Assembly (NCBI GenBank): GCA_017415715.1
Contig: JAFQFD010000002.1
Span: 1 to 34,446, forward strand
Origin: Bacteroidales bacterium
GTDB lineage: Bacteria > Bacteroidota > Bacteroidia > Bacteroidales > UBA932
Length of the DNA: 34,446 nt
Direction of reading: 5' to 3'
Below are positions 1-34,446 of this stretch, one piece after another; positions within the stretch are counted from its first letter, which is position 1, and each line of letters starts with the position of its first letter. A program made the translations under genes and the position numbers. The notes beneath the pieces were generated by a model. That model saw only the letters and a program-made list of their open reading frames with translations, searched no databases and was not told where the DNA came from.

Positions 1-1
1 C

Positions 2-805
2 GGGTCGAATTGGCGTGGTTTTGTAGATAAGAAGGATGATATACATAGCATAAAGTGTTATGTAAACAGGCAAATAGAACAAAGAGGATATGGTTGGATT
101 AAATTATCTGATATTCCTAAAGGGCATGCTACTATTGGCTTAAATAAGATATATTTGCCTAAAGCCGGGGGCTCAGGTAATGATCCGATTGTGATAGGAA
201 AGCCTATTCTTGGTGAGCCAGAAAGTGTTTGTTCCTTTACATATCTATGTGTAGGGTATGATCCTGTAAAACACAACTTTTCGAGGGAGGAGTGTATTAA
301 TATTATCTCCTATATGAAGACAAGATTCTTCCGGTATATGGTATCCATAAAGAAGAAGACTCAGGACAATCCGAGCGGTGTTTTCCAATTTGTCCCTCTC
401 CAAGACTGGTCAAAACCTTGGACTGACACCGAACTTTACAAGAAATACAACCTCTCCAAAGACGAGATCGACTATATAGAGTCAATGATAAAGCCAATGG
501 GTGAAGACGCTCTCTTCAACACAGATGAACTCATCAACCCGGAATTCGCCAACTTCAACCTCCTTGAACACGGCGTATTCATCGGCGACAAGATCATCTA
601 CACCCCGACAGGCGCAGAACTCACAGTAGCCGAAGACAATAAAGTCGAATGTAACGGAGAACTCTACACCCTCGCAGAGTTCACAGCCAAACATATGCCT
701 CGCAACAAGCGCAGCGTCTCCGGCCTCTGCCAAGGCCCGAAATACTTCTCCTTCAACGGCATCTCCCTTTACAAACTCAAAGAATCCTTCTTGAAGAAGA
801 AATAA
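2..805 (+). CDS. C-terminal part of Eco57I-like adenine methyltransferase / restriction-modification protein (5' end outside window)
   Basis: The frame is open from base 2 with no stop, so this is the last 267 residues of a longer protein; the TTG at 155 is internal. The catalytic methylase domain lies outside the window. What remains looks like a target-recognition region (early part rich in G, I, K, L, with 'GYGWIKLSDIP'), then 'RFFRYMVSIKKKTQDN' and 'FVPLQDWSKPWTDTELYKKY', which I recognise from the C-termini of Bacteroidota Eco57I-type RM proteins. The last ~95 residues ('TPTGAELTVAEDNKVECNG', 'GPKYFSFNGISLYKL') resemble a RAMA domain (restriction enzyme adenine methylase associated). The first ~350 bases are clearly AT-rich with A/T-ending codons; from about base 420 the codons are C/G-ending like the core genome, suggesting a mosaic gene. 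Family assignment is from memory of motifs, so moderate confidence. Confidence 0.7.
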   Translation, partial: GSNWRGFVDKKDDIHSIKCYVNRQIEQRGYGWIKLSDIPKGHATIGLNKIYLPKAGGSGNDPIVIGKPILGEPESVCSFTYLCVGYDPVKHNFSREECINIISYMKTRFFRYMVSIKKKTQDNPSGVFQFVPLQDWSKPWTDTELYKKYNLSKDEIDYIESMIKPMGEDALFNTDELINPEFANFNLLEHGVFIGDKIIYTPTGAELTVAEDNKVECNGELYTLAEFTAKHMPRNKRSVSGLCQGPKYFSFNGISLYKLKESFLKKK

Positions 806-929
806 ATTAGGTTTATAATATGGTAGTTAAAACGTAAACAATAGCTATAATATCTGTATATGATAATATCACCATTGGATATAGTAATATTACGGACAAT
901 AAGATTCGTGATATTTTAGAGTCTTTTAC

Positions 930-937
930 TATCTTTG
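930..937 (+). promoter_or_regulatory. Putative -7 box (TATCTTTG) for the DUF4209-type gene
   Basis: TATCTTTG fits the Bacteroidota -7 consensus TAnnTTTG. It lies 21 bases before ATG 959, leaving a short leader. It overlaps the upstream in-frame TTG at 935, which argues for ATG 959 as the start. No clear TTTG -33 element is seen. Confidence 0.45.
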
Positions 938-958
938 GTTGTTGTTACACAATGGATA

Positions 959-2722
959 ATGAATGATTCAGTTCTAAATAGGTTCTATTCTGATATTGAG
1001 ACCCTTGAGGATAAATTTTGGAATGTATTCCCAAGCATAGAAGAGATAAACGACTTTGATGATAGAATCAAAATTTGTTGTGAGCATAATATTTTATGTT
1101 CCCTTAGACTAGATTCTGCATCATCGGAGTATTTTACTGAAAAATTTAGTGCTCATAAAGATTTGGTTTGTTCTTACCTTCAAGAGAGAGTGGAACAAAC
1201 AAATAATAATTTTCTGAAAGCAAAGTATTATTACGCTTTGTCTTTGTTGGTTAGCCGAAGTTCTTTTCATATTAAATCTATTGATTGCTATTATATGGTT
1301 ATGTCAAGTAAAAGACTTGACTGCTATAGCACTGTAATAGTAGATTCGATAGAATCCATAATTGCCATATCAACTAAAAGAAAACATCGAGTAGATAATC
1401 TTAGGGGATATGTTAAGGATATCGTTTGTGATGACAGCACTTGTGATAAACTGAGGTTTTGTGTTTTGAATATTAGTGAGAAATATCATTTGTTTAAACC
1501 GTCGCACAAAGAAACTTCTGAATTACTCAAATTGCTTATTGAGGTTGCAAAGAGACAATCTGATAACGCATATAAAGAAAGGTGCCTTGAATTGGCGTTG
1601 ATATATGCTAGGAAATATCAGAATAATATAGCATATAAATCACTGATTTCTCAAGTTTATGAGCAATTGGGAGATTGTCAAATATCCATGCTGATTCCTG
1701 ATGATGAGAAGAACCTTATGATACCTCATCAAAATGAGACAATGCTTAAACGAGCGATTAATTATTACAAACAAGCTGGGAATCATAAAAAACTAAATTA
1801 TGCAGCAAAACTGTTTCGAGAAAATAGTTCTAAGTTAGTGTTCCCTACTATTCGCGTACAAGGGGAAATTTCAGAAGAGGTTCTTGATGCAATGGAGCGG
1901 ACAATAGATACATTTTCTACTATGTCGTCCTCAGTTGCTTCATATTGCCTAGTTTATGGATGTGATTTTAGTATTCCATCACAAGTTGTAAATAATATAA
2001 CCAATGGGATGCAGAATCCAGAATATTTGAAGGATTTCGTGGAGGAGCAGAAAGATATTAATAATAACAGTAAAATCATCGAACATAATCATTATATGTG
2101 TTTCTGGTCATATAATTTTATGATCGACAATATTTATCTTCCACTCATTTTACATAGCATAATTCAAAGTATGGAGAAGAAGCGATTGAGTTATAGACGA
2201 TTATATAACTTTTTAAATCAGTATACCTCATTTGGTGTAGAAAGAATCAGACATATAAATGGAAGACAAATAACATACACATGGCTGTCAATGATAGATA
2301 TAGGCCTAGAGGAATTCTTTAAACAGATAAAAGCGGTAAAGCAAGGTAAGGCACCAGACTGGAGAGTTTGTGTTGATGTTTTAGTGCCTAAATTTGAAGG
2401 TATCTTACGAGAAATACTTCAAATTAACGGAGCAAATCTCACGATTTTTAAAGATGATGGATCGCATACGGCTACACTTGAAAAATTAATCAGATTTGAT
2501 GATCAAAATGATTCGAGTAAAATCAAGGAAGCCTTTTATAAAACATTTGATGATGATGACTTGATGCTTTTCCAGTATGTGTTTACTAATATCGCAAATT
2601 GTCTCAATGTTAGAAATAATGTGGCACATGGATTCTACACACCAGTCCATTATACTGAAAAAGTTGCTACTCTTGTAGTATTTTGTGTTTTAAGACTTGC
2701 AAAGTTCAAAGATGCAGAGTAG
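959..2722 (+). CDS. DUF4209-type protein with C-terminal HEPN-like RNxxxHG motif; possible defence protein
   Basis: 587 residues from ATG 959; an in-frame TTG at 935 lies inside the likely -7 box and is rejected. No signal peptide or membrane segment is seen. The long N-terminal part is helical and rich in Tyr, Cys and Asn without a motif I can name. The C-terminus has 'RNNVAHG' at residues 552-558, which matches RNxxxHG, described as the hallmark of DUF4209 (PF13910) and compatible with the R-x4-6-H active site of HEPN ribonucleases. It is strongly AT-rich compared with the core genes and sits directly after a restriction-modification gene, at the 3' side of a tRNA pair. A role in phage defence or RNA cleavage is an inference; no partner toxin/antitoxin gene is seen next to it. 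Confidence 0.65.
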   Translation: MNDSVLNRFYSDIETLEDKFWNVFPSIEEINDFDDRIKICCEHNILCSLRLDSASSEYFTEKFSAHKDLVCSYLQERVEQTNNNFLKAKYYYALSLLVSRSSFHIKSIDCYYMVMSSKRLDCYSTVIVDSIESIIAISTKRKHRVDNLRGYVKDIVCDDSTCDKLRFCVLNISEKYHLFKPSHKETSELLKLLIEVAKRQSDNAYKERCLELALIYARKYQNNIAYKSLISQVYEQLGDCQISMLIPDDEKNLMIPHQNETMLKRAINYYKQAGNHKKLNYAAKLFRENSSKLVFPTIRVQGEISEEVLDAMERTIDTFSTMSSSVASYCLVYGCDFSIPSQVVNNITNGMQNPEYLKDFVEEQKDINNNSKIIEHNHYMCFWSYNFMIDNIYLPLILHSIIQSMEKKRLSYRRLYNFLNQYTSFGVERIRHINGRQITYTWLSMIDIGLEEFFKQIKAVKQGKAPDWRVCVDVLVPKFEGILREILQINGANLTIFKDDGSHTATLEKLIRFDDQNDSSKIKEAFYKTFDDDDLMLFQYVFTNIANCLNVRNNVAHGFYTPVHYTEKVATLVVFCVLRLAKFKDAE

Positions 2723-2883
2723 ATATATGACTTGTAGCGCGGAGGATTGCGACTCTTTCTGTGTGTATTGTTTGTTTCGTAGACGCCAATCTAATGATTT
2801 TCTCTAATTCATATCTCCCTGAAATCAAATCTATGAAACCAGCAAAATCCCTGTGAAATTACTGAAAACTAAACAAAATTCCG

Positions 2884-2960
2884 GATTTTCAAGTTCCCAT
2901 AAAGTTCCCCGCCAACAAAAAAGCACTCACGAAATTTTCGTAAGTGCTTGATTTTCAAGT
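2884..2960. repeat. 11-bp direct repeat flanking the tRNA terminator (possible att remnant)
   Basis: GATTTTCAAGT occurs at 2884-2894 and again at 2950-2960, where its last base is the discriminator position of tRNA-Met. The copies bracket the terminator hairpin. The stretch 2723-2883 holds no gene that I can see. The pair may be left from integration of the accessory patch at the tRNA 3' end, or may be chance in an AT-rich stretch. Confidence 0.35.
2915..2949 (-). terminator. Rho-independent terminator of the tRNA-Gln/tRNA-Met unit
   Basis: AAGCACTCACGAAA (2921-2934) pairs with TTTCGTAAGTGCTT (2936-2949) with one internal mismatch. On the minus strand the stem is followed by a T-run (A-run 2917-2922 on plus). 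It lies immediately downstream of tRNA-Met on the minus strand. Confidence 0.8.
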
Positions 2961-3033
2961 AGCGGGACGCAGGATTGAACTGCGGACCTCATGATTATGA
3001 ATCATGCGCTCTAACCAGCTGAGCTATCCCGCC
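2960..3033 (-). tRNA. tRNA-Met (CAT anticodon, probably elongator)
   Basis: On the minus strand GGCGGGA (5') pairs with TCCCGCT (3') as the acceptor stem with a G-U first pair and discriminator A. The D arm begins 'TAGCTCAGCTGG' and the T arm carries GTTCAATCC. The anticodon arm CATGA-TTCATAA-TCATG gives CAT. No CCA is encoded. The first-pair G-U and the sequence favour elongator Met, but a CAT tRNA could be a lysidine-modified Ile tRNA or initiator; this needs a tRNA classifier. Confidence 0.88.
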
Positions 3034-3054
3034 ATGACTTATGTCAAAATGTTG

Positions 3055-3125
3055 TTGAGATAGAAGGACTCGAACCCTCACTGACAGAGCCAGAATCTGT
3101 AGTGCTACCATTACACCATATCTCA
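3055..3125 (-). tRNA. tRNA-Gln (CTG anticodon)
   Basis: On the minus strand TGAGATA pairs with TATCTCA as the acceptor stem. The anticodon arm ACAGA-TTCTGGC-TCTGT gives CTG, reading CAG codons. The T arm carries GGTTCGAGTCC. It lies 21 bases upstream of tRNA-Met in the same orientation, so both are probably cut from one transcript. Confidence 0.9.
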
Positions 3126-3156
3126 ATTTGGCTTCCCGTTTTTTGAATTGGGACTG

Positions 3157-3187
3157 CAAAGGTATGAATGTTTTGTTAAAATGCAAA
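3157..3187 (-). promoter_or_regulatory. Bacteroidota promoter of the tRNA-Gln/tRNA-Met unit
   Basis: On the minus strand TTTG (3184-3187) is followed after 19 bases by TACCTTTG (3157-3164), a strong match to TTTG-N19-20-TAnnTTTG. Transcription would start near 3150, about 25 bases before tRNA-Gln. Confidence 0.8.
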
Positions 3188-3211
3188 ACTTTTTTGGAAA
3201 AATTGCAGTTT

Positions 3212-3814
3212 TTACAGCCTGTCTATATATAGGATGCCGTCCAGGTGGTCGATTTCGTGCTGGAATATCACTGCTGTGAAGCCTTTCACGGTGTCTTTGA
3301 CCATGTTAAGACCATTCTCACGATCTGTTGAGGCATATTCGATCACGATTTCCTGTGAGCGGAGGACTTCGCCGCGGCGGTCCGGAACGGACAGGCAGCC
3401 CTCGGGTCCGGAAGCCAGCGAGTCGGAGGCCCACACGATGCTTATGTTGGGGTAGACTTCGAAAGGCTCACCCGGCTTGTCGAATCTCTGCACTGCAACG
3501 ACTCTGCGGTTGAGGCCGACCTGCGGACCGGCTATGCCGACGCCGTCCTGGGAGGGATGGGTGACTGTCGCGACCATCAGGCGTGCGAGGCGGGCGTAGT
3601 CCTCGGAGCGGAGCGCGGCCTCGGAGAGGTCAGTGCTCTGCGAGCGGAGCACCTGCAGGTCGAGGCTGTCGGCGATGGTCAGCACGCGCATGATGCTGTC
3701 GGATGTGTGCAGCAGGGCGAGTTCGTCAGATGTGAAATCGCCTTCGGAGCGTTGTCCGGTGCAGGAAAGCAGTCCAAGAGCGCAAAGTGCGGTTATGAGT
3801 AGTCTTTTGCCCAT
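3212..3814 (-). CDS. Exported lipoprotein peptide deformylase
   Basis: 200 residues from ATG 3814, one base after the ispF stop, so the two are translationally close. An upstream ATG at 3838 would overlap ispF and break the signal peptide, so it is rejected. Residues 1-18 (basic start, hydrophobic core, 'LLSC') form a lipoprotein signal with lipid Cys18. All three deformylase motifs are present: 'GVGIAGPQVG' (91-100, usual GxGxAAPQ with G for the second A), 'EGCLS' (138-142, metal-binding Cys) and 'QHEIDHLDG' (185-193, two metal His and the catalytic Glu). Known deformylases remove N-formyl groups from nascent proteins in the cytosol; the lipoprotein signal predicts an envelope-located enzyme, where the substrate would be formyl-peptides or another amide. 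This is probably not the housekeeping def. Confidence 0.88.
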   Translation of the reverse strand: MGKRLLITALCALGLLSCTGQRSEGDFTSDELALLHTSDSIMRVLTIADSLDLQVLRSQSTDLSEAALRSEDYARLARLMVATVTHPSQDGVGIAGPQVGLNRRVVAVQRFDKPGEPFEVYPNISIVWASDSLASGPEGCLSVPDRRGEVLRSQEIVIEYASTDRENGLNMVKDTVKGFTAVIFQHEIDHLDGILYIDRL

Positions 3815-3815
3815 A

Positions 3816-4313
3816 TCAATCAGCTGTCTCGATCTCATCGTGTTTGAGGAGGGCGACGGCGTAGACTTCGCAGCCTTCGCTGCGGCCGACGAAGCCGAGC
3901 TTCTCCGTGGTGGTCGCCTTCACTGAAACCCGTTCTACAGGGATCTGCATCAAGGAAGCCAGGCATTCGCGCATGGGTACGATGTAAGGTGCGAGCTTTG
4001 GCCTCTGCATGGCTATTGTTATGTCAGCGTTCACGACATGCCAGCCGCGTGACCAGATAAGCTCCATGACTCTGCCGAGCAGGATCTTGCTGTCTATGCC
4101 GGCAAACTCGTCGGAAGTGTCGGGGAAGTGCTTGCCTATGTCACCCAGAGCCAATGCCCCTAAAAGTGCATCACAAAGAGCATGTATGGCGACATCGCCG
4201 TCGGAGTGCGCGATGCATCCGAGCGGGCTCTCCACCTTCACGCCTCCGAGCCAGAGCGGCAGTCCCTCGGCGAGTGCGTGGACATCATATCCGTTTCCTA
4301 TCCTAATATCCAT
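3816..4313 (-). CDS. ispF: 2-C-methyl-D-erythritol 2,4-cyclodiphosphate synthase
   Basis: 165 residues from ATG 4313, close to the E. coli length of 159; longer upstream starts add non-family residues. IspF converts CDP-ME 2-phosphate to ME-cPP in the MEP route to isoprenoids. The metal site is visible as 'GYDVH' (Asp10, His12) and His44 in 'HSDGDVAIHALCDALLGA'; 'GDIGKHFPD' and 'KATTTEKLGFVGR' near the C-terminus complete the active site and inter-subunit nucleotide site. It is the first gene of a minus-strand pair with the lipoprotein deformylase and is divergent from the mutL operon. No ispD is fused or adjacent. Confidence 0.96.
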   Translation of the reverse strand: MDIRIGNGYDVHALAEGLPLWLGGVKVESPLGCIAHSDGDVAIHALCDALLGALALGDIGKHFPDTSDEFAGIDSKILLGRVMELIWSRGWHVVNADITIAMQRPKLAPYIVPMRECLASLMQIPVERVSVKATTTEKLGFVGRSEGCEVYAVALLKHDEIETAD

Positions 4314-4333
4314 ATAACTGAAATTATTTCTAC

Positions 4334-4361
4334 AAAAGTAAATAAAAAACATTAATTTTGC
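4334..4361. promoter_or_regulatory. Divergent -7 boxes between ispF and the mutL operon
   Basis: TACTTTTG on the minus strand (4334-4341) faces ispF, and TAATTTTG on the plus strand (4354-4361) faces the gene at 4387. Both match TAnnTTTG. Clear TTTG -33 elements are not seen for either. Confidence 0.5.
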
Positions 4362-4386
4362 TTGTTAAAGCAGTTAATGATAGATT

Positions 4387-4689
4387 ATGGGATTCAGTTT
4401 CAAGTTTTTCGGTACGCAGGAAGTGCGCAAGTTCAGCTATAAGCCACGTTTCTATGACCCTGAGGCAGAGGAGCGCAGGAAGAAATATGGAGATTTCACG
4501 AAGCCGGATGAGCCATACAAGCCAGGCAAGCACATCAGGGGCAGCTTCCGTGACGGAAACTATTCGCGTACGGAGGAGGTCGGACGCAACCAGAAGATCA
4601 TCGGAGTGGTTACGACGATCCTGCTGTTTGCGGTGGTGTATCTGATCTACAAGTACTTCCCGATATTGATTGACTCCCTCGGAAAATAA
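4387..4689 (+). CDS. Small conserved single-pass membrane protein ahead of mutL
   Basis: 100 residues. Residues 1-69 are charged and aromatic ('KFSYKPRFYDPEAEERRKKYGDF') and presumably cytoplasmic; residues 71-94 form one membrane helix; the C-terminus is short. I recognise the 'F-Y-K-P-R-Y/F-Y-D' pattern from small Bacteroidota proteins next to mutL, but know no function. It ends one base before mutL and leads an operon of five genes. It is not similar to any named family that I can identify. Confidence 0.8.
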   Translation: MGFSFKFFGTQEVRKFSYKPRFYDPEAEERRKKYGDFTKPDEPYKPGKHIRGSFRDGNYSRTEEVGRNQKIIGVVTTILLFAVVYLIYKYFPILIDSLGK

Positions 4690-4690
4690 T

Positions 4691-6553
4691 ATGGACATTA
4701 GAATATTACCATCGAATATAGCGAACATGATCGCCGCGGGAGAGGTCGTGCAGAGACCTGCGTCCGTGGTGAAGGAGCTTATGGAGAATGCCGTAGACGC
4801 CGGTGCAGACCAGGTTACGGTGGTCATCCAGGACTCCGGAAGGACATTGATCCAGGTCATAGACAACGGATGCGGAATGTCTCCGGACCAGGCTGTCCTC
4901 TGCTTCGAGAGGCATGCCACATCAAAGCTCCATACTGCAGAAGATCTGCACAACATACTGACGTTCGGCTTCCGCGGAGAGGCTCTCGCCTCGATAGCGG
5001 CCGTCGCCGAGGTCACTCTCAAGACACGCCGAGAGGAAGACGAGGTCGGATGCCAGGTGGAGTATGCCGACTCGCGCCACCTCTCGACAGAGGAGGTCGC
5101 GACGGCACGCGGAGCCAACTTCAGCGTCCGCAACCTGTTCTACAACGTGCCGGCAAGACGCAAGTTCCTCAAGTCGGACAATGTGGAGTTCAAGCATATA
5201 GTAACAGAGTTCACCAGAGTGGCTCTGACGCGTCCTGACATAGGATTCACTCTCACACATAACGGCAAGGACGTATATGTCCTGAAGCCGGCGATGTCGC
5301 TCAAGTTCAGGGTCAGGGACCTGGCCGGAGCAAGCGTGGCGGAAGACCTGGTGGACATAGGGGCTGAGACATCAGTGGTGGCGATAAGCGGCTTCGTAGG
5401 CCGTCCGGACGCCGCGAGGAAGATGCAGGGCAACCAGTATTTCTTCGTCAACGGAAGATATTTCCGCAGCCCATACCTGCACAAGGCGGTGATGAAGGCC
5501 TATGAAAACCTCGTCCCTGAGGGCTATACGCCATCATATTTCATATATATGGACATAAATCCCGAGTCTGTAGATGTAAATATCCATCCTACGAAGACCG
5601 AGATCAAGTTCGAGGACGACAGCATCATATTCCAGACCCTCTTTGCATGCATCCGTCAGGTTCTCGGCAGGAATTCGTTCGGAGAAAGCATAGATTTCGA
5701 CACAGAAGGAATGCCTGACATACCTGCCTTCAGCAGTAATTTCGAAGACTTCCGACCGGTTGCCGAGCCGAAACTCGACATAGACGAGACATACAACCCG
5801 TTCGACAACGACGGCTTCCCGTCAGTGTCGTCTCCGTTCGCCAACACCATCGGCGGCCTTGACGCCGAGGCGCAGGCGGCGCATGCTCCGCAGGCCCGCG
5901 CGCCGCAGGCGACATACGCCTCAGGCTATGGCAGCTTCGTGGAGCGCCGCGATGACTACGGCAAGCTCTTCGAGGACAAGCTCTCGCCGGGCAAGCAGGT
6001 CCTGATGGTCCAGGGCAAGTATATAGTGACCACATCGCGCAGCGGACTGATGGTCATCAACATGTCCCGGGCCATGGAACGCATTCTGTATGACCGTTTT
6101 GTGGAGGCCCTGTCAAAGAATGTCCATGTGACCCAGACAGCACTTTTCCCTGTGAATGTATATGTGGGAGTCGAGAACATGTGCCTCTTCGAGGAACATG
6201 CACAGATGCTTGCATCCATGGGATTCGACATCACGCCGTTCGGTCACGACACGGTGGTCGTGAACGGAGTGCCGGAAGGCTACAGCGCCGAGCCTGGAAA
6301 GGTCCAGGCGATGATCGGCGACCTGATGCTCGTCCTGGCGGACGACCACAGCGCGCTTCCGGAGATGATGATCTCCAACATAGCATCAAGAATGGCCAAA
6401 CTGGGCTCATTCAGTGCCGATCCGGTGACTAATCCGGCCGAGGCACAGAGGTTGCTTGACCAGTTATTCGCATCAGAGAATGCAGAATATACAAGTTCAG
6501 GCCGTCGCATAGCGGCCCTTTTCCCGATAGAAGAAATAGACAAGAAATTTTAA
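4691..6553 (+). CDS. mutL: DNA mismatch repair protein MutL, endonuclease motif degenerate
   Basis: 620 residues. The N-terminal GHKL ATPase is intact: catalytic Glu32 and Asn33 in 'ELMENAVDAGA', 'DNGCGM' (58-63), 'GFRGEAL' (93-99), then the transducer domain with 'YNVPARRKFL' and 'DVNIHPTK'. A Pro/Ala-rich linker (about 335-430) leads to the C-terminal dimerisation domain. At the position where endonuclease-type MutL carries DQHA(x)2E(x)4E, this protein reads 'NMSRAMERILYDR' (457-469): the Asp and both His are replaced. MutL couples MutS mismatch recognition to strand incision and excision. The gene overlaps none of its neighbours: one base after the small membrane protein and three before the rhomboid gene. 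Annotation as MutL is secure; loss of nicking activity is an inference. Confidence 0.97.
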   Translation: MDIRILPSNIANMIAAGEVVQRPASVVKELMENAVDAGADQVTVVIQDSGRTLIQVIDNGCGMSPDQAVLCFERHATSKLHTAEDLHNILTFGFRGEALASIAAVAEVTLKTRREEDEVGCQVEYADSRHLSTEEVATARGANFSVRNLFYNVPARRKFLKSDNVEFKHIVTEFTRVALTRPDIGFTLTHNGKDVYVLKPAMSLKFRVRDLAGASVAEDLVDIGAETSVVAISGFVGRPDAARKMQGNQYFFVNGRYFRSPYLHKAVMKAYENLVPEGYTPSYFIYMDINPESVDVNIHPTKTEIKFEDDSIIFQTLFACIRQVLGRNSFGESIDFDTEGMPDIPAFSSNFEDFRPVAEPKLDIDETYNPFDNDGFPSVSSPFANTIGGLDAEAQAAHAPQARAPQATYASGYGSFVERRDDYGKLFEDKLSPGKQVLMVQGKYIVTTSRSGLMVINMSRAMERILYDRFVEALSKNVHVTQTALFPVNVYVGVENMCLFEEHAQMLASMGFDITPFGHDTVVVNGVPEGYSAEPGKVQAMIGDLMLVLADDHSALPEMMISNIASRMAKLGSFSADPVTNPAEAQRLLDQLFASENAEYTSSGRRIAALFPIEEIDKKF

Positions 6554-6556
6554 GCA

Positions 6557-7183
6557 ATGAGTTATTATTCATATAACGGAGGCGGCTTCATGAGCAACGT
6601 GCCGTCAGCAGTCAAGCACATCATCCTGATCAGTATCGGAATGATGGTGCTTACATTTCTGAACGAACCGCTGATGACGAGGCTTTTCGCCTTGAATCCT
6701 TTCGCATTCATCAAGCGTCCTTGGCAGATCGTCACATATATGTTCATGCATGGAGGAGTTTTCCATATATTGTTCAATATGTACACCCTGTACATCTTCG
6801 GAAGCGTCCTGGAGAACATCTGGGGCACGAAGAAGTTCCTGATCTTCTATTTCGTGACAGGTATCGGAGCAGGTCTTGTGCATATAGGAGTACAGTATCT
6901 GACAGGTGACTTCGCGTTGACAGTGGGCGCTTCCGGCGCCATTTATGGCATCCTGATGGGCTATGCGATGCTTTATCCGGACTCACGACTCACCCTTCTC
7001 TTCCCGCCGATATCCATGAAGGCGAAGTGGTTCGTCCTCATATTTGCCGGCATCGAGCTGCTGCTCGGCGTGACCGGCAGCCAGGCCGGCGTTGCGCACT
7101 TCGCGCACCTCGGCGGCCTCATTTTCGGCTTCCTGCTGATCATGTACTGGAAGAAGACCCACAGGCTTTACAGCCGCGATTAG
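6557..7183 (+). CDS. Rhomboid family intramembrane serine protease
   Basis: 208 residues with six hydrophobic segments. The catalytic dyad is visible as Ser126 in 'GASGAIYG' and His184 in 'HFAHLGG'. 'FMHGGVFHILFNMYTLYIFG' contains the HxxxN oxyanion motif (His70, Asn74), followed by 'LENIWG', and the GxxxG-like 'HLGGLIFGFLLI' supports the last helix. Rhomboids cut transmembrane helices of substrates within the membrane; the substrate here is unknown. Third gene of the 4.4-8.8 kb operon, three bases after mutL. Confidence 0.93.
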   Translation: MSYYSYNGGGFMSNVPSAVKHIILISIGMMVLTFLNEPLMTRLFALNPFAFIKRPWQIVTYMFMHGGVFHILFNMYTLYIFGSVLENIWGTKKFLIFYFVTGIGAGLVHIGVQYLTGDFALTVGASGAIYGILMGYAMLYPDSRLTLLFPPISMKAKWFVLIFAGIELLLGVTGSQAGVAHFAHLGGLIFGFLLIMYWKKTHRLYSRD

Positions 7184-7190
7184 CTGTCAT

Positions 7191-8249
7191 ATGGCAAAGA
7201 ACAGGTTTTTCGGACTCACCAACAGGCTGATGATGCTGGTAGCGGCTCTGCTGCTGGCAGTGACATACGTGTCCATGCTCATCAATCCTGCAAAATTCTG
7301 GCTGATGTCCATAGCCGGCCTGCTTTTCGTTCCGTTCGCCGCGCTCAATCTGTTCCTCCTGATCTGGGCGTTCGCCCGTCGCTCCAAGGCGTTCGTGATA
7401 CCGCTTCTGGCGCTTCTCCCCGCTGTGTTCTTCCTTGGAAGATATGTGCATTTCACAGGCGAGGAACAGGTGGAGGCAGTGCCGGAAAACAGCCTTAAGA
7501 TAATGTCCTGGAATGTCGGAAGGTTCGCCGCAGGCGCATCTCTCGAGGCGTGTGCTGATTCAGTTTTTGCATATATCAAAACAGAGAATCCGGACATCAT
7601 TTGTCTTCAGGAGTTCCGCATTAGAGACGGTCGGAAGATCAGGCAGTATCTTCGTCAGAAGATGAAAGGCTATTCGTCTGAATATTATGTGTTTACTGGG
7701 AAATACAGTTCTTTCGGCAATGTGACTCTCAGCCGCTTTCCGGTCAGGAACAGGGGAGTGGTGAAGTTTGACAGCAGCACCAATCTGGCTATCTTCACGG
7801 ACTATCAGCATGAGGACAAGGTCTTCAGAGTCTATAACTGCCATTTTGAGAGCTATAACATATCTTTCTCGGGTATAGTGAGGGCGATAATCGACAAGAA
7901 TAACGACGTGTTCGCCGAGACCGGAGTCAAGATGAAAAGGTCGATCACACGCAGGCCAAAGCAGGTCGACCAGGTCTTCACAGACATCGAGAACTGTCCT
8001 GTGCAGACATTCGTGTGTGGCGACTTCAACGACAATCCGATGTCATATACATATCACCGTCTGATGCGTGACCATAATGATACCTTCGTCGAGGCCGGCG
8101 ACGGCTTCGGAGCGACATACGCCCGCCTGTGGCCGCTCCTGCGCATCGACTACGTCCTCGCTCCGGACTCCTGCACGGTATATACTCACAGAAGTCCGCA
8201 CGTAAAACTCTCTGACCACTATCCCGTAATCACAGAAATTTCCCTCTGA
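7191..8249 (+). CDS. Membrane-anchored endonuclease/exonuclease/phosphatase-family protein
   Basis: 352 residues. Residues 12-32, 36-60 and 68-84 are membrane helices, so the catalytic domain (about 100-352) is probably held at the inner membrane. EEP-fold motifs occur in order: 'IMSWNVGRF' (metal-site Asn108), 'IICLQEFR' (Glu141), 'VYNCHFES', 'CGDFNDNP' and the final 'SDHYPV' with the catalytic His. The family includes DNases, sphingomyelinases and inositol phosphatases; substrate cannot be told from motifs. It sits seven bases after the rhomboid gene and one base before the TsaC-type gene. Confidence 0.9.
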   Translation: MAKNRFFGLTNRLMMLVAALLLAVTYVSMLINPAKFWLMSIAGLLFVPFAALNLFLLIWAFARRSKAFVIPLLALLPAVFFLGRYVHFTGEEQVEAVPENSLKIMSWNVGRFAAGASLEACADSVFAYIKTENPDIICLQEFRIRDGRKIRQYLRQKMKGYSSEYYVFTGKYSSFGNVTLSRFPVRNRGVVKFDSSTNLAIFTDYQHEDKVFRVYNCHFESYNISFSGIVRAIIDKNNDVFAETGVKMKRSITRRPKQVDQVFTDIENCPVQTFVCGDFNDNPMSYTYHRLMRDHNDTFVEAGDGFGATYARLWPLLRIDYVLAPDSCTVYTHRSPHVKLSDHYPVITEISL

Positions 8250-8250
8250 C

Positions 8251-8838
8251 ATGAACGAAATACTGAACATACTCAGAAACGGCGGCGTCATCCTCTATCC
8301 GACAGACACCGTATGGGGCATCGGCTGCGATGCCACGAATCCCGAGGCGGTAGCCAAGGTATATGAAATCAAGAAGCGCGAGGACAGCAAGTCACTGGTT
8401 CTTCTTGCCTCTGACATGGACATGATATGCCGCTATGTGAAGGAAATCCCCGAGATGGCAGTGCAGCTTGTCGAGGTCAACGACAAACCTATGACTATAA
8501 TCTATCCGGGTGCAGTGGCTGGTGAAAAGGACTGCATGAAAGCAGACCGCCATGTGCTTGCATACAATACGGTAGCGGAAGACGGCACGGTCGGCATCAG
8601 GATCCCGATGATGGACTTCTGCCAGCAGCTCGTCGCAAAGCTTGGCAGGCCTATAGTATCAACATCGGCTAATATTTCCGGAGAACCTACTCCAAAGAAA
8701 TTCGCAGAGATTTCGGAAGAAATCAAGTCGGCGGTAGACTACATCGTAGACCCGTCCCTCGAAAAAGGCGCCACAGGCCAGTCATCATCAATAATAAAGG
8801 TCGGCCTGGACTACAGCATAGAAATCATCCGCAAATAA
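8251..8838 (+). CDS. L-threonylcarbamoyladenylate synthase (TsaC/Sua5/YwlC family, short form)
   Basis: 195 residues, comprising only the YrdC domain without the Sua5 C-terminal domain. 'GGVILYPTDTVWGIGCDATN' and 'KKREDSKSLVLL' form the nucleotide and threonine site; 'GTVGIRIP' and 'STSANISGEPTP' complete the fold. The enzyme makes threonylcarbamoyl-AMP from Thr, bicarbonate and ATP, used by TsaBDE to make t6A37 in tRNAs reading ANN codons. Last gene of the operon, one base after the preceding stop, and followed by a long hairpin in front of the convergent rsmE. Confidence 0.94.
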   Translation: MNEILNILRNGGVILYPTDTVWGIGCDATNPEAVAKVYEIKKREDSKSLVLLASDMDMICRYVKEIPEMAVQLVEVNDKPMTIIYPGAVAGEKDCMKADRHVLAYNTVAEDGTVGIRIPMMDFCQQLVAKLGRPIVSTSANISGEPTPKKFAEISEEIKSAVDYIVDPSLEKGATGQSSSIIKVGLDYSIEIIRK

Positions 8839-8840
8839 TC

Positions 8841-8948
8841 GTGACACATAAAACACTGAATGTCAGTGGTTTAATGAATGGTGCGTGCTGCACTTTAGCA
8901 GCACGCGCCATCTGGTAACATGATGACAGATAGTGTGTTAGGTGTCAC
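8841..8948. repeat. Long imperfect hairpin filling the tsaC-like/rsmE convergent gap
   Basis: A GC-rich stem (8880-8891 with 8898-8909, 11 of 12 pairs plus one G-T, core GCGTGCTGC/GCAGCACGC) lies inside wider inverted arms: GTGACAC 8841-8847 pairs with GTGTCAC 8942-8948, with further short pairs ACACT/AGTGT and TGTCA/TGACA. No long T-run follows, so it is not a textbook terminator, but it may serve both convergent genes. The right arm covers the rsmE stop codon. It may be a diverged member of the hairpin family at 18.76, 19.9 and 33.15 kb. Confidence 0.6.
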
Positions 8949-9670
8949 GCCATATGGCGGAGGTATACCGCGGCTGCTGCTGCGAGGGCGGCGGTTTCTG
9001 TGCGGAGGCGCGAGGCGCCGAGGTGCACAGGAATGAAGCCGGCCTTGAGCGCCAGCTCGGCCTCTTCGCGTGAGAAGTCGCCTTCGGGACCGATCATCAC
9101 TATGATCTCGCTGCCTTCGTATCCATGGAGGACCTCCTTGATGCTTCTACGTGGAGCAGAGTCGTCCTCGAAGCAGTATGCTATGAGTTTCAAAACTGAG
9201 TCAGAAGCATGCTCCGCTATGAATTCCTTCACGGAAACCGGCTCGTTGACAGAAGGGATTGCAGCCTTGAGCGACTGTTTGGCAGCGCTGACAAGGATCT
9301 TTTCCACTCGGGCTGTCTTCAGGACGCGTCTCTCGGAATGGTCTCCGATGACAGGGGACAGCTCGTCGAATCCCATCTCGCATGCCTTCTCTGCAAACCA
9401 CTCGTAGCGGTCGTTGTTCTTGGTAGGGCATACTGCCAGGTGCAGTCTGTATGGGTGCGAGCCCCATCCTTCCTCGCTGCTGAGGACCATGGCCTCGACT
9501 CCCTTGTGGCTGTCAGAGGTTATGCGGCATCTATGCAGCGTGCCGCAGCCGTCGATGACTGCGATTTCATCGCCGCACCTGTGCCTGAGCACCTTGATGC
9601 AGTGGCCTGATTCGTCCTGGTCGAGACGGCAGATGCCGCCTTCTATGTCGCGAGAGTAAAAAAGTTCCAT
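8945..9670 (-). CDS. rsmE: 16S rRNA (uracil1498-N3)-methyltransferase
   Basis: 241 residues from ATG 9670; an upstream ATG at 9694 would run into the promoter region. RsmE is a SPOUT methyltransferase that adds N3-methyl to U1498 of 16S rRNA using SAM. The N-terminal PUA-like part has 'HCIKVLRHRCGDEIAVIDG'; the C-terminal trefoil knot shows 'MIGPEGDFSREEAELALKAG' and 'HLGASRLRTETAALAAAAAV', the standard SAM-binding signature. It is convergent with the tsaC-like gene and divergent from the gene at 9737. Confidence 0.95.
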   Translation of the reverse strand: MELFYSRDIEGGICRLDQDESGHCIKVLRHRCGDEIAVIDGCGTLHRCRITSDSHKGVEAMVLSSEEGWGSHPYRLHLAVCPTKNNDRYEWFAEKACEMGFDELSPVIGDHSERRVLKTARVEKILVSAAKQSLKAAIPSVNEPVSVKEFIAEHASDSVLKLIAYCFEDDSAPRRSIKEVLHGYEGSEIIVMIGPEGDFSREEAELALKAGFIPVHLGASRLRTETAALAAAAAVYLRHMA

Positions 9671-9682
9671 CTGAGTCGGGAT

Positions 9683-9726
9683 TTTGCCTCGCAAATATAA
9701 TCAAAATGTTAATTTTGCACAGCAAA
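9683..9726. promoter_or_regulatory. Overlapping divergent promoters for rsmE and the HGSNAT-like gene
   Basis: On plus, TTTG (9683-9686) and TAATTTTG (9710-9717) face 9737. On minus, TTTG (9723-9726) and TATATTTG (9692-9699) face rsmE. Each pair is spaced by 23 bases, longer than the usual 19-20, but the -7 boxes match TAnnTTTG. The two promoters interleave, so they may compete. Confidence 0.5.
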
Positions 9727-9736
9727 AGAGACTGCT

Positions 9737-10834
9737 ATGAAGAGATATCTGTCACTGGACATATTGAGAGGCCTGACCGTGGCCATGATGATCATGGTCA
9801 ACAATCCCGGCTCGTGGAGCCATATTTATCCGATCCTCCGTCATGCATCGTGGAGCGGCTGCACACCGTGCGACCTTGTGTTCCCGTTCTTCCTTTTCTG
9901 CGTGGGCGTGTCCATGACTTTCGCCCTGGCGAAGTATCCGGGCCTTACGGCTCCGGCTGTCAGGAAGGTGCTCAAGAGGGGCTTCCTTCTATATATAATA
10001 GGCTTCCTGCTTACGGCATATCCGTTCTTCCCGGCGCATCGCAATCCGGATCTGACAGCTTGGCAGAACTGGCTGGAATGGGCCGGAAATCTGCGTCTCA
10101 TGGGCATTCTGCAGCGTATTTCACTGTGTTATATCCTGGCTTCGGTGCTTGTACTGTGGCTGCGGACTACAAAGAAAATCGCCATAGCGGCAGGTGCTCT
10201 TTGCGCTCTGCACCTGGCCCTGCTGCTGATATTTGCCGGTCCGGAAGGCGCATTCTCGCTGGAAGGCAATTTTGCAAGGAAGGTGGACCTCGTGCTTCTT
10301 GGCGAGCAGCACATGTATCATGGATACGGCCTGCCGTTCGACCCTGAGGGCCTTCTCGGAACCCTCACAGGTGCTGCGACAGTGCTCCTTGGCTACATGA
10401 TCGGTAAGGTTGTCAAGAGTGACGCTCCGGTGAATGTGTCGGCGAAAGTGTTCTCTATTTCAGCAGGTCTGCTCCTCGGCGGTCTGGCCCTCGGTCTTGT
10501 CGTTCCGATCAACAAGCCGATGTGGACAGCTTCATATGTTCTTTATACAGCGGGATGGGCATCGTTCGTTCTGGCTCTGCTCATATATCTCGTTGATGTA
10601 AGGGGATGGGAGAAGCCGTTCTTCCCGTTCAAGGCTCTCGGAATGAACGCACTGGCGGTCTTTGTCCTCTCCGGACTCATAATGAAGACCCTCTGGCGCT
10701 TTACAGACTGGGACTATACATTGGTTTTCGGACATACAGAGTTCATGTCATTCCTGTTCTCGTTCCTGTATATGCTTGTCAATCTGGGCATTGCAGTCGT
10801 GCTGTATAGAAGAAGAATTTTCATAAAACTTTAA
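9737..10834 (+). CDS. HGSNAT-like / DUF5009 multi-pass membrane protein (putative acyltransferase)
   Basis: 365 residues with about ten membrane helices. The start 'MKRYLSLDILRGLTVAMMIMVN' with 'SWSGCTPCDLVFPFFLFCVG' is the hallmark of the heparan-alpha-glucosaminide N-acetyltransferase-like/DUF5009 (NagX, YeiB-related) group. Human HGSNAT transfers acetyl from cytosolic acetyl-CoA across the membrane to glucosamine ends; bacterial members are often near glycan genes, but none is next to this one. 'FPFKALGMNALAVFVLSG' near the C-terminus is also typical. It is followed after six bases by a YfcE-like gene, so they may be co-transcribed. Substrate unknown. Confidence 0.88.
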   Translation: MKRYLSLDILRGLTVAMMIMVNNPGSWSHIYPILRHASWSGCTPCDLVFPFFLFCVGVSMTFALAKYPGLTAPAVRKVLKRGFLLYIIGFLLTAYPFFPAHRNPDLTAWQNWLEWAGNLRLMGILQRISLCYILASVLVLWLRTTKKIAIAAGALCALHLALLLIFAGPEGAFSLEGNFARKVDLVLLGEQHMYHGYGLPFDPEGLLGTLTGAATVLLGYMIGKVVKSDAPVNVSAKVFSISAGLLLGGLALGLVVPINKPMWTASYVLYTAGWASFVLALLIYLVDVRGWEKPFFPFKALGMNALAVFVLSGLIMKTLWRFTDWDYTLVFGHTEFMSFLFSFLYMLVNLGIAVVLYRRRIFIKL

Positions 10835-10840
10835 ATCTCA

Positions 10841-11335
10841 GTGAAATATATAGGACTGATATCTGATACGCACGGAGTGTTCAGCGACGAGTTCCGCGCC
10901 TTTCTGGAGCCCGTCGATGAGATCTGGCATGCCGGCGATTTCGGCGGGGGGCTTGACCTGGCGGCTGAAATCGCCGCCTTCAAGCCCCTCACCGGCGTCG
11001 CCGGCAACTGCGACAACCACGACCTCCGATATGAGCATCCTCTCCACAGAGTATTCGAGTGCGAAGGCCTGAAAGTCCTGATGATCCATATAGGAGGATA
11101 TCCCGGAAGATATGATGTGAATGCCCGCAGGCTCATAGACCAGCACAGGCCTGACATCTTCGTGTGCGGCCATTCTCACATCCTGAAGGTCGTCCGTGAC
11201 ACGAAGCGCAACATGCTGGTAATCAATCCGGGTGCTGCCGGAATCCAAGGATTTCACCTCGTCAGGACGGCGCTCCGCTTCCGTCTGGATGCCGGCAGGA
11301 TATATGATATGGAGGTTTTTGAACTGGATCGCTAA
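10841..11335 (+). CDS. YfcE/MJ0936-family metallophosphoesterase
   Basis: 164 residues starting at GTG 10841, six bases after the preceding stop. Two-metal phosphoesterase motifs are in order: 'SDTHG' (Asp9, His11), 'HAGDFGG' (Asp33), 'GNCDNHD' (Asn56, usual GNCD), 'MIHIGG' (His83) and 'CGHSHI' (His111, His113), then 'NPGAAG'. Members hydrolyse phosphodiesters such as bis-pNPP in vitro; the natural substrate is unknown. The length fits the small single-domain YfcE class. Confidence 0.93.
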   Translation: MKYIGLISDTHGVFSDEFRAFLEPVDEIWHAGDFGGGLDLAAEIAAFKPLTGVAGNCDNHDLRYEHPLHRVFECEGLKVLMIHIGGYPGRYDVNARRLIDQHRPDIFVCGHSHILKVVRDTKRNMLVINPGAAGIQGFHLVRTALRFRLDAGRIYDMEVFELDR

Positions 11336-11340
11336 CTTTT

Positions 11341-11372
11341 TTTGGGTTTTCTGCAAAATGTTTCTATTTTTG
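11341..11372 (+). promoter_or_regulatory. Promoter of the Cys-rich lipoprotein gene
   Basis: TTTG (11341-11344), 20 bases, then TATTTTTG (11365-11372) matches the Bacteroidota promoter. It gives a leader of about 35 nt before ATG 11414, so this small gene has its own transcription unit ended by the hairpin at 11643. Confidence 0.75.
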
Positions 11373-11413
11373 TCCCAAATGTGTTTTGTTTAACCCTATT
11401 AATTATTAGAACC

Positions 11414-11608
11414 ATGAAGAAAGTAGTTATGTCTATGGTTGTAGTAGCGGCTATGTTCGCTGCAGCGGCTTGCTCATGCAACAACAACTCTAAGAAGGCT
11501 GAGTGCACTGGTGAGTGCACAGAGTGCACAGAGTGCTGCGACACTACAAAGTGCTGCGAGCAGTGCGACAGCACATGTGTTAAAGACACAGTTGTAGTAG
11601 CTGAGTAA
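11414..11608 (+). CDS. Small Cys-rich putative lipoprotein
   Basis: 64 residues from ATG 11414; the in-frame codons upstream lie in the promoter. Residues 1-19 are a lipoprotein signal ending 'AAAAC' with lipid Cys20. The 44-residue mature part holds ten further Cys in the pattern 'CTGECTECTECCDTTKCCEQC', plus many Glu/Asp/Thr and no aromatic residue. That density suggests metal binding or heavy disulfide bonding at the outer membrane or periplasm, but I recognise no family. The gene has its own promoter and a strong terminator, which suggests high, independent expression. The short E-C-T tandem repeat could vary between strains. Confidence 0.8.
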   Translation: MKKVVMSMVVVAAMFAAAACSCNNNSKKAECTGECTECTECCDTTKCCEQCDSTCVKDTVVVAE

Positions 11609-11642
11609 TAAGACTCGGAGACTGACGGTAAATCCGTCCGCC

Positions 11643-11678
11643 AAGATATTGTCCTGAAAAGAACAATATCTTTTTTTT
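11643..11678 (+). terminator. Strong rho-independent terminator after the Cys-rich lipoprotein gene
   Basis: AAGATATTGT (11643-11652) pairs perfectly with ACAATATCTT (11663-11672), followed by a T-run to 11678. The gene stop is at 11608. Confidence 0.9.
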
Positions 11679-11682
11679 ATGC

Positions 11683-11731
11683 CTATATTTGTAACAATGC
11701 AGACGTCAGTTCTGTATTGTTACAAATATAG
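11683..11731. promoter_or_regulatory. 21-bp-stem palindrome with a -7 box in each arm, directly ahead of radA
   Basis: CTATATTTGTAACAAT (11683-11698) is the perfect reverse complement of 11716-11731; five more pairs (GCAGA/TCTGT with one G-T) extend the stem to 21, leaving a 7-nt loop. Each arm holds TATATTTG, a TAnnTTTG match, once on plus (11684-11691) and once on minus (11723-11730). It ends five bases before the radA ATG at 11737. It could be a symmetric operator overlapping the radA promoter or a hairpin in the radA leader. No good -33 box is seen for either direction. Confidence 0.65.
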
Positions 11732-11736
11732 TTATT

Positions 11737-13119
11737 ATGGCGACAGTGAAGACAAAGACGGTATGGTTCTGCAAGGAGTGCGGAAACGAGAGTCCGAAAT
11801 GGATGGGCAGATGTCCTGCCTGCGGGGAGTGGAACACCATGGTTGAGGAGACCGTGGCGACAGGAAAGAAGCAGGGAGGCGCAGCGGCGGTTTCCGTGCC
11901 GGGATCAGGCCATAAGCCTATGCCCCTGTCCCATATCGATTCGTCGGTTGAGAACCGCATATCTCTCAATAACGGTGAAGTGGACCGCATACTTGGCGGA
12001 GGACTTGTCGAGGGTTCACTGGTGCTCATAGGCGGTGAGCCGGGCATCGGAAAGTCCACTCTTTCGCTTCAGATACCCCTTCATTGTCCCAACCTCAAGA
12101 CTCTGTATGTGACAGGCGAGGAGAGCGCCAGGCAGGTGAAGCTGCGTGCGGCGCGCATAGGTGGCGACGACAGCGGCTGCATGATATACAGCGAGACTCT
12201 GATGGAGAACATCATCGCCGAGGCCCGCACTATGATGCCGGACCTCATGGTCGTGGATTCAGTACAGACGATGTTTTCGCAGAGTGTGGAGTCGTCTCCG
12301 GGCTCGGTGACACAGATCAAGGAGACCGCTGCAATGCTCCTGAGGTTCGCCAAGGAGACGGGTGTCCCTGTCATTCTCATAGGCCATATTACCAAGGAAG
12401 GCAGCATAGCCGGACCGAAGATCCTGGAGCATATCGTGGATGTGGTCCTTCAGTTCGAGGGCGACAACAGAGGCACATACAGACTGCTCAGAAGCATAAA
12501 GAACCGCTTCGGCTCGACATCCGAGCTGGCGGTCTTCGAGATGACAGGCAAGGGCCTGCGCGAGGTCAGCAACCCGTCTGAAATGCTGATCCCGATGCAC
12601 GAGGAAGGCCTCAGCGGCGTGGCTGTCAGCGCGATGCTTGACGGAACGCGTCCGTTCCTGATCGAGGTGCAGTCGCTCGTCAGCACAGCCGCCTACGGCA
12701 CCCCGCAGCGAAGCGCGACAGGCTTTGATGTCCGCCGTCTGAACATGCTCCTGGCAGTGCTTGAGAAGAGGGCAGGCTTCAAACTCAGCGTGAAGGATGT
12801 ATTCCTCAACATGGCCGGCGGCCTGAAGGTCAGCGACCCGGCCTGCGACCTGGCTGTGATTGCTGCAGTCCTCTCTTCAAACTTTGATTTTGCAATTCCT
12901 TCTGACGTATGCTTCGCAGGCGAGATCGGCCTGAGCGGCGAGGTCCGCCCTGTGGCGCAGACCGACCGCCGCGTCATCGAGGCCGCAAGACTGGGATTCA
13001 AGAAGATATTCGTGTCAAGCTTCAGCAGTCTGGAAGGTGTTGAGACACAGGATATTGAGGTTGTGAAGGTAGCCGATGTTCCGGCCCTTTGCCGCAGCCT
13101 TTTCAAGAACGGACATTAA
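11737..13119 (+). CDS. radA: DNA repair protein RadA (Sms), branch-migration helicase
   Basis: 460 residues, usual length. The N-terminal zinc finger has Cys12, Cys15, Cys26 and Cys29 ('CKECGNESPKWMGRCPAC'). The RecA-like core carries Walker A 'GGEPGIGKST' (99-108), the Walker B region 'LMVVDSVQTMF', and the RadA-specific 'KNRFG' (255-259). The C-terminal Lon-protease-like domain lacks proteolytic residues, as in the family, and includes 'MAGGLKVSDPACDLA'. RadA drives branch migration of recombination intermediates made by RecA. The gene's stop overlaps that of dacB on the other strand. Confidence 0.97.
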   Translation: MATVKTKTVWFCKECGNESPKWMGRCPACGEWNTMVEETVATGKKQGGAAAVSVPGSGHKPMPLSHIDSSVENRISLNNGEVDRILGGGLVEGSLVLIGGEPGIGKSTLSLQIPLHCPNLKTLYVTGEESARQVKLRAARIGGDDSGCMIYSETLMENIIAEARTMMPDLMVVDSVQTMFSQSVESSPGSVTQIKETAAMLLRFAKETGVPVILIGHITKEGSIAGPKILEHIVDVVLQFEGDNRGTYRLLRSIKNRFGSTSELAVFEMTGKGLREVSNPSEMLIPMHEEGLSGVAVSAMLDGTRPFLIEVQSLVSTAAYGTPQRSATGFDVRRLNMLLAVLEKRAGFKLSVKDVFLNMAGGLKVSDPACDLAVIAAVLSSNFDFAIPSDVCFAGEIGLSGEVRPVAQTDRRVIEAARLGFKKIFVSSFSSLEGVETQDIEVVKVADVPALCRSLFKNGH

Positions 13120-14600
13120 TTCAGGCCGGCCAGAGCGCCCATTATCTTGTCAAGGAGGGGGCGTACCTTCCATGTCGGAGAAGTACAGTTGTTGACCATT
13201 ATCGAGAAGATGATGGTCTCTTCTTTTGCCCCTTCGGTAGGAATGATATAGCCGCTGTAGCAACGTACGCCGTTCATGGATCCGCTCTTGACCAGGATCC
13301 TGTCCTTCATCGCTGCCGGATAGCTCTTCATGTTATATAGCAGAGTGCCTTCCTTGCCCGGTGACGGGAGGCTGGCGGCATATGTCTCGAAATGCGGTGA
13401 GCACATCATGCCTAGCAGGAAGCGGCAGAAGAAGTCCGCCGACACGTAGTTCTGTCTTGACAGTCCGCTTCCGTCCTGGATGTCCACGCCTCTGGAAGTG
13501 TTGATCTTCAGCTCTTTCATTATGTCATATGCGGCAACATAGCATGAGTCGTAGCATGCGCTGCCGGTCATCTCGCGGCCGAGGCTGCGGAGCAGGGTCT
13601 CGGCGAAGAGATTGTTGCTGGCGTGGTTGGTCTCGAATGCGATGCGGCTCAAGGCAGGGGAGTATGTGGTGCCGATCACCGTCATTTCTCCACACGGCTC
13701 CCACCTGGTGTCCATTCTGAAGTCTCCGACTCCGCCCTCGCATCTCACTCCGTTCTTCATCAGGTAGTTACGGAAATAATGTGCGCAGGTGTATTCCGGG
13801 AATTTGTTGCTGCAGTCGACGCGCTTCTTCGCTCTGTCGACTCCGAATGTTCCTCTTATCTCTGCAACCGGAGCCAGGTCGCTGGTATACATGAACAGCA
13901 TGTCTCCTGTGCCTTTCTCGCCTGTAGAGCAGTTGTATCTGAACTCCATCCATGGAGTGTCCGGGTAGCTCGGCTCGATCTTCACAGGGTCTCCGACCTG
14001 CGCGCCGGCGGCTGCCGAGAAGGACTGCATGTTCTCGTAGAACATAAGTCCCGTGGCTCCGGCTCCGTAGTATGTGCCGATGTCGTTCCAAAGCCAAGTC
14101 GGTTCCTCGATCATGCCGTCGAAATATCTTCCGTCGCCGATTATGCGTCCCTCGACCCTCTTGATGCCTGCCGCCTTGACGAATGATGTCCACTGCGAGA
14201 ACACCTTTTCTATGTTGACAGCTATGGAGTCCGGAGATGCCAGAGTCGGGTCTCCTTTACCTATTATGTATATATTGCCGTTCAGGGTACCGTCTGTGAT
14301 CTCTCCGTCGTATGCGATCTGTGTTTCAAAGCGATGTTCCGGTCCGAAATGATGCAGCGCCAGCCCGGTGCTTATCAGCTTCATGTTGGACGCCGGCACG
14401 AGCATGTTGTCGCCATCTATGTCCACAATGACGCTTCCGTCGCCCTTCATGGCGCATATGCTGACCACAGCCTGCGACAAAGCAGGGTCCGTAGCAGCCG
14501 CTTCCACAGCAGCACGAGCTTCATCAACCTCAGGGGTTGTCTGCGCAGCGGCAGAAAATACACATAAAAGTAGAAATGTACATATAATAGTCTGTCTCAT
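13116..14600 (-). CDS. dacB: D-alanyl-D-alanine carboxypeptidase/endopeptidase (PBP4 type)
   Basis: 494 residues from ATG 14600; a longer start at 14636 would bury the signal peptide. Residues 1-19 are a signal peptide ('FLLLCVFSAAAQ'). The three penicillin-binding motifs of class C low-mass PBPs are present: 'SNMK' (71-74, nucleophile Ser71), 'SNN' (328-330) and 'KSG' (438-440). The long insert between the first two motifs is typical of PBP4. It trims D-Ala and opens peptide cross-links in the periplasmic peptidoglycan. It converges with radA, sharing the four bases 13116-13119 for both stop codons, with no terminator between them. Confidence 0.94.
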   Translation of the reverse strand: MRQTIICTFLLLCVFSAAAQTTPEVDEARAAVEAAATDPALSQAVVSICAMKGDGSVIVDIDGDNMLVPASNMKLISTGLALHHFGPEHRFETQIAYDGEITDGTLNGNIYIIGKGDPTLASPDSIAVNIEKVFSQWTSFVKAAGIKRVEGRIIGDGRYFDGMIEEPTWLWNDIGTYYGAGATGLMFYENMQSFSAAAGAQVGDPVKIEPSYPDTPWMEFRYNCSTGEKGTGDMLFMYTSDLAPVAEIRGTFGVDRAKKRVDCSNKFPEYTCAHYFRNYLMKNGVRCEGGVGDFRMDTRWEPCGEMTVIGTTYSPALSRIAFETNHASNNLFAETLLRSLGREMTGSACYDSCYVAAYDIMKELKINTSRGVDIQDGSGLSRQNYVSADFFCRFLLGMMCSPHFETYAASLPSPGKEGTLLYNMKSYPAAMKDRILVKSGSMNGVRCYSGYIIPTEGAKEETIIFSIMVNNCTSPTWKVRPLLDKIMGALAGLN

Positions 14601-14624
14601 GTCAATAAATCTTGGTCCGACCGA

Positions 14625-14654
14625 CAAAATTAACATTAAAATTAATTACTTTTG
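14625..14654. promoter_or_regulatory. Divergent -7 boxes for dacB and galE
   Basis: TAATTTTG on minus (14625-14632) faces dacB; TACTTTTG on plus (14647-14654) faces galE. Both match TAnnTTTG; -33 boxes are not clear. The plus box implies a galE leader of about 85 nt that contains the repeat at 14664-14728. Confidence 0.5.
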
Positions 14655-14663
14655 CAATCCCCC

Positions 14664-14728
14664 TGTCATTTAGACTGAGCTAAACTTCTCTCTGTCATTT
14701 CGACTGAGCGAAGCGAATGGAGAAATCT
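14664..14728. repeat. Intergenic repeat 'TGTCATTTCGACTGAGC...' with a decayed copy in tandem
   Basis: A 36-bp unit at 14693-14728 begins TGTCATTTCGACTGAGCG and ends GGAGAAATCT. A shorter diverged copy (TGTCATTTAGACTGAGCTAA) lies just before it at 14664-14690. I recognise this unit as a very common intergenic repeat in Bacteroidota genomes, but its origin is not known to me. It sits in the probable galE leader and is unrelated to the CCCGTTGAGCGG palindromes. Confidence 0.7.
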
Positions 14729-14743
14729 ATAAAACTATAAAAT

Positions 14744-15781
14744 ATGTCAAAGAAGGTATTGGTATCCGGAGGCGCCGGCTACATCGGCAGCCACGTAACG
14801 GTAGAACTCATTTCAGCAGGCTATGACGTAGTTGTAGCAGACAACATGTCAAACTGCGACATGACCTGTTTCGAAGGAGTAAAGAAGATCACAGGCAGAG
14901 AGGACATTCCTTTCTATCAGATCGACTGCTGCGACTATGCATCAGTTGACAAGGTGTTCACCGAGCACAAGATCGATGCTGTCATCCATTTCGCCGCATT
15001 CAAGGCAGTGGGCGAGTCTGTGGCAGAGCCTATCATGTACTACAGGAACAACCTCGTCTCATTCCTCAATATCCTCGAGGTCGCGAAGAACCATGGCGGC
15101 TGCAACGTCCTCTTCTCGTCATCGGCGACGGTATACGGAGAGGCAGAAGACCTCCCTGTGACCGAGCAGACTCCGCGCCTTCCGGCGACATCCCCATACG
15201 GCAACACCAAGCAGATGTGTGAAGACATACTTCGTGACGTAGTGGCCGCCACAGCCGCTTCGGAAGGCGTTGTCAAGGGCATCGCCCTCCGCTACTTCAA
15301 CCCGATCGGAGCCCATCCGTCAGCCCTCATAGGCGAACTTCCGAGAGGCGTTCCGAACAACCTGGTGCCTTTCATCACACAGACCGCGATCGGCAAGCGC
15401 GAGTGCCTGAGCATCTTCGGCAAGGACTATCCTACAGAGGACGGCACCTGCCTGCGTGACTACATCGACATCGTGGACCTCGCCAAGGCTCATGTGGCAG
15501 CAGTGTCACGCATGGTCGGCGGCAAGATGAAGGCAGGATACGAGATATTCAATGTCGGCACAGGCCGTCCTGTTTCAGTGTACGAACTCGTGACAGCATT
15601 CGAGAAAGTCAACGGACTGAAGCTCAACTACAAGTTCGTAGACCGCCGTCCGGGTGACGTCATGGCCATCTGGGCAGACACAACCCTCGCCAACGAAGAA
15701 CTCGGCTGGAAGGCGGAGCGCACCGTAGAGGAAACCCTCGCCTCGGCATGGGCATGGGAAAAGCACCTTGCGGGGAAATAG
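14744..15781 (+). CDS. galE: UDP-glucose 4-epimerase
   Basis: 345 residues, normal for the family. The extended SDR fold shows the NAD-binding 'GGAGYIGSH' (GxxGxxG at 9-15), 'FSSSATVYG', and the catalytic 'YGNTK' (Tyr152, Lys156), followed by 'ALRYFNPIGAHPS' and 'RDYIDIVDLAKAH'. GalE interconverts UDP-glucose and UDP-galactose, serving the Leland pathway and supply of galactose for surface glycans. It stands alone; its transcript probably ends at the first REP palindrome, which is followed by a T-rich stretch. Confidence 0.97.
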   Translation: MSKKVLVSGGAGYIGSHVTVELISAGYDVVVADNMSNCDMTCFEGVKKITGREDIPFYQIDCCDYASVDKVFTEHKIDAVIHFAAFKAVGESVAEPIMYYRNNLVSFLNILEVAKNHGGCNVLFSSSATVYGEAEDLPVTEQTPRLPATSPYGNTKQMCEDILRDVVAATAASEGVVKGIALRYFNPIGAHPSALIGELPRGVPNNLVPFITQTAIGKRECLSIFGKDYPTEDGTCLRDYIDIVDLAKAHVAAVSRMVGGKMKAGYEIFNVGTGRPVSVYELVTAFEKVNGLKLNYKFVDRRPGDVMAIWADTTLANEELGWKAERTVEETLASAWAWEKHLAGK

Positions 15782-15813
15782 TTCAGGAGCATCCTGCGAG
15801 GATTGTAATACGA

Positions 15814-15870
15814 CCCGTTGAGCGGCGGCATGTCCCACACGTGCAGATTCCCGCTCAACGGGTTGTTTTT
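15814..15870 (+). terminator. First REP palindrome acting as probable galE terminator
   Basis: The perfect 12-bp stem 15814-15825/15851-15862 is followed by TTGTTTTT (15863-15870), 33 bases after the galE stop. A REP unit used as a terminator is plausible but unproven. Confidence 0.5.
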
Positions 15871-16047
15871 GTGTCCCGTTGAGCGACCAGACCGGCTCCC
15901 CGCCCCGAATTCCCGCTCATCGGTCTTCCCATGCGCCCCGTTGAGCGACCAGACCGACTCCCAACCCCGAATTCCCGCTCATCGGTCTTCCCATGCGCCC
16001 CGTTGAGCGGTGGAGTGGGCATGGACCCACAATTTTCCGCTCAACGG
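15814..16047. repeat. REP array, left side: four palindromes downstream of the RAYT gene
   Basis: Left arms CCCGTTGAGCGG or CCCGTTGAGCGA lie at 15814-15825, 15875-15886, 15937-15948 and 15999-16010. Right arms CCGCTCAACGG(G) or CCCGCTCATCGG lie at 15851-15862, 15912-15923, 15974-15985 and 16037-16047. All have the same orientation with 25-26-nt loops. The middle two units are an exact-length 62-bp tandem duplication (15875-15936 and 15937-15998) differing at three bases, and both carry the same T-T mismatch (GTTGAG against CTCATC). The array ends five bases before the RAYT stop codon. Confidence 0.9.
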
Positions 16048-16052
16048 ACACA

Positions 16053-16931
16053 TCAGACAAAACCTTTCAGCAGTGATGCATCCAGATGCAGGATCCGACC
16101 TAACTGTTTATGTGTGGAAAGGTATTCGCTTTTCAGCCTTTTGGCCAGTCTTATCCTATCGTTGACTTTTAGTGATTGAATGTCAGAGGTCCCGAATGTT
16201 TTTTGTGCAAGGTCTGCAGCGATCTTTCTGAGCTCCTTGTCTGGCACGAAGCTCTTTTGCGACCGGGATATGCTGAGATCGACTTTGCCTTCAAGCTTTT
16301 TGGTCAGGAAATAGAGATATCTCGCAGGAGTCTTGAATAACTTCTCGATGGCCTCCAGATCAACGAAACACTCCGGCATGATCATACCATTATTGTTGAC
16401 AAGCCAGTCACCTGGCAGGCTGACCCTCGTTCTCAACAGATCCCGCAGTTCGTTCTCCGAGAAGTCTTTGATTTTCTTGCAGTTGGCCAGTCTTGTCTTG
16501 TTTGTCTTGAACATCAGCTGACATGATCCCCATGGATACTCCGATGGCAGACCCTTGAACCCGGCCATTATGGCATTTCTGTCTATATAGGTCGCTGTTT
16601 CGAGAATATCCTCCTCTGATTTCAAAGGTATGATGGATGTCGGAAGATGCTTCAGGTATTTGGGCACATTGTATTTGTGTGAAATCCATTTCCCTGTCAG
16701 CGTCTTGTATCTGTTGATAAATTTCAGGCACCTGGCATAAGTGCCATATAACAGAAAATGGGCATGATTGTCCATCAGGGAAAAAACCAGAACTATAGCT
16801 CCTGTCAAGATTTCACATACGCCGATCCGGTTGATTCCGTATGTGAAATCGTTATTGTCTTTGAACATCCATGACAAGGATGTACCATCAGTGCATACAT
16901 GGAAAAATCCACATTCATCATCAGTTTTCAT
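16053..16931 (-). CDS. REP-associated tyrosine transposase (RAYT, Y1/HUH family)
   Basis: 292 residues from ATG 16931. The HUH nuclease motif is 'MDNHAHFLL' (His56, His58) and the probable nucleophile is Tyr75 in 'KFINRYKTLTGKW'. N-terminal 'GFFHVCTDG' corresponds to the start of the Y1_Tnp fold ('YHVTxRG' in relatives). The C-terminal part (about 205-292: 'KELRKIAADLAQ', 'VNDRIRLAKRLKSEY', 'THKQLGRIL') looks like the DnaA-like helix-turn-helix seen in larger RAYTs. RAYTs bind and cut REP palindromes and are thought to spread them, and are normally single-copy and not mobile themselves. REP arrays lie on both sides, as expected. No IS-type end structure or second gene is present. It lies opposite to galE and the following genes. 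Confidence 0.88.
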   Translation of the reverse strand: MKTDDECGFFHVCTDGTSLSWMFKDNNDFTYGINRIGVCEILTGAIVLVFSLMDNHAHFLLYGTYARCLKFINRYKTLTGKWISHKYNVPKYLKHLPTSIIPLKSEEDILETATYIDRNAIMAGFKGLPSEYPWGSCQLMFKTNKTRLANCKKIKDFSENELRDLLRTRVSLPGDWLVNNNGMIMPECFVDLEAIEKLFKTPARYLYFLTKKLEGKVDLSISRSQKSFVPDKELRKIAADLAQKTFGTSDIQSLKVNDRIRLAKRLKSEYLSTHKQLGRILHLDASLLKGFV

Positions 16932-17066
16932 TCCGTCGCCTCTTTCTATTGATGATTTTGGTCTGTATGTCCATCTCCTCTCTCCATCTCCACCCAGACC
17001 ATATCAGTGGATGTTGAAGTGTCATGCAAAGATTGGCATTTGGGATCTTAAATCAAAATAAATTTG

Positions 17067-17176
17067 CCCGTTGAGCGGAAAAACTAGCTCGGAAGACCCT
17101 CCCGTCGCTCAACGGCCCTCAAAGGCAGCCCGTTGAGCGGCTGTGTGCGCCACAGTCCATGAATTCCGCTCAACGG
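17067..17176. repeat. REP array, right side: two palindromes upstream of the RAYT gene
   Basis: Left arms CCCGTTGAGCGG at 17067-17078 and 17129-17140 (again 62 bases apart); right arms CGCTCAACGG (ending 17115) and CCGCTCAACGG (17166-17176). Same orientation as the left array. The 135-base gap between the RAYT start codon and the first unit holds no gene that I can see. Loops differ from the left array, so the shared part is the stem. Confidence 0.88.
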
Positions 17177-17229
17177 CTTGCGGGAGGGTCGTGTTGCCTC
17201 GATTGTTTGAGAGGGTGGAGAATGAAATT

Positions 17230-17260
17230 CTTGTGGTGAATTAAATTTTTCCTATCTTTG
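17230..17260 (+). promoter_or_regulatory. Promoter of the 91-aa conserved protein gene
   Basis: CTTG (17230-17233, one base off TTTG), 19 bases, then TATCTTTG (17253-17260). The leader to ATG 17299 is about 33 nt. Confidence 0.6.
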
Positions 17261-17298
17261 TTCCCGTTATAACAAAAACCAAGTAATACGTATTAATT

Positions 17299-17574
17299 AT
17301 GAACCTCAGAGTTTTCAAAAAAGACATCGAGTATTTCGTAGCAGAATTCATTGATGACTGCGCACTCTTCGTAGCGCTTAACCCTCACAAGGATGCTGAC
17401 GAGATCGCACAGATAATCGACGAAGCTGTAGAGCTTTACAACAGCCTCAAGACAAGGGCTAACCACCCTGAAGGAAACAAGAAGGCTTTCTACAGAGGTC
17501 TCACACAGGAGATGTTCGAGAAGCTCGACGAGCTCTGCGAGAAGCTCAGCGCAGTAGTTTCAAAGCAGGAGTAA
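17299..17574 (+). CDS. Conserved small helical protein of unknown function
   Basis: 91 residues, acidic, predicted all-helical and cytosolic, with no signal peptide. It starts 'MNLRVFKKDIEYFVAEFIDDC' and has 'NPHKDADEIAQIIDEAVELYNSLKTR' in the middle. I recognise this pattern as a small protein common in Bacteroidota, but no function is known to me. It has its own promoter. Codon use is strongly biased to C/G-ending and GCA/GAG codons, suggesting good expression. It converges with the NlpC/P60 gene with an 18-base gap and no hairpin. Confidence 0.85.
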   Translation: MNLRVFKKDIEYFVAEFIDDCALFVALNPHKDADEIAQIIDEAVELYNSLKTRANHPEGNKKAFYRGLTQEMFEKLDELCEKLSAVVSKQE

Positions 17575-17592
17575 TCCTCTATTTGAAATATG

Positions 17593-18714
17593 CTAAAGAT
17601 TATAGGCCTTGCTCCTGGAGATGGGAGTGAGGCCTTCTCCTTTCCAGTCGAAGAGGCGGCGGGCCTTGAGGAGACGGTGTGAGTTCTCGTAGTAGTTCTT
17701 TGTGCCCGGGATGAGGGAGTTGACACGGACCAGGTGGGATGCGTGGATGATCTCTCCGTTTCCGATGTATATTCCTACATGAGTGATAGACTCCTTCTTC
17801 CATCTTGTTTCCGGGTTGCCGAAGAACACGAGGTCGCCCGGCTTGAGGTTGCGTGTCCTCTTGACCATTTCATCATACAGGTCAGGGGAGTCGGCCCCTA
17901 TGCTGTGGTTGGCGTCCACGATGATCTCTCTTCCCAGGAATACCTGCTGTGATGCATTTCGTGGCAGGAGGTAGCCGTTCATGAACCATGTCAGGCGTAC
18001 AAGGCCGCTGCAATCGAGCCCTTTGCTCGATGTGCCGCCCCATAGATATGGGGTGCCGACAAACTGCATGGCTGTGCTGATGATGCCTGCCTCCGACGGC
18101 TTCGGCTTCTCCATCCACTTAGCGAACTCCGCAAGGTCGGCTGCCGGCGTCCATCCGGTCCTCCCGTCCGGCAGGCGCACCTCGTTCCACTCCTTGGCTT
18201 CTCCGTTTCCGGCCCCTTTGGCTGCAGACGGCTTTTCACCCTTCTTCGTCTGGGTGAACACGATCCTCACCAGGTTGCCCATAGACATGTCAGATATCCT
18301 CTGCGATGCGGCCGACGGTTCGCTGTATACTGCGCTGTGATGCGCTGTGCATATGTATTTCGGTGCTGCCTTATACTCATTGATCTCCTCGGCGGTCATC
18401 TCGACAAGCCCGAGGTTGGTGCACCACGCTGTGTATGGCTCCGGCGTGACAACCTGCCTCCAATAGCGGTCCTCACCGATGATCTCAACGATGGTGCCCA
18501 TCAGCGACTGCGTCTCCAGCGCCGACTCATAGTCCGGCATGGCTCTCATCATATTCTCCGACAGCGCGGTCACCGCCATGCGCTTCCCGGCAGCCGGCTG
18601 CCCTGCGGCATCCCCCTGCCTGCTCTGCCCTGCGGCTCCCTGCCAGCTCTGTGCGTAAACTGCCTGTCCCGTAACCGCGAAAGCGATCGCCATATATGCT
18701 AGAAATCTTTTCAT
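17593..18714 (-). CDS. Secreted SH3-NlpC/P60 peptidoglycan hydrolase
   Basis: 373 residues from ATG 18714; a start at 18777 would add residues with no signal character. Residues 1-21 are a signal peptide ('AFAVTGQAVYAQ'), followed by a Gly/Gln/Ala-rich stretch (22-44) with repeated 'AGQ'. Two SH3-like domains (about 65-120 and 120-195, the second with 'WNEVRLPDGRTGWTP') precede the catalytic domain (205-373). The catalytic residues are Cys235 in 'GLDCSGLV', His312 in 'ITHVGIY' and His324 in 'IIHASH'. This layout matches gamma-D-Glu-diamino-acid endopeptidases that cut or recycle cell-wall stem peptides in the periplasm. It is divergent from the radical SAM gene. Confidence 0.93.
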   Translation of the reverse strand: MKRFLAYMAIAFAVTGQAVYAQSWQGAAGQSRQGDAAGQPAAGKRMAVTALSENMMRAMPDYESALETQSLMGTIVEIIGEDRYWRQVVTPEPYTAWCTNLGLVEMTAEEINEYKAAPKYICTAHHSAVYSEPSAASQRISDMSMGNLVRIVFTQTKKGEKPSAAKGAGNGEAKEWNEVRLPDGRTGWTPAADLAEFAKWMEKPKPSEAGIISTAMQFVGTPYLWGGTSSKGLDCSGLVRLTWFMNGYLLPRNASQQVFLGREIIVDANHSIGADSPDLYDEMVKRTRNLKPGDLVFFGNPETRWKKESITHVGIYIGNGEIIHASHLVRVNSLIPGTKNYYENSHRLLKARRLFDWKGEGLTPISRSKAYNL

Positions 18715-18755
18715 GTGCGTGTTGTTTAACTTGTTGATGTTCAGTGTTTTGAGCG

Positions 18756-18788
18756 GTTTAACCTGCCTTCCCGCCATCCAGGCTAAAC
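18756..18788. repeat. Dispersed hairpin repeat, copy A
   Basis: GTTTAACCTG (18756-18765) pairs with CAGGCTAAAC (18779-18788), nine of ten, around a CCTTCCCGCCATC loop. It shares CCTGCCTTCC and GGCTAAACATAT with the copy at 33142. It lies in the 137-base gap between divergent NlpC and radical SAM genes. Confidence 0.65.
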
Positions 18789-18851
18789 ATATTAACTGCC
18801 TGATGGTTAGGATCTTGCGATAAACGCTCCCAATGTCGTGATTACAAAATT

Positions 18852-19877
18852 ATGATTAAATTTGCAGATATGGAAGCAGGATTTGAGAAATATGGTTTCC
18901 CGGAGGGGAAAAGATACAACTCCTTTGTGGGATATTTCAAGAGGAGATATGGCGAGCGTCTTCAGAAGATTGTGCTGGACGCCGGCTTCACCTGCCCGAA
19001 CCGTGACGGCACGATCGGCAGGGGAGGATGCACATATTGCGACAATGCTGCGTTCCATCCTTCATATAGCACGGCGGGCAAGAGCCTGCATCAGCAGCTG
19101 GATGAGGGGATTGAGTTTCATATGGTGAGGTATCGCACCACTGAGCATTATCTTGCATATTTCCAATCGTTTTCGAATACATATGCCCCTCTGGAGCGTC
19201 TGAAGGTGCTTTATGAGGAGGCGTTGTCGCATCCGAAGGTGGTCGGACTGGTCATCGGTACTCGTCCGGACTGCGTGGATGAGCAGAAACTGGACTATCT
19301 TGCGGCTCTGGCTGACGGCAGTGCCATGCCGGGCTGGTCGCGAGATATGGCCGACGGCACGGTCCGCCATGCTCCTGTGGTTATTGTGGAATATGGCATA
19401 GAGTCATGCTATGATTCGACCTTGAGGCGTATAAACCGCGGGCATGATTACGTGACTGCGCGGCGTGCTGTCGAAATGACAGCTGCGCGCGGCATAGATG
19501 TCGGTGCCCATTTCATACTCGGCCTTCCGGGTGAGACCCGTCAGATGATGCTGGAGTCATGCGCCATGATCAATGAACTGCCTCTTCGTTCAGTGAAATT
19601 CCACCAGCTTCAGATAGTCAAAGGCACCCGGATGGAGCAGGAATATGCCGCTTGCCCTCAGGACTTTGCACGCTTCAGCCTGGACGAATACCTCGACTTC
19701 TTCGTGGACATGCTGGAACGCCTCCGCCCGACCCTCAGCATCGAGCGCTTCGTCGGCGAAGTCCCTCCCCGTTTCGTCAACGAGACCCCATGGGGCCTCA
19801 TACGAAACGTCGAGCTCCTCCGCCTCCTCGACCAGCGCCTCGAGGCCCGCGCCACCCACCAGGGCCGTCTTCTGTAA
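18852..19877 (+). CDS. TIGR01212-family radical SAM protein (YhcC-like)
   Basis: 341 residues. The [4Fe-4S]-binding site is 'CPNRDGTIGRGGCTYCDN', the spaced Cys-x11-Cys-x2-Cys form typical of the TIGR01212/YhcC group within the Elp3-type radical SAM proteins. 'LVIGTRPDCVD', 'VIVEYGIES' and 'GAHFILGLPGE' follow the family order. The biochemical role is not established as far as I know. Start choice is uncertain: ATG 18852 sits just before TAAATTTG (18857-18864), which could be the -7 box, in which case ATG 18870 with a very short or no leader would be the true start; the family motifs begin well after both. Confidence 0.9.
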   Translation: MIKFADMEAGFEKYGFPEGKRYNSFVGYFKRRYGERLQKIVLDAGFTCPNRDGTIGRGGCTYCDNAAFHPSYSTAGKSLHQQLDEGIEFHMVRYRTTEHYLAYFQSFSNTYAPLERLKVLYEEALSHPKVVGLVIGTRPDCVDEQKLDYLAALADGSAMPGWSRDMADGTVRHAPVVIVEYGIESCYDSTLRRINRGHDYVTARRAVEMTAARGIDVGAHFILGLPGETRQMMLESCAMINELPLRSVKFHQLQIVKGTRMEQEYAACPQDFARFSLDEYLDFFVDMLERLRPTLSIERFVGEVPPRFVNETPWGLIRNVELLRLLDQRLEARATHQGRLL

Positions 19878-19882
19878 TTTAT

Positions 19883-19958
19883 TGACTATCAGTAAACTAA
19901 TATGTCTGGCCTGCCTTCCTCGCCATGCAGGTTAACAGTGCTAAAGTGCTGGTAGTCA
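19883..19958. repeat. Dispersed hairpin repeat, copy B
   Basis: TGACTATCAGTAAACT (19883-19898) is largely complementary to AGTGCTGGTAGTCA (19945-19958). Inside are CCTGCCTTCC (19911-19920) and GCAGGTTAA, as in copies A and C. It follows the radical SAM stop by five bases, so it may also end that transcript, though no T-run is present. Confidence 0.65.
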
Positions 19959-20048
19959 GCGCAAAGGGCTATGCGCTCTCATTCACAGCCGACCTTATGC
20001 CTCCCTTACACCGCCTGCTAAGCCTGTCAGGTCTGCTAACCCCGGCCA

Positions 20049-21568
<1,520 letters not shown>

Positions 21569-21575
21569 TCTGCTG

Positions 21576-22439
21576 ATGAAGCGGATAATCCATATGACGC
21601 TTATCTTTGGGATCGTCTTGCCGATGCTTGCATCGTGCAAGGCGATTTCGGAGTTTTTTGACAAGGAGGAGGTCGTGGCCGAGGTCGGTCAGGCGAAGCT
21701 CCGCAAGTCTGAGCTCGACAGGGTGGTGCCAGCCGGTCTGCCGGCCGAGGACAGCGTCCGCCTGGCAAGGCAGTACATCAATACATGGGCTCTGGACCAG
21801 GTCTTCCTGAACGTGGCCGAGCAGCAGCTCTCGAAGTCCGAGAAGGATGTGACCAGGGAGCTTGAGGCCTATAGGACATCTCTCCTGAAGTACCGCTACG
21901 AGCAACTCTATGTGAACGAGAGACTCGACACAGCGGTGAGTGACGATGCCGTCCAGGAATACTACGAGGCGCACAGCTCGAAGTTCATTCTTCAGCGTCC
22001 GGTGGTCAAGGCGCGTTTTCTGAGCATATCGGAGGACTCTCCGATGCTGAAGACCATACGCAAGAAGATGTCGTCAGACGAAGTCGAGGACATCATTGAG
22101 GCGGACAGCCTGGCATTCTCGTCGGCATTCAAGTTCACCACATGGAACAACGAATGGATAGACGCTGCGGTCATGGCGCGCGAGTTCGGACAGGACTATG
22201 CATCAGTCCTCTCCGGCGTGTCAAAGGGCTGGAACGAAAGGACGGACACATCAGGTGTCGTCAATGCGGCATATGTGACAGAAATAGTCCCTAAAGGCGC
22301 GATGTCGCCGCTGGAATACAGCACGCCATTCATCAAGGACATGATAATAAGCGCGAGAAAGCAGGCCCTCGTGTCGGCTTTGGAACACGATTTGCTTGAA
22401 GATGCGCGCGTTAACGGAAAATTTGTAATTACAGAATAA
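21576..22439 (+). CDS. Lipoprotein with SurA/PPIase-like helical domain
   Basis: 287 residues from ATG 21576; upstream starts overlap guaB. The signal ends 'LPMLASC', a lipobox. The mature protein resembles the chaperone part of periplasmic peptidyl-prolyl isomerases ('VVAEVGQAKLRKSELDRVVP', 'ARQYINTWALDQVFLNVAE'), then a region without clear parvulin catalytic residues. It probably helps outer-membrane protein folding, and may lack isomerase activity. It ends one base before the SurA-like gene. Assignment rests on the N-terminal pattern and the position. Confidence 0.75.
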   Translation: MKRIIHMTLIFGIVLPMLASCKAISEFFDKEEVVAEVGQAKLRKSELDRVVPAGLPAEDSVRLARQYINTWALDQVFLNVAEQQLSKSEKDVTRELEAYRTSLLKYRYEQLYVNERLDTAVSDDAVQEYYEAHSSKFILQRPVVKARFLSISEDSPMLKTIRKKMSSDEVEDIIEADSLAFSSAFKFTTWNNEWIDAAVMAREFGQDYASVLSGVSKGWNERTDTSGVVNAAYVTEIVPKGAMSPLEYSTPFIKDMIISARKQALVSALEHDLLEDARVNGKFVITE

Positions 22440-22440
22440 T

Positions 22441-23823
22441 ATGAACATTCTCTGGTTCAAGAGACTGGCGGCCGCATTGGCATTCGCCGCCGTGGCACTG
22501 ACAGCTTCTGCACAGAAGTATTCGGACGGAGTAGTCGACAAGACCATAGCCGTAGTGGGAAATGAGATGATCATGATATCGGACCTCGAGGAAGAGGTGG
22601 CGATGATGAAGGCATATGGTATGATGTCTGACAAGAAGGGAAGATGCGAGATCCTCGAGGAGATGATGTCGTCAAAGCTCTTCCTCATGCAGGCGCGCAT
22701 CGACTCTCTCGCAGTGAACAACGACATGGTCGAGGGCGAGCTCAGCAACAGGCTCGACATGCTCAAGACCAACCTCGGCGGAGAGGAGGAGGTCGTCAAG
22801 CAGTTCGGAAAGCCGATCTACAAGCTCCGTCAGGAGTGGAGGGAGGCCATTGAAGACCAGACTCTCACCCAGCAGATGCAGCAGGAGATCGCTTCAAAGA
22901 TTCCTGAACTTACACCATACGATGTCCAGCAGTATATCGACAGGACAGATCCTGCTGACCTTCCTATGGTTCCGATCAAGTACCAGCTCAGCCAGATATG
23001 CATATACCCTGACCGTGAGGCCGCAAACCTCGCCGTGAAGGAACGTCTTCTCGCCATCCGCGAGCGCATCATCAACGGCGAGAAGTTCTCGACCCTCGCC
23101 CGCCTGTATTCACAGGACCCGGGCTCGTCACGCAAGGGTGGTGAACTCGGAATGGCTTCAAAGTCTATCTTCTGGCCGGCATTCTCTGATGCGGCCATGT
23201 CCCTGAAGCCTGGTGTGGTATCGCAGGTAGTGGAGACTCCGGACGGATTCCATATCATTGAGGTGATCGAGAAGAAGGGTGACATGTTCAACGCCCGACA
23301 CATCCTCCTCAAGCCGGAATACTCATCAGAAGACAGGGAGAAGGGATTCCATGTGCTCGACAGCCTCAGGACGGAGCTTGCCAACGACGCCGTTACATTT
23401 GAGCTTGCGGCAAGATTCTATTCAGAGGACCCTGCAACAAGGACAAACGGCGGACAGATGGCAGACCCTAACACCGGTTCTTCATATTATGAGATCGACC
23501 AGCTCAAACCTCAGGACTATGCAGCGATCAAGAACCTTAAGGAAGGCGAGATATCCGAGCCTTTCGAATCCCTTGACAACGAAGGCCGCGACGGAAACCT
23601 TGTGTACAAGATCATCAAGGTCGACAAGATCATTCCGGCACATCCTGCATCATTCAGCAATGACTATACGCTCCTTCTCCAGCAGGCAAAGCAGGAGCTT
23701 CAGATGAAGGCCATCGACGACTTCATCGATTCGAAGATCAAGGATACATATATCGTGATCGATCCGATATTCGGGGATTGCGACTTCGAGCGTCCGGGCT
23801 GGAGCGAGAAGATCCGCAAATAA
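22441..23823 (+). CDS. Periplasmic SurA-like peptidyl-prolyl cis-trans isomerase
   Basis: 460 residues with a signal peptide (about 1-24, 'ALTASAQ'). A SurA-type N-terminal chaperone domain ('VVDKTIAVVGNEMIMISDLEEEV') is followed by two parvulin domains: about 175-280 ('QLSQICIYPD', 'YSQDPGSSRKGGELGMASK', 'DGFHIIEV') and about 282-390 ('NARHILLKPEY', 'YSEDPATRTNGGQMAD'). SurA guides unfolded outer-membrane proteins across the periplasm and speeds proline isomerisation. It is in tight series with the lipoprotein before it and the OstA-like gene after it. Other PPIase families are unlikely given the tandem parvulin layout. Confidence 0.92.
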   Translation: MNILWFKRLAAALAFAAVALTASAQKYSDGVVDKTIAVVGNEMIMISDLEEEVAMMKAYGMMSDKKGRCEILEEMMSSKLFLMQARIDSLAVNNDMVEGELSNRLDMLKTNLGGEEEVVKQFGKPIYKLRQEWREAIEDQTLTQQMQQEIASKIPELTPYDVQQYIDRTDPADLPMVPIKYQLSQICIYPDREAANLAVKERLLAIRERIINGEKFSTLARLYSQDPGSSRKGGELGMASKSIFWPAFSDAAMSLKPGVVSQVVETPDGFHIIEVIEKKGDMFNARHILLKPEYSSEDREKGFHVLDSLRTELANDAVTFELAARFYSEDPATRTNGGQMADPNTGSSYYEIDQLKPQDYAAIKNLKEGEISEPFESLDNEGRDGNLVYKIIKVDKIIPAHPASFSNDYTLLLQQAKQELQMKAIDDFIDSKIKDTYIVIDPIFGDCDFERPGWSEKIRK

Positions 23824-23838
23824 TCATTTTCAAGGCCT

Positions 23839-26508
23839 ATGAAACTTTTCCGCACACTGGCTGCAGCTGCTCTCGTCATCATGGCGGGCTTCTCCGTCAT
23901 GTCCAGAGCCCAGGAGCAGAGCGGAAAGGGTGGCCAGCAGGAAGACAAGGACAGCCTCGTGGTGCTTCTGAGTTCGAAGTCTGCACAGATGGTGGACATA
24001 GAAGGAGCCAGCTACAGAAAGGTCATAGGTCCTGCGCGCTTCCTTCATAATGGAACATACCTTCTCTGTGATACGGCTCTGTGGAATGTGGAGACCAAGG
24101 TCATCGAAGCGTGGGGCAATGTGAGCATCCTCCAGGATGAGACTGTCCTCACCAGCGACAAGCTGACATATTTCATCGATCTGGACCTTGCCGAGTTTCG
24201 CGGTTCTATCGTCCAGTTGACAGACAAGGATCATAATACATTGAGGACCAGGCATCTGGACTATAATACCGCCGACTCTGTAGCAGTGTTCCAGAAAGGC
24301 GGTGCGATGAGGGACAAGGACGGTCAGATCATAGAGAGCCGCAACGGAACATACGACTCGAAGATCAAGAGGTTCACCTTCGATCAGGACGTGAACATGT
24401 TCACGGATTCCATCTTCGTGAAGACCAGGTCGCTTGTCTATGAGTCCGACAAGGATCTTGCGACATTCGGCAGCGCGACTGATGTATGGAAGGAGGAAAA
24501 CATGCTTTCATCCAACAGGGGTTGGTATGACCGCGGCAGGGAAGTGTTTTTCTTTGCCGACAAGGTGCATGTGATGTCCGAGGACCAGGAAGGCTGGAGC
24601 GATACGCTCTATTTCTATAGGAATACGTCAAACATCGACATGCTGGGCAACGCCCAGGTAACCGATACCACCCGCAATGTCTTCGGCCTTGCTGGCAGGA
24701 TCGAGTATGTGGATTCCATATCAAAGGTGACGATGACCCGCAAGCCTGCGGTCATCTCGCAGACAGAAGAGGAGGACGGCAGCATAGATACACTCTATCT
24801 TGGAGCTGAGAAGCTTGTCTACTACACTCTCAAGATGTGCGATGTTGACAGCATGGCTGTGGTGGATGCAAAGAAGAGGCTTGACGCGCTGGATGTCGAT
24901 CCTGTGGGAGAGCATCGCAAGAAAGCCGCAGAAGCGGCTGCAAAGGCTGCGGAGGAAGCTGCCAAGAACGATCCTAATTACAGGCCAAAGGACCAGAAGG
25001 GTGCGCAGAACCCTGGTCAGCAGAAGCCGGTTGCGGCGGCTGAACCTGCCAAGGCTCAGCGCCCGGAAGCACCGAAAGCTTCAAGGTCCAGGATGCAGAT
25101 GCGGGATTCACTCGCTGTGTCAGATTCACTGCAAGCCAGACCTGATTCGCTGATGCTCAGCGACAGTCTTATGGTGTCAGACAGTCTCATGCTGACGGAC
25201 AGTCTTGTTGTCGAGGAACCAAAGGACACTACAAAGATAGGCTTCCTTGAAGCCATAAAGAATGTCAAGGTGTATAAGAAGAGCATGCAGGTCGTATGCG
25301 ACTCGCTGCTGTATTCAGACCTTGACTCCCTCGGCCGTCTTTTCATAGAGCCGATAATATGGCAGGAAATCACCCGCCAATACACTGCGGACAGCATCAG
25401 TGTAGTGGTCAATGACGGGGCGATGGAGAAGGCCAGTCTCATGTCGAATGCCTTCATCACCATCCAGGAGGACTCAACCCACTTCGATCAGATCAAGGGA
25501 ACGGAAATGCTCGCCTTCTTCGATGAAAAGGGCGGTCTGAAGCGTTTCGATGTGCTCGGAGGTGCTTCTGCATTGTTCTTCATAGAGGAGAATGAAGCGC
25601 TGGCTACGGTGAACAAGCCTGAGTCGAAGATGCTTTCGGCAACATTCAAGGACGGTAACATACAGAGGATATATTACTATGAAGAAGCCAAGAATGACGG
25701 CTATCCTATAGTCCAGCTCTCGGGAGAAGAGCAGAGGCTCAAAGGCTTCAACTGGCAGCCTGAGAAGCGTCCGGCAGACCGCAACGCAGTCACCCCGCTC
25801 TCCCTTCGTCCGAGCGAGCGCCTGCGCTACGCCGCCCGTCCTAGAGCGACATTCAAGCAGACCGACATATACTTCCCGGGTTACATGAAGGATGTCTATC
25901 GTCAGATGCAGGTGCGCGACTCGCTCAAACGCGTCCGTGAGCGTGACCGTCAGCTTGCCGAGGCCCGTGCGGCTGAGATGGCTCGTCTTGACAGCCTCGC
26001 CCTCGCCGACTCCCTCGTCCTCGCCGACTCCCTCGCCAGAATGGACAGTCTGGCTGTGGCCGACTCCCTCGCCAAATCAGTTCTCAGTGACTCTCTGGCA
26101 GTTTCTGATTCATTGAAGACAGCAGTTGACAGCCTTGCAGTTGCAGATTCTGCCCTTGTCCAGATGACTCCGGAGCAGATCAAGGCTGCGGAGAAAGCCG
26201 CCAAGAAGGCGGCTGCAGAGAAGGCCAAGGCCGAGAAGAAGGCTGCCCGCGAAGCAAAGAAGAAGGCAAAGCAGGAGGCTCTTGAAGCAAAATGGGCCGA
26301 GCTGGACAAGCGCGATGCAGACAAAGCTGCAGCCAAGGCAGCCAAGAAACTGGAGAAAGAGCGCAAGCGTAAACGCAAAGCGCTCGAGGACCAGGCTGCC
26401 CAGCAGCGCAAAGACCTCGAGGCGCTCGAAAAATATCGTCAGAAATTCCTGAAGCAGAAAGCCCGCGAAGCTGCCAAGGCAGCTAAGAAGGCTGCAAAGT
26501 CACGCTAG
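23839..26508 (+). CDS. OstA/LptA-like envelope protein with DSL repeats and Lys/Ala-rich tail
   Basis: 889 residues with a signal peptide (1-25, 'MSRAQ'). Residues about 40-340 look like OstA/LptA beta-jellyroll repeats ('WNVETKVIEAWGNVSILQDETVLTSDKLTY', 'RGSIVQL'), the fold that carries LPS across the periplasm. Six DSL repeats (about 421-457) and a second set of eight (about 718-771) follow six-residue spacing such as DSLMLS/DSLMVS. A second OstA-like stretch lies between them ('VCDSLLYSDLDSLGRLF'). The last ~115 residues are an Ala/Lys/Glu-rich helix, probably a coiled coil. The repeats and tail are unusual extensions; the gene may be longer than a plain LptA. The stop overlaps that of the TonB-like gene. 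Confidence 0.82.
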   Translation: MKLFRTLAAAALVIMAGFSVMSRAQEQSGKGGQQEDKDSLVVLLSSKSAQMVDIEGASYRKVIGPARFLHNGTYLLCDTALWNVETKVIEAWGNVSILQDETVLTSDKLTYFIDLDLAEFRGSIVQLTDKDHNTLRTRHLDYNTADSVAVFQKGGAMRDKDGQIIESRNGTYDSKIKRFTFDQDVNMFTDSIFVKTRSLVYESDKDLATFGSATDVWKEENMLSSNRGWYDRGREVFFFADKVHVMSEDQEGWSDTLYFYRNTSNIDMLGNAQVTDTTRNVFGLAGRIEYVDSISKVTMTRKPAVISQTEEEDGSIDTLYLGAEKLVYYTLKMCDVDSMAVVDAKKRLDALDVDPVGEHRKKAAEAAAKAAEEAAKNDPNYRPKDQKGAQNPGQQKPVAAAEPAKAQRPEAPKASRSRMQMRDSLAVSDSLQARPDSLMLSDSLMVSDSLMLTDSLVVEEPKDTTKIGFLEAIKNVKVYKKSMQVVCDSLLYSDLDSLGRLFIEPIIWQEITRQYTADSISVVVNDGAMEKASLMSNAFITIQEDSTHFDQIKGTEMLAFFDEKGGLKRFDVLGGASALFFIEENEALATVNKPESKMLSATFKDGNIQRIYYYEEAKNDGYPIVQLSGEEQRLKGFNWQPEKRPADRNAVTPLSLRPSERLRYAARPRATFKQTDIYFPGYMKDVYRQMQVRDSLKRVRERDRQLAEARAAEMARLDSLALADSLVLADSLARMDSLAVADSLAKSVLSDSLAVSDSLKTAVDSLAVADSALVQMTPEQIKAAEKAAKKAAAEKAKAEKKAAREAKKKAKQEALEAKWAELDKRDADKAAAKAAKKLEKERKRKRKALEDQAAQQRKDLEALEKYRQKFLKQKAREAAKAAKKAAKSR

Positions 26509-27191
26509 CGTAACTGGAAGATTACCGGGAAGATATAGGATACCGCTACGGCGCGGTCACGCTGTTTTCCAGGTGTCCATTTAGGAGAACTGTTCACTAC
26601 TCTCAATGCTTCCTTGTCAAGTGCGGAGTCCACTCCGCGCAGTACTTTTGCGTCTGCGAGGGTGCCGTCGGCCTTGATGGTGAATGAGAGGGTCACTCTG
26701 CCTGAAACTCCGTTCTCGATGCAGATCTGTGGATATACGAGACGTTCGTTGACCCATTTGCTGAATGCGTTGGCGTCTCCGCCTTTGAACTTAGGCTTGT
26801 CTTCCACCATAATGAACGGTATTGTTTCTTCTTCCACAACCTCGTCTATCACTTCAACGTAGTCGATGATTTCAACGCCGAGATCCTTGTCGTCCTCGAG
26901 ATTGATGATAATGTCCTCGACTTCTATGTCGTCGTCCACGATTTCGATCAGGTCTGAAAGCACAGGGATCTGTGGAGCCGCAGGAGGAGGTGGGGGAGTC
27001 TCGAATGTGATAGGAATAATGTCTTCCATCTCTGCAATCACGCCGTTGTCTTCGAGTGAAGCTGTCTTTGTCTTGGCAGTGCTGTATTCAAATCCGAAAT
27101 AGACCAGCGCCAATGCCACGATGCATCCGATTTCTGTGAAGAGGACTCTCTTGTTCTGGAGGTCCGCTCTGTCTGTTTTCTTCTGTTTCAT
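26505..27191 (-). CDS. TonB-family energy transducer
   Basis: 228 residues from ATG 27191. One N-terminal membrane helix (about 18-36) is followed by a periplasmic spacer with the short proline stretch 'ETPPPPPAAPQIP' and an acidic, Ile/Val/Asp-rich segment. The C-terminal TonB domain has 'FPKFKGGD'-like 'KPKFKGGDANAFSKWVNERL', 'YPQICIENGVSGRVTLSFTI' and 'PKWTPGKQRDRAVAVSYIFPV'. TonB proteins pass proton-motive energy from ExbBD to outer-membrane receptors. No exbB/exbD or receptor is adjacent. It converges with the OstA-like gene and shares four bases with its stop. Confidence 0.92.
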   Translation of the reverse strand: MKQKKTDRADLQNKRVLFTEIGCIVALALVYFGFEYSTAKTKTASLEDNGVIAEMEDIIPITFETPPPPPAAPQIPVLSDLIEIVDDDIEVEDIIINLEDDKDLGVEIIDYVEVIDEVVEEETIPFIMVEDKPKFKGGDANAFSKWVNERLVYPQICIENGVSGRVTLSFTIKADGTLADAKVLRGVDSALDKEALRVVNSSPKWTPGKQRDRAVAVSYIFPVIFQLR

Positions 27192-27290
27192 AATAAGAGA
27201 TTTTTGGGGATTTGACTTTTTCGTTGCTGATGCAAAGTTACGGCCCCGCAAGCCCTTGAAGCAAATTTCAGGGCCTGCAAAATCTCTCTT

Positions 27291-27332
27291 AAAACAAGGC
27301 TAATTAATTGAACATCAATTAATTAGCCTTGT
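27291..27332 (-). terminator. Terminator of the TPR regulator transcript
   Basis: An 18-bp perfect stem, 27294-27311 with 27315-27332, with a 3-nt loop. On the minus strand a TTTT run follows. It lies 43 bases after the TPR gene stop and before the TonB-like gene, which therefore seems separately transcribed. Confidence 0.8.
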
Positions 27333-27374
27333 GTAATTTTTAAAAATCTCTCCGCTTTTGTAACTCCTTGATTA

Positions 27375-28826
27375 TTAGGAGTTTATAGAATCAAGAAATT
27401 CGGCCTTATCAGGGGCTTCCGATGCCTCTATCTTGCCTTTAAGTCGCCATATGCGGTTGTAGACAATACCTTTGTCCTTCTCGAGGATGGTGGAAATGGT
27501 GGTGCTGGAGAATCCGCATGCGGCGAATATGAACAGTTTCACGTCGTCAGCCTTGAGCTTCGGCATCTGCTCGCGGAGTCTTGCAACGAGTCCGTTGCAG
27601 TTCCTGTCGAGCATCATCTCAAGTCCCTTGATGGACTTCGGGTCTTCACGCAGACCTTCGATCACTGACTTCACTTCCTTGAGTATCTTGCTCTGGAGAT
27701 TGTCTGTCCCTTCGTATACATAATACTGCTCGCACAGCCTCTCCAGCAGGTCGAATTTCGCGATTGCCATATGCTTTTCCGAAGGCAGTCTCTTCGATGC
27801 CGCCTTGAGCCTTGTCTGCAGTTCCTCGGCTATGGTCATGTATTTCTCGGTCTCGGCCTTCTCCTCGGCAAGCGCCTTGGCCGCTTCAAGGCGGCGGTAG
27901 CGCACATATCCGGTCATGGCAAATACTATGGCCATTGCGGCAAGTATTATGAACGCGATGATGAGCCTTGTGGAGCGGAGACGCTGCTGTGCCAGTTCGA
28001 ACTGATGAGCCTGATACTCCTTCCTGGCTGACTCCACGGAACGCTTCAGTGACGCAGCTTCAACAGAATTACTGTGTTCCATCACTGCCTCGAGGGCCTC
28101 GAGCGCTTCCGCGCTCCGTCCGGCCCTGCTCGCCACCTGATATTCCCTGAACTTCGCCTGTGCCTTTTCAGAAGGTGTCTCAGCACTGGCCAGAGCCTTC
28201 TCTATCCATTCTTCAGCGGAGTCGTGGTCTCCTGTCAGTGAATATGCATAGGCGAGCATTCCTCTGTCCTCGCAGGTGAGCGGGCAGCGGAGCTCGTTGG
28301 CCTTGCGGGCCAGCATGCTGATGGCAAGCGACGGGTCCTGCCTCGAGGATTCGAGGCAGAGCGCGGCGTAAGCCTCCAGGCATGCGGCTTCCAGGAGCGT
28401 GTCCGCAGCCTGATGTGCCTGGAACATCGTGTTCCTGAATATCTTTTCGGCTGACGCGTAATCCTGGAAATTATGCCTTGCCACTCCGCTTTCAAAGTAT
28501 ACATGAAGAGAATTGTATGGCTTGCCTGCCTTCTCATAAGCCTGGATGGCCCTGTCAAGATATGCGATCTCTTCGGAATGTCCTCCTGTGGCGTTGTAGG
28601 TGTGGGCTATGTGCTGGTATATGATGCCGAGACTGTATTGATCGTCGGCTTTCAGCGCCCTGGTCTCGGCCTGGGAGTATGCCTCCATGGCCTCGCTGTA
28701 GCGCTTCTGCTCCAGCAGGCTGTGCCCAAGCTCTATGCTTTCCTGCAATGCGTCCGCCTGCCTCTGCCCGCAGGAAACTGCAAGGACAGAAAGCAGGATG
28801 GCCGCTATGTATATGCATTTCTTCAT
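27375..28826 (-). CDS. Membrane-bound TPR protein with C-terminal helix-turn-helix (putative regulator)
   Basis: 483 residues. A signal or anchor (1-19) ends with 'LAVSC', a possible lipobox. Residues about 30-275 are TPR repeats ('AMEAYSQAETRALKA', 'AIQAYEKAGK', 'AEEWIEKALASAE'). A membrane helix follows at 287-308, then a coiled-coil segment (310-345), and a C-terminal LuxR-like HTH ('LKADDVKLFIFAACGFSSTTISTILEK', then 'YNRIWRLKGKI', 424-466). This architecture is common in Bacteroidota and suggests that periplasmic TPRs sense a signal and the cytosolic HTH controls genes. Targets unknown; the neighbouring peptide/zinc genes are the obvious candidates. It starts nine bases after the pepT stop. 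Confidence 0.85.
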   Translation of the reverse strand: MKKCIYIAAILLSVLAVSCGQRQADALQESIELGHSLLEQKRYSEAMEAYSQAETRALKADDQYSLGIIYQHIAHTYNATGGHSEEIAYLDRAIQAYEKAGKPYNSLHVYFESGVARHNFQDYASAEKIFRNTMFQAHQAADTLLEAACLEAYAALCLESSRQDPSLAISMLARKANELRCPLTCEDRGMLAYAYSLTGDHDSAEEWIEKALASAETPSEKAQAKFREYQVASRAGRSAEALEALEAVMEHSNSVEAASLKRSVESARKEYQAHQFELAQQRLRSTRLIIAFIILAAMAIVFAMTGYVRYRRLEAAKALAEEKAETEKYMTIAEELQTRLKAASKRLPSEKHMAIAKFDLLERLCEQYYVYEGTDNLQSKILKEVKSVIEGLREDPKSIKGLEMMLDRNCNGLVARLREQMPKLKADDVKLFIFAACGFSSTTISTILEKDKGIVYNRIWRLKGKIEASEAPDKAEFLDSINS

Positions 28827-28835
28827 TTCTGAAGA

Positions 28836-30056
28836 TTACTCGGCGTAGAGGGAAATGATGTTGAGGATCACCTCGCTGGCCTTCTCCATGCTCTGGAGAG
28901 GAATGTATTCCATCTTGCCGTGGAAGTTGTGTCCTCCTGCGAAGATGTTAGGGCATGGAAGTCCCATGAATGAGAGGTTGGCTCCGTCTGTACCTCCGCG
29001 GATAGGCTGCACCTTCGGAGTGATGCCTGCCATTTCGATAGCCTTCATGGCCTTCTCTACGATGTGGTAGTGAGGCTCCACCTGCTTGCGCATGTTGTAG
29101 TACTGGTGCTTTATCTCCACGGTGGCTGTGCCTTCGCCGTATTTTGCGTTGATGAAGTCCACGCACTGCTGCATGTATGCCTTCTTCTTCTCGTAGAGGT
29201 CCATGTCGTGGTCGCGGATGATGTATGAGAATGTAGCGCTCTCCACCTCGCCGCTGAAACTGATGAGGTGATAGAATCCTTCATATCCGCATGTGTATTC
29301 CGGCTTCTGCTCCACAGGGAGGAGGCTGTTGAGCTCCATTCCTATGAGGATGGCGTTCTTCATCTTGCCTTTTGCCGTGCCCGGGTGCACGTTGCAGCCT
29401 TGTATGCGGATTGTCGCTCCCGCAGCGTTGAAGTTCTCATACTCCAGCTCGCCGATCTGGCCACCGTCCATGGTGTATGCATACTTTGCTCCGAATTTCT
29501 CGACATCGAATTTCACCACGCCGCGTCCGATCTCCTCATCCGGAGTGAATCCTATCTTGATGTCTCCGTGCTTGAACTCAGGATGCTCGACGATATACTG
29601 CACGGCATTCATGATTTCGGCGATTCCGGCCTTGTCATCAGCTCCCAGGAGGGTTGTACCGTCTGTAGTGATGATGGTCTGGCCCTTGTAGTTCAGCAGT
29701 TCAGGGAACTCGCTCGGCTTCAGGCTCAGGCCCGGAACGCCCTTGAGCGGAATGTCTCCTCCGTCATAGTTCTCTATGATCTGAGGCTTTACATTGTCAC
29801 CCGGAGCGTCAGGGGCAGTGTCGGCATGTGCTATGAAACCCACAGCAGGCACGTCCTTTCCGCAGTTTGACGGAATGTTTGCCATCACATATCCCCACTG
29901 GTCAAGTGTGGCCTCGACGCCCATCGCAACGAGCTCGTCACGAAGCATCTTCAGCAGGTCAAGCTCTCTCGCCGCGCTGGGCTGTGTCTCTGATTCAGGA
30001 TCTGCCTTGGTGTCTACGGCAACATATCTGAGAAATCTATCTAAAATCTTTTCCAT
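28836..30056 (-). CDS. pepT: Peptidase T (tripeptide aminopeptidase)
   Basis: 406 residues, the family's usual length, from ATG 30056; an ATG at 30134 is too far upstream, inside a hairpin region. M20-family zinc peptidase: 'FIAHADTAPD' (His77, Asp79), 'LGADDKAGIAEIM' (Asp140 region) and 'DEEIGRG' (Glu174 catalytic, Glu175 zinc), with 'HNFHGKMEYIP' near the end. It removes the N-terminal residue of tripeptides in the cytosol and needs two zinc ions. Downstream of OPT transporter and ZupT genes on the same strand, but separated from zupT by 126 bases with three hairpins, so it may have its own promoter. Confidence 0.96.
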   Translation of the reverse strand: MEKILDRFLRYVAVDTKADPESETQPSAARELDLLKMLRDELVAMGVEATLDQWGYVMANIPSNCGKDVPAVGFIAHADTAPDAPGDNVKPQIIENYDGGDIPLKGVPGLSLKPSEFPELLNYKGQTIITTDGTTLLGADDKAGIAEIMNAVQYIVEHPEFKHGDIKIGFTPDEEIGRGVVKFDVEKFGAKYAYTMDGGQIGELEYENFNAAGATIRIQGCNVHPGTAKGKMKNAILIGMELNSLLPVEQKPEYTCGYEGFYHLISFSGEVESATFSYIIRDHDMDLYEKKKAYMQQCVDFINAKYGEGTATVEIKHQYYNMRKQVEPHYHIVEKAMKAIEMAGITPKVQPIRGGTDGANLSFMGLPCPNIFAGGHNFHGKMEYIPLQSMEKASEVILNIISLYAE

Positions 30057-30101
30057 ATCGTTGTGTTTATTATTTATCTCTGTTGTTATCCTTGTGTTCA
30101 T

Positions 30102-30177
30102 CCGTAAAATGCCCGTTTTTACGGATGGCACCAATGTTTTTGGTGCATTTGTCCGTAAAAAGGCTGTTTTTGCGGAC
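30102..30177. repeat. Three short hairpins in a row between zupT and pepT
   Basis: Stem 1: CCGTAAAA 30102-30109 with TTTTACGG 30117-30124. Stem 2: GCACCAA 30128-30134 with TTGGTGC 30140-30146. Stem 3: GTCCGTAAAAA 30151-30161 with TTTTTGCGGAC 30167-30177. Stems 1 and 3 share CCGTAAAA. They lie just after the zupT stop and before the pepT start (minus strand), so they may end or slow zupT transcription or shape the pepT leader. Confidence 0.65.
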
Positions 30178-30182
30178 GGGTG

Positions 30183-31013
30183 TCACATCAGCAGGAGGCT
30201 GACGGCCATAATGGCCATGCCGCCGACTACGCCTGCTATGGCGATGTGGTGCTTGCCGTATTTCTCCGCTGTCGGGAGCAGCTCGTCAAGCGAGATGTAT
30301 ATCATGATGCCGGCCACTGCCGCGAGGATGAGCGGGAATGCCGCTCCGCCTCCGGTCAGTTCGAGACCGAATATGGCTGTGACTCCCCAGCAGAGCAATG
30401 CGCCCAGCACTTCACTCATGCCGGACAGGGTCGCATAGGCCAGAGCCTTCATCTTGCTCTTTGTAGCATAATATATAGGTATGGCTACTGCTATGCCCTC
30501 CGGGATGTTGTGTATGGCTATGGCTGCCGTGATGCCGGTGCCGGTCTGCGGGTCGTTCAACGCTCCGACGAATGTCGCTATGCCTTCCGGGAAGTTGTGT
30601 ATGGCTATAGCCAGCGCGGACATGAGTCCGAGTCTGTGCAATGCCTTCTCGTTTCCAGTCTGGCGGAGCATGTCGACGGCCGGGGTCTTAGCGTCAAGCG
30701 ACAGACCCGACGCCTCGTGCGGGTTTTCATATTCGGGGATTGCGAAGTCAATCAGCGTGATGATGCCCATGCCCGCAAAGAATGCCAGCAGCACGAAGGC
30801 TTCTCCATGGGGAATGGATCCTATGATTTCAGCCTGAGCCTCGGGATAGAGCTCCGCCAGCGAGATGAATATCATCACGCCGGCGCTCAATCCGAGCGCG
30901 CCTGCCAGGAAATTGCTGCTGAGCTTCTTCCTGAAGAGCACAAGAGCTCCGCCGATGCCTGTTGCGGCACCGGCAATAAGCGTCATAAGCAATGCTCCCC
31001 AAACTCCGTTCAT
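30183..31013 (-). CDS. zupT: Zinc transporter of the ZIP family (ZupT)
   Basis: 276 residues with eight likely membrane helices. The two signature metal-site helices carry 'HNFPEG' (139-144) and 'HNIPEG' (168-173). A conserved glutamate-rich segment 'SLAELYPEA' and 'DELLP' also fit. ZIP proteins import Zn2+ (and less specifically Fe2+/Mn2+) into the cytosol. It starts three bases after the OPT gene stop, so the two form one transcript. This suggests that zinc uptake is coupled to supply of a zinc peptidase downstream. Confidence 0.93.
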   Translation of the reverse strand: MNGVWGALLMTLIAGAATGIGGALVLFRKKLSSNFLAGALGLSAGVMIFISLAELYPEAQAEIIGSIPHGEAFVLLAFFAGMGIITLIDFAIPEYENPHEASGLSLDAKTPAVDMLRQTGNEKALHRLGLMSALAIAIHNFPEGIATFVGALNDPQTGTGITAAIAIHNIPEGIAVAIPIYYATKSKMKALAYATLSGMSEVLGALLCWGVTAIFGLELTGGGAAFPLILAAVAGIMIYISLDELLPTAEKYGKHHIAIAGVVGGMAIMAVSLLLM

Positions 31014-31016
31014 GTA

Positions 31017-32999
31017 CTATTCCTCCTTCTTCGCCTTAAGCGCAGCGTATACCATATATATAATAATAGCTGTATAAGGTATGATCGCCACAGGCTCTGT
31101 CCATGGTGACGGCTTCATATACATATCCACCTCTGCAAACCTCAGGATTGCGCTGATCACACCCATGAGCGCTCCGCCGGCGATGAATCCGGAAGCAATG
31201 AGCGTGCCCTTCTCCACGCGCGCCTCGTTGAGGGCCTTGTCCTTGCTGCGGCTTCCGACAAACCACGAAACGGCTCCTCCGATGAGCATAGGCATGTTGA
31301 GGTCGAGCGGAATGAACATTCCGAGCGCGAATGGCAGTGCAGGGACCTTGAAGAATGTGAGGACGAGGGCAATCACCGCTCCGATTCCATAGAGGAGCCA
31401 TGGGGCGCTTCCGCCGTTCATCATAGGCTCGATCACTGCGGCCATTGCATTTGCCTGCGGTGCCACGAGAGCTCCCTCGCCTGTGAATCCGTATGTCTTG
31501 TTGAGGACGAGCATCACTCCACCCACTGTCGCTGCCGCAACGAGGGTGCCGAGGAACTTCCATCCTTCCTGCTTCTTAGGAGTGCTTCCGATCCAGTATC
31601 CGATCTTAAGGTCTGTGATGAACGCTCCGGCTACGGAAAGCGCTGTACATACCACACCGCCGATGATCAGGGCCGCGGTCATTCCTGCTGTGCCGTTGAG
31701 GCCTACCGCAACCATGATGAGCGAGGCGAGGATGAGGGTCATCAGGGTCATTCCGCTGACAGGGTTCGATCCCACTATGGCGATAGCGTTCGCTGCGACG
31801 GTCGTGAATAGGAATGCAATCACTCCCACGATGAGCAGGCCCACCACTGCGTGCCAGATGTTGTCGACTACTCCGAACATGAAGAATGCGAACACAGCCA
31901 GGAGGGTTACGGCGATGCCGATCACGATGATCTTCATCGAGATGTCCTTCTGGGTCCTGATCACTTCAGCCTCGGCGTCTGTCTTCTTGCGGCTGAACTC
32001 GTTGGCTGCAAGGCCTACGGCTGACTTTATCACACCGAACGACTTCACGATACCGACGATACCTGCGGTGGCGATGCCGCCGATGCCGATGTGTCTTGCA
32101 TATTCCTTGAATATCTGGTCTGCAGACATTTCACCTATGGTCTGGGTTATGCCCGAGTGCATCAGGTCGATGACCTGGCCGCCCCAGATGAGGTTCATTA
32201 GAGGAATTATCACCAGCCATACCAGGAAGCTTCCGCAGCAGATGATGAATGCATATTTGAGTCCCACGATGTATCCGAGTCCGAGCACGGCCGCTCCGGT
32301 GTTCACCTTCAGGAGCACCTTGGCCTTGTCGGCCAGCGCCGCTCCCCACGGCAACACCTTGCTGGTGAGGGTCTCGCCCCAGAGTCCGAATGTGGACACG
32401 ATGAAGTCATAAAGTCCTCCGATCAGACCGCTCACCAGCAGCGTCTTGGCGCCCTTGCCGCCGCCTTCGCCGCTTACAAGCACCTGAGTCGTCGCTGTCG
32501 CTTCAGGGAAAGGATACTTTCCATGCTGTTCCTTCACGAAATATTTCCTGAACGGAATGAGGAACAGGATGCCGAGAATACCTCCAAGGAGTGACGAGAA
32601 GAACACCTTTGTGAAGTTCACTGTCAGCTCGGGATACTTGTCCTGGAGGATGAACAGTGCAGGCAGCGTGAATATGGCTCCGGCTACGATTGCGCCCGAG
32701 CATGATCCTATCGACTGCACCATTACATTCTCGCCGAGCGCGTTCTTGCGGCCGAGTGCGCTGGACAGGCCCACGGCGATGATGGCGATCGGGATCGCCG
32801 CCTCGAACACCTGTCCCACCTTGAGTCCAAGGTAAGCGGCCGCCGCCGAGAAAATCACTGTCATGATGAGTCCGAGTGTCACGGACCATGGTGTCACCTC
32901 CGGATAATTCTTCTTCGGTGACAATAGAGGCTGGTACTCCTCACCCGGCTTGAGCTCCCTGTGGGCGTTCTCCGGCAATTGTGTCTTCTTGTTCTCCAT
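31017..32999 (-). CDS. OPT-family oligopeptide transporter
   Basis: 660 residues from ATG 32999 with about 14-16 membrane helices. 'VTPWSVTLGLIMTVIFSAAAAYLGLKVGQVFEAAIPIAI' near the N-terminus is typical of bacterial OPT/YSL proteins, as are 'SIGSCSGAIVAGAIFTLPALFI' and 'GGLYDF'. OPT proteins import peptides or metal-chelator complexes by proton coupling. It leads a minus-strand series OPT, ZupT, PepT, TPR regulator. The match to the OPT family is by motif memory; the true substrate (small peptides or metal complexes) is unknown. An upstream ATG at 33035 is less likely. Confidence 0.92.
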   Translation of the reverse strand: MENKKTQLPENAHRELKPGEEYQPLLSPKKNYPEVTPWSVTLGLIMTVIFSAAAAYLGLKVGQVFEAAIPIAIIAVGLSSALGRKNALGENVMVQSIGSCSGAIVAGAIFTLPALFILQDKYPELTVNFTKVFFSSLLGGILGILFLIPFRKYFVKEQHGKYPFPEATATTQVLVSGEGGGKGAKTLLVSGLIGGLYDFIVSTFGLWGETLTSKVLPWGAALADKAKVLLKVNTGAAVLGLGYIVGLKYAFIICCGSFLVWLVIIPLMNLIWGGQVIDLMHSGITQTIGEMSADQIFKEYARHIGIGGIATAGIVGIVKSFGVIKSAVGLAANEFSRKKTDAEAEVIRTQKDISMKIIVIGIAVTLLAVFAFFMFGVVDNIWHAVVGLLIVGVIAFLFTTVAANAIAIVGSNPVSGMTLMTLILASLIMVAVGLNGTAGMTAALIIGGVVCTALSVAGAFITDLKIGYWIGSTPKKQEGWKFLGTLVAAATVGGVMLVLNKTYGFTGEGALVAPQANAMAAVIEPMMNGGSAPWLLYGIGAVIALVLTFFKVPALPFALGMFIPLDLNMPMLIGGAVSWFVGSRSKDKALNEARVEKGTLIASGFIAGGALMGVISAILRFAEVDMYMKPSPWTEPVAIIPYTAIIIYMVYAALKAKKEE

Positions 33000-33048
33000 A
33001 TATATAATAGTTTCTTCCTTGGTTCGCGCCCTCATGCGGGCACAATTA

Positions 33049-33056
33049 CAAAAGTA
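33049..33056 (-). promoter_or_regulatory. Putative -7 box (TACTTTTG) of the OPT-zupT unit
   Basis: TACTTTTG on the minus strand, about 50 bases before the OPT start codon. A clear TTTG -33 element is not seen. The rest of 33057-33141 holds nothing I can name. Confidence 0.45.
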
Positions 33057-33141
33057 ATCATAATATCTGAAAAAATGATATTAAATCTCTGATCGGCGAA
33101 TCAATACGGCTACCGTGATGCGTAAGTGCTTGACTATGTGT

Positions 33142-33195
33142 TGATTGATATGTTTAGCCTGCCTTCCTTTGCCGGCAGGCTAAACATATCAATCA
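33142..33195. repeat. Dispersed hairpin repeat, copy C (22-bp perfect stem)
   Basis: 33142-33163 is the exact reverse complement of 33174-33195, with a 10-nt loop TTCCTTTGCC. The stem contains TTTAGCCTGCC on the left and GGCAGGCTAAACATAT on the right. It shares the CCTGCCTTCC core and the GGCTAAACATAT arm with copy A. It lies between divergently oriented OPT and 23S rRNA units; no T-run follows. Confidence 0.85.
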
Positions 33196-33307
33196 GTTGA
33201 CAATCAACTAGATAGATATTGCGCGCTTTGTAAGGTGTTGATAATTAGGAGTTTGGTGCTGCTCGTTGAAAAATTTTGAAAATTTTTGAAAAAATTATAC
33301 AGAAAAA

Positions 33308-33338
33308 TTTGCAGGTAAAGAAAAAAGTCGTACCTTTG
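33308..33338 (+). promoter_or_regulatory. Strong promoter driving the 23S rRNA gene
   Basis: TTTG (33308-33311), 19 bases, TACCTTTG (33331-33338), an exact consensus match. It is preceded by a very A/T-rich block (33266-33307) that could act as an UP-like element. It has the same -7 box as the tRNA promoter at 3157. Confidence 0.85.
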
Positions 33339-33558
33339 CAACCCGTTTGAGAAATAACGGCAAGTTCATTGACAAGTTTGAGAAAAGATAACGAGGTAAA
33401 GTTAGAAGATGAAATTATAATTAGTCTGTAACGAGTAATAGATAGAGAGTCTATCGCAAGTTGTGGACTGCAATTTCAAGGCAACGAGTAAATGAGAACA
33501 AGTGTTAGACAGCACGATAAGTTCTTGTGATTCAAATCGAAGGAAAAAACAGAGAGAA
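33339..33558 (+). other. Leader of the 23S rRNA transcript; no 16S rRNA or spacer tRNA
   Basis: About 215 nt between the promoter and the 23S 5' end. GTTCATTGACA (33364-33374) looks like the boxA-type antitermination site usual ahead of rRNA. No 16S rRNA, tRNA-Ile or tRNA-Ala sequence is present; upstream of the promoter is the OPT gene on the other strand. Confidence 0.7.
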
Positions 33559-34446
33559 GGTTACAAGAGCGGACGGCGGATGCCTAGGCTTCTGGAGGCG
33601 ACGAAGGACGTGGTAAGCTGCGACAAGCACCGGGGAACTGCAAACAGGTATTGATCCGGTGATATCCGAATGGGGCAACCCGGCACATTGAAGATGTGTC
33701 ACCAGCGATGCTGGGGCGAACGAGGGGAACTGAAACATCTCAGTACCCTCAGGAAGAGAAAGAAATTATCGATTCCCTTAGTAGTGGCGATCGAACGGGG
33801 AAGAGCCTAAACCGATGTTGTTACGGCATCATCGGGGTTGTAGGACCGATCATAAGATCATCTGAATCGAACTGGAACGTTCTGGAAAGTTCGATCGAAG
33901 AGGGTGATAATCCCGTACAGGTAAGTTTCGGATGACAAGATCGGCACCTGAGTAGGGCGGGACACGTGAAATCCTGTCTGAATCCGCGGGGACCATCCCG
34001 CAAGGCTAAATACTCCCAGAAGACCGATAGTGTACCAGTACTGTGAAGGAAAGGTGGGAAGCACCCCGAGCAGGGGAGTGAAACAGAACCTGAAACCGTC
34101 CGTTTACAAGCGGTTGGAGCACGAGAGTGCGACAGCGTGCCTTTTGCATAATGAGCCTACGAGTTGCTTCTGTCCGGCAAGGTTAAGGACTTAAGGTCCG
34201 TGAGCCGAAGCGAGAGCGAGTCTGAACAGGGCGTTCAGTCGGATGGAGCAGACGCGAAACCTAGTGATCTACCCATGGCCAGGTTGAAGTCTCCGTAACA
34301 GGAGATGGAGGACCGAACCGGTTTACGTTGAAAAGTGCTCGGATGAGCTGTGGGTAGGGGTGAAAGGCTAATCAAACTGGGAGATAGCTCGTACTCCCCG
34401 AAATGTCTTTAGGGACAGCCTCGACTTAGCTTCACGGAGGTAGAGC
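33559..34446 (+). rRNA. 23S ribosomal RNA, 5' part (runs off the window)
   Basis: Starts near 'GGTTACAAGAGCGGACGGCGGATGCC' (start position estimated by comparison with E. coli position 1, within a few bases). Domain I-II landmarks follow: 'GGAGGCGACGAAGGACGTGG', 'AGTAGTGGCGATCGAACGGG', 'GAGTGAAACAGAACCTGAAACCG' and, near the end, 'GGGTGAAAGGCTAATCAAACTGGGAGATAGCTCGTACTCCCCGAAA', equal to E. coli about 800-860. GATAGCTCGTACTCC is the form I associate with Bacteroidota. The gene continues past 34446. Reading frames over this stretch are not genes. Confidence 0.95.

Follow-up and report, generated by a model that had tools for sequence, protein, structure and literature searches.

Private, evenly spaced palindromes around long RAYT-like HUH/Y1 proteins: a probable genus-wide expansion in Bacteroidales

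Introduction

Our analysis leads us to favour, with some reservation, an expansion within one genus of long RAYT-like HUH/Y1 proteins with private palindromes, for which we propose reading of double-stranded DNA combined with single-strand processing. On the best reading of the sequences, helically phased palindrome arrays would be maintained by a lineage of RAYTs that carry an additional C-terminal domain. The starting point was a stretch of 34,446 nucleotides from a Bacteroidales bacterium (contig JAFQFD010000002.1), here called the window, in which an earlier note had described a RAYT gene among REP-like palindromes.

The host role of RAYTs and the way they read palindromes are open questions, and biochemistry has so far been done on few protein/REP pairs. 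In one genus there are now about 60 naturally occurring pairs of protein and word to work with, regular in geometry and several of them inside one cell; some orthologs keep the word and others have changed it. Direct experiments thereby become feasible on how words are recognised, how specificity switches and what array spacing does. In plainer terms, the related single-strand-DNA transposases of a gut bacterium, many of them amid evenly spaced palindromes with their own word, are a ready-made set for testing recognition and spread. If the phasing reading is true, a double-stranded, spacing-dependent mode would be added to proteins so far associated with chemistry on single strands.

The RAYT locus of the window

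The single HUH/Y1 transposase gene reported earlier was found on the minus strand (Table 1), with four palindromes after its stop (15814-16047) and two before its start (17067-17176), as previously placed. Successive left arms lie 61, 62 and 62 bases apart in the post-stop units and 62 apart in the pre-start units. The spacing of 62 bases remarked on before is real, but that remark only glimpsed the main feature, a regular lattice. All six palindromes are present; the 10-base arms are exact in four, but in two of the six the right arm is mismatched (CTCATCGG). Nor do the units share a single orientation, as had been claimed, since the GGAAA/TTTCC edge shows the unit at 17067 to be reversed. 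The stem had been described as lacking the GTAG foot, and indeed no GT[AG]G was seen. Arms with at most one mismatch number 14 in the window (12 at the RAYT locus) against 2.5 expected, a count reached by none of 100 shuffles. Rfam gave no match at 15000-18000 of the window.

Table 1. Features of the window
Feature	Position	Strand	Details
Palindrome unit 1	15814..15862		Loop 27
Palindrome unit 2	15875..15923		Loop 28; mutated right arm (CTCATCGG)
Palindrome unit 3	15937..15985		Loop 28; mutated right arm
Palindrome unit 4	15999..16047		Loop 28
Long RAYT-like HUH/Y1 protein	16053..16931	-	292 aa; C-terminal helical domain; H56, H58, Y115
Palindrome unit 5	17067..17115		Loop 28; edge polarity reversed (GGAAAA at left)
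Palindrome unit 6	17129..17176		Loop 27
TCCGTAA unit	30100..30127		Word of another paralog (RAYT on contig C12; defined at L015)
Second TCCGTAA unit	30151..30178		Changed right arm (TTGCGGA)

In the protein, the His56-x-His58 pair recognised earlier is invariant across all 54 aligned homologs, and so is Y115, which sits in a YIDRN motif. Tyr75, previously taken for the catalytic residue, occupies a variable column (Y in 22 of the 54, F in 19, other residues in the remainder), and the alignment marks Y115 as the predicted catalytic tyrosine in its place. The window protein shows the features by which TnpA_REP/RAYT proteins are known: a REP transposase fold, an HUH motif with a single catalytic tyrosine, and a gene flanked by palindromes that are also dispersed in the genome. 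The Y---NP signature of class 2 TnpA_Y1, as given in PMC6006769, is absent from it, the corresponding sequence being YIDRNA. Among eight aligned paralogs from the same genome, seven have Y--RN[AG] and only L018 has Y--NNP. The NCBIfam model REP_Tyr_transpos matches 36 of the 54 homologs at E<=0.01 (best 6.6e-13) and gives the window protein 14 bits, below the 80-bit cut-off; PHROGs and PADLOC returned no match to it at E<=0.01.

Paralogs in the source genome

About nine diverged RAYT paralogs were found in the source genome (G000; 2.58 Mb, 86% complete): eight matches at E<=1, plus a ninth gene and one fragment from a profile search. The ninth gene (G000:C34:49924-50604) was found by that search alone. 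The window protein is 18-33% identical to the seven other paralogs aligned, the nearest at 33%. Read by eye, the flanks of all eight RAYTs inspected have a palindrome word of their own. An automated test, in which 7-mer inverted pairs in flanks of 600 bp were compared with 200 dinucleotide-shuffled sequences, placed four of these eight at p<=0.01 and two at 0.02-0.025; the remaining two (L014 and L017) were not significant, and their words recur in G000 in 4 pairs each, one L014 pair probably by chance. In other bacteria RAYTs are known as domesticated single-copy genes. The window gene is one of about nine paralogs, and since each of those read has its own word, it counts as single-copy for its own specificity alone.

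Dispersed copies of the words

Ten pairs of the window word were counted in G000, four at the RAYT locus and six at three other places, and none for the control. The earlier picture of a RAYT with dispersed palindromes is thereby upheld, and the combination named beforehand as its refutation, no copies of the word elsewhere together with transposon ends or many gene copies, was not observed. The system may be functional, as had also been supposed. Comparison of relatives with and without the gene, suggested in the same note, was made across 12 genomes. Pairs of CGTTGAGC number 10 in G000, 22 in G021, which carries a 59% identical ortholog of the window RAYT, 1 each in G030 and G041, where the spacings are different, and 0 in eight (controls 0). 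AAAAGCACA has 12 pairs in G000, 6 in G021, where a 59% identical RAYT shares the word, and 7 in G056; G024 and G032 have a single pair each, the other seven genomes and the controls none. GTGGACA has 14 pairs in G000 and 2 in G056; four genomes have one each and six have none, and reversed-pattern controls gave up to 2.

The three words, then, have 10-14 pairs in G000 and mostly 0-2 in the 11 other genomes. G021 and G056 are the exceptions, and G021 has related RAYTs. Around the seven AAAAGCACA and two GTGGACA pairs of G056, read in eight stretches (L302-L309), no RAYT-like ORF was found, and both GTGGACA places are true lattices. These units without a nearby RAYT count against the reading of the words as private codes. 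Possibly they are orphan arrays; alternatively they may be paired with a distant matching RAYT, because G056 is 74% complete and six of its nine RAYT matches were left out of the fetched set.

Dispersed copies occur singly or in arrays, and the arrays keep the period seen beside the RAYT. Of 64 dispersed arms, 28 lie in ORFs of at least 110 aa, which cover 83% of the sequence concerned (the calls include spurious ORFs), a depletion. On contig C22 of G000, three units of the window word (104768, 104830 and 104892) run on in register into GTGGACA at 104954. The junction (about 1031-1055 of L194) looks as if the arrays of two RAYT words had recombined at similar arms and fused in register. At four of 27 exact arms (L029, L041, L042 and L045) there is no partner arm, and the reversed control gave one hit; these four look like chance occurrences.

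Array length can differ between close relatives. A locus shared by G000 and G026, with adjoining flanks 99% and 96% identical, has three units in the former and one in the latter, a difference of exactly 102 bp, or two periods. This is a change by whole units, either gain or loss. Further upstream, G026 is without about 430 bp of a neighbouring gene. At another locus a window-word array has no counterpart in G026, and there the flanks are only 68-71% identical.

Words and orthologs across the genus

RAYT matches at E<=0.001 occur in 52 of 61 genomes of the genus (the source genome included), up to 11 per genome, and one internal stop was found among the matches listed, the genes being otherwise intact. 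The loci examined number 137, namely 8 from G000, 29 genus matches and 100 further stretches, the remaining matches having been left out. Palindromes are significant (p<=0.01) at 61 of these 137 loci, and the 61 words comprise 60 different 7-mers. Among the 119 loci with full flanks, at least three pairs were found in 51 inner flanks and in one of the outer flanks that served as control.

Sharing of words declines with protein identity among RAYT pairs: 5 of 10 pairs share a word at >=60% identity, 3 of 47 at 50-60, 0 of 174 at 40-50, 1 of 245 at 30-40, and 4 of 1354 below that or lacking a long BLAST match. A similar series was drawn from 39 loci in titled records, the near ones being mostly from ruminant-gut Bacteroidales. 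Among the 18 nearest (41-80% identity; not all independent, some coinciding with loci of the genus genomes above, as L218 reads like L046), the CGTTGAGC arm is present at least three times in 7 of 8 orthologs at >=54% identity and in 0 of 10 at <=53%. One ortholog locus, L216, has at least 11 units. Several of these are spaced by 121 bp and have loops that are almost identical, which suggests that they were amplified recently.

Outside the genus, RAYTs sampled by matches over the core domain had at least three pairs at 9 of 28 loci. No spacing of 51-53 stood among the commonest lags printed at any of the 28, of which 14 gave any lag.

Geometry of the lattices

The modal arm spacing is 51-53 at 35 of the 61 loci, 62-66 at 3, 72-75 at 9 and 81-85 at 5; the remaining nine have 21, 22, 24, 38, 39, 54, 70, 122 and 125. 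With one vote per cluster, the lags concentrate at a period of 10.5 (p ~1e-6 with 29 clusters at 50% identity, ~1e-4 with 21 at 40%). When the 50-54 class is left out, p is ~0.01 over the 20 loci with at least two supporting lags, 0.044 with 15 clusters (50%) and 0.056 with 13 (40%), while an alternative period of 12 gives 0.01 and 0.03; helical phasing outside the 50-54 class is suggestive only. On a quick tree of the 61 RAYTs the period clusters, with 19 changes against 33.3 when shuffled and none of 200 shuffles as low. Period tracks protein descent, whereas the word turns over.

Among the 58 distinct units of the window family, 34 have loops of 27/28 nt and 24 have loops of 39/40 nt, with no length between. 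Together with linkers of 15-16 nt these give a period of 61/62 or 72/73, a step of about one helical turn. Examined for hidden inner stems, the loops fold no better than shuffled loops (mean z -0.23 and -0.06); at 27-40 nt and with no folding excess, the window family does not show the canonical compact hairpin. For other words the loop can be as short as 14 nt.

Interiors are low in sequence information and nearly fixed in length in the sets A and D, while B and A73 retain a few interior bases. Interiors are well conserved in the arrays L073, L132 and L160, which look as they would after recent amplification. No GT[AG]G occurs outside the arms in any of the sets A, A73, B and D; in A73 and B a few different bases are conserved next to the arm. 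Arm changes are compensated in 4 of 84 cases over these four sets (A 0/33, A73 3/14, B 1/7, D 0/30), a few D rows being chance matches.

Two other kinds of array were considered. A CRISPR-like array would share the even spacing and variable interiors, and it was set aside because the arms adjoin an HUH/Y1 gene and vary from gene to gene. Integron attC sites have R boxes of the form RYYYAAC/GTTRRRY. These fit the A word only, and the B (AAAAGCACA) and D (GTGGACA) lattices have the same layout without them.

Relation to known systems

The resemblance to TnpA_REP/RAYT proteins and the REPtrons of E. coli, Pseudomonas and Stenotrophomonas extends to the HUH/Y1 fold, the palindrome-flanked gene and the dispersed copies. 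According to PMC6006769, a genome may hold several diverged TnpA_REP genes, each with its own REP family, another likeness. In contrast to these systems, the lattices here lack a GTAG foot and show long, fixed-length loops and a period near whole helical turns, and the proteins have a long C-terminal domain and, in seven of eight own-genome paralogs, Y--RN[AG] rather than Y---NP. BIME arrays and REPINs also have alternating inverted arms, regular spacing and an extragenic tendency. Their repeated unit, however, is a sequence-conserved REP, whereas in the A and D sets it is chiefly the arms and their spacing that are kept.

Within class 2 TnpA_Y1 as described in PMC6006769, two subclasses come near. 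Subclass 2.6 (Bertels group 5) is likewise from Bacteroidetes and has atypical palindromes by the gene and elsewhere in the genome, without GT[AG]G, but its median length is 179 aa against 292 here. RAYTs sampled outside the genus, of whichever subclass, show no 51-53 bp lattice. Subclass 2.1 has a long protein with a C-terminal extension (DnaA_C/HTH-like in 2.1.2), as here; no REP-like sequences were found for it in that account, whereas palindromes are present here. Judged from its sequences, the present family appears to work like a RAYT/REP system, with core and layout in common, yet it is not filed in class 2, because it departs both from Y---NP and from the hallmarks of canonical REPs. 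RAYT-like genes flanked by non-REP inverted repeats have been described (PMC3733652), and the weight of the GTAG motif and of hairpin features in REP recognition varies from system to system (PMC8266576). A search of the open-access literature, with preprints and most subscription journals outside its scope, found no report of phased palindrome lattices.

How the lattices might be read and copied

We propose that protein dimers would contact the arms chiefly in double-stranded form and from a single helix face, and that the extra C-terminal helical domain probably mediates this binding and sets the spacing. The HUH/Y1 domain would nick and rejoin single-stranded copies during replication; units could in this way be copied to new sites, and arrays would grow or shrink by whole units. 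A bolder version, which we put forward only tentatively, has the long RAYTs as helical rulers, each binding and replicating its private palindrome as a double-stranded one-face lattice. Paralogs would then write parallel, mutually exclusive addressing codes in one chromosome, with the word evolving fast and the ruler slowly.

Perhaps these are ordinary REPtrons, in which the arms are single-stranded hairpin stems cut by the RAYT, the arrays are BIME-like and the spacing is merely inherited from an ancestral array. The RAYT fold, the REPtron layout, the dispersed words and the phylogenetic clustering of the period all suit this account, and atypical REPs of Bacteroidetes are known (PMC6006769). 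We nevertheless think it rather unlikely, given window-family loops that fold no better than shuffled ones, arm mutations rarely compensated in the four sets tested, the missing GT[AG]G foot, and two exact loop sizes 12 nt apart that a hairpin does not explain.

Domesticated regulators, binding palindromes as operators or nucleoid sites and mobilising nothing now, would account for the regularly spaced sites, the C-terminal helical domain, the low copy number and the largely intact genes (one internal stop among the listed matches). The invariance of H56, H58 and Y115 in 54 of 54 homologs, the dispersal of the words and the array that differs in length between close relatives make this quite improbable. 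Least credible by far are selfish IS200/IS605-type transposons with terminal palindromes: the HUH/Y1 relationship to IS200 transposases speaks for them, but the seven aligned G000 paralogs are only 18-33% identical to the window protein and the palindromes are dispersed without the gene. Near-identical mobile copies with terminal hairpins, as an insertion sequence of this type would have, were not found in G000.

Other motifs

Elsewhere in the window, TCCGTAA forms a two-unit array of period 51 (30100-30178) at the start of the gene at 28836-30134, which is presumably a peptidase. A further dispersed motif, GCGAAGC/GCTTCGC, is dense next to the palindrome arrays of L194 and L198 (G000:C22 and C33), with 8 matches in 2.0 kb and 10 in 1.6 kb, respectively, and 6 in the 34 kb window.
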